Source of the DNA: Sulfurivermis fontis
GTDB lineage: Bacteria > Pseudomonadota > Gammaproteobacteria > Thiohalomonadales > Thiohalomonadaceae
Assembly: GCF_004001245.1 (NCBI RefSeq)
Contig: NZ_AP018724.1
Span: 2,968,501 to 3,032,500, forward strand
Length of the DNA stretch: 64,000 nucleotides
Reading direction: 5' to 3'
Position numbers and translations under genes: made by a program. Shown piece by piece: positions 1 through 64,000 of this stretch (position 1 is the first letter of the stretch; every line of letters starts with the position of its first letter). The notes below the pieces were generated by a model, which was not told where the DNA came from, did not search any database, and was given only the letters and a program-made list of their open reading frames with translations.

Positions 1-210
1 GAGGTCGTAGAGCTCCCGCAGAGCGTTCATGCGGCGGCTGATGGGCCGGACCTCGTTTTCGAGGGCGATGACGGCGAAGGCGATCTGGTCCAGGGTGGCG
101 CTTTCGAGCGGCATCTCGATACCATCCACGCGGACCGTGGCCGGCAACTCGTCCAGCAGGTAGGGATGCTTGTTCTTCAGCTTCTCGAGCAAAGTGCGGT
201 TCTTGAACAT
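1..210 (-). CDS. Hypothetical protein, 3' end outside window
   Basis: A leftward reading frame opens at the ATG complementary to 208-210 and runs off the window edge after 70 codons, so the C-terminus is not visible. The visible protein starts MFKNRTLLEKLKNKHPYLLD and has an even mix of charged and hydrophobic residues, with no signal peptide or membrane segment. It lies 5 bases downstream of the stop of the next leftward gene (216-758), so the two are probably cotranscribed with the small HTH gene at 755-967. I do not recognise the family. It belongs to the accessory element rather than the core chromosome by context. Confidence 0.6.
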   Translation of the reverse strand, partial: MFKNRTLLEKLKNKHPYLLDELPATVRVDGIEMPLESATLDQIAFAVIALENEVRPISRRMNALRELYDL

Positions 211-215
211 GGCGG

Positions 216-758
216 TCACTCCTTCATCAGGGCGAGGCGGAAGCCGGGCTTGCCGGTCTTGAGCGTGCGTGCGGGCGCGAAGGCGCTCTTCAGCGACTCC
301 GGCCAGGCGTTGAACTTGGTTTCCGAGACGCGATAGCTGATCTCGACGTACTCGGCCGGGTCCTCGCCGCCGTTGGCGATGCGGCGAACGACCTCGGCAA
401 GGCGCCGCTGATCCCACTCGACCCGCTTGGGTAGGTCGGCAGTGACGCGCACGTGGCCGTCATCGAAATGCACGATGCCGGTGTCCTTGCCGGCGGCCAG
501 GCGCAGGGCATGGGCGCGGTCGGCGTATTTCAGTTCGAGTGCCCGGTCGATGTGCTCGACGATGGCGCGGGCCACCGAGAGCAGATCGGCGGCATCGTTC
601 TTCAGCTGGAACAGCGCCTCGCTTTGCAGCGCGGCCAGCTCGCCGGCCGGCGTGGCGAGAACCTGGTCGGGGGTGAGGCGGTTGCTCGCCCCGTCCATGG
701 GGCTCGCCGCTACGCGGCCCGCTTCGCGGTCCAAATTCGTTCCCGACGAATTTGTCAT
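216..758 (-). CDS. Hypothetical protein with palindromic-repeat N-terminus
   Basis: This encodes 180 residues of unknown function. The frame stays open further upstream, but the ATG at 756-758 is chosen because GGAGGT lies 5 bases before it and it overlaps the stop of the HTH gene by 4 bases. The first ~26 residues (MTNSSGTNLD...) are encoded by a chain of DNA hairpins and match the N-terminus of the unrelated gene at 7254. From about residue 27 the protein looks natural: a helical segment near residues 30-75, then a mixed region ending KPGFRLALMKE. No catalytic motif is visible. It probably works with the HTH protein in the biology of the island. Confidence 0.7.
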   Translation of the reverse strand: MTNSSGTNLDREAGRVAASPMDGASNRLTPDQVLATPAGELAALQSEALFQLKNDAADLLSVARAIVEHIDRALELKYADRAHALRLAAGKDTGIVHFDDGHVRVTADLPKRVEWDQRRLAEVVRRIANGGEDPAEYVEISYRVSETKFNAWPESLKSAFAPARTLKTGKPGFRLALMKE

Positions 759-763
759 GCCAC
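681..763 (-). repeat. Translated multi-hairpin element, copy A
   Basis: Reading leftward from 763, the first 35 bases are identical to 7249-7283. They contain an 8-bp palindrome (arms AAATTCGT and ACGAATTT, 5-base loop) directly after the ATG. Three further hairpins follow: CCGC/GCGG with loop GAA, CCGC/GCGG with loop GTA, and GCCCC/GGGGC with loop ATGGAC. The copy at 7249 has hairpins in the same order with different stem sequences. The whole block is read as the N-terminus of the 216-758 protein. Confidence 0.75.
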
Positions 764-967
764 ACCTCCCGCGCCGACGCGCTCGGAGGTGCTCTTGCGC
801 AGGCACTCCGCCTCGTAGGACTCGACGTCCTCGACGCGGTAGAGCACGCGGCCTTGGATCTTCAGAAAGACCGGCCCGATCCCTTCGGAGCGCCAGCGTT
901 CCAAGGTGGCTTCGCTGACGCCCCAACGGTCGGCCAGTTGGCGTTGGTTGAGGTGTTTGATACTCAC
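755..967 (-). CDS. Small helix-turn-helix protein (AlpA/excisionase-like)
   Basis: A 70-residue protein, essentially all one MerR-like/HTH_17 DNA-binding domain. QLADRWGVSEATLERWRSEG (residues 10-29) is the helix-turn-helix, followed by a short beta wing (PVFLKIQGRVLYRVEDVE) and a C-terminal helix. Proteins of this size and type act as excisionases or transcription activators (AlpA family) in prophages and integrative elements. It overlaps the next leftward gene by 4 bases, implying translational coupling. Its role here, controlling excision or expression of the island, is inferred from the family and the setting. Confidence 0.8.
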   Translation of the reverse strand: MSIKHLNQRQLADRWGVSEATLERWRSEGIGPVFLKIQGRVLYRVEDVESYEAECLRKSTSERVGAGGVA

Positions 968-1095
968 GTTTTTCTCCTTTCGGGTGATTGCGAAAACGTG
1001 AGGTCAGTGTCGGATTCGTGATGTGCGGGCGTCCGCCACCGCCATGTACGGGCGGATGTACGGGCGCGGCCGAAACGGGGAAATACGGGCCACAG

Positions 1096-1121
1096 AAAAC
1101 AAAAAACCGCCCGAAGGCGGT
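1096..1121 (-). terminator. Rho-independent terminator
   Basis: Read on the minus strand, the 6-bp stem ACCGCC/GGCGGT (1106-1111 with 1116-1121) closes a 4-base loop and is followed by a long U-rich run (complement of 1096-1106). It lies 32 bases beyond the stop of the 1153-2163 gene, so it ends the leftward four-gene operon. Confidence 0.8.
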
Positions 1122-1152
1122 CATGCGGAACAGCGACGGGAAGACGCTGGGG

Positions 1153-2163
1153 TCAGTCGAGCAGGAACCCGTACTTGCCCTTCTCGGGGTTGGCGATGTA
1201 GTCCTCCCACTCGGTGTTGCCGCTGAAGAGGTTCTGCATGCGCTGGCTGCGGGCGGTTTTCTTGTCCGGGTATGCGGCCCCCAAGATTTCGGCGGCTGGC
1301 AACAGCCAACGGTCGTTCATTGCCTGCTCGTACATGTAGCGGACGGCCGCCGCTTGGCGTTCGCCCTTGATCACCCAGGGCTTGTTGCTCTTGCTGCGGA
1401 TGGTGAGCGTGTTGGTGTACTCGTCGAAGTGGACCGGTAGGAGCGGGCGAAGCATCCCGTCCGCAGGCGTCGCCAGGATGCGATGGAGCAGGTCCATGTC
1501 CACGGTGGGTGTTGTCACGTAGTCGACGAGTACCTGGCGCACCGCCGCGAATCGGTAGTTCCTGGGGGGACGCACGAACTCGGGCAATGGCTGTCCCGAC
1601 GTCAGAATCAGGCCCTGGTCCGGCAGTGTCGGGAAATGCAAATGCCGGAAGACGTCGTCCACCGATTGCGCGAGCCCGCGAACGAACCACACCTCTGTAT
1701 GTGCCAGGCCGATCCGCGCCTTGCCGAGATGCCACAGCACGCCGTCGATGGCGGGCGATTCGATTCCTTTGCGCATAGCCTGTGGAATGTCGAGCAGATC
1801 GGCAACGGTGCCGAGCAGGATGGCGGGGCGAACGGCGTAGACCGCTACGTCCACGGCATCGACGAATCTCAGCCGGAAGGATTCCGGGCAGCGATACCGG
1901 TATCGGGCCGGATCGTCGTCCTCCTCCAGTTCGACGGGGACGTGTTCGTCACGGCATGGCGCCGGGAAGGAGCCGGCGTAACCGACGCGTTCGAGCCACG
2001 CATCCCGCGCCTTGGGCGGCATCGACGTGATACGGGAGAGGTCCCAGCCGGGAACACCGCGCAGGACTTGGCCATCGACATCGGCGAGCGGCTGGCGAGA
2101 GCGCTCGAACAGGTCGAGCAGCTCAAGCAGCGACTTCGTCGAGAGGTGCTTCGACGACATCAC
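1153..2163 (-). CDS. Unrecognised protein, last gene of XRE-ImmA/PIN operon
   Basis: A 336-residue soluble protein with no signal peptide, membrane segment or recognisable enzyme motif. The C-terminal third (about residues 240-336) runs from a short beta-rich stretch (NTLTIRSKSNKPWVIKGE) into helices with conserved-looking aromatic and basic residues, and could be a winged-helix-like fold; that is only an impression. The gene overlaps the end of the 415-residue gene by 41 bases in another frame, a strong sign of translational coupling and joint function. It is the last of four leftward genes and is followed by a clear terminator. I cannot name a family. Confidence 0.65.
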   Translation of the reverse strand: MMSSKHLSTKSLLELLDLFERSRQPLADVDGQVLRGVPGWDLSRITSMPPKARDAWLERVGYAGSFPAPCRDEHVPVELEEDDDPARYRYRCPESFRLRFVDAVDVAVYAVRPAILLGTVADLLDIPQAMRKGIESPAIDGVLWHLGKARIGLAHTEVWFVRGLAQSVDDVFRHLHFPTLPDQGLILTSGQPLPEFVRPPRNYRFAAVRQVLVDYVTTPTVDMDLLHRILATPADGMLRPLLPVHFDEYTNTLTIRSKSNKPWVIKGERQAAAVRYMYEQAMNDRWLLPAAEILGAAYPDKKTARSQRMQNLFSGNTEWEDYIANPEKGKYGFLLD

Positions 2164-3370
2164 CGATCTCCTTGACCAGCTTCCATTTGGCGAGCAATCG
2201 ATCGCACAGCGCCCGGTCCTTCTCGCGCTTGGTCTTGATGTTGCACTTGTTGTCGTCGCGCAGAATGACGGAGATCGTTCGCGCCCGTTCCCGGCCGACC
2301 TTCTTCAGGCGAATGGACAATCTGGCGTAGGTCAATCGGTGGTGGCGGAAGTCGAAGGACGGCCCGATCAGCGACTTCGCAGCCGTGTGGATGTCGTCGG
2401 GGTCCTTCGCCCAGATCTTCACCAGCAGCGAACGGTGGTTCGAGTCCGTGTAACCGAGCTCAGCCACCTTGACCGAAGCGACATTCTCGCCTGTGAGGTC
2501 GAAGGCGCGCGGCGCCGCGAGGCTCTGGTAGTCGTACTGCTTGAGCGGGATCCTCTCGCCCGAGAAGGGAGACTGCAGCAGACAGTCCGCAGCGATACGC
2601 GCCAGCGCCTCGCGCCCGTCGGTCTCCCTGGACAGCACCTCCAGGTAGCCGTTGGCCGGCTCGTAGGTAATGTGGGAGGATACGGCGCGAACCACTTCCT
2701 GGGCCACCAACTCGCTCGCCTGCACGCAGTCGATGATCTCGGGCGGGCGGTTGTTGTGGACGCTGATCTGGTAGAGATCGACGTCCTCGCCGGTCTGCGA
2801 GTTCGGCCGCAGCCGCTTGAAGATCTGAATGGCGACGTCGTCCTTGGCGCAACCGAGCTGCCGCGCCACGTTCTCGTGGAACGCGTCCTTCGCCTTCTCG
2901 TCGGTCGCCATGACGAGAGCCTTCGGCGCGACGAAGCCCGAGTAGCACGTGACGCTCTGGCGGAACACGTCGGCCTGCCGGGCATCCAGCGCTTCCTTGA
3001 AGATCTCGGCGGCGTTCGCGTACAGCCACAAGGCACGTTCGTATTGGTCGCGCAAGGCATCGAAAGCTTCACGATCCGCATCATCGAAGATGCCGTCCCG
3101 GAATCCGTCGACGACATCCTGACCTGCACCGTCAGTCAACAGGATGATCTTCTCGGCGACCTCCTCGATCCTCTGCCGCTCCAGTACGGGCAAGGCGGCC
3201 AGCACAGCCTCCATGACTTGGCGATGTTCCGTCTTGGTCTTCTTCTTTTCGAGTTCTGGCATGACGAGCCCGAACTCCTCCGCCATGAAGGCGCGAAACA
3301 GCTCGGGCTTCAGGTGCCCGAGCAGCTTGGCCAAGTTTTCAGCATCGTTCATTCGTTCTTGTTCTCCCAT
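2123..3370 (-). CDS. Unrecognised 415-residue protein in XRE-ImmA/PIN operon
   Basis: A 415-residue cytoplasmic protein. Residues 1-130 are strongly helical and charged, with a Lys-rich stretch (ELEKKKTKTEHRQ). The middle contains mixed alpha/beta sequence, and the last ~80 residues are very basic (RLSIRLKKVGRERARTISV, then CNIKTKREKDRALCDR), which would suit nucleic-acid binding. No nuclease, ATPase or peptidase motif is evident. Start 3370 is used; the ATG at 3352 is an alternative with a weak upstream purine stretch. It lies 38 bases after the PIN gene and overlaps the next gene by 41 bases. Function unknown. Confidence 0.65.
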   Translation of the reverse strand: MGEQERMNDAENLAKLLGHLKPELFRAFMAEEFGLVMPELEKKKTKTEHRQVMEAVLAALPVLERQRIEEVAEKIILLTDGAGQDVVDGFRDGIFDDADREAFDALRDQYERALWLYANAAEIFKEALDARQADVFRQSVTCYSGFVAPKALVMATDEKAKDAFHENVARQLGCAKDDVAIQIFKRLRPNSQTGEDVDLYQISVHNNRPPEIIDCVQASELVAQEVVRAVSSHITYEPANGYLEVLSRETDGREALARIAADCLLQSPFSGERIPLKQYDYQSLAAPRAFDLTGENVASVKVAELGYTDSNHRSLLVKIWAKDPDDIHTAAKSLIGPSFDFRHHRLTYARLSIRLKKVGRERARTISVILRDDNKCNIKTKREKDRALCDRLLAKWKLVKEIGDVVEAPLDEVAA

Positions 3371-3408
3371 GTGACGAAGAATCCTTTCCGGGCGTCAGTG
3401 CCGGCCGC

Positions 3409-3918
3409 TCAATCTTGCTTCGCGGTGAAGAGGGCGAGCCGCTTATTGATCTCGGCATTCGGCAGCCGTGTCCGCGGGTCGTCCAGCATGCCGCGCAGCG
3501 CCTTGGCGAGCGTGGGCTTGCGCACGATGCGGTGCTCGGCAAACCGGTCGATGACCCACAAGACGCCGTGCACCTCGAGGTGCTCTTCGTCGGCGAGGGC
3601 ACGCATGCGCTTGTCACCCGTCAGCAACGGCCAGTCGTTCGTCACGGCCAGGGTGACGGCAAGGCAGTCGTGGAGGGTGAGCTTGGGCCGGGCCGTCTGA
3701 TAAGTGACGGCCCGGGCCATGCCTTCCGCATCCAGGGACTCGACCCGCAGGCCCAACCCCTTGAGCTGCTCCCGATCGATCTCACCGAGATCGATGAGCT
3801 CGTCCTCGTACAGGGCGTCGGGTACCGCAAACTCGAACGGCAGCTTGAACAGCGCCTCCAGGAGGGACCACTTCGCCAGCTCAATCAGAATCGAGGCGTC
3901 GCTCACCAATACCCGCAC
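3409..3918 (-). CDS. PIN-domain nuclease, putative toxin
   Basis: A 169-residue protein with a PIN-fold ribonuclease layout. The first strand LVSDASILIELAKW carries Asp7. Acidic residues follow near 38-40 (YEDE). LTLHDCLAVTLAV carries Asp84, and PLLTGDKRMRALA carries Asp102. That spacing fits the four-carboxylate Mg-dependent active site of PIN domains, which in VapC-type toxins cleave RNA. The start is only 6 bases beyond the stop of the XRE-metallopeptidase gene. PIN proteins beside XRE-COG2856 regulators have been predicted as toxin-antitoxin pairs, so this is the likely toxin. RNA target and activity are not visible from sequence. Confidence 0.8.
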   Translation of the reverse strand: MRVLVSDASILIELAKWSLLEALFKLPFEFAVPDALYEDELIDLGEIDREQLKGLGLRVESLDAEGMARAVTYQTARPKLTLHDCLAVTLAVTNDWPLLTGDKRMRALADEEHLEVHGVLWVIDRFAEHRIVRKPTLAKALRGMLDDPRTRLPNAEINKRLALFTAKQD

Positions 3919-3924
3919 GATAGG

Positions 3925-4977
3925 TCACTCCGCGGGCCCCGACATGATTCGGCTCACCTCGCCCGTGCTCTTGCGCAGCAGCTCTGCGGCTTTGGGAAGC
4001 GAGATGATGTCCTCAGCAAGGGCGCGGAGCACCAGGCGCTGGAAGCGCCGGGGTTCCTCGTTTTCCGGGAGCGGCTCGGGCTCGGCCTTGCGCCAGGTGC
4101 GGCCGATGCCGCGAAACACGGCCTGCAAGGTCCCCTCGGTGATGACGCCGAGATCGCGCAGCCGGACGATCAGGGCGGCGGCGCTGACGCCGTACATGCG
4201 CTTGATCTCGATGATCTCGGCATAGCCGAAGGCATGGCGGCGCTGCCCGACCTCGAACAGCAGGTCCTCCCGGGGCATCAAGAGGGCGCTGGCGAAGCGC
4301 TGGCACGCTTTCTCCTCGTCCAGGTCGCCGTCGATGGCCATCACCATATGGCCGAGCTCGTGAGCCAGGGTGAAGCGCCGGCGTTCCACCGATTTCGCCA
4401 CCGAACCCACGATGACCGGTACCTTCTCCTGGCCCGGCCGCGCCACCCGGCAGGTCAGTCCGTCGACCGAGAGCGGGAAGTCGAGCTTGAGCACCTTGAT
4501 GCCGTGCTCTTCGAGCAGCTCGGTAACGTTGGGGATCGCGTCGCCACCCAGGTTCCAGGCCTTGCGGACGCTCTCGGCGGCGGTCTCCGCATCATCGAGG
4601 TCGGAGACCTTGAAGGGAGCCCCTTCGGGCTTGTCCCACACATGGCTGCCGATCTCCAGCAGGTCTTCGACGAGCAGGTAGCGGTCGAGGCTGTCCAGGA
4701 CGGCGGCTTCCACCATGGCGCGCTCCTGGGCCCGGGTCGCAGCGGTCTTGCGAAACTCCACCCCCTCGAGGCGGATCTCCGAGGGGCTGAACAGGTAGCT
4801 CAGCGGGACGCCGAGCGCCTTGGCGAGTTTCAGGGCGGTCGCCGAACCGGGCAGCATCTCGTTGCGCTCATAGCGGCCGATCGCCTGGGCACTGACCGCA
4901 TGGTTGATGGCATCGGCCAGTCCCCGAAGGGACAGGCCGGAGCGCTTGCGGGCCAGTTTCAGTCTTTCGCCAAACAT
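3925..4977 (-). CDS. XRE regulator fused to ImmA/IrrE metallopeptidase
   Basis: A 350-residue two-domain protein. Residues 1-63 form a Cro/CI-type helix-turn-helix (LKLARKRSGLSLRGLADAIN ... YERNE). Residues ~150-240 carry an ImmA/IrrE (COG2856) zinc peptidase with HELGH at 206-210 and a downstream Glu in EEKACQRFASALLMP. The C-terminal ~100 residues form a helical tail. In ICEBs1, ImmA cleaves the ImmR repressor; in fused XRE-COG2856 proteins the peptidase may sense stress and release repression. First gene of the leftward operon; a direct and inverted GTTTAC motif upstream is a candidate autoregulatory site. Predicted antitoxin/regulator for the adjacent PIN protein. Confidence 0.88.
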   Translation of the reverse strand: MFGERLKLARKRSGLSLRGLADAINHAVSAQAIGRYERNEMLPGSATALKLAKALGVPLSYLFSPSEIRLEGVEFRKTAATRAQERAMVEAAVLDSLDRYLLVEDLLEIGSHVWDKPEGAPFKVSDLDDAETAAESVRKAWNLGGDAIPNVTELLEEHGIKVLKLDFPLSVDGLTCRVARPGQEKVPVIVGSVAKSVERRRFTLAHELGHMVMAIDGDLDEEKACQRFASALLMPREDLLFEVGQRRHAFGYAEIIEIKRMYGVSAAALIVRLRDLGVITEGTLQAVFRGIGRTWRKAEPEPLPENEEPRRFQRLVLRALAEDIISLPKAAELLRKSTGEVSRIMSGPAE

Positions 4978-4994
4978 TGGGGAGCGTCCTCTTT

Positions 4995-5032
4995 TGTTTA
5001 CAGTTTACGTATGAAGCTTTGTTTTGTAAACA
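4995..5032. promoter_or_regulatory. Candidate operator of the XRE-ImmA operon
   Basis: Just upstream of the XRE-metallopeptidase start are two tandem GTTTAC words (4996-5001, 5003-5008). An inverted partner GTAAAC (5026-5031) lies about three helical turns away, so TGTTTAC and GTAAACA form a spaced palindrome. XRE regulators usually bind such sites near their own promoter. The site lies in the 212-base divergent gap shared with the rightward recombinase module. No experimental support; promoter hexamers are not assigned. Confidence 0.4.
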
Positions 5033-5189
5033 TCGCCAATTCTGTTCGCTTGGCGCAACCCGATCCCGCGAACTCCTTCGCACCAGCCCCCATCGGTTCG
5101 CACCGGCCCGAAACTCCCTGATGGCCTCGGTAGAGGCCTGACCGGACAATCTCGTCATCGAGCGAGTTGGACGTTCAGGACCGATACCG

Positions 5190-5408
5190 ATGTGCACGAT
5201 CAACCACCTTCCCCCCGACCGGATGACGCCGGAGCAGCGCCGGCAAGAGGTCGCGTCCTTGCTGGCGCGCGGCCTCGTCCGACTGCGCGACGCCGCGGTC
5301 GCGCAGTCCGCAGGTCACCCCACGGAGAGCGAGTTTGAGCTTGGCTTCTCCGGCCGGAAGCAGCCTCATAGCCACCCCGTCAACAACACTTTGGAGGAGG
5401 CTCCATGA
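5190..5408 (+). CDS. Small protein leading the recombinase module
   Basis: A 72-residue protein starting MCTINHLPPDRMTPEQRRQE, helical and basic in its first half, with no recognised domain. It overlaps the DUF2924 gene by 4 bases (ATGA), and that gene overlaps the recombinase gene in the same way, so all three are translated from one message. The tight coupling makes it a real gene despite its size. Its function is unknown. Confidence 0.7.
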   Translation: MCTINHLPPDRMTPEQRRQEVASLLARGLVRLRDAAVAQSAGHPTESEFELGFSGRKQPHSHPVNNTLEEAP

Positions 5409-5898
5409 AGGCAAGCACCGTCCCACCCACCCCGCCGAGCGTCGTCGCCCGGATCGCCGGGCTCCCGGATCTCTCGATAGAGGAAATGAGGGCGCTTTGG
5501 CGAGAACTCTTCGGCAGCGACAACCCGCCGCCCAATCGCCAGTTCATGGAGCGGCGGATCGCGTACAAGCTGCAAGAGATCGAGTTCCGCAAGGTCGATC
5601 CCAGCCTCTTGGAGCGCAACAAGCGGCGCATCAAGGCCCTGGTGGAGACCGGCAAGGCGCGCAAGCTCGATCGCGACATCCGGCTGATGCCCGGCACCGT
5701 GCTCACCCGGGAGTACCAGGGGATCGAGCACCGGGTGACGGTCGCCCAGGACGGACAGTATGAGTTCGAGGGCAGGCGCTACCCGAGCCTGTCCATGATC
5801 GCCCGCGAGATCACCGGCACCCGCTGGTCCGGGCCGCTCTTCTTCGGCGTGAAGGCACCGGCCAAGGCGAAGAATCCGAAGAAGCAGGGAGGTCGGCG

Positions 5899-5902
<4 letters not shown>
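5405..5902 (+). CDS. DUF2924 protein of recombinase module
   Basis: A 165-residue basic protein of the DUF2924 type. The helical N-terminus includes the typical LSIEEMRALWRELFGSDNPP and RQFMERRIAYKLQE segments. The C-terminal half has a beta-rich part (GTVLTREYQGIEHRVTVAQD) and ends in KNPKKQGGRR. DUF2924 genes typically sit immediately before large serine recombinase genes in phages and islands, as here, with a 4-base stop/start overlap on both sides. A DNA-binding accessory role in recombination is inferred from this association; the biochemical function is not established. Confidence 0.85.
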
Positions 5903-7248
<1,346 letters not shown>

Positions 7249-7257
<9 letters not shown>

Positions 7258-7340
7258 CAAATTCGTCGGGAACGAATTTGGACAGCCGCAAGGCTGGTCC
7301 CGTAGGGACGGGCTCCAGGGATGGAGCCCGCAGCGAAATC
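7249..7340 (+). repeat. Translated multi-hairpin element, copy B
   Basis: The first 35 bases match copy A (763 down to 729) exactly, including the start codon and the AAATTCGT/ACGAATTT palindrome. Three hairpins follow: AGCC/GGCT with loop GCAA, GTCCC/GGGAC with loop GTA, and GGGCTCC/GGAGCCC with loop AGGGAT. Order, spacing and loop character parallel copy A while the stems differ. The block is translated as residues 1-~25 of the 7254-7760 protein. Confidence 0.75.
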
Positions 7341-7760
7341 TTGATCGACAAGACCGGCCAGCCAGAGGTGATCACCGCGAGCGACGGCAGCCTCACCGTG
7401 ACCGTGCCGATCCGGATCAAGCGCCGCGGCAGCCGCAAGGCCGTGACGCTGCCGGACGGTGGTGCCGTGCAACCACGCCCCTGGGACGACACGCCGACAC
7501 CGATCCAGCTCGCACTCGCCCGCGGCCACCGCTGGCTGGCGATGGTGGAGTCCGGCGAGGCGCGCACGCTATCCGAGGTGGCCGAACGCGAGGGGATGGA
7601 TCGCGCCTATGTGAGTCGGATGGTGAACCTCACCACCCTGGCGCCGGACATCGTCGCCGCCATCCTCGACGAGACCCTGCCGCCGGAGGTGACCCTGTTC
7701 GATCTGGCGTCGGGGACGCCACTGCTATGGGACGAGCAGCGGCGAAGAATCCAAGCCTGA
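7254..7760 (+). CDS. HTH protein of recombinase module, palindromic N-terminus
   Basis: 168 residues. Residues 1-26 (MTNSSGTNLD...) are encoded by the multi-hairpin element shared with the 216-758 gene. Residues ~27-75 form a beta-rich basic stretch (SLTVTVPIRIKRRGSRKAV). Residues ~90-140 contain a helix-turn-helix resembling ParB/KorB or sigma-type readers (TLSEVAEREGMDRAYVSRMV). GAGGAGG precedes the ATG, and the start overlaps the recombinase stop by 4 bases. It probably regulates or assists the recombinase. No enzymatic motif is seen. Confidence 0.8.
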
Positions 7761-7821
7761 TCTCGCGGATCCCCGATTCCCCGCCCCGGGTTGGGAGGGT
7801 GGCCGATTTCCCGTCCGAGTG

Positions 7822-7859
7822 TTGCGTCGTCGCATAGATGCGTTATCATGCAACTATGC
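7822..7859 (+). promoter_or_regulatory. ArsR promoter and operator
   Basis: A near-perfect inverted repeat with 10-bp arms (7832-7841 and 7850-7859, one mismatch, 8-base spacer) covers the region just before and across the ArsR start. A sigma70-like pair TTGCGT (7822-7827) and TATCAT (7844-7849), spaced 16 bases, places transcription initiation at about 7856, the A of the chosen ATG. The repressor would therefore block its own promoter, and the mRNA may be leaderless. Confidence 0.6.
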
Positions 7860-8260
7860 ATACGATCAACGTACAACCACACGAAATCTTTCAGGCCCTC
7901 GCCGACCCGACGAGGATCCGTATCGTCCGCCTGCTGGCCGAGACCGGCGAGGAGGCCTGCCTCTGCGAACTGGTGGACAGCCTGCTTGAGCCCCAGTACA
8001 AGCTGTCGCGCCATGTAAAGATTCTGCGTCAGGCTGGGCTGCTGTCCGCAGAGAAAGATGGGCGCTGGGTCTATCACCGCCTCGTGCGCGGCGTGCCTTA
8101 CCTGGAATTGGCCTATGACATGCTGCGGGCGCTGCCCGACGTCGGCGGGCTCTTTGCCCAGGACTTGCACCGTTTTCGCGAGCGCATGTGTTTACGGGAA
8201 GGCGGGCGCTGTCGTATCGGCATCCAGACCGCATCGCTTGCGGCGGTGGAGGGCGAGTGA
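7856..8260 (+). CDS. ArsR/SmtB-family metal-responsive repressor
   Basis: A 134-residue winged-helix repressor. LADPTRIRIVRLLAE is the family signature near residues 15-29. CLCELV (Cys35, Cys37) sits in the alpha-3 helix, where CadC/ArsR-type proteins bind metal or arsenite. YKLSRHVKILRQAG is the recognition helix and DGRWVYHRL the wing. Two more cysteines lie near the C-terminus (MCLREGGRC). ATG 7856 is preferred over 7838 because the protein then begins with the usual family N-terminus and the operator overlaps the start. It overlaps the ATPase ATG by one base, so metal binding should derepress the whole downstream cluster. Confidence 0.9.
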   Translation: MHTINVQPHEIFQALADPTRIRIVRLLAETGEEACLCELVDSLLEPQYKLSRHVKILRQAGLLSAEKDGRWVYHRLVRGVPYLELAYDMLRALPDVGGLFAQDLHRFRERMCLREGGRCRIGIQTASLAAVEGE

Positions 8261-10167
8261 TGGGCTGCGCCTGCGCCGCCGAGGCCCCGGTGGTCATGCC
8301 GCGACCCTGGCGCAACGCCAAGGTCGTCACCTCCGTATGCTCCGGGCTGTTGCTGCTCACCGGCTTCGTCGGCGGCTATCTCGGCCTGCCCGCCGGGTTC
8401 CAGGCAATTCTCTATATCGCCGCCGTACTCGTCGGCGGCTACTATTTCGGCCGCGAGGCGCTGGAGGAACTGGTCAAGGAGCGCGAGATCGGCATTGAGC
8501 TCCTCATGTCCACCGCCGCCATCGTCGCCGGGGTCATGGGGCAGTGGGCGGAGGCCGCGACGCTTGTGTTTCTCTACTCGATCTCCGAGGCGGCGGAAGG
8601 CTACACGGCGGAGCGCGCCCGGCACGCGATCCGCGCCCTCATGGACTTGGCCCCGAAGACCGCGCTCGTGCGGCGCGGAGACGAGGAGATACGGATCCCG
8701 GTCGAGCAGATCCGGGTGGGCGATGTCTTCATCGTGCTGCCGGGCGAGTCGGTCGCCACTGACGGCGAGGTGGTCGACGGTCATTCCAGCGTGAACCAGG
8801 CGCCGGTGACCGGCGAATCCGTGCCGGTCGAGAAACTGCCGGGCAGCCAGGTGTTCGCCGCCACCCTCAACGGCGAGGGCGCGCTCACGGTGCGCGCCGC
8901 CAAGACCTTCGCCGACAACACCCTCTCGCGCATCATCCATCTGGTGGAAGCCGCGCAGGCGAGCAAGGGCCGCAGTCAACGCTTCATCGAGCGCTTCGGC
9001 AAGCGCTACAGCCCCTCCGTCCTGGGCGTGGGCATCCTCATCGGCCTTTTGCCGCCGCTGTTCGGCCTGCCTTGGGAGGACTGGCTCACCCGCGCCACCG
9101 TGTTCATCGTCGCCGCCGCCCCTTGCGCCCTGGTGATCTCCGTCCCCATCACGCTGGTCGCCGCCATCGGCACCGCCGGCCGCAACGGCCTGTTGATCAA
9201 GGGCGGCGTGCATCTGGAGAACCTGGCCAAGGTGCGGGTGGTGGCCCTGGACAAGACCGGCACGCTCACCCTGGGCCGGCCGCAGGTCACGGATGTGATC
9301 CCGCTGGACGGGCAAAGCGAACGCGAGGTACTGGCCGCGGCCGCCGCCCTCGAACTGCGCTCGCAGCACCCCCTGGCGCAGGCCGTGCTGGAGCGGGCCA
9401 AGAGCGAGGGCATCGCGGTCAACCCGGCCCAAGATTTCCTGTCCCTCACCGGCGCGGGCGCCCGCGGCCGGATCGAAGGCGTCGACCACTATGTAGGAAA
9501 CCCACGGCTCTTCGAGGGGCTGGGCGTTCCGGTGGCCGCCGCGATGCCCCGCATCGAAGCCTTGCAGCGGGAAGGCAAGACCGTGGTGCTGGTCGGCACC
9601 GATCGAGCCCTCGACGGCCTGATCGCCATCGCCGATCCGCTGCGGCCGGAGGCGGTCCGGGCCGTCGCCGAGCTCAAGCGCGCCGGCATCGAGCGGGTGG
9701 TCATGCTGACCGGCGACAATCCCTTGGCGGCGGAAGCGATCGCCAGGCAGGTGGGTGTGGACGAGGTGTTCGCCGAGCTTTCCCCGGAGGGCAAGACGCG
9801 CAAGGTCGCCGAGCTGGAGGCGCGCCACGGCAAGGTGGTGATGGTCGGCGATGGCGTGAACGACGCGCCCGCACTGGCGGCGGCCCACGTCGGCGTCGCC
9901 ATGGGCGCGGCGGGCACCGACGTCGCGCTGGAGACGGCGGACGTGGCGCTGATGAGCGACAACCTCGCGCGGCTGCCCTATCTGATTTCCTTCAGCCGCC
10001 GAACCTGGCAGGTGATCCGGCAGAACCTCGCCCTGTCCGCGGTGGTGATCGGCGGCCTGATCGCGGGCGCGGTGGGCGGCTATTTCACCCTGCCGATCGC
10101 GGTGCTGGCGCACGAGATCAGCGAGTTCGTGGTGATCGGAAGCGGCCTGCGCATGCTGCGCCGCTGA
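8260..10167 (+). CDS. P1B-type heavy-metal-transporting ATPase
   Basis: 635 residues starting MGCACAAEAP; the frame opens earlier, but TGATG coupling with arsR fixes this start. About eight membrane segments are visible. The actuator loop has TGES (184-187), the phosphorylation site is DKTGT (Asp331), and SQHPLA, TGDN and GDGVNDAP (from 530) complete the ATPase core. The transmembrane metal motif is APC (287-289) rather than CPC, with HE near 618 in the last helices, so Zn/Cd/Co-type export is likelier than Cu but not proven. The soluble N-terminal metal-binding domain is reduced to a short CAC peptide. Exports a toxic cation from the cytoplasm. Confidence 0.92.
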   Translation: MGCACAAEAPVVMPRPWRNAKVVTSVCSGLLLLTGFVGGYLGLPAGFQAILYIAAVLVGGYYFGREALEELVKEREIGIELLMSTAAIVAGVMGQWAEAATLVFLYSISEAAEGYTAERARHAIRALMDLAPKTALVRRGDEEIRIPVEQIRVGDVFIVLPGESVATDGEVVDGHSSVNQAPVTGESVPVEKLPGSQVFAATLNGEGALTVRAAKTFADNTLSRIIHLVEAAQASKGRSQRFIERFGKRYSPSVLGVGILIGLLPPLFGLPWEDWLTRATVFIVAAAPCALVISVPITLVAAIGTAGRNGLLIKGGVHLENLAKVRVVALDKTGTLTLGRPQVTDVIPLDGQSEREVLAAAAALELRSQHPLAQAVLERAKSEGIAVNPAQDFLSLTGAGARGRIEGVDHYVGNPRLFEGLGVPVAAAMPRIEALQREGKTVVLVGTDRALDGLIAIADPLRPEAVRAVAELKRAGIERVVMLTGDNPLAAEAIARQVGVDEVFAELSPEGKTRKVAELEARHGKVVMVGDGVNDAPALAAAHVGVAMGAAGTDVALETADVALMSDNLARLPYLISFSRRTWQVIRQNLALSAVVIGGLIAGAVGGYFTLPIAVLAHEISEFVVIGSGLRMLRR

Positions 10168-10196
10168 ACAGCAATTCCAACCCAAGGAGCGTTGTC

Positions 10197-10589
10197 ATGG
10201 ATATCAAGTACGGTTTCGGCAAGACGGTGGAGCTGACCTTCGATCAAGCGATCGAGCGCGTCACCCAGGCCCTGCAGGCCGAAGGCTTCGGCGTGCTGGC
10301 CGACATCGACGTCGCCGGCGCGATGAAGAAAAAGCTCAACCAGGACATGCCGCCCTACCGAATTCTCGGCGCATGCAATCCGCCGCTCGCGCATCGGGCC
10401 CTGACGGTGGAGCCGTCCATCGGGCTGCTCCTGCCCTGCAACGTGGTGGTGCGCCAGGATGATGCAGGCAAGGTGCATGTCGAGTTCATGGACCCCAACG
10501 CCGTGCTGGACCTGGTCGGCAAACCGGATATCACTCAGCTGGCCGGTGAGGTGAGGCAGCGGCTGCAGCGGGTGATGCAGGCGCTGTAG
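10197..10589 (+). CDS. DUF302 family protein
   Basis: A 130-residue cytoplasmic protein covering a complete DUF302 domain. The KTVELTFDQAIERVTQALQAEGFGVL start and the GLLLPCNVVVRQ signature (Cys in LPCN) are typical. CCAAGGAGCG precedes the ATG. DUF302 genes often neighbour metal or arsenic resistance genes and c-type cytochromes; their role is unknown. Here it lies 29 bases after the ATPase in what looks like one transcription unit. A GC-rich hairpin follows its stop. Confidence 0.88.
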   Translation: MDIKYGFGKTVELTFDQAIERVTQALQAEGFGVLADIDVAGAMKKKLNQDMPPYRILGACNPPLAHRALTVEPSIGLLLPCNVVVRQDDAGKVHVEFMDPNAVLDLVGKPDITQLAGEVRQRLQRVMQAL

Positions 10590-10620
10590 CCCCGGGCGAA
10601 AAGCGTCTTTCAGCCCGGGG
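10590..10620 (+). other. GC-rich intergenic hairpin
   Basis: CCCCGGGC (10590-10597) pairs with GCCCGGGG (10613-10620) across a 15-base loop directly after the DUF302 stop. There is no U-run, so it is more likely an mRNA processing or stability element than a terminator. Confidence 0.45.
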
Positions 10621-10638
10621 CGAACGAGGAGCGTGGAG

Positions 10639-11328
10639 ATGAGAACAACTCGACGAGGCATTTCAAGGCTAACGGCCGGTGCAGCCGTCGCGTTCTCGTT
10701 GCTCGTCTCATCCCTCGCTGTTGGCCTTGCCCGTGCGGAGGGGGCAACAAAATTGGCGCAAGACATGATGGGGCCGGGAATGATGGGCCCCATGCACAGG
10801 AACATGATGCAGCGGATGATGGGGGGCGCGCTGCCGCCCGGCATCGATCCCGCGCTGCTGCCCGAGCCGGATTCGGCAGGCGCGAGGATACTGTAGTATT
10901 ACTGCGTGCAATGCCACAACCTGCCCGGCCCGGGCATGCACACCGCCGCCGGATGGCCGCGGGTGCTGGGCCGCATGAACATGCGCATGCGGATGATGGG
11001 CGGCATGATGGGTGGAATGATGGGGGTGGTGGCCCCGAGCAGGGTAGAACTGGACATCCTGCTCGACTATCTGCAGAAGCACGCCCAGGAACCGATCGAC
11101 GCGGCCAAATACCCGGACCTGAACACGCAGGCGGGCCAGGCGTTCAGCACCTCCTGCGTGCAGTGCCACGCGCTGCCGGACCCGCGTCAGCACACCGCGC
11201 AGGAGTGGCCGGCGGTGGTCGGCCGGATGCGCGGGCACGAGGCGGCAATGGGAAAGTTCGTCCCGGACAAGACGACGACGGCCGAGATTATCGACTTCTT
11301 GCGGCGGCATGGCCGCACCCGGGAATGA
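10639..11328 (+). pseudogene. Dihaem cytochrome c interrupted by amber codon
   Basis: One frame runs from ATG 10639 (GAGGAG 7 bases upstream) to the stop at 11326-11328, broken only by TAG at 10894-10896. Before the TAG are a signal peptide (about residues 1-34) and a Met-rich segment (DMMGPGMMGPMHRNMMQRMM). Directly after it come TAT-TAC and the first haem motif CVQCH (10903-10917). A second haem site CVQCH lies near 11155-11169. Restoring CAG at the TAG would give a continuous periplasmic dihaem cytochrome of about 229 residues. As read, only an 85-residue haemless fragment is made unless the amber codon is suppressed. Confidence 0.85.
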
Positions 11329-11340
11329 AAGGCTAAGAAG

Positions 11341-11589
11341 ATGATGATGGATTACGGCATGGGCTGGGGATGGGGATTCGGCTGGATCTGGATGATCCTG
11401 CTCTGGCTGGTGCCGGTACTGCTCGTGCTGGCCGCCATCAAGTATCTGTTGGGCGGCAGAAGCCGAACGGGCACGGGCGCTCGCCAGGGCGATGACCGGG
11501 CCTTGGCTATCCTTGAAGAAAAATACGCGCGGGGGGAAATCGATCGCGACGAGTTCTTGCAGAAGCGCGACGACTTGAAGGGGGGATAG
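11341..11589 (+). CDS. SHOCT-domain small membrane protein
   Basis: 82 residues. The start is Met/Trp/Gly-rich (MMMDYGMGWGWGFGW). One membrane helix follows (about residues 15-37), then a short linker and a C-terminal SHOCT motif (ALAILEEKYARGEIDRDEFLQKRDDL). SHOCT domains are short oligomerisation modules usually attached to membrane anchors. It lies 12 bases after the cytochrome frame inside the metal-stress cluster. Function unknown; the Met-rich tip facing the periplasm would suit Cu or Ag contact, which is inference. Confidence 0.82.
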   Translation: MMMDYGMGWGWGFGWIWMILLWLVPVLLVLAAIKYLLGGRSRTGTGARQGDDRALAILEEKYARGEIDRDEFLQKRDDLKGG

Positions 11590-11591
11590 GC

Positions 11592-11609
11592 CCCGGTCCA
11601 AGGACCGGG
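11592..11609 (+). other. Perfect 8-bp intergenic hairpin
   Basis: CCCGGTCC and GGACCGGG flank a 2-base loop just after the SHOCT stop, followed by TTGTGC rather than a U-run. It may be an attenuator or stability element between the SHOCT and Spy-like genes. Confidence 0.45.
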
Positions 11610-11641
11610 TTGTGCAATTTCCACCAGTAAAGGAGATGCAA

Positions 11642-12298
11642 ATGAACACCAAGCAAAAACTCGTTGGCGCGCTTGCCGCGATGGCGCTTTTGGGAACCGT
11701 GGCCAGCGCTTCGGCTCAGCAAGGGCAACCGTACTACGGCTACGGCATGGGACCCGGCATGATGGGCGGATGGTGCCCGATGTGCGGCATGGGGCCGGGG
11801 ATGATGGGCATGGGACCGGGCATGATGGGTCCCGGCATGATGGGCATGGGTCCCCGCGGGATGTGGGGGGATTGGGATGACTGGGACGACCGCTACATGG
11901 GCCGTGGCATGATGGGCCCTGGCATGATGGGCCCCGGAATGATGGGCCCCGGAATGATGGGCCCCGGAATGATGGGCGGATACGGCTATGGCCCGGCGCT
12001 CGACCTCACGGAGCAGCAGCAGGCCAAGATCGCACAGATCCAGGAGGACTTCCGCAAGAAGCAGTGGGACCTGGCGGCGAAGATGGATGCCGAGCAAGCC
12101 AAGCTCAACGAAATCTACTACTCCGGGAAGCGTGACCCCGCCGCGATCGACAACCAATACAAGAAGATTTACGACCTGCGACGGCAGATGATCCAGATCC
12201 AGGTCGATGCGCAGAATCGCATGGACGCGGTGCTCACCCCCGAGCAGAAGGAGCGGCTGCGCGGTTACTACGGCGGGCGGGGCGGGATGATGCGGTAG
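11642..12298 (+). CDS. Met-rich Spy/CpxP-like periplasmic metal protein
   Basis: 218 residues with a clear signal peptide (MNTKQKLVGALAAMALLGTV, then ASASAQ cleavage). AAGGAG 6 bases before ATG 11642 fixes the start. Residues ~35-115 are built of repeated GPGMMG units with WCPMCGM inside. The C-terminal half (LDLTEQQQAKIAQIQEDFRK ... LTPEQKERLRG) is an LTxxQ-type four-helix domain like Spy, CpxP and ZraP. Such proteins act as periplasmic chaperones or metal buffers. The Met repeats suggest Cu(I)/Ag(I) binding. Last intact gene of the metal-stress cluster; DNA repeats in the Met segment may make its length variable. Confidence 0.88.
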   Translation: MNTKQKLVGALAAMALLGTVASASAQQGQPYYGYGMGPGMMGGWCPMCGMGPGMMGMGPGMMGPGMMGMGPRGMWGDWDDWDDRYMGRGMMGPGMMGPGMMGPGMMGPGMMGGYGYGPALDLTEQQQAKIAQIQEDFRKKQWDLAAKMDAEQAKLNEIYYSGKRDPAAIDNQYKKIYDLRRQMIQIQVDAQNRMDAVLTPEQKERLRGYYGGRGGMMR

Positions 12299-12310
12299 CC
12301 GGCCACAGCC

Positions 12311-12861
12311 GGCCACGTTAACGGTGACTGGGCCGTGCTCGAGCCGGTCGACGCCGACTACCGGCCGACTCTACCGGGCACGCCGTCGCACACGGTCCTG
12401 CTGAGTAATCTCGCCAGCCGGGTACAGCCGATCCTGCGCTACGACCTCGGGGACAGCATCCTGCAGCGGCCCGATCCCTGTCCCTGCGGCAATCCACTGC
12501 CCGCGATCCGCGTGCAGGGCCGCTCCGCCGATGTGCTCTCATTTACGACAGAACGCGGCGAGCGTGTCTTTATCCCTCCGCTGGCGTTGGAGCTTGACCA
12601 TATCTCTGGCGTCGAGCTGTCGCAGATCGTGCAGACTGCACCGATGCGTCTGCGCGTGCGCCTGCGTCCCGCGCCCGGCGCCGACCCGGAGCGCATGTGG
12701 GGGAGGCTGTGCGTAGTGGGATCGCGTGCCTGCTCATCGAGCACCGGCTCGATCAGGTCGCGGTCGAGCGCGCCGAGGAGCCGCCTGCGCAATCCAGCGG
12801 CGGAAAGTACCGCACCGTCATTCCGCTACCTCCCGAGGGCGCCCCGACCACGCAGGGTTGA
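12311..12861 (+). pseudogene. Remnant of PaaK-like adenylate-forming ligase
   Basis: Translated similarity to the C-terminal part of phenylacetate-CoA-ligase-like proteins is clear. LRYDLGDSILQRPDPCPCGN and the following GRSADVL match the adenylate-ligase C-subdomain entry and its Cys-Gly metal-like loop. The gene has no 5' half and begins abruptly 13 bases after the Spy-like stop. At the G-run near 12696-12702 the frame shifts; in the new frame a natural C-terminus continues (EAVRSGIACLLIEHRLDQVA ... GGKYRTVIPL) to the TGA at 12859-12861. Doubly broken, it marks a recombination joint at the island edge. Confidence 0.82.
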
Positions 12862-13104
12862 GGCTATGTCTGGTTTGGGTGAGCGATGCACTCATCCAAC
12901 CGGTTGAACGGTCAGCACGTAACTTGTTGATATTGAATGGTGCCGTCGGCGCTCCCTGTTGACTTCGACCTTTCGCCGGGGAGCAGGGCCGGAGAGAAAA
13001 ACGGCGCGGAGAGAGCGAAATGGGGCCCGAGGCAGGCGAGACGGCCGGGGAAGGAAGTCCGCAGGAATCCGCAGGAGTCCCCGCGAACGCGCGGGAGCGC
13101 GCAA

Positions 13105-13136
13105 GAAAAAAGGCCAACCGAGAACGGTTGACCTTT
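13105..13136 (-). terminator. Terminator of tRNA-Phe
   Basis: On the minus strand an 11-bp GC-containing stem (13125-13135 with 13110-13120, one G-U type mismatch) with a 4-base loop is followed by six U. It starts 7 bases beyond the tRNA 3' CCA, so it terminates the tRNA-Phe transcript. Confidence 0.8.
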
Positions 13137-13142
13137 ATATAT

Positions 13143-13218
<76 letters not shown>

Positions 13219-13275
13219 GAAAGGCCGCCTATTAAAACGGCAGCGGCCCGGCAAGTCAAGGAATAATCGTGGCTT

Positions 13276-13548
13276 TTACCGGGTCGGCGGCACGTATCCT
13301 TCCGGCCGGGTGGAACCGCCGCTGAAGAAAAACTTCTCCATCTCCTGTTCCAGCATCTCGCGGTGCTTGGGGTTGATGGGCGACAGGCGGTATTCGTTGA
13401 TCAGCATGGTCTGCTGGCGCAGCCACAGGCCCCAGGCCTCTTTCGAGACGTTGTCGAAGATACGCTTGCCCAGCTCGCCTGGATACGGCTGACGTTCGAG
13501 ACCTTCCGCCTGCTTGCCCAGCTTGACGCATTGCACCATACGGCTCAT
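13276..13548 (-). CDS. yggX: YggX, Fe(II) trafficking / oxidative damage protection protein
   Basis: A 90-residue full-length Ygg[21 protein letters not shown] carries the conserved near-N-terminal Cys7, and [20 protein letters not shown] with [17 protein letters not shown] is the family body. YggX helps supply iron to Fe-S clusters and protects them from oxidants. Start chosen at 13548; the longer frame upstream is inside mutY. It lies 10 bases after mutY, the same order as in many gammaproteobacteria, and MutY is itself an Fe-S enzyme. Confidence 0.95.
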
Positions 13549-13558
13549 CGCTTGTTCC

Positions 13559-14595
<1,037 letters not shown>

Positions 14596-14599
<4 letters not shown>

Positions 14600-17037
14600 C
14601 GCAACTTGAGGGCGTCCTTCAACTTCTGCTCGGCCGCCTCCCTGGCCTTTTTCTTCTCTTCTTCGAGCTTTTGCTGCGCCTTTTTCTTTTCCGCCGCCGC
14701 GGCCTCTTTCGCCTTCCGCTGCTCGGCGGCCAGGGCCTCCTGCACCTTCTTCTTCTCCGCCTCCAGCGCCTGCTTGGCCTTTTCGTCCAACAGGGCCCCC
14801 AGTTCGACGTTGAACTTGGGTTCGGTGAAGCTGCCGGTGATGCGCAGCGGCACGGTCAGCCCCTTCAAATCATCCAGCGCCTTGCCGCCCTGCCCCTCCA
14901 ACGTGCCGACGATGGCGGCGCGCACCAGATAATCCAGCGCCTCGGTGGCGAGGTGCGCGGTGCCGCGGCCCTCGACACGGAACAGCGGCGAATTGGCCTT
15001 GAGATCGGTATTGGTCACCAGGCCGTCCTTGATGGTGACACTGCCGCTGATGGCGGCGAAATCGGTGCTGCGCACTTCATCCTTGGGCGCTGGCTGCTTT
15101 TGGTAAGCGGCGTAAGCGTTGCGGATCAACTGCGCGATATTGATGCCGTTGACGGCGCCGTCAGTGAAACTGAACGAGGCGTTACCATTGAGGCTCTTGC
15201 GCACATCCATCGGATCGACACCGCGCGCGGTGAGCCTGGCGCTGACGTTGGCGGTGCCGGTGACGTAATCCTTGCCCATGAAATCCTTGAGCAGGGGGCC
15301 GGCCTGCACGCCGGCCAGCTTTTCGTCCATGCCGATGAGCGGCACATTGCCGCGCACATCGAAGCTGAGATTGCCGTCGTAACCGCCACCGTACAGCTTG
15401 GCGCCCACCGGATACACACGCAGCAGGCCGTCTTTGGCCTTGACTGTGGCATGGATGTCGCTGGAACGCAGGTTCATCACCTTGAGTTTGCCGATGCGCG
15501 CGGTGCCTTCCACATCGAGGGCGCGCAACTGGGCGAGGGTCTCCGGCGGCAACTGCGTAGCGCCGGCGGCCGCCGCGGTGGCCGGTGTGGCGGGCACGGG
15601 CTGTTCCTTGGGCGGCGGCAGATAGCGATCCGCGTCCACTGTATCGAGGGTGAGATCATAACGCAGCGCCGGCTGCTGGAAATTGCGCACCGAGGCGGTG
15701 CCGGTCAGGGTCGAGTCGTCGAAGCGCAGCTGCAGTTTGCTCAGCGCCGCGTGATCGAGTCCGGCGGCAAAATCGAAACCGAGCGCGGCCTTGGTCAGTG
15801 CCGAGGGATCGGCCATCTCCGGCAGGGCGATGCCGAGGCTGGCGAGCAGGTCCTGCGGCACGAATTCATCCAGCTCGATGCGGCCGTTGAACTGCGGCGC
15901 ATCGATGATCCGGCTGCCCTCCAGCTGCCCCTTGATGGCCAGTCCCAGGGCCTGGATGTTCAGCGTGCTGACCTTGACGGTCTGCTGGCCGAGCGACAGA
16001 TCGAAGGCGGCATCCACCCGGGTACCCTGCAGTGATGCCGGCAGCATCCCCGGCGGCAATTGCGCCTGGAACGGTGCCAGCAGGGTGGTGGCATCGCTCA
16101 CGGCGATCTGGAGGCTGCCCCTGGCGTCGGGCTGCGCAAGGATGTTGGCGGCGTCCACCTTGCCCTGCACGGTGACGCCCTGCGCCTCCAGCCTGAGGCC
16201 GGCGATGCCGGCGGTCTGCGCCTTGAGATCGGCCTGCACATCCGCCTGCAGGCGGGCACTGGCCTTGCCGCCGGGGATCAGCGCGCTCTGCACATCGGCG
16301 GCGAGGGTGGTGGTATCGAGGCGGTATTTCTGCCCCTGCAGATCCAGCGTGACATGACTGGCGAAGCGGAGGTGGCCGCGCAGCTGCGGCTGGCTGCTGT
16401 CCACGTCGAACTCCAGCGCGATATCGAAGGGCTCGTTGAGACGGATGGCGCTGATGGCCAGATTGAGGTGCTCGACGGCATAGCGTGCGCCGGCCTGGCG
16501 ATCATCCCACACCACCTTCGCATCGCGCAGTTCCAGACCGCCGAGGGCCAGCGCAGCGAGGGCCGCGGCAGGCTCGGCCGGTGCCGCTGCGGTCGGCTTC
16601 TTCTCCGCCGGTGCTGCCGGCGCAGCGGCGGCGGCGCCGACCAGATCATCCCAGTTGCTGCTGCCGTCGGCGCGGCGGCCGAGATTCGCCTCCAGGCCGT
16701 GCAACACGATCTTTTCCATCTCCACTTCGCGGCGCAGCAAGGGCAACAGCTTCACGCGCACATCGGCCGTGCCGATGCGCGCGAACGGCGCCGGACCGAA
16801 ACCCTCGGCATTGCTCAGCTGCATCGCACCAAGACGCACGCCCAGCCAGGGAAACAGCGACAGCTCGATCTCGCCCTCGATGGTCAATTCGCGGCCGGTA
16901 TGCTCCTTCACCGCCGCGCTGATCTCGTCGCGGTAGTCGTTGGGGTCGATGACCAGCGGAATGATGATCGCGGCGGCGACCACCGTGACAACCAGGGCCG
17001 TCACCAGCCAGGCAATGATCTTGAGGGTCTTTTTCAT
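14596..17037 (-). CDS. AsmA family outer-membrane assembly/lipid transport protein
   Basis: 813 residues. An N-terminal membrane anchor ([20 protein letters not shown]) is followed by the AsmA start [20 protein letters not shown], a long beta-rich periplasmic region, and the AsmA_2-type C-terminal repeat region (~residues 420-740). The last ~70 residues are a Lys/Ala/Glu coiled coil ([20 protein letters not shown]). AsmA-like proteins are thought to move phospholipid between membranes or aid outer-membrane assembly. An Ala/Pro linker near residues 140-160 breaks the fold. Its stop overlaps the mutY start. Confidence 0.88.
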
Positions 17038-17133
17038 CGGAAGGCGTCCTGATCCATGGGCGATATGCGCATCATCTTACACCGTAACACGATGCACTGC
17101 AGACACGGAAAGGCGCGGGGATGACGGGGAAAT

Positions 17134-17207
17134 TGGAGCGGGTGAAGGGAATCGAACCCTCGTCATCTGGTTGGGAACCAGAAGCTCTACCATTGAGCTA
17201 CACCCGC
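17134..17207 (-). tRNA. tRNA-Gly (CCC)
   Basis: 74 bases on the minus strand with acceptor GCGGGTG/CACCCGC, D arm AGCTCAATGGTAGAGCT, anticodon stem TCTGG/CCAGA around TTCCCAA (anticodon CCC), T arm GGGTTCGATTCCC and encoded CCA. Confidence 0.97.
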
Positions 17208-17316
17208 GACGGGCGGCCATCATACTACCCCCGCGCGGCACGCCTCAAGATAAAAGGGTGACAGGGTACGCGGCGCATCCCCCTCGCCTTGTCAGGGTGA
17301 GGAGGGCAGCAACCTG

Positions 17317-19110
17317 CTACAGGATATCCCACACCGATTTGTACTTGTCGAACGGATCGGCGGCGGCCTGGGGTTTCGCCTCCGATGGCGCGCGCCGCGC
17401 CTGGTTTTCCACGCAGCGGAACATCTGGAACACCGTGGAGAATTCCAGCGGCTCGAACAGGGAGATCGGTATCTCGCGCCCGCCCGAGGTCAGCAGCAGA
17501 CGCTTGTTGGCGAGCCCGGTCATGCACGGCAGCACCACGCGCAACTGCTCCTGTGCGTGACCGAGGAGGCAATCGATGGGGGCGCTCTGCTGGCCCTCCT
17601 GCTCGACACGGATCGCCGCCGGCACCACATGCTGCTGCAACTGCTTGATGCCCAGCTCGATGCTGCCGTCGGCGGCCACATGCAGCCAGCGCACCATGCC
17701 CAGGCTCCAGTCACCGGTGTCTTCCGACGTACTGACCGCCACCAGGTCGCCGTCGCGCACGGCCCCCAGCCGCCCGGCGGGAAAACGCAGGCCGAACCCG
17801 CCGCTGCTGCGATTCACCAGATCACCGCGCACCAGGGTATAGCTCCTGGCCACCTCCACCTCAGACCAGGACTTGACCTGCTCCCGCGGCCGCACGGTGT
17901 ACACCATGTCCCAGATGTCCGCCTCTTCGTCACGCTCGCCGACGAAACCGAGAGTGCGGGCGAAGGACTGTTTTTTATCCGCCTGGCCATCAAGAATGCG
18001 CAGCTCGGGAGATGCCGTAGCCGGTGCCTCTTCCGCCTGCGGCGTCGTGACCCCTGACAGCAGGGCATGAATCTCGCGCAGGCCCAGCACCACGTGCACC
18101 ACACCGCGCGCCGTCTCGCGCGCATCGCTGCGCTGCGGCGGATGCAGCCAGGACGACAGCAACACGGTCGCCAGATCGCGCGGCAGGGTTGCGCCATCGG
18201 GCAGTGTGATATGTGCCGCGGCACGCTGCTGCCTCACCTGCCGCTCGATCTGCTCCAGCAGCGGCACCATGTGCAGCAGGCGCAGGCTGCGCACGTTGGG
18301 CTCGCGCTCCGGCAACAGCTTCCACAGCGGCCCCGGCGGCTGATCCTGATCGAGGTCTATGCAATAGGCTTCGTTGCACAACTGCGGATTGGCCGGCTGC
18401 ACCAGCGTCAGCCCGGCGGTCCACTGCGCCATGTGGCGGCGAATCTCCTCCAGCTGGACAGGCTGCATGCGCTGCCGGGGCAGCATGGCGAGCAGCAGCA
18501 ACTGCTTGTATTCGAAACCGAGGGTGGTGGACTCGCCACCGCCCAGGGGTGGCACGGTGACGTCCAGCAGATGGTTCTCCTCCAACAGGCGATAGGCGCT
18601 GTGGATGATCTGCCAGGCCCCGGCCGGGGGCGGCAGGTGCAGCTGGTAGCGGATGCAGAAGATACCGCTGAAATAACGCAGCATGCGGTGCAGGGCCGTG
18701 GTCCACACCCGTTCCCACTTGCGCTGGCGGAACCAGTGCAGGCTATCACTCTGCTGCATCACGATCTGGTAGCCGATGATCATCGCCGCCTGCAATTCGG
18801 TGGCCAGCTGCGCCACCCGCGCCGCCTTGGGGGCCAGGGGGAAGGGCTTGCCGCTGTAGTGCGGCTTGAGCGAGGCCAGTACCCCCTGCAGCGGCGGCGC
18901 CAGCTGTTCGAGAAAATCGAGACGATGATGGATATTGATGTCGAGGCGGTTGACCTCGTGCAGCGCGAGATAGAGCAGGCGTGCGGTTTCACCGACATGG
19001 CCCAGGGGCAGCTGCTCCAGCCAGGCACGCACCGCCTCGGGCCGGGTATCAAAGGCGCCGGGGCCAGGTTTGTTTTGCGGTGGGATGACGAGATTGAGCG
19101 TCGGATTCAT
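17317..19110 (-). CDS. Atypical PilZ-type c-di-GMP receptor candidate, paralogue 1
   Basis: 597 residues, no signal or membrane segment. Residues 1-~310 form an uncharacterised helical domain shared with the gene at 19234 (FDTRPEAVRAWLEQLPLGHV; RLDFLEQLAPPLQGVL). The C-terminal part carries a PilZ-like beta domain: VARSYTLVRGDLVNRSSGGF holds Arg residues and the N-x-S-x-x-G form of the D/NxSxxG motif near residue 430. PilZ domains bind cyclic di-GMP, which would connect this to signalling by the GGDEF/EAL protein at 48135. Binding is inferred. Tandem duplicate of the next gene, about 30% similar by eye. Confidence 0.7.
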   Translation of the reverse strand: MNPTLNLVIPPQNKPGPGAFDTRPEAVRAWLEQLPLGHVGETARLLYLALHEVNRLDINIHHRLDFLEQLAPPLQGVLASLKPHYSGKPFPLAPKAARVAQLATELQAAMIIGYQIVMQQSDSLHWFRQRKWERVWTTALHRMLRYFSGIFCIRYQLHLPPPAGAWQIIHSAYRLLEENHLLDVTVPPLGGGESTTLGFEYKQLLLLAMLPRQRMQPVQLEEIRRHMAQWTAGLTLVQPANPQLCNEAYCIDLDQDQPPGPLWKLLPEREPNVRSLRLLHMVPLLEQIERQVRQQRAAAHITLPDGATLPRDLATVLLSSWLHPPQRSDARETARGVVHVVLGLREIHALLSGVTTPQAEEAPATASPELRILDGQADKKQSFARTLGFVGERDEEADIWDMVYTVRPREQVKSWSEVEVARSYTLVRGDLVNRSSGGFGLRFPAGRLGAVRDGDLVAVSTSEDTGDWSLGMVRWLHVAADGSIELGIKQLQQHVVPAAIRVEQEGQQSAPIDCLLGHAQEQLRVVLPCMTGLANKRLLLTSGGREIPISLFEPLEFSTVFQMFRCVENQARRAPSEAKPQAAADPFDKYKSVWDIL

Positions 19111-19120
19111 GGGCCATTAA

Positions 19121-19215
19121 CGGTGATGTATGCCTGACATCCCGTCATGTCCAGATGCATTCCTTTACCAGCCAGGATTGGAATGCCTGACATGCAAATG
19201 GTTCCGCGCGACTTT
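19121..19215. repeat. Intergenic direct and inverted repeats between paralogues
   Basis: The word TGCCTGACAT occurs twice (near 19130 and 19191). GCATTCC and GGAATGC form an inverted repeat around 19157-19186 with a ~16-base loop. The 123-base gap between the two PilZ-like genes contains no other signal that I can assign. It could be a promoter/regulator region for the downstream gene. Confidence 0.35.
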
Positions 19216-19233
19216 ACCACAAATACAGCGTGG

Positions 19234-20919
19234 TTATAGCGTGTTCCACACCTCGCTGTAGCGATCGGCCTCGGCGGCGGCGGCCTCCGGTGCGGCGGCG
19301 CGGTGGCGCCAGGCCTCCTGTGCGGCGAGACCGGCCTGATGGGCATGGGCCGGCGTATCGAACAGGAAGGCGGCAAAGCCGCTGGAGGCATCCAGCCGTT
19401 CCTGCAACACGATGGCCGCGACGTGGCCGCGATAGCCCAGTTGCAGCACCTTGTGCTCGACACCGGGCAGGTTGGGCATGAACAGCGCCGTCTCGCCGGT
19501 GGCGGTGGTACCGAGCAGGCTGCCCAGCGGCGCGCTGTGTCCGCTCTCGACACCGACCATCACCTCGACCGGCAGGGCCTCCAGGGCCAGATGCTGCACG
19601 CCGAGAGAGACCGGCTTGCCCTCCACCGCCCGCAGCCAGCACACATAGCAGATCTCCCAGTGCGGCACCGTCTGACTGCGCAGGCCGACGATCTCACCTT
19701 CACGCAGCGGCTGCAGCGGCGCCGTCGTCAGCTCCAGACCATAACCGCTCTCGCTCTGATCCACCACGCGGGCGATCACTGGCTGCGGCGGCGCGGTCGG
19801 CATCGTGTTATGGACCCACGCCCGCCCATTGTCGTTGCCGTCGGTTCGCGTCAGATCCAGGGTTTCGGGCAGCGTCGGCAGCTTGCCGCCCAGCGCCTGA
19901 TACAACGCACCGACACCCACCAGCAGTTGCATTTCCTGGCCGCGGCCGCGCCGCCGCTCGGCATGGCGACCGCGCGCACCGCTCCAGGCATTGCGCAGAG
20001 TTTCGATGCTGTCGCGCGTCAGCCCGGCAGGAAAGGCGACCGATGGGTCCATCAGCAGATGCTCCAGTTGCTCTATCAGCGGACGGGTGTTGAGCACGGT
20101 GTACTTGCCGCGCCGCCCCATCGCGGCGGTGAAGTCCATGGGCAGTTCGGTGGGCGGGCTGTCGCTGTCGATGCGCACCCAGAAGCCGTATTCCACCGAG
20201 GTGGGGTCGAGCCGGATCAGCGGCAGCCATTGCTGCAGATGCCGTCCGAGGGCGTGCCACTGCTCGATGCTGATGCGCGAGGGCGGCACCAGTGCGCACA
20301 GCAGCACACGCTTGTACTCCTCCAGCACCGTCGTGGTGCTGTCCGTGCCGGCCAGGGGCGGTACCGGCCAGCGCATGCGCCCGGCCTTGCCCTCATGGCG
20401 GAAGATGCGATGCACCGTGCGCCACACGCCGCGCGGATAGGGCAGGTGCTGCCACTGATAATCGATCAGGATGTTGCCCAGATAGTGCAGCATGCGGTGG
20501 GCGGCGAGCGCCTTGCGCGGCTTGCGTCCCCACGGCTTGTACCACGGCTGGTGACGCACGCCCTCCAGCACCAGGCGATAGCCGATCACCAGCTCCACCT
20601 GCAGGTCGACGGCGAGGCGCGCCACCTGCTGCGCCTTTTCCGGCAGGGGAAATGGCTGGCCGAAGTAATGATGCTGTAGTGCCGGCAGCACCAGTGCCAG
20701 CGGTTCGGCCAGCCGCTCCAGAAAGGCCAGCCGCTGACTGGGTGTCACCTGGGTGCGGTTCACCTCGTACAAGGCCATGAAGATCTCGCGGCAACTTTCG
20801 CCGATGCTGCCCATGGGCAACTGCGCGAACCAGCGGTCGAGGGCGGTCGGCCGGGTATCGAACGAGTCCGCCGTCGCTCTGCGCAATACGGGAAGATCAA
20901 ACAGGAGACGGGGCTTCAT
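19234..20919 (-). CDS. Atypical PilZ-type c-di-GMP receptor candidate, paralogue 2
   Basis: 561 residues, same architecture as the 17317-19110 protein. The N-terminal helical domain (SFDTRPTALDRWFAQLPMGS; RLAFLERLAEPLALVLPALQ) precedes a PilZ-like domain with VVDQSESGYGLELTTAPLQP, a D-x-S-x-x-G match near residue 386. The N-terminal ~300 residues align block by block with the paralogue (e.g. HYFGQPFPL against HYSGKPFPL), so they arose by tandem duplication. Unlike the other copy, its C-terminus has an Ala/Glu-rich tail. Predicted cytosolic c-di-GMP effector; partner and output unknown. Confidence 0.7.
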   Translation of the reverse strand: MKPRLLFDLPVLRRATADSFDTRPTALDRWFAQLPMGSIGESCREIFMALYEVNRTQVTPSQRLAFLERLAEPLALVLPALQHHYFGQPFPLPEKAQQVARLAVDLQVELVIGYRLVLEGVRHQPWYKPWGRKPRKALAAHRMLHYLGNILIDYQWQHLPYPRGVWRTVHRIFRHEGKAGRMRWPVPPLAGTDSTTTVLEEYKRVLLCALVPPSRISIEQWHALGRHLQQWLPLIRLDPTSVEYGFWVRIDSDSPPTELPMDFTAAMGRRGKYTVLNTRPLIEQLEHLLMDPSVAFPAGLTRDSIETLRNAWSGARGRHAERRRGRGQEMQLLVGVGALYQALGGKLPTLPETLDLTRTDGNDNGRAWVHNTMPTAPPQPVIARVVDQSESGYGLELTTAPLQPLREGEIVGLRSQTVPHWEICYVCWLRAVEGKPVSLGVQHLALEALPVEVMVGVESGHSAPLGSLLGTTATGETALFMPNLPGVEHKVLQLGYRGHVAAIVLQERLDASSGFAAFLFDTPAHAHQAGLAAQEAWRHRAAAPEAAAAEADRYSEVWNTL

Positions 20920-20991
20920 GGTGGCGGCGGCTCAGCGATGAGATATCGGCATACGATAGCGCGGCGCGGGGACAGGCGCCAAGAACGCTAA

Positions 20992-21144
20992 GGAAGGTCT
21001 GAATAAGTCCATCCTGGACTTCTCAGACCACGCCAAGCGAAACGTGTGATTTTCGCTCGGCTTCATTTTTCAACGACTTATCGTCGTTGAAAAATGGCGG
21101 CACATCCCTGTGCCGCGGAAGCTCTGAACTTATTCAGAGCTTCC
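20992..21144 (+). mobile_element. IS5-like MITE, copy 1 (short form)
   Basis: 153 bp from GGAAGGTCTGAATAAGTCC to ACTTATTCAGAGCTTCC, whose ends are inverted repeats with one mismatch. It is flanked by CTAA on both sides (20988-20991, 21145-21148), a YTAR-type 4-bp duplication as made by IS5-group transposases; IS5 itself ends in GGAAGGTGCGAA. It carries no coding frame. It lacks a ~52-bp internal segment present in copies 2 and 3. The right-hand target duplication supplies the TAG stop of the acyl-CoA ligase gene. Confidence 0.85.
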
Positions 21145-22944
21145 CTAATGGCGGAACAGCGCCGCGATCTCATCCCGATAACGCGCCTGCACCTCGCGCC
21201 GGCGCAGCTTCATGGTCGGCGTGAGCAGGCCGTTGTCGACGCTCCACGGCTCCAGCGTCGCGGCCACGCGACGCACCTTGGCATAACCGGGGAAATCGCG
21301 CAGCAGCTCGCCGATGCGCTGGTGCAGGGCACGGTGCAGGGCCGGCGCGTGCAAGCTGTCCGGCGCCGCCGGATCGAGGCCGAGCTGCTGCGCCAGCGCC
21401 GGCCACAGATCGGGATTCAGCACCACCAGCGCCGCCAGAAACGCCTCGCCCTCACCCAACAGCATGGCGTGATCGAACAGCGGGTCGAGCAGGATCGCCC
21501 CCTCCATCTCCGACGGCGGCACCTTCTCGCCGTTGGACAACACCAGGATGTCCTTCAAGCGCCCGGTGATGTGGATGCGGCCCGCGGCGTCGATCTGCAC
21601 CTGATCGCCGGTGTGCAGCCAACCGCCGGCATCGATGATCGCCCGCGTCGCCTCCGGCTGATTCCAGTAGCCCAGCATCACGTTGGGACCGCGCACCAAC
21701 AGCTCGTCGTCGCCGCCGAGGCGCACCTCGATGCCGGGCAACGGCCGCCCCACGCTGGCCGGCTCGTTGTCACCGGGCAGGTTGACGCTCACCACCGGAC
21801 TGGTCTCCGTCAGGCCGTAACCCTGCACCAGGTCCAGCCCCAGCGACAGGAAGAAGCGCGCCACCGTCGGCGCCAGCGCCGCACCGCCGCTCACCGCCAG
21901 ACGCAGCCGGCCGCCCAGGCGCGCGGTCACCTTGCGCGCCACCAGGCGGTGCAGCAGCGGCCAGAACAGGAGCTGCCAGGACCAGCCGCTGCGGCCCTGC
22001 CGCCACAGAAAGCGCCGCCAGCCCACCGCCAGGGTGGCATGGAACAGGGCCCGCGCCAGCGGCGGCCGCTGCGTCAATCCGTCCTGGATCCGTGCATAGA
22101 CGCGCTCGAACACCCGCGGCACGGCGATGAGGATGGTGGGACGCTGGGTTTGCAGATCCTCGGCCAGTTGCTGCACCGAACGGGCATAGGCCACGCCGCA
22201 GCCGGCCATCATCGGCAGGTAGTAGCCAGCCATGCGCTCCAACATGTGGGACAGCGGCAGGAAGGAGAGAAACAGGTCGCCGGTGCGGAAGCGTTCCAGG
22301 CTGAGGGCCGCCTCGGTGTTGCTGAGGATGTTGCGGTGGCTGAGCATCACCCCCTTGGGGCGGCCGGTGGTGCCGGAGGTGTAGACGATGGTGGCGAGGT
22401 CGTCGCCATTGCCTTGCCGCTCCGCCAGGGCATGCTTGCCGGGCGGCAGCCAAACGGACAGGGGCACGACGCGCGGGCCGCAGTCCGGCCCCGCGCCGTC
22501 GCCGGCGAGGACGATGCGCTGCAAACCGGGCACGCTCTCCAGTGCGGCGCGCAGGCGGCCGTAGCGTTCCTCCTGCACCAGCAGCACGCGCACCCCGGCG
22601 TCCTGCACTATATAAGCGATGTTGTCCGGGCGATCCTCCAAATACAGCGGCACCACCACCAGGCCCAGCCCCAGGGCCGCCTGCTCGAACCACACCCACT
22701 GCGGACCGTTGCGCAGCAGCAGGGCCACCCGCTCGCCCGGCGAGAGCCCCTCCGCCGCCAGGGCCTGCTGCCAGCGCGCCACCTCGCGCCCCGCCTCGCC
22801 CCAGCTCCAGTCGCACCACTGCCCGGCGGCACGGTCAAAACTGCGGTAGGCCAGTCCCTGCGGCGTGCGCCGCACACGTTCGCGCAGCAGGCCGTCCAGG
22901 GTGACCGCCTGTTGCGGGGAGATGCAATCGGTGGTGGACGCCAT
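21145..22944 (-). CDS. Long-chain acyl-CoA ligase (AMP-binding)
   Basis: 599 residues of the long-chain fatty acid-CoA ligase type. ATIVYTSGTTGRPKGVMLSH is the P-loop, YGLTETSPVVSVN the A5 motif, GWLHTGDQVQI with IHITGRLKDILVLSNGEKV the A7-A8 hinge, and a C-terminal lysine follows in TPTMKLRR. It activates fatty acids with ATP and CoA. The ATG at 22944 is chosen because GAGGAG lies 6 bases before it; ATGs at 22968 and the alternative start at 23028 lack a site and approach thiS. Its stop codon lies in the target duplication of MITE copy 1, so the original C-terminus may have differed. Confidence 0.9.
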   Translation of the reverse strand: MASTTDCISPQQAVTLDGLLRERVRRTPQGLAYRSFDRAAGQWCDWSWGEAGREVARWQQALAAEGLSPGERVALLLRNGPQWVWFEQAALGLGLVVVPLYLEDRPDNIAYIVQDAGVRVLLVQEERYGRLRAALESVPGLQRIVLAGDGAGPDCGPRVVPLSVWLPPGKHALAERQGNGDDLATIVYTSGTTGRPKGVMLSHRNILSNTEAALSLERFRTGDLFLSFLPLSHMLERMAGYYLPMMAGCGVAYARSVQQLAEDLQTQRPTILIAVPRVFERVYARIQDGLTQRPPLARALFHATLAVGWRRFLWRQGRSGWSWQLLFWPLLHRLVARKVTARLGGRLRLAVSGGAALAPTVARFFLSLGLDLVQGYGLTETSPVVSVNLPGDNEPASVGRPLPGIEVRLGGDDELLVRGPNVMLGYWNQPEATRAIIDAGGWLHTGDQVQIDAAGRIHITGRLKDILVLSNGEKVPPSEMEGAILLDPLFDHAMLLGEGEAFLAALVVLNPDLWPALAQQLGLDPAAPDSLHAPALHRALHQRIGELLRDFPGYAKVRRVAATLEPWSVDNGLLTPTMKLRRREVQARYRDEIAALFRH

Positions 22945-23026
22945 CCTCGCCTCCTCGTTCCGGTTCATGGCGGCATGGTAGCCCGGGTTTGACGGGCACG
23001 GCCAGCAACCGCTAGGCTTGCCCCCC

Positions 23027-23227
23027 ATGAAAATTCACGTCAACGGAGAGGCACGCGAGGTGCCCGACAGCTACACCGCCGCGCAACTGGTCGAGGCCAT
23101 GAACCTCACCGGCAAACGCATCGCCATGGAAGTGAACCTGGAGATCGTGCCGCGCAGCCGCTATGCGACACACCGCTTCCAACCCGGCGACAAGGTCGAG
23201 GTGGTCCAGGCCATCGGCGGCGGCTGA
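23027..23227 (+). CDS. thiS: Sulfur carrier protein ThiS
   Basis: 66 residues with a ubiquitin-like fold. MKIHVNGEAREVPDSYTAAQ starts it and the essential Gly-Gly tail (AIGGG) ends it. The C-terminal glycine is adenylated and thiocarboxylated and donates sulfur for the thiazole of thiamine. It is followed 60 bases later by thiG, its partner. No TPP riboswitch is visible in the short divergent gap upstream. Confidence 0.95.
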   Translation: MKIHVNGEAREVPDSYTAAQLVEAMNLTGKRIAMEVNLEIVPRSRYATHRFQPGDKVEVVQAIGGG

Positions 23228-23287
23228 GCGCCGCCGCGCGTATAATCCGTCATTCATTCACGCATCACACTGCCGCAGGAACACCCC

Positions 23288-24076
23288 ATGCCCAACATCG
23301 ATGACCCGCTGGTGATTGCCGGCAAGACCTACCGTTCCCGCCTGCTCACCGGCACCGGCAAGTACAAAGACCTGGACGAAACGAAGCGCGCCACCGAGGC
23401 CGCCGGCGCCGAGATCATCACCGTGGCGATCCGCCGCACCAACATCGGCCAGAACCCCGGCGAGCCCAACCTGCTCGACGTGCTGCCGCCGGATCGCTAC
23501 ACCTACCTGCCCAACACCGCCGGCTGCTACAACGTCGACGACGCGGTGCGCACCTGCCGCCTGGCGCGCGAACTGCTCGACGGCCACGACCTGGTGAAGC
23601 TGGAGGTGCTGGGCGACGAGAAGACGCTGTACCCCGACGTGGTCGCCACCCTCAAGGCCGCCGAAATCCTGATCAAGGACGGCTTCAAGGTGATGGTCTA
23701 CACCTCCGACGACCCGATCGTCGCCAAGCGCCTGGAAGAGATGGGCTGCGTGGCGGTGATGCCCCTGGCCGGTCCCATCGGCTCCGGCCTCGGCATCCAG
23801 AACCGCTACAACATCCTGGAGATCGTGCAGAACGCCCAGGTACCCATCCTGGTGGACGCCGGTGTCGGCACCGCGAGTGACGCCACCATCGCCATGGAGC
23901 TGGGCTGCGACGGCGTGCTGATGAACACCGCCATCGCCCAGGCCAAGGACCCGGTGCTGATGGCCTCCGCCATGAAGAAGGCCATCGAGGCCGGCCGCGA
24001 GGCCTTCCGCGCCGGACGCATGCCGCGCAAGCGCTACGCCAGCGCCTCCTCACCCATCGACGGCACGTTCTTCTGA
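23288..24076 (+). CDS. thiG: Thiazole synthase ThiG
   Basis: 262 residues, full length. [20 protein letters not shown] starts the TIM barrel, [16 protein letters not shown] contains the Schiff-base Lys region, and [20 protein letters not shown]-like and [12 protein letters not shown] segments bind phosphate. It condenses deoxyxylulose 5-phosphate, dehydroglycine and ThiS thiocarboxylate to the thiazole phosphate. A CAGGAA purine stretch lies upstream. Adjacent to thiS as expected. Confidence 0.97.
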
Positions 24077-24154
24077 TTATTCGAGCCCCTCGGCGAACAG
24101 GTGCTGATGTGGGCATCTGTCCGCCCGCGGAGCGGACTCCTACAATAGTCCACC

Positions 24155-25114
24155 ATGGACATCATTCAACTCAGCAACGGAACACCACAACGGCTCGACC
24201 GCCTATCCGATCTGCCGCAGGAAGGATTTCTCTGGCTGGATTTCACCCGCGATCTGGAACCGGACTGGTACGCCACGGTGGAACAGCTCACCGAACGCAA
24301 GATCCACGAGCGCCACATCAACGACAGCTTCAACACCGCGCACCCGTCGTTCTTCGATGCGACTTCCGACTATGACATGGTGATCTTCCGCAGCCTGGCA
24401 CCGGAGCTGGAAGAGGGCGAGTTCGCCACCCGCCCCATCGCCTTCTTCCTGTTCGAGCGCCTGCTGGTCACCATCCAGCCCGGCGACAGCCGCTCGCTGC
24501 AGGGGGTGAAGGAACGCCTGCTGCGCCACACCGGCCGTGTACCGATCGATCCGGCCGGACTGATGCACATGCTGCTCAGCACCATGGTGGATCGCTTTCT
24601 CGCCCTGCGCGAACCGCTCACCCTGCAGATGGAGGAGTGGGCCACCAAGCTGCTCAATCCGCGCCACCCCTTCGACGACTGGTATCTGGTGATGGGCCAT
24701 CGCAGCCAGCTGCGCCGGCTGGAGATCCTGTGCGATGAGCAGGAAGATGCCGTGCTGGCCTGGCGCGACAGCGCGCGCGACGACATCAGCGAACACCTCA
24801 ACGTGCGCTACACCGACCTGTTGGAGCACATCCGCCGCGTCACAAAATTCGCCCTCACCCAGCAACACGAGGTGGAATCACTGGTGCAACTGCACTTCTC
24901 CGCCGTGGCGCACCGCACCAACGAAATCATCCGTGTACTCACCGTGGTCACGGTGATCTTCATGCCGCTCACACTGATCGCCGGTATCTACGGCATGAAC
25001 TTCGACAACATCCCGGAACTGCACACCCGCTACGGCTATTTCGTGGTCATCGGCGGGATGCTGCTGCTGGCCGCCGCATTGCTGCTGCTGTTCCGCCTCA
25101 AGAAATGGTTCTGA
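24155..25114 (+). CDS. CorA-family divalent cation transporter
   Basis: 319 residues. A large soluble N-terminal domain precedes two C-terminal membrane helices (IIRVLTVVTVIFMPLTLIAG and YFVVIGGMLLLAAALLLLFR) joined by YGMNF, the GMN selectivity motif at about residue 280. The basic tail RLKKWF matches CorA. It forms a pentameric channel for Mg2+ or, in the ZntB-like branch, other divalent ions. Monocistronic by spacing; the closest gene shares no pathway. Confidence 0.92.
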   Translation: MDIIQLSNGTPQRLDRLSDLPQEGFLWLDFTRDLEPDWYATVEQLTERKIHERHINDSFNTAHPSFFDATSDYDMVIFRSLAPELEEGEFATRPIAFFLFERLLVTIQPGDSRSLQGVKERLLRHTGRVPIDPAGLMHMLLSTMVDRFLALREPLTLQMEEWATKLLNPRHPFDDWYLVMGHRSQLRRLEILCDEQEDAVLAWRDSARDDISEHLNVRYTDLLEHIRRVTKFALTQQHEVESLVQLHFSAVAHRTNEIIRVLTVVTVIFMPLTLIAGIYGMNFDNIPELHTRYGYFVVIGGMLLLAAALLLLFRLKKWF

Positions 25115-25227
25115 CACAGGCTCAATGCAGGGTGGGTTTGCGCCGTGTGATCCACCGACACAGCGATGGATCGTGCCTCACCCCTGCATGGGGGAGTTTG
25201 CGTAACGCCAGAACGGCGGTTTCGTAG

Positions 25228-25244
25228 GGTGCGCAATGCGCACC
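25228..25244. repeat. Short intergenic palindrome
   Basis: GGTGCGC and GCGCACC flank AAT, preceded by GTAG. This GTAGGGTGCGC palindrome is a widespread intergenic repeat type in proteobacteria. It sits between the convergent corA and mscS genes in a 156-base gap and may act as a weak bidirectional terminator. Confidence 0.5.
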
Positions 25245-25270
25245 TTGCGGCTATGGCGTGACGGATAGCC

Positions 25271-26578
25271 TCAGCCGCGCGGCATCTCCTTGATGTACAG
25301 GTCGCGCTGCGGATAGGGAAAGGAAATGCCGGCCTGCCGAAAGGCACGCCAGATCGCCAGATTGATCGCCGAGCGCACCGTACCCACACCCTCCTCCGGA
25401 TCGTCGATCCACACGCGCAGCTCCAGCAGGATGCCGTTGTCGGCAAACTCCATCAGGCGTACCGATGGTGCCGGTTCGGCCACGACACGATCGGACGCCT
25501 TGACCGCCTCCAACATCAGCGCCATCGCCTGCTCCGGATCATCCTTGTAGCTGATCTGCACCGGGATGCGCACCCGCACATGGCGATCGGTGTAACTCCA
25601 GTTGATCACCTCCGAGGTGATCAGGTTTTCATTGGGGATCAGGGTTTCCACACCATCGCGGTTGCGCACCACCACATAGCGTGCGCGCAGCTCCTCCACC
25701 CAGCCGAACCTGTCGCCGACGGTAATCACATCGCCCGGCTTGATGGAGCGATCCAGCACCAGAATGAAACCGCTGATGAAGTTGCTGGCTATGCGCTGCA
25801 AACCGAAACCGATACCGACACCGAGGGCGCCGCCGAATACCGTCAGCGTCGTGAGATCGATGCCCACGGCATTGAGCGCCAGCAGCACGGCCAGGGTCAG
25901 CAGGAAGAATTTGCTGAACTTGATCAGGGCCACCTGCAGGGCCGGGGTGACGTGGGGTGAAGCCTTCATGCGCCGTTCCAGCACGCCGGACAGCCAGAAC
26001 GCCAGCGTCATCAACAGGCCCACCAGCAGGACCAGCTTGAGCGCGGACAGCAGCGAGATGCGATTGCTGCCGAAGGTGATCGCCAGATCGTCCAGCGCCT
26101 GCAGCACCGCCGGCAGCCAGCCCAGCAGGTGCAGGGCCACCAGCGCCCAGACGGTGAAGCCGATGATGTTCTCCCATGCCTTGAGCATGGGTGTCACCGA
26201 AAACCCCTTGCGCAGGCCGTACACCAGGACGCGGATGGCCGCCAGCGACAGCAGCAGCGGCACCGCCAGGTTCAGCACGGCGGTGGTAATGCCCAGCGCG
26301 TGCAGGATGGCCCGGCCGATGAGCACGCCGAGCAGCATGGTGAAGGGAAACATCACCCGCTGCACCGAGCGCAGGGTGAAACGCTGCAGGCCGCGGAGCG
26401 CTTCCAGATCGCGCCCGCCCAGGGAACGGTGCACCGCCCAGGCACCCGCCGCCGCCAGCAGCAACACCGCCAATTGATACCAGGCGGACAGGTGACCCAG
26501 CTCGCGCCACCAGACCGTCAATTCCGCAATGATCGAGTCTTCCACAGTGTTTACCGTTGTATCGACATGGGCATCCAA
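25271..26578 (-). CDS. MscS-family mechanosensitive channel
   Basis: About 435 residues. Five hydrophobic segments lead into the pore-lining helix [20 protein letters not shown], then the MscS beta domain ([40 protein letters not shown]) and an alpha/beta C-terminus. It opens under membrane tension to release solutes in hypo-osmotic shock. The start is uncertain: TTG 26578 (with GGAG just upstream) is taken; GTG 26545 and ATG 26629 are alternatives, but the last would run into the divergent trmB promoter region. Confidence 0.9.
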
Positions 26579-26667
26579 TCTACTCCAGGCGGGGCACGGC
26601 ACCAAGCGCGGGGTTTTGCCGCCGCACAACAGCGCCTAAAATGTGCGCCCCGCCCGAGGAAACCGCC

Positions 26668-27360
26668 GTGACCGAAGCCGAACGCCCGCACCGTGCCATC
26701 CGCTCCTACACCCTGCGCCAGGGTCGCCTGACCCCGGCCCAGCAGCGCGCCATGGACGAACTGTTTCCGCGCTTCGGCGTGCCGTGCGGCGAGACGCCGC
26801 TCGACTTCGCTACGATCTTCGGCCGCAGCGCGCCGCGCGTCCTGGAAATCGGCTTCGGCAACGGCGATTCCCTCGCCGCCATCGCCCAGGCCCATCCCGA
26901 TATCGACTACCTCGGCATCGAGGTGCATACCCCCGGTGTCGGCCACCTGCTGCTCAGGATAGAAGAACTCGCACTGACCAACTTGCGCGTGATGCGCGAC
27001 GATGCGGTGGAAGTGCTCACCCGGCGCATCGCCGACGCCTCGCTGGACGCGGTGTATCTGTTCTTCGCCGACCCCTGGCCCAAGAAGCGCCACCACAAGC
27101 GCCGCATCGTGCAGGAAGAGTTTGTCCAGCTGCTGCGCCGCAAGCTGAAAATCGGCGGCCACTTCCACATGGCCACCGACTGGGAAGACTACGCCCGGCA
27201 CATGCTCGAAGTGATGAACGTCGCCGCGGGCTTTCGCAACACCTCGCCCAGCGGCGATTACGTGCCGCGCCCCGACTATCGCCCGCTCACCAAGTTCGAG
27301 CAGCGCGGCCAGCGCCTCGGCCACGGCGTGTGGGATCTGATCTTCGAGCGCATCGACTGA
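26668..27360 (+). CDS. trmB: tRNA (guanine-N7)-methyltransferase TrmB
   Basis: 230 residues from GTG 26668, which has GAGGA 7 bases upstream; ATG 26641 would add 9 residues. [20 protein letters not shown] is the family N-terminus, [20 protein letters not shown] the SAM-binding motif, [20 protein letters not shown] the signature, and [12 protein letters not shown] the C-terminal motif. It makes m7G46 in tRNA variable loops. Transcribed alone; a 9-bp hairpin follows. Confidence 0.96.
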
Positions 27361-27369
27361 CCTGCTTGC

Positions 27370-27390
27370 GCTTCCCCGCCACGGGGAAGC
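27370..27390 (+). terminator. Hairpin after trmB
   Basis: GCTTCCCCG and CGGGGAAGC (27370-27378 with 27382-27390) form a 9-bp stem with a 3-base loop 10 bases past the trmB stop. The following TATACTCG is not U-rich, so termination may be inefficient. Confidence 0.5.
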
Positions 27391-27444
27391 TATACTCGCG
27401 CAGGGACAGGATCGTCCCCGTCATGGCTATCAAGGAGGATGCCC

Positions 27445-27864
27445 ATGCCCGCACGCATTCACAGTACCGTCCTGCTCACCCTGCTCCTCGCCGGCACTGC
27501 TCACGCCGCCACCTTCCAGCGCTGGACCGATGCCGAGGGCCGCATCCACTACGGCGATGCCGCCCCGGCCGGCGCCACTGCCGAAGAGGTGGAGATCGAT
27601 CCCGATCACAACGTCCACGAAGCGCCGCCCGTGCCGCGCTTCACGCCGGCCGCACCGAAGAAACGCCCGCCCCCCCGCAGCGACGCCGCGGCGCAACGTG
27701 AAACCCGCGAGCGGCGGGAGCGGGCGGAGAAATGCGCCGACTACCAGGAGAAATTCGAACACCTGCGCGCGCGCATGCGCGCCGGCTACAAGGCCAGCGA
27801 ATACAACCGACTGATGGAACAGGAAGAGACGCTGCGCCGGAAGATCAAGACCTACTGCGACTGA
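27445..27864 (+). CDS. DUF4124 periplasmic protein
   Basis: 139 residues. A signal peptide (MPARIHSTVLLTLLLAGTAH then AATF) leads into the DUF4124 core FQRWTDAEGRIHYGDAAPAG. A Pro-rich linker and a charged helical tail with two cysteines (KCADYQ, TYCD) follow. DUF4124 proteins are envelope proteins of unknown role in gammaproteobacteria. ATG 27445 is chosen because AAGGAGG ends 6 bases upstream; the ATG at 27439 touches that site. Confidence 0.88.
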   Translation: MPARIHSTVLLTLLLAGTAHAATFQRWTDAEGRIHYGDAAPAGATAEEVEIDPDHNVHEAPPVPRFTPAAPKKRPPPRSDAAAQRETRERRERAEKCADYQEKFEHLRARMRAGYKASEYNRLMEQEETLRRKIKTYCD

Positions 27865-27971
27865 TCGCCCGCAGCACGATACCGGGGCCGGTGCTAGTAT
27901 CAGGCCATTGGGAAAATCCGTACGCAGAGACGGTGGCCCACGCAACGCCCCAGGCGCAAGGGAGAGGGAAC

Positions 27972-29939
27972 ATGAAACGCTCCGGCTACAACCACGCATG
28001 GCTGGTGCTCGGCGCACTCGGCCTCGTACTCGGCGGCCCGCTCCAGGCGGCCGAAACAGACAGCAAACCGACCGTGGAAGACGAAGCGCCGGTCCGCACG
28101 CTCAAACGCCCCCTCCCCGCCACCGTAACTCCGCGCACCACGACGCCCGCCGCGCCCAGGACGGTCGCGCCGGCCGCACCCAAGGCAGTGGCACCGGCCC
28201 ACACCGCACCCAGGGCTGCGCCAGCACCGGCGGCCGCACCGAAGGCCACCACCCGCACACCGGCCCCGGACAAGGCAGCGGAACGCGCACCCTCCCGCGC
28301 AGCGCCCGGCACCGCCACGCTGACCGTGCAAAGTCCCAACGGCGGCGAGACATTCGCGCCGGGCAGCCGCCTGCAGGTGCAGTGGCAGGCCAGCGGCGTG
28401 TCCGGCCCCGGCACCATCCAGCTGCTGCGCGACGAGCGCCAGGTGGCGGTCATCGCCGCCTCAATCAACCTGTCGCAGGGCAAGACCAGCTGGCGCATAC
28501 CGCAGGACCTCAAGGCCGGCAGCTACACCGTGCGCATCCAGAGCCGCGACCGCAAATACAGCGACACCAGCGATCGACCGTTCACCATCGGGGCCGCCAG
28601 AAGCAGCGGGGCAAAACCCTCCGCCAAGAGTGAGCGGGAACGCGGTCAACGCCCCACCGCCGCCGCGGCCACGCCGGACGACGGCAGCGCACAGGCGGCG
28701 CCGGACAGCGATACGACACCCGCCACGCCCGGACTGGACTTCATCGCACCGACCACCGACACGGCGTGGTGCACCAACCAATCGCATGAATTCCGCTGGA
28801 ACTCGACGCTGCCGGCCAACAGCCACGTCGCCATCGACCTCATGCGCTCGGACGGCACGACACTGTGGCAGGCCGTCGCGGCCAACGCGCCCGACACCGG
28901 CAGTTACACCTGGCCCGGCCTGACCAATGCACAGTTCTCCTCCGGCATGATCAGCCTGCGACCGCGCATCAAGAGCAGCGACAACAGCGTGGTGCAGATG
29001 GGCGGGACACTGCATTTCGGCAAGCCGCTGATGCTCAACGCCCCGCAGAGCAATCACACCTGGCGCAAGGGGTCGCAATACACCATCCGCTGGACCCAGT
29101 TGTGCGACCTGCCGGCACCGGCCACCCTCGAACTGCTCAACGCCGCACAACAACCGGTGCTGACCATCGCCGACGGCCTGCCCACCGCCGGGCACCACAT
29201 GCCGCGCTGGTATGAGTGGACCGTGCCCGACGACCTGGCGCCGGGGACCTATCACATCCGCGTGCGCACCGCCGACAACCAGCTGGCCCGCACCGGCTCG
29301 TTCAAGATCGCCAATCCGGTCAGCGTCGCCGTCAGCAGCAGCCTCACCTTCACCCAGCCGGCCAACAACGCCGCCTGGTGCACCAACCAGCCGCACGAAT
29401 TCCGCTGGAACAGCACACTGCCCGCCAACACACGGGTCAAGATCGATCTCATGGAGGCCAACGGTGAAACCGTCTGGCGCAGCATCGTCGCCGACATCCC
29501 CAACAGCGGCAGCTATGCCTGGAGCGGCTACACCGACGTCCACTTCGGCTTCGATATGGGCAGATTCCGGCCGCGCATCGCCACCCTCGACAACAGCGCC
29601 GTCACCGTGGGCGATCGCTTCCACATCGGCAAACACCTGTTCCTCGAAGCGCCGAAGAGCAACTACACCTGGCACCACGGCGCGTCCTACGACATCCTCT
29701 GGACCCAGCTCTGCGACCTGCCCGCACCGGTCAGCGTGGAGCTGCTCGACGCCGGCAAACAACCCGTCGCAACGTTGGCCAGCGGCCTCGGCCCCGCCGG
29801 CTCCTCCGGCCGGCAGATCTACAAGTGGACCGTGCCCAACACCCTCACCCCCGGCACCTACCACATCCGCGTACGCACCGCCGACGGCCAATACATGGAA
29901 GAAAGCTCCTTCACCATCGCCGCGCCGTCGCCGTTCTGA
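27972..29939 (+). CDS. Secreted protein with Kre9/KNH-like Ig repeats
   Basis: 655 residues. A signal peptide (to about residue 27, LQAAE) is followed by a Pro/Ala/Thr-rich linker (residues ~45-110). Next is an Ig-like unit with SPNGGETFAPGSRLQVQW typical of the Kre9/KNH-like (Ser-Thr-rich membrane anchor) domain. Two tandem ~200-residue blocks come next, at about 255-452 and 455-653. Each contains AWCTNQ(S/P)HEFRWNS near its start and WTQLCDLPAP later, with two Ig-like halves. The paired cysteines could form disulfides. Likely a surface or extracellular binding/structural protein; ligand unknown. Confidence 0.82.
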   Translation: MKRSGYNHAWLVLGALGLVLGGPLQAAETDSKPTVEDEAPVRTLKRPLPATVTPRTTTPAAPRTVAPAAPKAVAPAHTAPRAAPAPAAAPKATTRTPAPDKAAERAPSRAAPGTATLTVQSPNGGETFAPGSRLQVQWQASGVSGPGTIQLLRDERQVAVIAASINLSQGKTSWRIPQDLKAGSYTVRIQSRDRKYSDTSDRPFTIGAARSSGAKPSAKSERERGQRPTAAAATPDDGSAQAAPDSDTTPATPGLDFIAPTTDTAWCTNQSHEFRWNSTLPANSHVAIDLMRSDGTTLWQAVAANAPDTGSYTWPGLTNAQFSSGMISLRPRIKSSDNSVVQMGGTLHFGKPLMLNAPQSNHTWRKGSQYTIRWTQLCDLPAPATLELLNAAQQPVLTIADGLPTAGHHMPRWYEWTVPDDLAPGTYHIRVRTADNQLARTGSFKIANPVSVAVSSSLTFTQPANNAAWCTNQPHEFRWNSTLPANTRVKIDLMEANGETVWRSIVADIPNSGSYAWSGYTDVHFGFDMGRFRPRIATLDNSAVTVGDRFHIGKHLFLEAPKSNYTWHHGASYDILWTQLCDLPAPVSVELLDAGKQPVATLASGLGPAGSSGRQIYKWTVPNTLTPGTYHIRVRTADGQYMEESSFTIAAPSPF

Positions 29940-29954
29940 TCCTCGAAAAACAAA

Positions 29955-29983
29955 GGGCGGCGAGGTCAACAACCTCGCCGCCC
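29955..29983. terminator. Bidirectional terminator-like hairpin
   Basis: A perfect 12-bp stem (29955-29966 with 29972-29983) and 5-base loop lie between convergent genes. On the minus strand it is followed by TTTGTTTTTC, giving good termination of leftward transcription; on the plus strand the tail ATATTAT is weaker. Confidence 0.75.
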
Positions 29984-30039
29984 ATATTATGTTGGGCTGA
30001 CAAAGGACACCCAATAATGGTGCCTCTATGCCCATCAAA

Positions 30040-30157
30040 CTATTGCAATAGTTTTTACTCTGACCCCGAACTCCTATTGCAATAGTTTTTACTCTGACCC
30101 CGAACTCCTCACGAACTCCTTTTACTCTGACCCCGAACTCTACCCCGAACTCCTCAA
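30040..30157. repeat. Short tandem repeat array with palindromic core
   Basis: The palindrome CTATTGCAATAG occurs at 30040-30051 and 30074-30085. Each is followed by TTTTTACTCTGACCCCGAAC-type sequence, giving a 34-base period. A third unit without the palindrome runs about 30111-30140, and two partial CCCCGAACTC pieces extend into the coding end of the vWA gene. On the minus strand the word is GGGGTCAGAGTAAAA, which resembles repeats found near REP-associated transposases. No transposase is present here. Too few and too regular for CRISPR. Confidence 0.7.
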
Positions 30158-32221
30158 ACGGCCCATCAGTGACGGCAACACCAGCACTGCCAGCAGGAGC
30201 AGCATGAAGCCGTCGATGGCACCGCCGCCACCGCCGCTGGAGTGGCTCGGACGCGGGGTGGTGTACATCGGCTGCTGGGTATCGAGGCGGCGCGAGACCG
30301 GGGCGCTCTGCGCGCGCTGCTGCTGCGCGGCCTGTTCGATGGCGACGCGCTGCTGGTTGCTGCGCTGGATGTGGCGGGCGGCGAACTGTTCCTCGCGCAG
30401 GACGATCATCGAGGTGTAGTCGGTGACCAGCCCGTACTCTAACGCGATGTCGGTGGCCGCGCGCTTGAGATCGGCGTTCTCGCCGAAGTCTTCCATCTCG
30501 CTCTGGATGTCCTCGATGGCGGCGTAGGCCCACAGGCGTTCCAGTTCCGGGTTGTCCCTGCTCTGGTGGGGGAAGGCGAACTCGGTCTTGTAGGTCTTGG
30601 GCTGGCCGGAGATGCGGCCGGTGATTTCGACCCTGGCGTTGCCGCCGTCGAAGTAATGGCCCATGACGATCAACTGCTGGCCGCGATACAGGCTGCCGAT
30701 TTCTTTCGGCGTCAGGTCGGCCACCTTCACGCCGCCGATCTTCACTTCCACGCCGTGCAGCGCCTCGTGGCTGACCTTGCTCACGGCGGTGAGCAGCTGG
30801 CCGACGATGTCGTCGCTGTTGGAGATGCTGACGGCGAAACCGCCGGAGGCCTTGGTGAGCGCATCGAGCAGCGGACGGTTGGCGCTGTTGCCCATGATGA
30901 AGGTGAACAGGCGCGTGTCCTTGCGCTTGATCATCTCGATGAACTTGCGCTGCGCGGTCTCGCCCACATTGGCCACACCGTCGGTGACCAGCACGATGGC
31001 ACTGGTGCGATCAGCATCGATGGAGTCGAGCCCCATCTGCACGCCGGCATACAGGTTGGTGCCGTTGTGCGGTTGAATACGCATCACCTCGGCGCTGTAG
31101 CGCTTGACCATCTCCGCCGTGGCATTGACGTAGCCGCGGGTCAGCTCCCGCGCGCGGTCGTTGAACAACACGATGCGGAAGCGATCATCGGGACGCAGCT
31201 TGCCCAGGGCGCGCTGCACGCCATCGGCCAGGGTGGCGTACTTGCCCTGCATGGAGCCGGAGATGTCGAGCACGAAGATCCAGTCGCTGCCTTCGCTGAT
31301 CGGCTTGAGGTCCTCGCCGGGGGTGACGGTGAGCATGAAGGTGCCGCGCTTGCCGGCGTCGGGCTTGTAGGTCACGAGGTCGACGCTGCCGGGCAGGCCG
31401 ACCTGATGACGCCAGTAGACCACCAGGTCCTGGTCCAGGGTGAACACCGCCCCGGCCTGTTGCCCCTGCGGGTTGAAGGCCGGGGTCTGGACGCTGCCCT
31501 CTTCCTGCACCGCGGCGGCGCCATTGCCGATGCTCACTTTCCATTCGCCGGGACCGACCTGGCGCACCTGGGCATTGGGCTGGTTGGGCAGGCGCACGGC
31601 ATCCACCGGATAGCCGGACTTGAGGTGCAGGTTGAAACTGAAGGCTGCGGTCACCTTGCTGTCGGCGGTCCAGAACGCCAGCTTCTCCTCGTCGACGCCG
31701 CCCTCTTCCAGCGGATAGACATAGCGGCCGATGCCGGTGTCGACGTGGGCCGCCTGCACGTACACCAGGCGGGTGCGGGTATCCTGCCCGGCGCGCACCG
31801 GGGACACGCTGATGTCGAAGGTCTTGTAGCTGTCCTTCTCGGTGATGCCGGCATCGCGCCCGGCGGCCTTTTCCTCCTCATAGACGCGGCGCGCCTCCTT
31901 CTTCTCCAGCACCTCGCCGATCACCGGCTTGCCGTCGATCCACAGGGTGAACTCGCCCACCGCGCCGTGCTCCGGCACCGGGAAGGAGTAGATCGCCTCC
32001 AGGTCGCGGTCGTGGGGGTTGTGAAACACCTGTTCCACGGTGGTGACCGCGTAGCCGTCCTCCACCACCACGTTGACGTGGTGCTCCTTCAGCGCCAGCG
32101 CCGGCAGACTGCCGTCCGCCGGGGTGAGCAGGCCCGCTGCCTGGGCCAGACCGCCCGCCAGCAGACCGAGGCACAGGGCCAGCGCCCTGCCCGTGACCGT
32201 CCAAACCTTGGTTGTTTCCAT
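30140..32221 (-). CDS. VIT/von Willebrand A protein with GlyGly-CTERM-like tail
   Basis: 693 residues. A signal peptide ends near residue 28 (AQAAG), a VIT domain spans ~35-165, and a vWA domain ~310-490 has the MIDAS DISGS at 319-323. The C-terminus is SSGGGGGAIDG, one hydrophobic helix and Arg residues, like a GlyGly-CTERM sorting tail processed by rhombosortase. ATG 32221 has AAGGAGGT 7 bases upstream. The vWA domain probably binds protein or surface ligands through a metal ion. The last residues (RSSG) and the stop lie in the short-repeat array. Divergent from tetR, with shared operators. Confidence 0.85.
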   Translation of the reverse strand: METTKVWTVTGRALALCLGLLAGGLAQAAGLLTPADGSLPALALKEHHVNVVVEDGYAVTTVEQVFHNPHDRDLEAIYSFPVPEHGAVGEFTLWIDGKPVIGEVLEKKEARRVYEEEKAAGRDAGITEKDSYKTFDISVSPVRAGQDTRTRLVYVQAAHVDTGIGRYVYPLEEGGVDEEKLAFWTADSKVTAAFSFNLHLKSGYPVDAVRLPNQPNAQVRQVGPGEWKVSIGNGAAAVQEEGSVQTPAFNPQGQQAGAVFTLDQDLVVYWRHQVGLPGSVDLVTYKPDAGKRGTFMLTVTPGEDLKPISEGSDWIFVLDISGSMQGKYATLADGVQRALGKLRPDDRFRIVLFNDRARELTRGYVNATAEMVKRYSAEVMRIQPHNGTNLYAGVQMGLDSIDADRTSAIVLVTDGVANVGETAQRKFIEMIKRKDTRLFTFIMGNSANRPLLDALTKASGGFAVSISNSDDIVGQLLTAVSKVSHEALHGVEVKIGGVKVADLTPKEIGSLYRGQQLIVMGHYFDGGNARVEITGRISGQPKTYKTEFAFPHQSRDNPELERLWAYAAIEDIQSEMEDFGENADLKRAATDIALEYGLVTDYTSMIVLREEQFAARHIQRSNQQRVAIEQAAQQQRAQSAPVSRRLDTQQPMYTTPRPSHSSGGGGGAIDGFMLLLLAVLVLPSLMGRLRSSG

Positions 32222-32239
32222 GATGGACCTCCTTAAATA

Positions 32240-32364
32240 AACATCGTTCAATTAATCCGCTGTAAAAACCCGCCGGGGCGGGTGATGACGCTGTCCAGTC
32301 CTCGTTTCTTGCCAACTGAACATCGTTCAATTATTTTGTAGCACACAATTGAACGGTGTTCAAT
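32240..32364. promoter_or_regulatory. Cluster of TetR-type palindromic operators
   Basis: The divergent gap contains ATTGAAC-GGT-GTTCAAT (32348-32364, perfect 7-bp arms) and TGAAC-ATC-GTTCA (32317-32329, perfect 5-bp arms). A third partial copy AACATCGTTCAAT lies at 32240-32252, next to the vWA ribosome site. The spacing and symmetry suit a TetR dimer that controls both its own aas-lplT operon and the vWA gene. Confidence 0.65.
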
Positions 32365-32409
32365 ACTCCGCTACACTGGCTTCCAACATTCAGCAGCAGG
32401 GCAAGACAG

Positions 32410-33009
32410 ATGGCACGACGCAGCGACCACAGCCGGGAAGAAATCCGCCAGATGGCCCTCAACGCCGCCGAGGCCATCGTCGCGGCCGAGGGCTACAAGG
32501 GCCTGTCCGCCCGCAAGGTGGCCACCGCCATCGACTACACCGTGGGCACCCTGTATCTGGTATTCGAGAACCTGGACGACCTGGTCTTGCAGGTGAACGG
32601 CCGCACCCTCGACGCGCTGTACGAGTGGATGCGCGCCCGCCGCGCTCCCGGCGCCGACACGCGCGCCAGCCTGCTGGCCCTGGCCGATGCCTACATCGCC
32701 TACGCCGAGGCGGAGACGCCGCGTTGGAACATGCTGTTCGAGTACGTGACCGACAAAGGCAACGCCCTGCCCGACTGGTATGTGATGAAACTGAGCAAGG
32801 TATTCGGCCTGGCGGAAGTGGCGCTGAAGCCGCTGGCGGATCACCGCAGTGAGCAAGAGATCCAGCAGGCGGCGCGCGTGCTGTGGGCCAGCGTGCATGG
32901 CATCTGCACCCTGAAGATCCGCCACCGCATGGACCTGGCCGGCGGCCAGTCCACCGGCGAGATGGCGCACATGCTCATCGACAATTTTTTGCATGGATTT
33001 GAGGCATAA
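32410..33009 (+). CDS. TetR family regulator
   Basis: 199 residues from ATG 32410. The N-terminal HTH (REEIRQMALNAAEAIVAAEG; LSARKVATAIDYTVGTLYLV) is a standard TetR/AcrR DNA-binding domain. The remaining helices form the ligand domain, with a WHG-type end (ASVHGICTLKI). It is followed after 66 bases by aas and lplT, so it probably senses a fatty-acyl or lysophospholipid signal and represses membrane-repair genes. The ligand is inference. The palindromes at 32317-32364 are its likely binding sites. Confidence 0.9.
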   Translation: MARRSDHSREEIRQMALNAAEAIVAAEGYKGLSARKVATAIDYTVGTLYLVFENLDDLVLQVNGRTLDALYEWMRARRAPGADTRASLLALADAYIAYAEAETPRWNMLFEYVTDKGNALPDWYVMKLSKVFGLAEVALKPLADHRSEQEIQQAARVLWASVHGICTLKIRHRMDLAGGQSTGEMAHMLIDNFLHGFEA

Positions 33010-33075
33010 CCCCCTCCCAGCCTCCCCCGAGGCGGGAGAGGAGAATCGGAACAACAGGAAAAAAGGAGAAAAACG

Positions 33076-35256
33076 ATGGAATGGTTCAAACGCGCGCTGC
33101 GCTGGCTGCTCAAGGCGCTGTACCAGGTGGAAGTGAAGGGACTGGAGAATCTGGAGCAGGGCGGCAGGCGCGTGCTCATCGTCGCCAACCACACCTCCTT
33201 CCTCGATGCCGTGCTGCTGGTGGCCTTCCTCCCCGGCCCGCTCACCTTCGCCGTCAACACCTTCATCGCGCAGAACAAGCTGCTCAAGCCCTTCCTGGCG
33301 CTGGCGAAGATTTTCCCCATGGACCCGACCAACCCGCTGTCGGCCAAGTCGCTGATCCGCTACCTGCAGCAAGACAACCGCGCAGTGATCTTCCCCGAGG
33401 GGCGCATCACCGTCACCGGCTCGCTGATGAAGATCTACGACGGCACCGGCCTCGTCGCCGACAAGTCGGAGGCGATGGTGGTGCCGGTGCGCATCGACGG
33501 CGCGCAGTACACGCCGTTCTCGCGCCTGCGCGGCCGCGTGCGCCTGCGCTGGTTTCCGCAGATCACCCTCACCGTGCTGGAGCCGCGCCGCATCGCCCCG
33601 CCCGCCGAGATTCGCGGCCGCGCCCGCCGCAAGGCGGCCGGCCGTGCCCTGGCCGAGATCATGACCGAAATGATGTTCGCCACCAGCAACTACCGCCGCA
33701 CCCTGTTCCAGGCACTGCTCGATGCGCGCAAGGTTCACGGCGGCAGCCACGTCATCGTCGAGGACATCCAGCGCCGGCCGCTGACCTACAACAAGCTCAT
33801 CGCCGCCGCCTTCGTGCTGGGCGACGTCATCGCGCAGAAGGCGAAGCACGGCGAATACGTCGGCCTGCTGCTGCCCAGCATGACCAGCACCGTCGCCGCC
33901 TTCCTCGGCCTGCATGCCTACGGTCGTGTCCCGGCGATGCTCAACTACACCATCGGCGCCAACGGCATGCGCTCGGCCTGCGAAACGGCGCAGATCAGGA
34001 CCGTCATCACCTCGCGCCGCTTCATCGACGCCGCCAAGTTGGGCGACGCCGTGCGCCAGCTGGAGGAGCAGGTCAAGCTGGTCTACCTGGAAGACCTGGC
34101 CAAACACATCACCCCGCTGGACAAACTCAACGGCCTGGCGCTGTCGCGCCTGGCCTCCTGGGCCTACTACAGAAACGGCGGCGCCACCGATCCGGACGCG
34201 CCGGCGGTGGTGCTGTTCACCTCCGGCTCCGAGGGCGCGCCCAAGGGCGTGGTGCTGTCCCACGCCAACCTGCTCGCCAACCGCGAACAGCTCGCCGCGC
34301 GCGTGGACTTCTCGGCGCAGGACATCATTCTCAACGCCCTGCCGCTGTTTCACTCCTTCGGCCTCACCGCCGGCACGCTGCTGCCGCTGTTCTCCGGCAT
34401 GAAAACCTTCTTCTATCCCTCGCCGCTGCACTACCGCATCGTGCCGGAGATCGCCTACGACGTGAACGCCACCGTGCTGTTCGGCACCAACACCTTCCTC
34501 GCCGGCTATGCGCGCTTCGCCCATCCCTACGATTTCTACTCGGTGCGCTACGTCTTCGCCGGTGCGGAAAAACTGCAGGAGGAGACGCGCCGCGTATGGG
34601 CGGAGAAATTCGGCGTGCGCATCTTCGAGGGCTACGGCGCCACCGAGACCGCGCCGGTGCTCTCCGCCAACACACCGATGGATCACGCCGTCGGCAGCGT
34701 CGGCCGCCTGCTGCCGGGCATCCGCTATCATTTGCAGCCGGTGCCCGGCGTGAAGGAAGGCGGGCGCCTGTTCGTGCACGGCCCCAACGTGATGCTCGGC
34801 TACCTGCTGCACGCCAATCCCGGCGTGCTGGTGCCGGCGGAGTGCGAGCTGGGCCAGGGCTGGTATGACACCGGCGACATCGTCACCATCGACGGCGACG
34901 GTTTCATCCGCATCCAGGGCCGTGCCAAGCGCTTCGCCAAGATCGGCGGCGAGATGGTGTCGCTCACTGCCGTTGAAGAGCTGGTGGCGAAGACCTGGCC
35001 GGGGCACGCCCATGCCGTGGTTGCCCTGCCCGACAAGGCCAAGGGCGAACAACTGATCCTGCTCACCGAACAGGCGAACGCCGAGCGCGGCGCGCTGCTC
35101 GCCGCCGCCAAGGCGGCGGGCATCGCCGAAATCAACGTGCCGAAGAAGATCCTGAGCGTGCGCCAGCTGCCGCTGCTCGGCACCGGCAAGATCGACTACC
35201 CGGCGGTGAAGACCATGGCCGAAGAGCAATTCATCGACGAGGAGGACGTGGCATGA
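33076..35256 (+). CDS. aas: Aas-like acyltransferase/acyl-ACP synthetase fusion
   Basis: 726 residues, bifunctional. Residues 1-~200 form a PlsC-type acyltransferase (NHTSFLDAVLLV with the H-x4-D box; AVIFPEGRITVTGS). The rest is an adenylate-forming ligase (VVLFTSGSEGAPKGVVLSHA; FEGYGATETAPVLS; WYDTGDIVTIDGDGFIRIQG; GTGKIDYPAV with the catalytic Lys). In E. coli Aas re-acylates 2-lysophosphatidylethanolamine delivered by LplT. AAAGGAG lies just before the start. Its stop overlaps the lplT start (ATGA), matching the conserved pair. Confidence 0.93.
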   Translation: MEWFKRALRWLLKALYQVEVKGLENLEQGGRRVLIVANHTSFLDAVLLVAFLPGPLTFAVNTFIAQNKLLKPFLALAKIFPMDPTNPLSAKSLIRYLQQDNRAVIFPEGRITVTGSLMKIYDGTGLVADKSEAMVVPVRIDGAQYTPFSRLRGRVRLRWFPQITLTVLEPRRIAPPAEIRGRARRKAAGRALAEIMTEMMFATSNYRRTLFQALLDARKVHGGSHVIVEDIQRRPLTYNKLIAAAFVLGDVIAQKAKHGEYVGLLLPSMTSTVAAFLGLHAYGRVPAMLNYTIGANGMRSACETAQIRTVITSRRFIDAAKLGDAVRQLEEQVKLVYLEDLAKHITPLDKLNGLALSRLASWAYYRNGGATDPDAPAVVLFTSGSEGAPKGVVLSHANLLANREQLAARVDFSAQDIILNALPLFHSFGLTAGTLLPLFSGMKTFFYPSPLHYRIVPEIAYDVNATVLFGTNTFLAGYARFAHPYDFYSVRYVFAGAEKLQEETRRVWAEKFGVRIFEGYGATETAPVLSANTPMDHAVGSVGRLLPGIRYHLQPVPGVKEGGRLFVHGPNVMLGYLLHANPGVLVPAECELGQGWYDTGDIVTIDGDGFIRIQGRAKRFAKIGGEMVSLTAVEELVAKTWPGHAHAVVALPDKAKGEQLILLTEQANAERGALLAAAKAAGIAEINVPKKILSVRQLPLLGTGKIDYPAVKTMAEEQFIDEEDVA

Positions 35257-36440
35257 ACCGCTCCATCCATACCCTGCTGTTTGCGCAGTTCCTCACCGCC
35301 TTTGCCGACAACGCCATCCTGTTCACCGCCTTTGCGATGATCACGCAGAGCGGCGGTTACGGCGAATGGTACAAGCCGGCCTTGCAGGCTTCCTTCCTCA
35401 TCGCCTTCGTGGTGCTGGCACCGTGGGTGGGCCGCTTCGCCGACCGGCACGCCAAGGGCCGCGTACTCACCTGGGGCAATGGCCTCAAGGCGGCGGGCGC
35501 GTTGCTGCTGCTCGTCGGGATCGACCCGCTGCTGGCCTACGCTGTGGTCGGCATCGGCGCCGCCGTGTACGGTCCGGCCAAGTACGGCATCCTGCCCGAC
35601 CTCGTTGGTCATGAGAATCTGGTCAAGGCCAACGGCTGGGTGGAAGGCTCCACCATCGTCGCCATCGTGCTCGGCGCGGTGATCGGCGCCGGCGTGGCGG
35701 ATCGCAGCATCGGCGGGGCGCTGGCGCTGATCATCGCTTCCTACGTGGTATCGCTGCTCGCCACCCTGTTCATTCCGCAGACCGCCACCAAGCCGCGCGA
35801 CGAACGTCCCGCCGTGCGCCACTTCTTCGCCATGATGGGCGGCTTCTTCACCACCTCGCGCGCGCGCTTCTCCATGCTCGGCGCGGCGATCTTCTGGGCC
35901 GCCGCGGTGGTGCTGCGCGTGATGTTGGTGACCTGGGCACCGGCGGTGCTGCTGACGCACAACACCTCCGACATCGCCAACCTCACGGTATTCATCGCCA
36001 TCGGCATCGCGCTCGGTGCCGTGGTGGTACCCTGGCTGGTGCCCATCGAACGGCTGCGCCGCGCGCGCCTCGCCGCCTATCTGATGGGCTGCTGCATCCT
36101 GCTCCTCGGCATCACCTCCGATCCGCTGTGGGCCAAGGTCGTGCTGCTGCTCATCGGCGTGACCGGCGGCATCTTCGTGGTGCCGATCAATGCCGCGCTG
36201 CAGGACATCGGCCACCGCACCATCGGCGCCGGCGGTGCCGTGGCGATCCAGAACTTCTTCGAGAATCTGGCCATGCTGGCCGGCACCGGCCTCTACACCC
36301 TGGCGCTGACGCAGCACATCGACCCGGTCGCCGCCGTGCTCAGCCTCGGCGTGCTGGTGGTGCTCGCCACCACCATCGTCGCCTGGCACCTGCCGAAGGA
36401 ACCGGAACCGCTGCCGCCGGCGCTGACCGAACAAGCGTAG
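35253..36440 (+). CDS. lplT: Lysophospholipid transporter LplT (MFS)
   Basis: 395 residues with about 12 membrane helices. FLTAFADNAILFTAFAMI and AVYGPAKYGILPDLVGHENL are LplT signatures. It flips lysophospholipids across the inner membrane to Aas. Many gammaproteobacteria have lplT before aas; here the order is tetR-aas-lplT with a 4-base overlap. No defect seen. Confidence 0.94.
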   Translation: MNRSIHTLLFAQFLTAFADNAILFTAFAMITQSGGYGEWYKPALQASFLIAFVVLAPWVGRFADRHAKGRVLTWGNGLKAAGALLLLVGIDPLLAYAVVGIGAAVYGPAKYGILPDLVGHENLVKANGWVEGSTIVAIVLGAVIGAGVADRSIGGALALIIASYVVSLLATLFIPQTATKPRDERPAVRHFFAMMGGFFTTSRARFSMLGAAIFWAAAVVLRVMLVTWAPAVLLTHNTSDIANLTVFIAIGIALGAVVVPWLVPIERLRRARLAAYLMGCCILLLGITSDPLWAKVVLLLIGVTGGIFVVPINAALQDIGHRTIGAGGAVAIQNFFENLAMLAGTGLYTLALTQHIDPVAAVLSLGVLVVLATTIVAWHLPKEPEPLPPALTEQA

Positions 36441-36519
36441 GCATCGAGGCAGGTGGGTACGGCGTCCGGTCTTCCCCTCGAGCAAACCCGAGTACATCAA
36501 CTGCTCGGTCACAATACAA

Positions 36520-36634
36520 GGATGGGTGGAGCGCAGCGCAACCCATCCTGCCGACATCAAACATTGCATCGATGGGTTACGCGTTGCTTCACCCATCTAC
36601 ATGGCACGTCTACTCCCTCCCCCTCGGGGGAGGG
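36520..36634. repeat. Three intergenic inverted repeats
   Basis: In the 263-base gap between convergent lplT and the DUF3240 gene are three inverted repeats. They are GGATGGGT/ACCCATCC (36520-36527 with 36541-36548), GATGGGT/ACCCATC (36571-36577 with 36591-36597) and CCCTCCCCC/GGGGGAGGG (36615-36623 with 36626-36634). The first two resemble common GGGTGGAGCGCAGCG intergenic repeats. They probably end transcription from both sides. No gene is seen in the gap. Confidence 0.6.
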
Positions 36635-36703
36635 CTGGTGAGGGGGCATCCGCGCCTGATCAACAGCACCGACTATCCGCCGCCCGTCATGCTGCGGCCG
36701 TCA

Positions 36704-37006
36704 TCACTCGATACGCCCGGCATCCAGCAACGGCATGACCCAGTAGTGCAATCCTGCCCCCTTGAAATCACGGCGCAGGGCATCGAGCAACGGGTTCACC
36801 GCCGTGCAGTCGGTATGGACATGGAACATCACCTTGCGCTGGCGCCCCATCACCTGCTCGGCCAGCGACAGTTCCGACTGCCGGCTGCCGTGACCGTCGA
36901 TACGCGAGCTGCTGAAGCCCGACAGCTGTTCCTGTGCCAGCAGCCAGTCCACCACCGACTCCTCGATGGAGGGTGTCGTAACGATTACCAATAGACACTC
37001 TTGCAT
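36704..37006 (-). CDS. DUF3240 PII-like protein of metal efflux operon
   Basis: 100 residues with a ferredoxin-like/PII-like pattern: LLVIVTTPSIEESVVDWLLA strand-helix, then a loop with HGSRQSELSLAEQVMG, and VMFHVHTDC strand-helix. DUF3240 proteins accompany CzcA/CusA-type RND genes and are thought to be regulatory or metal-sensing. Here it lies 9 bases after the RND pump gene, last in the operon. Substrate and role unproven. Confidence 0.85.
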   Translation of the reverse strand: MQECLLVIVTTPSIEESVVDWLLAQEQLSGFSSSRIDGHGSRQSELSLAEQVMGRQRKVMFHVHTDCTAVNPLLDALRRDFKGAGLHYWVMPLLDAGRIE

Positions 37007-37015
37007 GTGGGACTC

Positions 37016-40000
37016 CTAGCGTTCCACGCCGAAACGACGGTACAGGATCGGCAGCAGGATCAAGGTCAGCAGGGTGGAGGTCACCAGGCCGCCGATGACC
37101 ACGATGGCCAGCGGCCGCTGGATCTCCGAACCGGGGCCGCTGGCGAACAGCAGCGGCACCAGTCCGAAGGCGGCGATGCTGGCGGTCATCAACACCGGCC
37201 GCAGGCGGCGGCGTGCCCCCTCGATCACCACGTCGGCCAGGGCCATGCCATGGGCGCGCAGCTGGTTGAAATAGGTCACCATCACCACGCCGTTCAGCAC
37301 GGCGATGCCCAGCAGCGCGATGAAGCCCACCGATGCCGGCACCGACAGATATTCGCCGGCCAGCCAGAGCGAGAACACGCCGCCGATCATCGCAAACGGG
37401 ATATTGGTCAGCACCAGCGCCGCCTGACGCACGGTGCCGAAGGTGGAGAACAACAGCAGGAAGATCAGGCCGATGGCCACCGGCACCACGATGGACAGAC
37501 GGCGCGCGGCGCGCTGCTGGTTCTCGAACTGGCCGCCCCACTCGACGTAGTAGCCGGTCGGCAGCTTGATCTGCTCGGCGACCCTGGCCTTGGCCTCGTC
37601 GACGAAACCCACCAGATCGCGGCCACGCACATTGGCCACCACCACCGTATAGCGCGCCGCCTTCTCGCGCGCCACCTTCACCGGCCCCTCCACCCGCTGC
37701 AGGGTGGCGATGGTGGTCAATGGGATGTTGCGCCCGTCCGGCAGGGTCACCTGCATGGCGGCGAAACGCTCCGGCGCGGCGCGCAGGTCCTCGCTGCCGC
37801 GCAGGATCAGCGGCGTACGGCGCGCCCCCTCATGCACGGTGCCGATCGTGATGCCCTCGACCTGTGCCCGCATCATGTTTTCCAGTTCATTGATCGACAG
37901 GCCGAGGCGGCCCGCAGCCAGCCGGTCGATGACGACCTGCAGATACTGCACGCCGGAATTTTCCGCCGTGCGCACGTCCTCCGCGCCGGGGATGCCGTTC
38001 AGCAGGGCGGCGATCCGCCGCGCCTGGGCATCCAGCTCGGTGACATCGGTGCCGAAGATCTTCACGGCGACATCGCCGCGCACGCCGGTCAGCATCTCGG
38101 AGATGCGCATCTCGATGGGTTGGGTGAAGCCATAGTTGAGGCCCGGAATGTCGTTCATCACCTGGCGGATGGCATCGATCAGCTCTTCCTTGGTTTCCAT
38201 GCGCCACTCGTCCTGCGGCTTCAGCACCAGAAAGCTGTCGGTGTCGTTCAGGCCCATCGGGTCGAGGCCCAGTTCATCGGAGCCGACGCGGGCGATCACG
38301 CCGGTGATCTCCGGAACCTTCTCCAGCAGCGCACGCTGCACGCGCAGGTCCAGCGCCACCGACTGCTCCAGGTTGATGGACGGCAGCTTTTCCAGCTGCA
38401 CCAGCAGGCTGCCTTCGTCCATGGTGGGCATGAACGTCTTGCCGATGCGGGTGTAGACGACGCCGGTCACCAGCAGCAGCACCAGGGCGCCGATGATGAT
38501 CGGCTGCGGCTTGGCCAGACACCAGCGCAGCAGCGGCATGTAGTGGCGGTTCACCTGCCGCACCACCCACGGGTCCTCATGGCCGACCTTCTTCAGCAGG
38601 AACGACGCCAGCACCGGAATCGCCGTCAGCGATAGCAGCAGCGATCCGGCCAGGGCGAAGACGATGGTGAGGGCGACCGGAATGAACAGCTTGCCCTCCA
38701 GACCCTGCAGGGTCAGCAGGGGCAGGAACACGATGATGATGATCAGAATGCCGGAGGTCACCGGCACGCTCACCTCGCGCACGGCGCGATAGATCAGGTG
38801 CAGGCGCGGCAGGCGCTGCTGCTGCTCGCCGTGGGCGAGATGGGTGACGATGTTCTCCACCACCACCACCGCCGCGTCCACCAGCATGCCGATGGCGATG
38901 GCCAGGCCGCCCAGGCTCATCAGGTTGGCGGACATGCCGAACTGGCGCATCAGGATGAAGGTGGCCAGCGCCGCCAGCGGCAATACCAGTGCCACGGTCA
39001 GCGCGGCGCGCAGATTGCCGAGGAACAGCACCAGCAGGACCAGTACCAGGACGATGGCCTCGGTGAGCGCCTTGCTCACCGTGTGCACGGCTTTCTCCAC
39101 CAGGTCGCCGCGGTTGTAGAACACGTTGATGGTGATGCCCTGCGGCAGCGTCGGCGCCAGCTCGTCCAGCTTGGCCTGCACCCCTTCCACCACCGTGCGT
39201 GCATTGGCGCCGCGCAGGCCGAGCACCAGACCTTCGACCGCCTCGCCCTCACCATTGCGCGTCACCGCGCCATAGCGCGTGATGGCGCCGATACGCACCG
39301 TGGCGATTTCGCCCACGCGCACCGGCACGCCCGCCGCCATCTTGACCACGATGGCGCGCACGTCTTCCACGGAGCGGATGCGTCCCTCGGCGCGTACCAG
39401 CAGGGCCTCGTCGCCCTCGCTGAGGCGGCCGGCGCCGTCGTTGCGGTTGTTTTCCTCCAGCGCCGCCACCAGCTCGGTCATGCCGACACCGCGCGCGTTC
39501 ATGCGTGCGGCATCCGGCACCACTTCATAGGCGCGCACCAGACCGCCGAGGGCGTTGACGTCCGCCACACCCGGAACGGTGCGCAAGGCCGGGCGGATGG
39601 TCCAGTCGAGCAGGCTGCGTTTTTCCATCGCATCCAGCGTGTCGCCTTCGATGGTGAACATGAACATCTCGCCCAGCGGCGTGGTCATCGGCGCCATGCC
39701 GCCGCTGATGTCCGCGGGCAGATCCGCCCAGATGGCATTCAGCCGCTCGGCCACCTGCTGCCGCGCCCAGTAGATGTCGGTGCCGTCCTCGAAATCGACG
39801 GTGATGTCGGTCAGGGCGTACTTGGCCACGGAGCGCAGCATCACCTGATGCGGGATGCCCAGCATCTCCACCTCGATGGGCGCGGTGATGCGCTGCTCGA
39901 CTTCCTCCGGCGTCATGCCCGGCGCCTTGATGATGATCTTCACCTGCGTCGAGGAGATGTCCGGAAAGGCATCGATGGGGATGTTCTGGAATGCCAGCGT

Positions 40001-40081
40001 TCCCGCACCGATCAACACCAGCACCGCCAGCAGCGCCAGCAGGCGCTGGGTCAGGGCAAACTGAATCAGGCGCGCCAGCAT
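37016..40081 (-). CDS. Heavy-metal RND efflux pump (CzcA/CusA family)
   Basis: 1,021 residues with the RND layout: helix 1 (FALTQRLLALLAVLVLIGAG), two large periplasmic loops, and two bundles of membrane helices. The helix-4 motif AIGMLVDAAVVVVEN has the VDAA form nearer CusA-type than the DFG-DG form of CzcA, but the metal is not assigned. It drives proton-coupled export of cations from the periplasm through the adaptor and outer channel. Translation is coupled to the adaptor gene by TGATG (start 40081). Operon order is outer channel, adaptor, pump, DUF3240. Confidence 0.93.
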   Translation of the reverse strand: MLARLIQFALTQRLLALLAVLVLIGAGTLAFQNIPIDAFPDISSTQVKIIIKAPGMTPEEVEQRITAPIEVEMLGIPHQVMLRSVAKYALTDITVDFEDGTDIYWARQQVAERLNAIWADLPADISGGMAPMTTPLGEMFMFTIEGDTLDAMEKRSLLDWTIRPALRTVPGVADVNALGGLVRAYEVVPDAARMNARGVGMTELVAALEENNRNDGAGRLSEGDEALLVRAEGRIRSVEDVRAIVVKMAAGVPVRVGEIATVRIGAITRYGAVTRNGEGEAVEGLVLGLRGANARTVVEGVQAKLDELAPTLPQGITINVFYNRGDLVEKAVHTVSKALTEAIVLVLVLLVLFLGNLRAALTVALVLPLAALATFILMRQFGMSANLMSLGGLAIAIGMLVDAAVVVVENIVTHLAHGEQQQRLPRLHLIYRAVREVSVPVTSGILIIIIVFLPLLTLQGLEGKLFIPVALTIVFALAGSLLLSLTAIPVLASFLLKKVGHEDPWVVRQVNRHYMPLLRWCLAKPQPIIIGALVLLLVTGVVYTRIGKTFMPTMDEGSLLVQLEKLPSINLEQSVALDLRVQRALLEKVPEITGVIARVGSDELGLDPMGLNDTDSFLVLKPQDEWRMETKEELIDAIRQVMNDIPGLNYGFTQPIEMRISEMLTGVRGDVAVKIFGTDVTELDAQARRIAALLNGIPGAEDVRTAENSGVQYLQVVIDRLAAGRLGLSINELENMMRAQVEGITIGTVHEGARRTPLILRGSEDLRAAPERFAAMQVTLPDGRNIPLTTIATLQRVEGPVKVAREKAARYTVVVANVRGRDLVGFVDEAKARVAEQIKLPTGYYVEWGGQFENQQRAARRLSIVVPVAIGLIFLLLFSTFGTVRQAALVLTNIPFAMIGGVFSLWLAGEYLSVPASVGFIALLGIAVLNGVVMVTYFNQLRAHGMALADVVIEGARRRLRPVLMTASIAAFGLVPLLFASGPGSEIQRPLAIVVIGGLVTSTLLTLILLPILYRRFGVER

Positions 40082-41187
40082 CACTCACCCCCGCCGAGGC
40101 CCATGGCGGCGCCCTTCACGGCCGCCAGGCCGGTAACCGCGACGCGCTCGTGCGGCGCGAATTTGGCGACGAATACGGTCTTGCCGTCCTGCGTGCCCAG
40201 CACCTCGACGATGCGCGGCGAGAAGCCCGTCGCCGTCTGCACGAACACGATGCTGTGCTGGCCGCTGCGCACCACGGCGGCGGCGGGCAGCTGATAGCGA
40301 TCCGTGCCGGCCACGCCGGCGATGGAGGCCTGCACATACTGGCCGGGCCGCAGGGCGCCGGAACCGCTGGTCAGTTCGGCGCGCACCCGCACCGTCTGGC
40401 TCGCCGCATCGACGTCGCGGCCCACGCTCAACAGGCGCCCCGCCGCACCCAGCCCCGCCACCTTGACCTCGGCGCCGGCCGCCAGGCTGGGCAACTGCTC
40501 CAGCGGCACGCGGATCTCCAGCCACAGCGGGTCGAGATTGGCGAGGCGGTAGATGGGATCGCTCATGGTGAGGCGCTGGCCCGGTTCGGCGAGACGTTCG
40601 ATGACCACGCCGGTCATCGGCGCGCGCACCTGCAGCGTGGTCGTCAGGCGGCGATTCTGTTGCAGCGCGGCGATATCCCGCGCCGCCATGCCCGCCAGCA
40701 ACAACGCCTGACGCCGCTCCTCCAGCGCCGCACTCATTTCCTCGAACGCGCTCTGGGTTTCCAGATAGCGACGACGGGCAATGACGCCTTCCTTGAACAG
40801 CATCTCGTCACGTGTCATGGCGGTCTGGGCCAGACGCTGCTGACTCAGCGTTTGCAGGAAATCACGCTGCAGGCTGACCAGCTCGGGACTCTTGAGGCGG
40901 GCGATGACCTGGCCTTCTACCACCTCGTCACCCACCGCGCTGGGCATGTATTCCAGCAGGCCGGCCTGCGGTGCCGTGATCAGATGCACCTGATCCGGCG
41001 CCACCGTCACCAGCGCCGGCAGTTCCTGGCCGGCCACCGTGCTCACCGCCTCAGGCTCCAGCGTGGTAATCCCCAGCGTCTGCTGCTGGGCCGGTGTCAT
41101 GACCACATCCTCGGCGGGCAGGTCGGCGGCATGAAGCGACAGAGGCAGCATTCCGGCCAGGACGAAGAGAGACAACAGGGACTTCAT
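40081..41187 (-). CDS. RND efflux periplasmic adaptor (CzcB/CusB-like)
   Basis: 368 residues. A signal peptide (LLSLFVLAGMLPLSLHAADL) leads to lipoyl halves (TAPQAGLLEYMPSAVGDEVV; VRAPMTGVVIERLAEPGQRL), a central coiled-coil hairpin (~residues 100-190) and a C-terminal beta-barrel. It links the RND pump to the TolC-like channel. No His- or Met-rich N-terminal metal site is obvious. Stop and start codons overlap its neighbours on both sides. Confidence 0.92.
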   Translation of the reverse strand: MKSLLSLFVLAGMLPLSLHAADLPAEDVVMTPAQQQTLGITTLEPEAVSTVAGQELPALVTVAPDQVHLITAPQAGLLEYMPSAVGDEVVEGQVIARLKSPELVSLQRDFLQTLSQQRLAQTAMTRDEMLFKEGVIARRRYLETQSAFEEMSAALEERRQALLLAGMAARDIAALQQNRRLTTTLQVRAPMTGVVIERLAEPGQRLTMSDPIYRLANLDPLWLEIRVPLEQLPSLAAGAEVKVAGLGAAGRLLSVGRDVDAASQTVRVRAELTSGSGALRPGQYVQASIAGVAGTDRYQLPAAAVVRSGQHSIVFVQTATGFSPRIVEVLGTQDGKTVFVAKFAPHERVAVTGLAAVKGAAMGLGGGE

Positions 41188-42431
41188 AACGTTTCTCCAA
41201 CAACTTGGTTGTAGCGGGCGATCGCCTGCTGCACTTGCAGCTTGCGCATGTTGAGGGTTCGTTCGGCGGCATCGGCGCGGGTCTGTACGCGCAGGCGCTG
41301 CACCAGATCGATTTCGCCCAGATCGAATGCCAGGCGCGCCATGCGCAGGTTTTCCTGCGCCATCTGGTGCTGCTGCCGTGCCAGCTCCAGCTCGCTGCGC
41401 AACGTCGTCAACGCCTGCTGCGCGTCGTGCAAGGCAAGTTCCAGTTCGCGTTGCAGCGCCAGCTGTTCGCTCTGCGCCTGCACCAACTGATTGTTGGCCG
41501 CCGCAATGGCCGGTCCGGCGTGAGCGCCGCCGCCGAAGGGCAGGCGCAACGACACGCCGATGCTGTCGTGGGTGGTCTCCGTCACCGGTTCCTGATCACG
41601 CCGGGTTCCCACGATGAGCATGGGATTGTCACTGCCTGACGCGCGCGCGCGCTGCAATTCCGCCTGCGCCTGCTCGACACGGCGCTGCGCCTCCAGCAGC
41701 AAGGGGTGATCCGCCTCGATGCGGCGACGGGCGCTTTGCACTTCGCTGAACTCGGCCGGCCGCTGCGGCAGACCGGACAGCAACAGATAGCGCTTCTCCG
41801 CCGTGCGTACCTCGCTCACGGCGAGCAGATACTCGTCCTGCCTGGCCAGGGTTTCATCGCGCGCCAGCAGCAGATCGGCCTCGGCCAGATCCCCGGCCTC
41901 GACCCGGCGCTGCACGTCCTGCTCCAGGGCCTGCGCGGTGTGCCAGGCCTGCTCGGCCAGATGACGCTGTTCTTCGGCCAGCGCCAGCGACCACAGCACA
42001 TCGCGCACACGACCGGCCACCTCCAGCCGCAGCGCCTGTCCCTGGGCGCCGGCCAGCTCACCCGTGCTCAGCGCCTGGTTGCGGCTCGCCGCGCGCTGGC
42101 CCCAGCGCCACAGCGGCAACTCCAGATTCGCCTCCCACTCGCGCAGGCCGCGGTCGGTGCCGGCCTGATCGGTCTGGTGTCGCACGACCAGCGCCGGCGC
42201 GCCGGCCAGCAGGCTGTCGGCGCGCGCCGCCAGCGCCGCGGCCTCCTGACGGGAGGCCTCGGCGATGCCGCTGCGCGGGTCGCCGCCCAGTGCCGCCACG
42301 TAGACATCATTCAGGCTCAGCTCGGCGCTGATGCCCACCAGCGGCGCCGCAAGCGTCTCATCCGCGGCAGCCTGGCCGCTGGTGGCGGCCAGCGCCAGGC
42401 ACAGTGCCAACACGACAGGGGTTAATTGCAT
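41184..42431 (-). CDS. TolC-family outer-membrane channel (CzcC-like)
   Basis: 415 residues. A signal peptide (LALCLALAATSGQAAAD) precedes two internally repeated OEP domains rich in Ala, Gln and Leu helices (RASGSDNPMLIVGTRRDQEP; QQHQMAQENLRMARLAFDLG). It forms the outer-membrane duct for the RND pump. First gene of the leftward efflux operon and overlaps the adaptor start by 4 bases. Its upstream region carries spaced TTTAA words and then MITE copy 2. Confidence 0.9.
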   Translation of the reverse strand: MQLTPVVLALCLALAATSGQAAADETLAAPLVGISAELSLNDVYVAALGGDPRSGIAEASRQEAAALAARADSLLAGAPALVVRHQTDQAGTDRGLREWEANLELPLWRWGQRAASRNQALSTGELAGAQGQALRLEVAGRVRDVLWSLALAEEQRHLAEQAWHTAQALEQDVQRRVEAGDLAEADLLLARDETLARQDEYLLAVSEVRTAEKRYLLLSGLPQRPAEFSEVQSARRRIEADHPLLLEAQRRVEQAQAELQRARASGSDNPMLIVGTRRDQEPVTETTHDSIGVSLRLPFGGGAHAGPAIAAANNQLVQAQSEQLALQRELELALHDAQQALTTLRSELELARQQHQMAQENLRMARLAFDLGEIDLVQRLRVQTRADAAERTLNMRKLQVQQAIARYNQVVGETL

Positions 42432-42474
42432 GACATATTTCCCGCAACCATTTCAGTGGCGGGAAGTATGGCGA

Positions 42475-42497
42475 GTGAAACTTAAACCGAGATTAAA
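42475..42497 (-). promoter_or_regulatory. Candidate regulator site ahead of RND operon
   Basis: Reading leftward, TTTAAT and TTTAAG (complement of 42482-42497) lie 11 bases apart, one helical turn. That spacing is typical of OmpR-type response regulators of metal efflux operons, and the site is about 50 bases upstream of the outer-channel gene. The outer copy coincides with the target site of MITE copy 2, so upstream promoter context may have been displaced. No sensor kinase or regulator gene is nearby. Confidence 0.3.
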
Positions 42498-42702
42498 GGA
42501 AGCTCTGAACAAGTTCAGAGCTTCCGCGGCACAGGGATGTGCCGCCATTTTCCAACGACGATAAGTCGTTGGAAAATGAAGCCAATCGAAAATCACACTT
42601 TTCGATTGGCGTGGTTTTGTCCACGGATGGACTTATGTCGCGCAGCCCATGGAGGGGCGGGAGCGACCTGAGAAGTCCAGGATGGACTTATTCAGACCTT
42701 CC
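42498..42702 (-). mobile_element. IS5-like MITE, copy 2
   Basis: 205 bp in the opposite orientation to the other two copies. It is bounded by TTAAA on each side (42493-42497 and 42703-42707), a YTAR-type site plus one A. Ends and internal hairpins match copy 3, with single and paired substitutions. Stem positions 42586/42605 are T-A where copy 3 has G-C, and 42552/42572 are C-G where copy 3 has T-A. It fills the gap between the RND operon and the pyruvyl-transferase gene. Confidence 0.88.
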
Positions 42703-42734
42703 TTAAAGTGGCGACGGAAGTGGCGTATGTGCCG

Positions 42735-43940
42735 TCACGCCAGGCCCGCGGCAAGCGCTGCGAAACAACCACGATATTCCTGGGCCATTTCTGCCGCGTG
42801 TTGTCGCAGCATGGCCTGTGGCACGGCCGATGCTGCAGACCAGGCGGCGGCGATCTCTCCCGCCGCCACCTGCACGGGCAGACCCGGCAGCTCCCAACTG
42901 GCGCAATAAGCCTTCTGCTTGGCGGGGATTTCTGTCGGCGCCGGCTGCCGTACATTGATGCGCGGCAGGCCATGCGCCATGGCGACGATCCGGCCGTGCA
43001 GACTGCTGCCGCAATAGCCACGGCTGTGCGCGATGAGGGCGCAGATATCCCACAGGTGCAGCGAACTGAACAACCAGATCGCGGGGGCGTGCATCCAGGC
43101 GGCGAGGCGACGGTAACAGGCGAGGTCATCGTGCCAGGGCGCGGCACCGGCGCGAAACAGGACGATGGTGAATCCGCTGGCGCGGGCGATCGCGTCGAGT
43201 TGCGCGGCAATGATGCGCAGCGTCGCGTCATCACCGAAGTCGGCGCTGAATTGCACGGCGAGATAACCCTGCGGAAAGGCGGCGCGCACCTGCGCCGCTT
43301 CGCCGTGGCGGGCATGCCGCTGGATTTCAGCGTCGAACAATTCCCGCACCATCACTGCCGGGTCGGGCAGCAGGATGGCGGCGATGCCCGCCGCCGCGAG
43401 ATGGGCGTGCGTCACCTTGTCGCGCACACCCACGCCGTCTGCCGCATGCAGCTTCGCCAGCACTTCCCTGCGCAGTTCAGCCGGACGATCCGCGAGCTCC
43501 ACACCGCCGACCGCGCAATAACTCACCGGCTTCGCCGCAGGAAACAGCTCACGGGCGATGCAGTACGGCGCCTCGTCGCCGAGACCGAGGGTCCGCGCGG
43601 CCCAGGCGCGGCGCTGCGCGGGATCATGCTCGCAGCGGGCGATCATCTCCTGCGCCTGCTCCGGCGTCTGCAGCATCACCGCCGCCTGCCAGGCATCGCA
43701 GGTGAGCAGTTCGCCGCCGACGTGGAGGATATGGAGCGGCTGGTCGCGCAGCTCCAGCGCCAGTGGCGCGATGGCCCGGGTCTGGTGGCCGCCGTATGGG
43801 CGCAGATCGCGCGCGGCGAGGCCGGCGTGAATCAACCGGCGCCCCGGCAACAGGGCGGCGGCGATGTGGGGGAACAGCAGATCGCCGAAGTTGTGGCGGT
43901 CGCAGGCGCCGAACAGCAGGAGGGGGGTGTCGTCTGCCAT
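42735..43940 (-). CDS. Polysaccharide pyruvyl transferase family protein
   Basis: 401 residues. LLLFGACDRHNFGDLLFPHI at the N-terminus holds the NFGD motif of pyruvyl transferases. Near the C-terminus SRGYCGSSLHGRIVAMAHGL matches the family SSLHGxI signature. The two-domain shape resembles GT-B folds. Members add ketal pyruvate to surface polysaccharides or act as related sugar transferases. The exact acceptor is not predictable, and no polysaccharide cluster surrounds it. The stop lies 33 bases from MITE copy 2. Confidence 0.8.
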   Translation of the reverse strand: MADDTPLLLFGACDRHNFGDLLFPHIAAALLPGRRLIHAGLAARDLRPYGGHQTRAIAPLALELRDQPLHILHVGGELLTCDAWQAAVMLQTPEQAQEMIARCEHDPAQRRAWAARTLGLGDEAPYCIARELFPAAKPVSYCAVGGVELADRPAELRREVLAKLHAADGVGVRDKVTHAHLAAAGIAAILLPDPAVMVRELFDAEIQRHARHGEAAQVRAAFPQGYLAVQFSADFGDDATLRIIAAQLDAIARASGFTIVLFRAGAAPWHDDLACYRRLAAWMHAPAIWLFSSLHLWDICALIAHSRGYCGSSLHGRIVAMAHGLPRINVRQPAPTEIPAKQKAYCASWELPGLPVQVAAGEIAAAWSAASAVPQAMLRQHAAEMAQEYRGCFAALAAGLA

Positions 43941-44020
43941 GGCTTAACTATACGCGCCCTCCCGGCTCCCCCGCTGTGGATAAGGAGCGCGCAGAGGTTT
44001 CCGGCTATCATGCGCTCCCC

Positions 44021-45058
44021 ATGCGTATCGACGATCTGCGCCAGCTTTTACGCCATCACGGCGCCAGGCCCGCCCACGAGGCGCGCTTCCTGCGCGCCTG
44101 GCTGCAGGCGCTGCCGCTCGGCACGAAACGACAGGCGGTGGAAGACGTGATGCCGCTGACGCTGCGCCGGGCCTTGCCGGAGATTCACGCGGCACTGGAA
44201 CACCTGGCCCGGGTGCGCTCCTCCCATCCCGGCGCCGACGACTCGGTGCGCCTGCTGGTGGAACTGGGCGACGGCCAGACGGTGGAAAGCGTGCTGCTGC
44301 CACGCGGCGGCGTGTGTGTGTCGACCCAGGTGGGTTGCGCCGTGGGCTGCGTATTCTGCATGACCGGGCGCGACGGTCTGCTGCGGCAGCTGAGCAGCGC
44401 GGAGATCGTGGCGCAGGTGGCGTTGGCGCGGCGGCGGCGGCCGGTGAAGAAGGTGGTGTTCATGGGCATGGGCGAGCCGGCCCACAACCTGGACAACGTG
44501 CTGGAGGCCATCGAACTGCTCGGCACCCTGGGCGCCGTGGGTTACAACAATCTGGTGTTTTCCACCGTGGGCGATCGGCGCGTGTTCGCACGCCTGCCGC
44601 AGGGCACGGTGAAACCGGCGCTGGCCCTGTCGCTGCACACCACCAATGCCGAATTGCGCGCCCGCCTGCTGCCCAAGGCACCGCGCATCGACCCGGCCGA
44701 GCTGGTGGAAGAAGGCGAGCGCTACGCCCGCGCCACGCGCTACCCCGTCCAGTACCAGTGGACCCTGCTCGAAGGCATCAACGATACGCCGGAGGAGATG
44801 GAAGGCATCGTGCGCCTGCTCAGGGGGAAGTACGCGGTGATGAACCTGATTCCCTACAACAGCAACGAGGGCATGGGCCACCGCCGTCCGACGGCGGAGC
44901 ACACCGCGGCGATGGCCAGCTACCTGCACCGCCACGGCGTGCTCACCAAACTGCGCAACTCCGCCGGGCAGGACATCGACGGCGGCTGCGGCCAGTTGCG
45001 CGCCCGGCTGACGCCGCCGGGCGACGTTCAGCCCCGCCCCTTTCCGGCTCCCCCTTGA
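44021..45058 (+). CDS. RlmN-family radical SAM methyltransferase
   Basis: 345 residues from ATG 44021. The radical SAM cluster motif CAVGCVFC has Cys106, Cys110 and Cys113. FMGMGEPAHNLDNV follows, and LVFSTVGDRRVFARLPQG and SLHTTNAELRARLLP match RlmN. The C-terminal acceptor Cys323 lies in DIDGGCGQLR. RlmN makes 2-methyladenosine in 23S rRNA and tRNA. The protein is ~40 residues shorter than E. coli RlmN and diverges at the N-terminus, so it may be an RlmN-like paralogue. Confidence 0.88.
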   Translation: MRIDDLRQLLRHHGARPAHEARFLRAWLQALPLGTKRQAVEDVMPLTLRRALPEIHAALEHLARVRSSHPGADDSVRLLVELGDGQTVESVLLPRGGVCVSTQVGCAVGCVFCMTGRDGLLRQLSSAEIVAQVALARRRRPVKKVVFMGMGEPAHNLDNVLEAIELLGTLGAVGYNNLVFSTVGDRRVFARLPQGTVKPALALSLHTTNAELRARLLPKAPRIDPAELVEEGERYARATRYPVQYQWTLLEGINDTPEEMEGIVRLLRGKYAVMNLIPYNSNEGMGHRRPTAEHTAAMASYLHRHGVLTKLRNSAGQDIDGGCGQLRARLTPPGDVQPRPFPAPP

Positions 45059-45131
45059 TCGGCGCCACCACCGGCTATACTTGATACAAAAGGTAGGTTT
45101 TTTGGCTGACGGATAACCCGGGAGGTGTGCC

Positions 45132-45449
45132 ATGACCACCGAACATGAAGTACTGCGCAATGTCCGCCCCGGCATGGAGTGCGACAGCGGACGCTGGACC
45201 GAACAGATGGCGCAGAACCTGGCCATCGCCGACGGCCTGGGGCGTCTGGGAGAAGAGCATTGGCGCGTGATCCGCTATTTGCGCGAACACTTCGTGCAGT
45301 ACGGCGCGCCGCCGCCTATGCACCTGGCCTGCCTGAACAGCGAACTGGATCAGCACTGCGTGGAGCGGCTGTTCCATGGCGCACGCGAGGCCTGGCGCAT
45401 CGCCGGCCTGCCGGACCCGGGTACCGAGGCCATCAGCTACATGGATTGA
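45132..45449 (+). CDS. DsrC/TusE-family protein lacking C-terminal cysteines
   Basis: 105 residues of the DsrC/TusE family. LGEEHWRVIRYLREHFVQYG is the conserved helix pair and REAWRIAGLPDPG the family tail, but the usual penultimate and upstream cysteines of the flexible arm are absent; the protein ends TEAISYMD. Cysteines remain at residues ~16, 65 and 74. DsrC and TusE carry sulfur as persulfide on the terminal Cys, so this copy cannot work that way and may be a regulatory or RspA-like homologue. CGGGAGG lies 5 bases before the start. Confidence 0.8.
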   Translation: MTTEHEVLRNVRPGMECDSGRWTEQMAQNLAIADGLGRLGEEHWRVIRYLREHFVQYGAPPPMHLACLNSELDQHCVERLFHGAREAWRIAGLPDPGTEAISYMD

Positions 45450-45505
45450 GGCGGGCGGGGGCGCCGTGCGCCCCCGTTGCCCACCGGGTCAATGCCGCGG
45501 GGCAA

Positions 45506-45712
45506 TCACAGCACGTCGCCGACACGCAGCAGGGCATAGATCACCGACAGCGCGATGAGCAGATAGCCCAGCGGCGGCAGCACCTTGTTCAACACGGTGA
45601 AGATGCGCGGCATGCGCTCCAGCCTGCCACGCACGCTGCGCGGGTAATACCAGGCGAAGTAGGCGCCCACACCGATGTTGATCAACAGGGAAAGCAGTTC
45701 ACCGCCACCCAT
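45506..45712 (-). CDS. Small two-helix membrane protein
   Basis: 68 residues from ATG 45712, which overlaps the rof stop by one base (TAATG). The segments LLSLLINIGVGAYFAWYY and PPLGYLLIALSVIYALL look like membrane helices, separated by a basic loop (PRSVRGRLERMPR). Family not recognised. The tight coupling to rof supports expression. It is last in the hemW-rof unit. Confidence 0.65.
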   Translation of the reverse strand: MGGGELLSLLINIGVGAYFAWYYPRSVRGRLERMPRIFTVLNKVLPPLGYLLIALSVIYALLRVGDVL

Positions 45713-45969
45713 TATTTCTCTCCTGCAAGATTTTCGATTCTGATGATGCGATCCAGACGGATGCAGCGTTCGGCACCGCCATCGGTGACCGCAAGCATGA
45801 ACTCCTGACCCTGGCGCGTTTGCAGGTCGGTGGGGCGCAGGGTCTCCAGGTGATCGTTGCCGGTCTCGTCGCGCCAGTGCATGCGCCAGCGTCGGCGCTG
45901 CATGATGGCCACCTCGTACTCGGAATACAGGCCACATTCGATGGGCTGGTAATCGCTTTCGTCACTCAT
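45712..45969 (-). CDS. rof: Rho-binding antiterminator (Rof family)
   Basis: 85 residues. DYQPIECGLYSEYEVAIMQR matches the Rof start (YQPI-C-YxxxE), and RCIRLDRIIRIENL the C-terminal strand. Rof binds Rho and inhibits termination. The stretch ETLRPTDLQTRQGQEFMLAV forms the Sm-like core. It overlaps hemW by 8 bases. Confidence 0.82.
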   Translation of the reverse strand: MSDESDYQPIECGLYSEYEVAIMQRRRWRMHWRDETGNDHLETLRPTDLQTRQGQEFMLAVTDGGAERCIRLDRIIRIENLAGEK

Positions 45970-47119
45970 CGCCGTCCAGAAACAGCTCGATCAGGTCGTT
46001 GAGAAAATCGCGGCCCCGCCCGGTCGGCCGCACGCGTTTGGCATCCCACTCGATCAGCCCGCGCCGCTCCGCCTCCTGCAGGGCTGGCGTCACTGCGCTG
46101 ATGGCCAGGCCGGTACGCTGGCCAAACAACCCGGTGTCGAAACCCTCCACCAGACGCAGCGCATTCATCATGAATTCGAACGCCGCGTCGCTGCGGCGCA
46201 AGGTCGCACGTCCCTCCACCTTGTCTGCGGCCGCCAGGTAATCACGCGGGTGGCGCTTCTTCCACAACCGTTCGATGCGCCCTTCCGGCGCATGGGTGAT
46301 CTTGGCATGGGCGCCGGCACCGATACCGAGATAGTCGCCGAAGTGCCAGTAGTTCAGGTTGTGACGGCACTGCCGCCCGGCGCGCGCATAGGCGGACACC
46401 TCGTACTGAGCATAGCCGGCAGCGGCCAGACGCGCCTGGCCCTGGCGCTGGATGGCCTCGATCTCCTCTTCCGGCGGCAGCGCGGGCGGACGGTGATGGA
46501 AGGCGGTGTTGGGCTCCAGCGTGAGCTGATAGTAGGAGATGTGCGTCGGCTCCAGCGCCAGTGCCGTGGCAATGTCATCAATGCCACGCGCCAGCGACTG
46601 CGCAGGCAGACCGAACATCAGGTCCAGATTGAAATTGTCAAAACCGGCGTGGTGAGCGGCCTCCGCCGCACGCAACGCCTCGCGCCGGCCATGGATGCGA
46701 CCGAGACGCTGCAGTGTGTCATCATCAAAACTCTGCACGCCGATGGACAGGCGGTTGATGCCGGCGGCGTGGAACTCCTCGAAGCGGCCCGCCTCCACCG
46801 TGCCCGGATTGGCCTCCAGGGTAATCTCCGCGTCGGGCGCCAGCCTGAGGCGCGCGCGCAAACCGGAGAGCAGGCGGTCCAATGCCTCCGGCGACAACAG
46901 GCTGGGCGTACCGCCGCCGATAAACACGCTGGACACCGGCCGCCCCCACACCGCCGGCAAATCCTGTTCGAGATCCCCCAGCAGCGCATCGACGTAGGCC
47001 GCTTCCGGGATATCACCCTTCAACTCGTGGGAGTTGAAATCGCAATAGGGACACTTGCGCACACACCAGGGCACATGCACGTAAAGACTGAGCGGCGGCG
47101 GGGCGGAAAAACGAAACAT
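45962..47119 (-). CDS. hemW: HemW-like heme chaperone (radical SAM)
   Basis: 385 residues from ATG 47119. Cys19, Cys23 and Cys26 in VPWCVRKCPYCDFNSH bind the 4Fe-4S cluster. VFIGGGTPSLLSPEALDRLL and INRLSIGVQSFDDDTLQRLG are HemW/HemN signatures. The extra HemN-specific N-terminal residues are absent, fitting the HemW heme-transfer chaperone rather than coproporphyrinogen oxidase. Often beside rdgB and rph; here those lie 5 kb away, split by the signalling genes. Confidence 0.93.
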   Translation of the reverse strand: MFRFSAPPPLSLYVHVPWCVRKCPYCDFNSHELKGDIPEAAYVDALLGDLEQDLPAVWGRPVSSVFIGGGTPSLLSPEALDRLLSGLRARLRLAPDAEITLEANPGTVEAGRFEEFHAAGINRLSIGVQSFDDDTLQRLGRIHGRREALRAAEAAHHAGFDNFNLDLMFGLPAQSLARGIDDIATALALEPTHISYYQLTLEPNTAFHHRPPALPPEEEIEAIQRQGQARLAAAGYAQYEVSAYARAGRQCRHNLNYWHFGDYLGIGAGAHAKITHAPEGRIERLWKKRHPRDYLAAADKVEGRATLRRSDAAFEFMMNALRLVEGFDTGLFGQRTGLAISAVTPALQEAERRGLIEWDAKRVRPTGRGRDFLNDLIELFLDGDE

Positions 47120-47190
47120 CAATAACCTCGATCCCGGCACTGGATTCCCGGCAATCCTCTGTATACTGTAGGAAAAATTGTTATATCCCG

Positions 47191-48138
47191 ATGATGCCCA
47201 TACGCCATCCAATGCGCATCGGCCTGTTGCTGGCCCTGTCCATCGCCCTGCTCAGTTGCAGCCCGGCGCCGACCTTGCGCATCGGCAGCAATCCCTGGCC
47301 CGGTTATCTCGCTTTGTATCATGCCCGCGATCTGGGGCTGTTCGACGGGCACCCGATCCGGCTGGTGGACTTCGACAACACCGAAGACGTACTGCGCGCC
47401 TTCCGCAACCGTGCCATCGATGCCGCCGCCGTCACCCTGGACGAGGCGCTGCACCTGGCAGAGAGCGGCGCAGACCTGCGTATCATACTGGTTTTCTCCA
47501 TCTCCCATGGCGCCGACGTGGTGCTCGCACGCCCCGGCATCGACACCCCGCAACAGCTGCGCGGCCGACGCCTCGGCGTGGAGACCAACGCCCTCGGTGC
47601 CTACATGCTGGCACGCCTGCTGGAGCAGGCCGGCCTGTCCAGCCAGGATCTCACCATCGTCCATGTTCCCCTGCAGGAGCATGAGGCCGCCTACCGCAGC
47701 GGCAAGGTCGATGCGGTAATCACCTTCGACCCACAGCGCAGCCGCCTGCTCGCAGCCGGTGCGCGGGAGATATTTTCCAGTCGCGCGCTGCCTGGCGAGG
47801 TGGTGGATGTGCTGGTGGTGCGGGAAGAAACCCTGCGTTCCCATCGCACGGTGCTGGCAACGCTCGAAACGGCCTATTTTCAGGCGCTGACCCAGTTGCA
47901 GCGTGACCCGCAGGCCGCAGCAGGGACATTGAGCCGCCGCATACAGATCGACAGCGCCGACCTGATGGCCGCCTGGAACCTGATGGAGCTCGCCGAGCAG
48001 CCACGCCAACATATCTTGCTCGGCGATGGGCCCGGCAGCCTGCACCACACCATGCAGCGCATGCAGCAGGTAATGCAGCAAGCCGGCCTGTTGTCGCAGC
48101 CGGTACTGCAGTCGATCCGATTGGGCACGGCACCGTGA
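47191..48138 (+). CDS. Periplasmic binding lipoprotein (NMT1/SsuA-like)
   Basis: 315 residues. The signal has a lipobox (IALLSC; lipidated Cys ~23). RIGSNPWPGYLALYHARDLG and VDFDNTEDVLRAFRNRAIDA follow, typical of NMT1/THI5-like binding proteins, with GAYMLARLLEQAGLS and VDAVITFDPQRSRLL. No ABC permease or ATPase is nearby; instead the stop overlaps the start of a membrane GGDEF-EAL protein. It is therefore likely a ligand sensor subunit for that protein. A TATACT -10-like box lies at 47162-47167. Confidence 0.82.
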   Translation: MMPIRHPMRIGLLLALSIALLSCSPAPTLRIGSNPWPGYLALYHARDLGLFDGHPIRLVDFDNTEDVLRAFRNRAIDAAAVTLDEALHLAESGADLRIILVFSISHGADVVLARPGIDTPQQLRGRRLGVETNALGAYMLARLLEQAGLSSQDLTIVHVPLQEHEAAYRSGKVDAVITFDPQRSRLLAAGAREIFSSRALPGEVVDVLVVREETLRSHRTVLATLETAYFQALTQLQRDPQAAAGTLSRRIQIDSADLMAAWNLMELAEQPRQHILLGDGPGSLHHTMQRMQQVMQQAGLLSQPVLQSIRLGTAP

Positions 48139-51100
48139 ACTGGCTCTATCCCCTGCGCCGCACCATCCCCCTGGCACTGATCCTTTCCAGCCTGCCGCTG
48201 CTGGCCGTCCTCTACCTGCTCGAACTGCGCCAGGCCGACACGGGCATCCAACAGGAGCTCAGCCAGCGCGCCGCCCATTCCGGCAACCAGCTCACCATGC
48301 TGCTGCGCGATGCGCTCACTCACGAGGACTGGGAAAGTGTGCGGCGTACCCTGCAGAGCGTGGTGACGCAGCCGGATCTGCGCTGGGCCGTGCTGGTGGA
48401 TGAAATGGATCAGGTGCTGTACAGCACCGACTACCGTCTGCTGCAGCGTTCCCTGACGACACTCCCCGATGCCCCCGATACCGCCCTGCTGGCACGGACG
48501 CGTCAGACCCTCGCCGGCGCAAGACGGTTCGACGACACAAATACGGTGCTGCATGCGGTCTATCCACTGCGCCTGCCGCTGAAGTCGGGAGAGCTGCGGG
48601 CGGCACGTATCGGCGCGCTGGTCTTTGTCTATGACGCTGCGCCGCAACTGGCACAGGCCTACCATAATGCCACTTGGCACGCCATCTACAGCTTCATCGG
48701 CGCAGTGTTCATTGCCGGCCTGTTCTGGCTGTATCTGCACTTCTTCCTGGTACGCCGCATCGAGCAGCTGACTACGGCCATCCAGCTCGGACACGCCGAT
48801 GCCGCTCCACTGCCCCACATCAGCGGCCGCGACGAAATCGCCCAGTTGTCACAACAATTCACCCGCCTGATGCAACGCCTGGCGGCACAAAACCTCGATC
48901 TGCAACAGGCCGAAAGGCACAGTCGCCGCCTGAGCGATTTCTATGCCACGCTGAGTCATACGAACACCGCCATCGTGCGCAGCCAGTCGCTGGATGAATT
49001 GTTGCCACGTATCTGTACCATCGCGGTGGAGAACAGCGGCCTCTCGGCTGCCTGGATCGGCTTCGCCGACGAGCAGATGCAAATCCGCCCCGTCGCCAGT
49101 GCCAACATGCCGGAGGATTACCTGGCCAATCTGCACATCTCGCTGGACCCGGCGCTGCCGCAGGGACAGGGTCCGACGGCCACGGCCATGCGCAAGGGGG
49201 AACACTACCTGTGCAACGATTTCCTGCATGACCCGCACACCGCGGCCTGGCACGAGCGCGCCCGTGCCGCCGGCTTCCTTGCCTCCGCCGCCTTCCCCCT
49301 GCGCCGCGAAGGCCAGGTCATCGGTTCCCTCAATCTTTACGGCGGAGAGGCCAATCTGTTCAGCGCTGATCTGGTGCATCTGCTGGACGAAATGGCGCTG
49401 GATATCTCCTTTGCCCTGGACAACTTCCTGCGCGAGGAGCGCCGCCATCAGGCCGAGCAGGCGCTGGAGCGGAGCAATCACGAGCTCAACAAACGAGTCA
49501 AGGAGATGCGCTGTCTGCTCGACACCTCGGAGATCATCGCGCAGCACGATCTGTCACTGGAAGAGATGCTGCAACAGATCGCCGCACGCATCCCGCCGGC
49601 ATTGCAGTATGCCGAACAGGCCTGGGCGCGCATCACCCTCAACGACAGGAACTACGGCGTCGGCGGCCACGGCAATGGCCCGGCCATCACTGCACCTATC
49701 ATGCACAATGGCCACAGCATCGGCGCCATCGAAGCCGGCTACCTGCAGGTGCCCGTGGCTGTCGCAGACCACCCATTTCTCGCCGAGGAGCACAGTCTGC
49801 TCGGCCTGTTGGCCGCCCAGATAGGGCGCCTGTTTGGCCAGAGGCAGGCCGACGAACAATTGCAGCTCGCTGCCCTGGTATTCGACAACAGCCGCGAGCT
49901 GATCGTGATCACCGACGCCGAGGAACGCATCATCAGCGTCAACCGTGCCTTTACGAAGGTGACCGGATACGAAGCCGACGAAGTGATCGGCAAACATATC
50001 CGCACCATCAAGTCCGGCCGCCAGGACCAGCCGTTCTATGCCGCCATGTGGCAGGCCATCAATGAAACGGGTTACTGGCAGGGCGAGCTGTGGAACCGAC
50101 GCAAGAGCGGTGAGCTGTATCCAGCACTGGCGTCCATCTCGGCCGTACACGATACCCAGGGCAAGGTGTCGAAGTACATCTCCGTTTCCACCGACATCAC
50201 TGCCTACAAGCAGGCCGAGGAGCGCATTCGCTATCTCGCCTATTACGATCCGCTGACCGAGCTGCCCAACCGCACCCTGCTGCGCGACCGCGGCGAACAG
50301 ATCCTGAGCAAATCGGAGCGCGCCCATACGGCGGCAGCCTTCCTGTTCCTCGATCTCGATCACTTCAAGACCATCAATGATTCCTTGGGCCATTTGCGCG
50401 GCGACACTTTGTTGCAAGAAGCCACCCAGCGCATACGCGCCGCCCTGCGCCATACCGACACCGTCGGCCGGCTGGGTGGTGACGAATTCCTGATCGTCCT
50501 CGGGCACACGGATGCGACCAACGCGGCCCATGTGGCGCGCAATCTGCTCATGCGCCTGGGTCAGCCCTTCGTGATCGACGGACACACCCTCAACATCACG
50601 GCCAGCATCGGCATCGCCATCTATCCCAACGATGGCGCCGACTTCGACGATCTGATGAAGAGTTCCGATATCGCCATGTACAAGGCCAAGGAACTCGGCC
50701 GCAACCGCTATCACTTCTTCACGCCGGAACTGAACGAGGCGGCCATGGAGCGTCTCACCTTGGAGAGCGCCCTGCGCACGGCACTGGAGCAGAACCAGTT
50801 GTCCCTCAACTATCAGCCGCAAATCGATCTTGCCAGCGGCAAGGTCATCGGTGTCGAGGCACTGCTGCGCTGGCGGCATCCGCAAATGGGCTTCATCTCG
50901 CCGGCCAAGTTCATCCCCATCGCCGAGGAGAGCGGTCTGATCAGCCAGCTAGGCACCTGGGTCTTGCAGGAGTCCTGCCGACAGAACAAGGCCTGGCAGG
51001 AGGCCGGCCTGCCGCCCATGGTGATGGCGGTGAACGTTTCGACACGGCAGTTTTCCCTCGGCGATATTCTGGCAGCGGTGCAGCATGCACTCCATGCAAG

Positions 51101-51521
51101 CGACCTGCAGCCCGAATATCTGGAGGTGGAGATCACCGAGAGCCTGCTGGCGCAGGATCTGGAAAACACCCTGAGGGTATTGGAACAACTGGATCGGCTC
51201 GGCGTGCAGATCGCCGTGGACGACTTCGGTACCGGCTACTCCAGCCTGGCCTACCTGAAGCGCTTCCCGCTGCACAAGCTCAAGCTGGATCAATCCTTCG
51301 TGCGCGAACTGGAGAACGATGCCGACGACCGCGCCATCGCCTCCGGCGTGGTCAACCTGGGGCACAGTCTCGGGCTGGTGGTGATTGCCGAGGGTGTGGA
51401 GACCGCGGCGCAATTGGCTATCCTGCGCCGCCTCGGCTGTGACGAGATCCAAGGTTATCTGTACAGCCGGCCGCTGCCGCCGGAGGAACTGGCGTCCTGG
51501 CTGCGCCAGCGTTCAGACTGA
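48135..51521 (+). CDS. Membrane GAF-GAF-PAS-GGDEF-EAL c-di-GMP enzyme
   Basis: 1,128 residues. TM1 at about 11-30, a periplasmic domain to ~180, TM2 at ~180-200 and a HAMP-like segment are followed by two GAF domains (~285-420 and ~460-570) and a PAS domain (~575-690). Next come GGDEF (LGGDEF near 780) and EAL (GVEALLRW near 907, with DDFGTGYSSL and KLDQSFV). Both catalytic motifs are intact, so it may make and degrade cyclic di-GMP. Translational coupling to a periplasmic binding lipoprotein suggests control by an external ligand. PilZ-like effectors at 17-21 kb are possible targets. Confidence 0.92.
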   Translation: MNWLYPLRRTIPLALILSSLPLLAVLYLLELRQADTGIQQELSQRAAHSGNQLTMLLRDALTHEDWESVRRTLQSVVTQPDLRWAVLVDEMDQVLYSTDYRLLQRSLTTLPDAPDTALLARTRQTLAGARRFDDTNTVLHAVYPLRLPLKSGELRAARIGALVFVYDAAPQLAQAYHNATWHAIYSFIGAVFIAGLFWLYLHFFLVRRIEQLTTAIQLGHADAAPLPHISGRDEIAQLSQQFTRLMQRLAAQNLDLQQAERHSRRLSDFYATLSHTNTAIVRSQSLDELLPRICTIAVENSGLSAAWIGFADEQMQIRPVASANMPEDYLANLHISLDPALPQGQGPTATAMRKGEHYLCNDFLHDPHTAAWHERARAAGFLASAAFPLRREGQVIGSLNLYGGEANLFSADLVHLLDEMALDISFALDNFLREERRHQAEQALERSNHELNKRVKEMRCLLDTSEIIAQHDLSLEEMLQQIAARIPPALQYAEQAWARITLNDRNYGVGGHGNGPAITAPIMHNGHSIGAIEAGYLQVPVAVADHPFLAEEHSLLGLLAAQIGRLFGQRQADEQLQLAALVFDNSRELIVITDAEERIISVNRAFTKVTGYEADEVIGKHIRTIKSGRQDQPFYAAMWQAINETGYWQGELWNRRKSGELYPALASISAVHDTQGKVSKYISVSTDITAYKQAEERIRYLAYYDPLTELPNRTLLRDRGEQILSKSERAHTAAAFLFLDLDHFKTINDSLGHLRGDTLLQEATQRIRAALRHTDTVGRLGGDEFLIVLGHTDATNAAHVARNLLMRLGQPFVIDGHTLNITASIGIAIYPNDGADFDDLMKSSDIAMYKAKELGRNRYHFFTPELNEAAMERLTLESALRTALEQNQLSLNYQPQIDLASGKVIGVEALLRWRHPQMGFISPAKFIPIAEESGLISQLGTWVLQESCRQNKAWQEAGLPPMVMAVNVSTRQFSLGDILAAVQHALHASDLQPEYLEVEITESLLAQDLENTLRVLEQLDRLGVQIAVDDFGTGYSSLAYLKRFPLHKLKLDQSFVRELENDADDRAIASGVVNLGHSLGLVVIAEGVETAAQLAILRRLGCDEIQGYLYSRPLPPEELASWLRQRSD

Positions 51522-51713
51522 TTGCCGAATACCGGCACGCGTGCCATTGGGCAGCAGATCCGCCGGAACGGCCTGTCCGGAACGAAACAACTGCAGGCGG
51601 GCGCAGCGTTCGCGCCGTGGTCCCTTGCAGTAATTGTTGATCCAAACATTGGCGGCGAGCGTGCCGAAGTTCTTCCACACCGGGCACTGCTGCAACTGCT
51701 CACATTCAATCAT
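51513..51713 (-). CDS. Small Cys-containing conserved-type protein
   Basis: 66 residues: MIECEQLQQCPVWKNFGTLA, then NYCKGPRRERCARLQLFRSG and VPADLLPNGTRAG. The pattern of paired cysteines (C4, C10, then CKG...C) followed by VPADLxPN is one I associate with small uncharacterised proteins near signalling genes. It could bind Fe-S or zinc. It overlaps the tail end of the GGDEF-EAL gene by 9 bases on the opposite strand. Function unknown. Confidence 0.65.
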   Translation of the reverse strand: MIECEQLQQCPVWKNFGTLAANVWINNYCKGPRRERCARLQLFRSGQAVPADLLPNGTRAGIRQSV

Positions 51714-51784
51714 TTACGGCTCCCTCCGTTTTTGCATCCCTGGCAACCAACCACAGCGGACGATACAGCCCGCACTGCAAAGCG

Positions 51785-52378
51785 CTACCCCTGTCGCAAC
51801 GCCGCCAACAACTTGCGCAACGCCTGACCGCGGTGGCTGAGCTCATGCTTCAGCGCCGACGGCAGTTCGGCCACCGTGGCGTTGTGTGCCGGTACGAAGA
51901 ACACCGGGTCGTAGCCGAAGCCACCCTCGCCATGGGGCTCGAAGGCGATTACACCTTCCCAGCTGCCCTGGCAGATGATCGGCGTCGGATCGAGTTCATG
52001 TTCCATATACACCAGCACACACTGAAAGCGCGCCGTGCGCTGATCCGCCGGGACATCGCGCATATCGGCGAGCAGCTTTTGCAGATTGGCGGCGTCGCCG
52101 GCCCCGACGCCGGCATAGCGCGCCGAATAAATGCCGGGGGCGCCCCTGAGTGCATCCACCTCCAGGCCGGAATCGTCGGCGATGGCCGGCAGGCCGGTGT
52201 GGCGCGCGGCATTGCGCGCCTTGAGGATGGCGTTTTCCACGAAGGTCAGCCCGGTCTCCTCCGCCTCCGGCACGCCCAGCTCGTTCTGCGGCACGATACT
52301 GATAGCGGCACCGGCGAGGATCTCGCCGAACTCGCGCACCTTGCCCTTGTTGCCGCTGGCCAATACGACCTTTCTCAT
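51785..52378 (-). CDS. rdgB: dITP/XTP pyrophosphatase RdgB
   Basis: 197 residues from ATG 52378. [18 protein letters not shown] is the HAM1/RdgB start, [20 protein letters not shown] holds the catalytic Asp, and [14 protein letters not shown] and [14 protein letters not shown] end the fold. It removes dITP, XTP and other noncanonical nucleotides. It follows rph on the same strand, but with a 193-base palindromic spacer between. Confidence 0.96.
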
Positions 52379-52399
52379 ACCGCCTCCGAAAAAAAGAAG

Positions 52400-52562
52400 G
52401 TTAAACGCAAAGGGCGCCAAGTTCGCAAAGTGGGTATCCCCGGAACGGCGTTCAGTGCGCCTTGCCCGGGCAACGTACGCTGCGTTTATGTTCCGGGGGC
52501 AAATACCGCTTTACCTTTGCGTTCTTCGCGCCCTTTGCGTCTTTGCGTCTTTGCGTTTAACG
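52400..52562. repeat. Long imperfect palindrome between rph and rdgB
   Basis: GTTAAACGCAAAGGGCGC (52400-52417) is mirrored by GCGCCCTTTGCG ... TTTAA (52529-52561), with two extra TCTTTGCG units inserted on the right. Inner arms CCCCGGAAC and GTTCCGGGG continue the symmetry. AACGCAAAG-type words are a known dispersed intergenic repeat style. The element fills the spacer and would form a large cruciform or RNA hairpin. Confidence 0.65.
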
Positions 52563-52571
52563 CTTTTGCTT

Positions 52572-53288
52572 TTACTGTCCCAATGCCTCGCGCTGTTTTT
52601 CCAGCAGCTGGCGGATGCCCTGGTCGGCCAGGGCCAGCATGGCGTCCAGTTCCTCGCGGCGGAAGGCATGGCCCTCGGCGGTGCCCTGCACCTCGATGAA
52701 GGCGCCGCCGTCGTTCATCACCACGTTCATGTCGGTTTCGGCACTGGAGTCCTCGGCGTAGTCGAGGTCCACGATGGGCACGCCCTGATAGATACCGACG
52801 GATACGGAAGCCACCTGGCCATGCAGCGGGCTTTTCTTGATCAGCTTCTTGTCGAGCAGATGGCGCACGGCATCGGCCAGCGCGACATAGCCGCCGGTGA
52901 TGGAGGCGGTGCGGGTACCGCCGTCGGCCTGGATCACGTCGCAATCGACGGTGATGGTGCGCTCGCCCAGCGCGGCCATGTCCACCACCGCGCGCAGCGA
53001 ACGGCCGATGAGACGCTGGATCTCCATGGTGCGGCCGCCCTGCTTGCCCTGCGCCGCCTCGCGGCTCATGCGCGAGCCGGTGGAACGCGGCAACATGCCG
53101 TATTCGGCGGTGACCCAGCCCTCGCCCTTGCCCTTGAGGAAGCGCGGCACGCCTTCGCTCACGCTGGCGGTGCAGATCACCTTGGTATCGCCGAACTCGA
53201 CCAGCACGGAACCTTCGGCATGCTTGGTGTAGTTGCGGGTAAGTTTGATGGCGCGCAGTTCAGCGGGCGCTCGTCCACTCGGGCGCAT
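52572..53288 (-). CDS. rph: Ribonuclease PH
   Basis: 238 residues from ATG 53288. [20 protein letters not shown] is the family start, [20 protein letters not shown] the phosphate-binding region, and [20 protein letters not shown] the active-site segment. It trims 3' ends of tRNA precursors using phosphate. Full length, with no frameshift of the kind known in E. coli K-12. MITE copy 3 lies just upstream. Confidence 0.97.
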
Positions 53289-53376
53289 GGGATTTCCTTC
53301 GTTGGCTGGGTGTAATGGGCGGCCCGACCATTGTACCGGGCATCGGCAACGAGGCGAAGCCCATTGCCGCAATTAA

Positions 53377-53581
53377 GGAAGGTCTGAATAAGTCCATCCT
53401 GGACTTTTCAGGTCGCTCCCGCCCCTCCCTGGGCTGCGCGACATAAGTCCATCCGTGGACAAAACCACGCCAAGCGAAAAGTGTGATTTTCGCTTGGCTT
53501 CATTTTTCAACGACTTATCGTCGTTGAAAAATGGCGGCACATCCCTGTGCCGCGGAAGCTCTGAACTTATTCAGAGCTTCC
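53377..53581 (+). mobile_element. IS5-like MITE, copy 3 (full form)
   Basis: 205 bp flanked by TTAA on both sides (53373-53376, 53582-53585). From left to right it contains AAGTCC/GGACTT, a GC-rich segment, CCAAGCGAAAA/TTTTCGCTTGG (53470-53497), a 14-bp stem around TTATC (53501-53533), GCGGCAC/GTGCCGC, and GGAAGCTCTGAA/TTCAGAGCTTCC at the right end. No coding capacity. It separates rph from the PP2C gene and may end or alter their transcripts. Confidence 0.88.
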
Positions 53582-53590
53582 TTAAGCGAT

Positions 53591-54487
53591 TCAGCGCTTC
53601 AGCTCGTCCTGGTAGGTGCGCAGCACCTCTTCGATCTGGGCGATGGCACTCTGCAGCTTGGCATCGTCCACGTGGGGCGTCGCCGGCTTGGACTCCGGCA
53701 CGGGCTTGGGCGGCTCCGGCGGGCGCGGTCGCGGCTCAGCCGCCGCCAGCGAGGTGAGGCGCAGGGCTATCACGCTGATGTTGTCGCTGTGCGGATAGCT
53801 GATCTGCTCGGCGCGCATGGCCATGTGTTCGAGCACCTCGTCCAGGCTGCCCTCCTGGCGCAGCATCAGCCCCAGTTGCGCATCGTCCAGTGCGCCCCAC
53901 AGGCCGTCGGAGCAGAGCAGCACGATATCGCCCACACGCAGCTTCTTGCCCTTGCCCACCTCCACCTCCGGCGCCTGCGGCAGGGCGCCGATGCACTGGG
54001 TGATGTGGTTGCGGCGCGGGTGAGTGTCCTGCTCGGAACGGCGGATGATGCCCTGCTGGTAGAGCTGCTCGACGTAGGAATGGTCGGTGGTACGGAACAC
54101 CGGCAGGCCGTCGCGGAACAGATACAGGCGCGAGTCGCCGACATGGGCCCAATCGATTTGACCGTTTTGGACCAGGCACAGCACGGCGGTAGTGCCGGGA
54201 ATGTTGTCGCTGCCCTGCTCGGCGGCGTAACTCACCAGGGCATCGTGGGTGGCCTGAATGATGGCGGTGAGGAAGCGGCCCGGCTGGGCCACCGGACGCG
54301 TGCTGTTGAGATAGCGGTCGCGCGCGATATCCACCAGCGCCTGCGCCGCAATCTCGCCGCCGATATGCCCCCCCATGCCGTCGGCCAGCACCAGCAGCAC
54401 GCCCTCATCGGTCTCGACGATGTCGAAGCGGTCCTGGTTGCTGTTGCGATTGCCGAGATGATTGGCAACGCCGGTTTCGTAATGCAT
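53591..54487 (-). CDS. PP2C-family Ser/Thr phosphatase
   Basis: 298 residues from ATG 54487. The metal-binding motifs are NSNQDRFDIVE, LVLADGMGGHIGGE, AHVGDSRLYLF and VLLCSDGLWG. A Pro-rich segment and a helical tail (KLQSAIAQIEEVLRTYQDEL) follow the catalytic domain. It reverses Ser/Thr phosphorylation and is encoded 17 bases after the kinase gene, so the two act as a pair. Such pairs occur in type VI secretion loci, but no secretion gene is present here. Confidence 0.92.
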   Translation of the reverse strand: MHYETGVANHLGNRNSNQDRFDIVETDEGVLLVLADGMGGHIGGEIAAQALVDIARDRYLNSTRPVAQPGRFLTAIIQATHDALVSYAAEQGSDNIPGTTAVLCLVQNGQIDWAHVGDSRLYLFRDGLPVFRTTDHSYVEQLYQQGIIRRSEQDTHPRRNHITQCIGALPQAPEVEVGKGKKLRVGDIVLLCSDGLWGALDDAQLGLMLRQEGSLDEVLEHMAMRAEQISYPHSDNISVIALRLTSLAAAEPRPRPPEPPKPVPESKPATPHVDDAKLQSAIAQIEEVLRTYQDELKR

Positions 54488-54504
54488 CAGTCTTGGCCTG
54501 TGAT

Positions 54505-55473
54505 TCAACCCTTGGACCAGGGCAAGGTAATGTCGCGGGTCAGCAGATCGAGGAAGGAGTCGCCGCGCGAGGTCGGCTCCTCCGGCGGATCCTCGCGGTT
54601 CATCGCCTCCAGCAGCTGATCGACGGTCTGCGGACGCAGCAGCGGGTCCACCTCCATCGCCCAGTCGATGGCGTTGAGCAGGGCGGCGGAATAGTGTTTC
54701 TTGAAGGCCTGTGTTGCCGGCTTCAGGGTGTCCTTCATGCGCCGCTCGTCCGCCGGCGGCGGCGTGGTGCCATCGATACAGGCGCGCATGGAGGCGCCGA
54801 TGGCGTACAGGTCGCTCCACGGCCCGACATAGCCGCCGGGGGTGAGCTGCTCGTAGGGCGCGAAGCCGGGCGTCACCACCTGGGTCGGCTGATACTTGCG
54901 GCTGTTCTGCATCTGATGCACGGCGCCGAAGTCGAGCAGGATCGGGTTGCCGCCGGGACGCAGGAAGATGTTGCCGGGCTTGATGTCCAGGTGCAACAGG
55001 CCCATGCCGTGGATGGTCTTGATGCCGTCCAGCAGGGGCGGAAACACGGTACGGATGAACTTCTCGCTCAAGCCGCCGCCGTGGCGCTTGATGTAATCCT
55101 GCAGGTTGATCCCCTTCTCGTAGGCCATGACCATGTACACCGTGCCGTTGGCGCGGAAAAAGTTGATCACGTTGACGATGTTGGGGTGCTTGATGTTGGC
55201 CAGCGTGCTGGCCTCCTGGAAGAACATGCGGCGGCCGTGGGCGAAATTGTCGCCGTTCTCGGAGTCGGGCAGGGTGTGTACCGACACACCGTCCTCGCCA
55301 CGGAAGGCCAGCTTGCGTGGCATGTACTCCTTGATGGCGACCAGGGTGCCGTCCTTGGCGTCATGGGCCAGATAGACGATGCTGAAACCGCCGCCGCCGA
55401 TGGTCCGGTCGATGACGTAGCTGTCCAGCGGGGTGCCCTTTTGCAGGCAGTAATTGTCGCGCGCGTCGTTCAT
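54505..55473 (-). CDS. Ser/Thr protein kinase
   Basis: 322 residues, kinase domain only, no membrane segment. The glycine loop is IGGGGF (25-30), Lys48 is in VAIKEY, and the catalytic loop is LLHLDIKPGN with HLD at 161-163 in place of HRD. DFG is at 181-183, and GFAPYEQLTPGG is the P+1/APE-like part. The Arg-to-Leu change makes it a non-RD kinase, which usually needs no activation-loop phosphorylation. Divergent from yicC, cotranscribed with the PP2C gene. Substrates unknown. Confidence 0.92.
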   Translation of the reverse strand: MNDARDNYCLQKGTPLDSYVIDRTIGGGGFSIVYLAHDAKDGTLVAIKEYMPRKLAFRGEDGVSVHTLPDSENGDNFAHGRRMFFQEASTLANIKHPNIVNVINFFRANGTVYMVMAYEKGINLQDYIKRHGGGLSEKFIRTVFPPLLDGIKTIHGMGLLHLDIKPGNIFLRPGGNPILLDFGAVHQMQNSRKYQPTQVVTPGFAPYEQLTPGGYVGPWSDLYAIGASMRACIDGTTPPPADERRMKDTLKPATQAFKKHYSAALLNAIDWAMEVDPLLRPQTVDQLLEAMNREDPPEEPTSRGDSFLDLLTRDITLPWSKG

Positions 55474-55567
55474 CCGCTATCTGTTTGAGGGGAAACCTGT
55501 TTTATAGCGCCGCGCAACCGGGTTACCATGACCGACCCGAGCCGCAGCGTTAGCCCGAGGAGTGTAC

Positions 55568-56431
55568 ATGATTCACAGCATGACGGCATTCGCCCGCCGC
55601 GAATCCCAGGGCGACTGGGGCGCCTTCACCATCGAACTGCGCTCGGTCAACCACCGCTATCTCGAACTGGGCCTGCGCCTGCCCGAGGAGGTGCGCGTGC
55701 TGGAGCCGCGCATCCGCGAACGCATCAATCAGACCCTCGGCCGCGGCAAGGTAGACTGCACCGTCCGCTACCAGGCCCCGGCAGAGTATGCCACGCTGGA
55801 GCTCAACCGCGACCTGGTGACCCAGCTGGCCCACGTCAGCCGCGAAATCGACGGCATCATCTACAACCCGGCGCCGGTGAACTCCTTCGACGTGCTGCGC
55901 TGGCCCGGCGTGCTGCAGCTGCCGACACCCGACCCCGAGCGCCTGCACGCCGAGGCCATGACCCTGCTCGACGCCGCCCTGGCCGACCTCGTCGCCACAC
56001 GCGCCCGCGAGGGCGAAAAACTGAAGGAACTGATCCTGCAACGCTGCACGGCCATGAGCGAGATCGTCGCCCAGGTCAACGCCCGCCGCCCCGAGGTGCT
56101 GGCCCGCGCCCGCGAGCGCCTCGACGCCCGCCTGGCCGAGCTGAAGGGCGAGTTGGACCCGGCCCGGCTGGAACAGGAACTGGTGCTGCTGGCCCAGCGC
56201 CTCGACGTGGAGGAGGAGCTGGACCGCCTCAGCGCCCACCTGGAGGAGGTGCGCCGCGTGCTGGCGCAGAAGGAGCCGGTGGGCCGCCGCCTGGACTTCC
56301 TGATGCAGGAGCTGAACCGCGAGGCCAACACCCTCTCCTCCAAGTCCCAGGACGTCGACACCACCCGCTATGCCGTGGACCTCAAGGTGCTCATCGAGCA
56401 GATGCGCGAACAGGTGCAGAATATCGAATAG
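55568..56431 (+). CDS. yicC: YicC family endoribonuclease
   Basis: 287 residues from ATG 55568 (GAGGAG 5 bases upstream). MIHSMTAFARRESQGDWGAF is the family start, ELRSVNHRYLELGLRLPEEV follows, and KSQDVDTTRYAVDLKVLIEQ MREQ-type C-terminus completes it. YicC proteins are ring-shaped ribonucleases involved in RNA turnover. In many genomes yicC precedes gmk directly; here a toxin-antitoxin pair is inserted between them. Confidence 0.95.
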   Translation: MIHSMTAFARRESQGDWGAFTIELRSVNHRYLELGLRLPEEVRVLEPRIRERINQTLGRGKVDCTVRYQAPAEYATLELNRDLVTQLAHVSREIDGIIYNPAPVNSFDVLRWPGVLQLPTPDPERLHAEAMTLLDAALADLVATRAREGEKLKELILQRCTAMSEIVAQVNARRPEVLARARERLDARLAELKGELDPARLEQELVLLAQRLDVEEELDRLSAHLEEVRRVLAQKEPVGRRLDFLMQELNREANTLSSKSQDVDTTRYAVDLKVLIEQMREQVQNIE

Positions 56432-56448
56432 CCCGCCCCTTTGTTGAC

Positions 56449-56476
56449 CATAAGTAAACACGGAAGTAAACTTATG
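56449..56476 (+). promoter_or_regulatory. Operator-like palindrome at toxin gene start
   Basis: CATAAGT (56449-56455) and ACTTATG (56470-56476) form an inverted repeat, with AAGTAAAC repeated directly inside (56452-56459 and 56464-56471). It overlaps the start codon of the RelE-like gene and fits autoregulation by the XRE antitoxin. A TTGACC hexamer lies at 56444-56449, but no convincing -10 fits the start. Confidence 0.5.
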
Positions 56477-56727
56477 CTCCAACTGGTATACAAGAAGGCC
56501 GCTCTGAAGGAACTGGCAGAGATGCCGGCCCCGGTACGCCGGAAGATGCAGGAAGAACTGGCGGCGATCGCCGCCAATCCGCATGGCTATAGTGGCGACT
56601 GGAGGCCGCTGACCGGTTCACCCTATTGGCGCCTGCGGGTGGGTGGCTACCGCGCCATCTGCCATATCCAGGACGAGGCGCTGGTATTGCTGGTGCTGAG
56701 GGCCGGGCCGCGAGGGGACATCGACAA

Positions 56728-56731
<4 letters not shown>
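56474..56731 (+). CDS. RelE/ParE-family toxin
   Basis: 85 residues. LVYKKAALKELAEMPAPVRR begins a RelE fold; NPHGYSGDWRPLTGSPYWRL, RVGGYRAICHI and VLLVLRAGPRGDI complete the beta sheet with Arg residues where RelE toxins contact mRNA. It probably cleaves ribosome-bound mRNA or inhibits gyrase (ParE-like); this cannot be decided. Start 56474 is used. It overlaps the antitoxin by 4 bases, with the toxin first as in HigBA-type operons. Confidence 0.88.
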
Positions 56732-57776
<1,045 letters not shown>

Positions 57777-57933
57777 CCCAACACCATGGGTCCGCAAATG
57801 AACATGCATGGCCGCAACTGGTGGACTGAAAAGGTTGGAATGGCACCGGCCCTTCGCTTATCTCCGGTGAAACCCTCATATCCGACAGTCGCTTGTGCGT
57901 TTTCAGGACTAGTCGCGTCCCTGCGCGTTTATT

Positions 57934-57961
57934 TGCGGACTGCGGTTTTTAAGATAGAATT
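57934..57961 (+). promoter_or_regulatory. Possible sigma70 promoter for rpoZ-spoT
   Basis: TTGCGG (57934-57939) and TAGAAT (57956-57961) are spaced 16 bases and lie 60 bases before rpoZ in a 244-base gap. A CCCCGCC-type GC hairpin follows at about 57981-57998. Nothing else in the gap is convincing; the 76-codon frame there overlaps these signals and looks spurious. Confidence 0.4.
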
Positions 57962-58020
57962 CAACCCCTTTTCGTCCGCCCCCGCCTCGGGGCGGGCCCG
58001 GATTATCGGAGAGTAGCAAC

Positions 58021-58290
58021 ATGGCCCGCGTCACCGTCGAAGACTGCCTGGACAACGTAGACAACCGCTTCCAGCTGGTGCTGGTCGCCACCAAGCGCGC
58101 CCGTCAACTGGAAAAGGGCAAGGAACCCCACCTGGCGTGGGAAAACGACAAGCCCACCGTGCTGGCCCTGCGCGAAATCGCCGCCGGCCTGGTCGGCCGC
58201 GAAATACTCGACGCCGTCGATCAGGAGCCCGAGGAAGAAATGGAAGAAGAGGTCGCCGCTCCGGTGGTGATCTCCATGGACAACGACTGA
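58021..58290 (+). CDS. rpoZ: RNA polymerase omega subunit
   Basis: 89 residues. [20 protein letters not shown] is the standard omega start, and [20 protein letters not shown] the second helix; the acidic tail ([12 protein letters not shown]) is common. It helps assemble the beta-prime subunit and, in E. coli, forms part of a ppGpp site. GGAGAG lies 7 bases upstream. spoT follows after 22 bases. Confidence 0.97.
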
Positions 58291-58312
58291 TGTCCGGGCC
58301 GGAGGGCGCGCG

Positions 58313-60424
58313 GTGTTTCTCATCAGCGACCTGTGCGCCCTCCTCGAAGGCTATCTCGAACCGGACCAGGTAGCGGAAATCTACCGCGCCTACCTGTTCG
58401 GCGCCGAGGCCCACGAAGGCCAGAAGCGTCTCTCCGGCGAACCCTACATCTATCATCCCCTCGCCGTGGCGCGCATCCTCGCCGAGATGCGCATGGACGC
58501 CCCCAGCATCATCGCCGCGATCCTGCACGACGTCATCGAGGACACCCCCACCGCCAAGGAACAGATCGCCGAGAAGTTCGGCAACGAGGTGGCCGAACTG
58601 GTGGACGGCGTTTCCAAGCTGACCCACATCCAGTTCGAGAGCAAGGCCGAGGCACAGGCGGAAAACTTCCGTAAGATGATGCTGGCCATGGCACGCGACC
58701 TGCGCGTCATCATCATCAAGCTGGCCGACCGCCTGCACAACATGCGTACCCTGGAAGGCCTGCGCCCGGACAAGCGCCGCCGCATCGCGCGCGAGACCCT
58801 CGACATCTACACCCCCATCGCCTCGCGCCTCGGCATGAACCGCCTGCGCCTGGAACTGGAGGACCTCGGCTTCGCCGCCTACTACCCGATGCGTGCCCGC
58901 GTGCTGGCCGAGGCGGTAAAGAAGGCACGCGGCAACCGCCGCGAGATCATCAGCAAGATCGAGATCGCCCTGCAGGAGCGCCTGCGCCAGGAAGGGCTGG
59001 AAGGCCGCGTCATCGGCCGCGAGAAACACCTGCTGTCGCTGTACAAGAAGATGCGCAGCAAGAACCTGTCCTTCAACGAAGTGATGGACGTGTACGCCTT
59101 CCGCGTCATCGTCGACAAGGTGGACACCTGCTACCGCGTGCTCGGCGCCGTGCACAACCTGTACAAGCCGGTGCCGGGCAAGTTCAAGGACTACATCGCC
59201 ATCCCCAAGGCCAACGGCTACCAGTCGCTGCACACCGCCCTGTTCGGCCCCTACGGCGTGCCCATCGAGGTGCAGATCCGCACCGAGGAGATGGACAAGG
59301 TGGCCGAGGCCGGCATCGCCGCCCACTGGCTGTACAAGACCGGCGAGGGCGGCGGCGTCAGCGCCCAGGCGCGCGCGCGCGAATGGCTCAAGGGCCTGCT
59401 GGAGATGCAGCAGAGCGCCGGCAATTCGCTGGAGTTTCTCGAGAACGTCAAGGTCGATCTGTTTCCCGACGAGGTCTACGTGTTCACGCCCAAGGGCGAA
59501 ATCATGGAACTGCCGCGCGGCGCCACCGCCGTCGACTTCGCCTACGACGTGCACACCGACGTCGGCAACTCCTGCGTGGCGGTGAAGATCGACCGCCGCC
59601 TGATGCCGCTCGCCACGCGCCTCGCCAACGGCCAGACCGTGGAAGTGATCACCGCGCCGAGCGCGCGTCCGAATCCCACCTGGCTCAACTTCGTGGTCAC
59701 CGCCAAGGCGCGCGCCAATATCCGCAACTACCTCAAGAACCAGAAACGCGACGAGGCCATCGGCCTCGGCCGCCGCCTGCTGGAGCAGGCGCTGGCCGAC
59801 CTGGAAGAAACCCTGCTGATGGTGCCGCACGAACGCGTCGTCGCCGCACTGAAGGAAATGAACCTCGCCAGCCTCGACGACCTGCTGGAACAGATCGGTC
59901 TCGGCAACCGCATGGCGCCGCTGGTGGCGCGCCTCCTGGTGCCTTTGGAAACGGCGTCGCCGGAACAGGAAGCGGGCAGCCGCCCGCTCTACATCAAGGG
60001 CACCGAAGGCGCCGTGGTGTCCTTCGCCAAGTGCTGCCGCCCGATCCCGGGTGACGCCATCATGGGTTTCCTCTCCACCGGCCGCGGCATCATCATCCAC
60101 ACTCAGAACTGCAAGAACATCGCCGACTACCGCAAGCAGCCGGAAAAGTGGATCACCGTGCAATGGGCCGATCTCATCGACGCCACCTTCCAGGTCGACC
60201 TGCGCGTGGAGGTCACCAATCAGCGCGGTGCCCTCGCCACCGTCGCCGCCGCCGTCGCCGACGCCGACGCCAACATCGACAACGTCAACCTGGAAGACCG
60301 CGACGGCATTCACACCGCCATCAACCTCACCGTCGCCGTGCGCGACCGCGTGCACCTCGCGCGCATCATGCGCAGCATCCGCGCGCTGGACAAGGTCGTG
60401 AAGGTAGGCCGCGGCCGCGGCTGA
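58313..60424 (+). CDS. spoT: Bifunctional (p)ppGpp synthetase/hydrolase SpoT
   Basis: 703 residues from GTG 58313. The HD hydrolase domain is intact (YHPLAVARILAEMRMDAPSI; ILHDVIEDTP with His72-Asp73). The RelA/SpoT synthetase domain has KNLSFNEVMDVYAFRVIVDK and KFKDYIAIPKANGYQSLHTA. A TGS domain (DEVYVFTPKGEIMELPRGAT) and a C-terminal ACT domain follow. It balances stringent-response alarmone. The intact HD and synthetase motifs suggest both activities. Cotranscribed with rpoZ. Confidence 0.96.
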   Translation: MFLISDLCALLEGYLEPDQVAEIYRAYLFGAEAHEGQKRLSGEPYIYHPLAVARILAEMRMDAPSIIAAILHDVIEDTPTAKEQIAEKFGNEVAELVDGVSKLTHIQFESKAEAQAENFRKMMLAMARDLRVIIIKLADRLHNMRTLEGLRPDKRRRIARETLDIYTPIASRLGMNRLRLELEDLGFAAYYPMRARVLAEAVKKARGNRREIISKIEIALQERLRQEGLEGRVIGREKHLLSLYKKMRSKNLSFNEVMDVYAFRVIVDKVDTCYRVLGAVHNLYKPVPGKFKDYIAIPKANGYQSLHTALFGPYGVPIEVQIRTEEMDKVAEAGIAAHWLYKTGEGGGVSAQARAREWLKGLLEMQQSAGNSLEFLENVKVDLFPDEVYVFTPKGEIMELPRGATAVDFAYDVHTDVGNSCVAVKIDRRLMPLATRLANGQTVEVITAPSARPNPTWLNFVVTAKARANIRNYLKNQKRDEAIGLGRRLLEQALADLEETLLMVPHERVVAALKEMNLASLDDLLEQIGLGNRMAPLVARLLVPLETASPEQEAGSRPLYIKGTEGAVVSFAKCCRPIPGDAIMGFLSTGRGIIIHTQNCKNIADYRKQPEKWITVQWADLIDATFQVDLRVEVTNQRGALATVAAAVADADANIDNVNLEDRDGIHTAINLTVAVRDRVHLARIMRSIRALDKVVKVGRGRG

Positions 60425-60455
60425 GCAGCCGTCATCAAGGAAAAATCGGTGAACT

Positions 60456-61859
60456 TTATCGCGGAGCAGCTATCTCGATCCGCCAGCCGCCACCGAGCGC
60501 CTTGTACAAATCCAGCGCCGCGCCGAGGCGGGCGAGGCGCAGTTGCACGCGCGTATCCTGGGCCTGGAACAGACTGCGCTGGGCGTCGAGCACGGTGAGC
60601 AGATCATCGGCGCCTTCGCGGTAGCGCAGTTCCGCGAGGCGCAGGGTGCGCTGGGCGTGGGTGACGATCTGTTCCTGCATCGCCGCCTGCTGCGTGTTGC
60701 GTGCGGCGTTGCCGAGGCTGTCTTCCACTTCCTGCAATGCGGTGAGGATCGCCTTGCGGTAATTCTCCACCAGTTCGCGGCGGCGTGATTCGCTGCTCGC
60801 CACCTGCGCGCGCAGGCGGCCGCCGTCGAACAGCGACTGCACGATGCCGGCGGAAAGGCCGAGGGTGGTAACGGGATTCGACAGCGACAGCAATTCCGTC
60901 GTCGCCACGCCGGCAGAGGCGGACAGCGAGATCGACGGCAGCAGCGCGGCGCGGGCAGCAGCGACGTTGGCGTCGGCGGCAGCCAGTTGCGCCTCGGCGC
61001 GGGCGAGGTCGGGGCGGCGCAGCAGGAGTTCGGCGGGCAGGCCCGGCGCGACGGCCGGGATGTGCAGTTGCGCGAAATCCTCTTGCATCAGGGCAAGACC
61101 CTGCGGCGCGCGGCCGAGCAGGATCGCCAGGGCGCGCACGGTCTGCCGCTCCTGCACCTCCAGCGGCAGCAGCGCGCTGCGCTGGGTCAGCACGGCGGTC
61201 TGCTGCCGCGTCAAGTCCAGCGCCGAGGCGGCCCCGTTGCGGTAGCGCGCCTCGACGATGCCGAGCACGCGTTCGGCAATGACGAGATTCTCACGCGCCA
61301 GCGCCAAACGCTCGCGCAGGGCGAGGGTCTGGAAATAGGCATCGGCCACGGCCGCCACCAGGCTGAGGCGTGCGGCGGCGAAATCATAGTGCGCCGCGGA
61401 CAGCGTTGCCGCCGCGGCGCGCACGTCGGCGTCGATGCGGCCCCACAGGTCCACCTCGTAACTGGCGCCGAGGCTGATGCTGGTGGATTCGCTGTTCGTG
61501 GCCGGTCCGTCCGCCGGTTCATTGCGACGCACGCCGGTGCTGCCGTTCAGGCTGAGGGCGGGGAACAACGAGGCGCCGCTCTGGCGCACCTGTAACTCGG
61601 CCTGCACCACCTTCTCTTGCGCCGCCGCGAGGTCGGGGCTGGCGGCCAGCGCCTCCTGCACCAACGCCTCCAGTTGTATCGAGTTGAAGTGTCGCCACCA
61701 GCTGTCGCTCAGCGGTTCGGCCTGGGCAGTCACCGCTTCGCTCCAGGTCTCCGGCAATGCCACCTTGGGCCTCTGGATGGTGTCGGTGGAGGCGCAACCG
61801 GACAGCGCGGCGACCAGGGCGAGGCCGAGCAGGGTTTGTTGGCAGCGGGACGGCTTCAT
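60456..61859 (-). CDS. NodT-type outer-membrane efflux lipoprotein
   Basis: 467 residues. The signal peptide ends in the lipobox LSGC (Cys22). Two OEP domains follow ([20 protein letters not shown] and the repeat RREGADDL-type tail [20 protein letters not shown]). It forms the outer channel for the MacAB-type pump encoded immediately upstream on the same strand, after a 177-base gap that holds no clear gene. Substrate likely a drug, peptide or siderophore-like compound; not assignable. Confidence 0.92.
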
Positions 61860-62036
61860 GTGGTGTGTTCCCTTTCCTCTTTGCGGTGTTGCATGGTGCG
61901 ACCGGCTGAAGCCAGCCTACAAAATTGACGCATTGTGCACACCAGGCCTTTCTTTCGTAGCCGCCGAGTCCTCTCGGCGTAGGCAGCCCGCCGTTCCGGC
62001 ACCTGTTCGCCCACGGGGTGGGCTCCTGCAGTTGCA

Positions 62037-63965
62037 TCACTCCGACGCCAGCGCCACCACCGGGTCGAGCCGTGCCGCCTTGCGGGCCGGCAGGTAGCCA
62101 AACACCAGGCCGGTGGCGAAGGCACAGCCGAAGGCCAGCACCACCGGCGCGACCGAGTACAGGATCGGCGTGTCGAAAGCCGCGATGATCGCCGCCGCGC
62201 CGAGCCCGACGCCGACGCCGATGAGGCCACCCAGCGCCGACACCACCAGCGCCTCGATGAGAAACTGCTGCAGGATATTGCGCATGCGCGCGCCGGTGGC
62301 CATGCGGATGCCGATCTCGCGGGTGCGCTCGGTGACCGACACCAGCATGATGTTCATCACACCGATGCCGCCGACCAGGAGCGAAATGGCGGCAATGGAG
62401 CCGAGCAGGATGGTGAGTGTGTTCTGTGTCTCCGATACGCTCTCGATGATCGCCGCCATGTTGCGGATCTGGAAGTCCTCGGTGCCGTGGCGCGCCAGCA
62501 GCAGCGCATGCACCGCCTCCTGCGTCGCGTCGATGGCCTTCACATCCTCCACCGCTATGGTGACGTTGCGCAGGTGACGCTGGCCGGTGATACGCAGGCT
62601 GCCGGTGGTGTAGGGCACGAAGATCACGTCGTCCTGATCCATGCCCCAGGCGGTGGCCCCTTTGGGCGCCATGACACCGATGACCTGGAACGGGATGTTG
62701 TTGATCAGAATGTACCGGCCCAGGGCGTCGCCGCCGGGGAACAGCGCCTTGCTCACCGTCTGCCCCAATACCGCGACGGTGGCGTAGCTGCGCTCGTCGT
62801 CGGCGCTGAAGAAGGTACCCACCGCCGGCTGCCAGGTACGGGCGCGGATATAGTCGGCGGAGGTGGCGTTGATCTCGGTGCGGTGATCGGCCCCGCCATA
62901 GCGCACGGTGACACCGCTGCCCTGCTCGGGCACCGCCGCCAGCACGTTGGGCAGCTCGCGGATCGCCGCCACATCCTCGGGCACCAGGGTAGTGATGCCG
63001 CCACGGCCGCGCATGTTGGGCGCGCCGGGGCGGACGGTGAGCAGATTGCTGCCCATGGCGCTGATGCTGTCCACCACCGCCTGCTTGGCGCCGTCGCCGA
63101 TGGCCAGCATGGCGATCACCGAGGCGACGCCGATGACGATGCCGAGCAGGGTCAGGATGGTGCGGAACACATTGGCGCGCAGCGCGCGCAGGGCGGTGCG
63201 CGTGGCCTCGACCAGGTCGGTGAGGCGGGAGCTGCGGTCCACGTGCGGCATGAAGTCGGCCGCCGGGGTGGCGCGCGGCTGCGGTCCCGGATCGGACAGG
63301 ATGTTGCCGTCGCGGATCTCGATGATGCGGCTGGCGTGCTCCGCCACCTCGCGCTCGTGGGTGATGAGGATGATGGTGTGGCCCTGCGCCGACAGGTCGG
63401 ACAGCAGGCGCATCACCTCGGCGCCGCTCTTGCTGTCCAGCGCGCCGGTGGGCTCGTCGGCGAGGATGATGCGGCCGCCGTTCATCAGGGCACGGGCGAT
63501 GGACACGCGCTGCTGCTGGCCACCGGACAATTGATTGGGGCGATGGTGCAGACGCTCGGCCAGCCCGAGCTCGGTGAGCAGGCGGCTGGCGCGCGCGTGG
63601 CGCTCGTGTGGCGGCATGCCGGAGTACACCGCCGGCACCTCGACATTCTCCAGCGCCGTGCTGCCGCCGATGAGATGGTAGCTCTGAAACACGAAACCGA
63701 ACTCTTCGCGCCGCAGCCGTGCCAGCTCGTCCGCCGCCAGCGCGGACACGTCGCGCCCCATGAAGCGGTAACCGCCGCTGCTCGGCCGATCGAGACAGCC
63801 GAGGATGTTCATCAGCGTGGACTTGCCGGACCCGGAGGCGCCCATGATGGCGACGAATTCACCCGCATGGATGACAAGATCGATACCGTGCAGCACCTCC
63901 ACCGCCAGCTCGCCGCTGTGGAAGGTCTTGCTGATGCCGCGCAGCTCGATGAGCGGCGTGCTCAT
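62037..63965 (-). CDS. macB: MacB-type ABC efflux permease/ATPase
   Basis: 642 residues from ATG 63965. An N-terminal ABC ATPase (Walker [10 protein letters not shown] at 42-50, signature LSGGQQQR, Walker [15 protein letters not shown]) is fused to a membrane part: one helix near 275-295, a large periplasmic domain, and three C-terminal helices ([20 protein letters not shown] and after). MacB works as a mechanotransmission pump with MacA and an outer channel. TGATG coupling joins it to the upstream gene, and NodT lies downstream, giving a macA-macB-nodT order. Confidence 0.94.
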
Positions 63966-64000
63966 CAATGCAGTCTCGCCGGCCGCGGCATTCCGCCCGC
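63965..64000 (-). CDS. 3' end of probable MacA-like adaptor
   Basis: The last 36 bases encode, leftward, [11 protein letters not shown] and a TGA that overlaps the macB ATG by one base. Only 11 codons are visible, so the identity as the membrane-fusion adaptor rests on operon logic (macA precedes macB) and on the translational coupling, not on sequence motifs. Confidence 0.45.

Follow-up and report, generated by a model that had tools for sequence, protein, structure and literature searches.

What does a single in-frame amber codon signify in a cytochrome gene that is otherwise complete? The gene in question encodes a two-haem c-type cytochrome of Sulfurivermis fontis and is located on the forward strand at 10639 to 11328 of the window, the 64,000-nucleotide stretch of the chromosome that was analysed here. 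Delimited by translation and homologue alignment, it comprises 229 sense or amber codons plus a TGA stop: from the ATG at 10639 the frame runs through 85 codons, meets TAG at 10894 to 10896 and continues over 143 open codons to the TGA that ends at 11328. The motif CVQCH for haem binding is present twice, at 10903 to 10917 and 11155 to 11169, and both copies lie downstream of the amber, which is separated from the first cysteine codon by TAT and TAC only. The upstream fragment (10639 to 10893) of 85 amino acids exhibits a signal-peptide-like N-terminus, judged by eye and not with a predictor, and a Met-rich stretch, and it contains no haem motif. Translation of 10639 to 11328 thereby confirms the description in the initial annotation, i.e. 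an otherwise intact frame with a signal peptide (by eye, on the 85-residue stub), a TAG three codons before CVQCH and both haem motifs kept in frame. The read-through frame aligns with the equivalent in the island of Tepidiphilus olei J18 (locus L002, 3365 to 4051) from end to end, sharing 228 of 229 residues, and, for most of its length, with five further homologues (L003 to L007) at 44-65%, which shows that its two parts did not come together by chance from separate open reading frames.

The cytochrome belongs to a cassette of six genes on the forward strand. It begins with an ArsR/SmtB-family metalloregulator (7838 to 8260; NF033788 above cut-off), followed by a heavy-metal P1B-type ATPase that matches the cadmium-family models TIGR01525 and TIGR01512 above cut-off (8188 to 10167; the true start may be further in), a DUF302 protein (10197 to 10589), the interrupted cytochrome, a small SHOCT-domain protein (11341 to 11589) and a Met-rich LTXXQ (Spy/CpxP-like) periplasmic protein (11636 to 12298). 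The combination of regulator and TIGR01512/TIGR01525 ATPase is shared with the Cd/Zn/Pb-type P1B ATPase clusters that have an ArsR/SmtB regulator, whereas the genes for DUF302, the two-haem cytochrome, SHOCT and LTXXQ are additions of the cassette. The same gene set is present in L003 and L004 and also in L005, where no ArsR gene was detected because the locus starts inside the ATPase gene. Among the papers listed in the literature searches, no title deals with this cassette, and in one of these lists none mentions Tepidiphilus. Downstream of the cassette, positions 12335 to 12907 hold a 190-residue open reading frame that has no Pfam match and is identical to its counterpart in T. olei; with the pattern RYDLGD...CPCG it resembles the final part of phenylacetate-CoA-ligase-like proteins and is possibly a gene remnant.

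The origin of the stop codon can be pinpointed by comparison with T. olei, which carries a near-identical island (98.6% from 7404 to 13241 of the window) with the same six-gene cassette and tRNA-Phe side. Its cytochrome gene is an open frame of 229 codons with a sense codon, for glutamine, opposite the amber; this is exactly the codon from which the initial annotation had guessed a C-to-T change. A premature stop thus stands where the intact orthologue has a sense codon, as is the case in a nonsense pseudogene. Between 10143 and 11903, a stretch of 1,761 bp, L002 departs from the window only at 10894, the amber's first base, with 751 identical bases on its upstream and 1,009 on its downstream side, and the amber is the sole damage to the cytochrome frame. 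This state would be expected of a very young pseudogene, and no less of one misread base. If 10894 had been miscalled in sequencing or assembly and the gene were intact as in T. olei, an isolated difference in undamaged surroundings would be accounted for. We regard this as rather unlikely: finished assemblies suffer substitution-type errors less often than indels, the genome record consists of one complete contig (completeness 100, contamination 0.04), and the cassette differs from L002 at other positions too, so that mutation has had time to act. We infer that the amber is a real change and not a base-calling error.

The remaining differences from T. olei are unevenly distributed. Single-base differences in the stretch from the ArsR to the LTXXQ gene (7838 to 12298, not counting a 30-bp indel) alter the protein in 14 of 17 cases (13 missense, 1 nonsense); since a transition-weighted count gives an expected share of about 0.71 by chance, no claim of selection is made. 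Eight residues of the ATPase are altered. Seven differences, all of them protein-altering, are crowded into 347 bp of its gene (9796 to 10142); the 896 bp upstream contain none and the 1,761 bp downstream a single one. Of the five differences that L003 to L005 allow to be polarised, four look derived in T. olei. The LTXXQ gene shows four missense differences and, at 11909 to 11938, the 30-bp in-frame indel in its Met-rich MMGPG repeat. In the HTH gene upstream of the cassette (7446 to 7733) the divergence from T. olei is mostly synonymous and denser than in the adjoining cassette, which suggests a recombination joint near 7740 to 7840.

The homologues document how the amber site behaves in intact genes. 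When genome contigs were scanned with the downstream half, eight loci were retrieved; in four genomes of the same genus this half had no match at E <= 1e-5. Two CXXCH motifs were present in all 21 homologue open reading frames examined. Programmed read-through or recoding would need a stop codon that is conserved in relatives, but among 30 loci searched none of the 28 that could be read has a stop at the site. The residue found there is variable (glutamine in 7 of 28, otherwise G, K, A, N, T, I, L or V), which means that no special codon is under selection at this position. A class-wide search matched 36 places in 27 of 369 genomes, and only the window's own carries a TAG inside; TGA or TAA occurs somewhere in the matched stretch of five other places, two of which (L073, L074) have no stop in the realigned haem region. 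The same loci bear on the proposal that each half works as a protein of its own, i.e. that the gene is split and not a pseudogene. Both halves have kept an open frame, but no split homologue was found among the 28 loci, no export signal is apparent by eye in the downstream half after its first start codon, and this start, GTG at 10906, falls within the first CVQCH, so that a product begun there would lack the first cysteine of the motif. We consider a functional split to be exceedingly improbable.

It could also be supposed that the amber is read through, be it by a suppressor tRNA, pyrrolysine or a leaky stop, so that the full-length cytochrome is made, as the intact frame on both sides of the codon would permit. 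The amber suppressor tRNA that the initial annotation had brought up was searched for in the host genome. None of the 42 tRNAs above the Rfam cut-off, all typed by ARAGORN, has a CUA anticodon, nor does the one tRNA that ARAGORN added, a tRNA-Arg (CCT) in L040 that adjoins another tRNA and was missed by Rfam; a search at E <= 10 contributed only two sub-threshold places. The genome search recovered no 16S match, no tRNA-Ile(GAU) and no tRNA-Ala(UGC), indicating that rDNA stretches are probably masked and the tRNA census is incomplete, a circumstance that leaves read-through some room. Other evidence speaks against it: RF1 is present above cut-off, and PylS is represented by only two weak matches below cut-off; the family was matched in 13 of 14 control genomes too, in one of them over cut-off. 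The base after the amber is T, and TAG followed by T is an efficient termination context. TAG moreover ends three of the nine genes examined, namely those for the DUF302, SHOCT and LTXXQ proteins in the very cassette of the cytochrome, and is thus used as a stop locally. Read-through is accordingly very improbable, and a regulatory variant, in which the strain does decode the amber (for instance with a suppressor tRNA that lies in the masked rDNA) and termination next to the haem site throttles the cytochrome, is more improbable still. Termination at the amber is the simplest reading, and the case looks like an ordinary nonsense allele and not a novel kind of decoding.

The most likely explanation, which we hold with good confidence on the basis of these sequence comparisons, is that a recent nonsense point mutation inactivated the periplasmic two-haem cytochrome c gene of a horizontally acquired metal-resistance cassette. 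Translation would halt after 85 residues and leave a secreted stub without haem, and any downstream re-initiation would yield a second fragment that lacks a signal peptide and stays in the cytoplasm. Haem of the c-type is attached in the periplasm and not in the cytoplasm (Ccm pathway); with a stub that has no haem site and a fragment that has no export signal, neither piece should become a cytochrome, which points to a loss of cytochrome function. The host genome contains no other match to the cytochrome at E <= 0.01, and hence no close paralogue replaces it. Among the three readings offered in the initial annotation inactivation is thus the best supported, while no support was gathered for read-through.

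The nature of the lost protein can be judged from its intact relatives. An alignment of 20 sequences (T. olei and 19 homologues) revealed, in addition to the two CXXCH motifs, the invariant residues H101, W106, M113, W190, R196 and M197 (T. olei numbering), and the protein consists of two tandem haem domains, each with a CXXCH and an invariant methionine (M113, M197). The second domain matches PF09626 (DHC, dihaem cytochrome c), the fragment scoring 22.4 bits and thus just above the cut-off of 22.2, whereas the intact T. olei protein remains below it with 20.4; the first resembles the cbb3-type domains of PF13442 below cut-off (25.2 versus 27). Two CXXCH motifs in an exported protein, as in PF09626, are present, the export signal being judged by eye. 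The predicted model is mediocre (mean pLDDT 67.9, 6 sequences), and its comparison with known folds yielded no match at E <= 0.001; the best one, sb-DHC of Shewanella baltica (3u99), is weak (E 0.32). Among solved structures a sequence search found weak CcoP matches only. By these sequence features the protein is DHC-like and not a proven member of PF09626. In the intact relatives it is probably an electron carrier of the cassette, and it may act as the redox partner of this metal-resistance cassette.

The cassette is flanked by a mobile-element module of DUF2924, large serine recombinase and HTH genes on the forward strand (5405 to 7760) and by a tRNA-Phe gene on the reverse strand (13143 to 13218), inside which, from 13168, the similarity to the T. 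olei island is no longer exact. The same chromosome holds, at about 1.042-1.052 Mb, a related element whose middle cargo is different (L079; 4706 to 7285 and 10016 to 10313 correspond to 5088 to 7742 and 12894 to 13191 of the window). It shares the recombinase module (98.3% over 5088 to 7257) and the end with the tRNA-Phe 3' fragment (84% over 12894 to 13191, reaching into the end of tRNA-Phe). Given the agreement with T. olei that ends in tRNA-Phe and the second element in the chromosome, it is well supported that the cassette was acquired horizontally and recently. A search of the plasmid collection found short stretches of the ATPase in three records as the only matches to the cassette DNA, and one weak Variovorax hit as the only match to the cytochrome protein; the viral contigs gave no match.

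As a nonsense allele the interrupted gene is of little importance. It does represent one half of a clean natural pair, broken in S. fontis, intact in T. olei and otherwise identical over the gene, and this pair is suited to asking whether the metal-resistance cassette needs its two-haem cytochrome to work.
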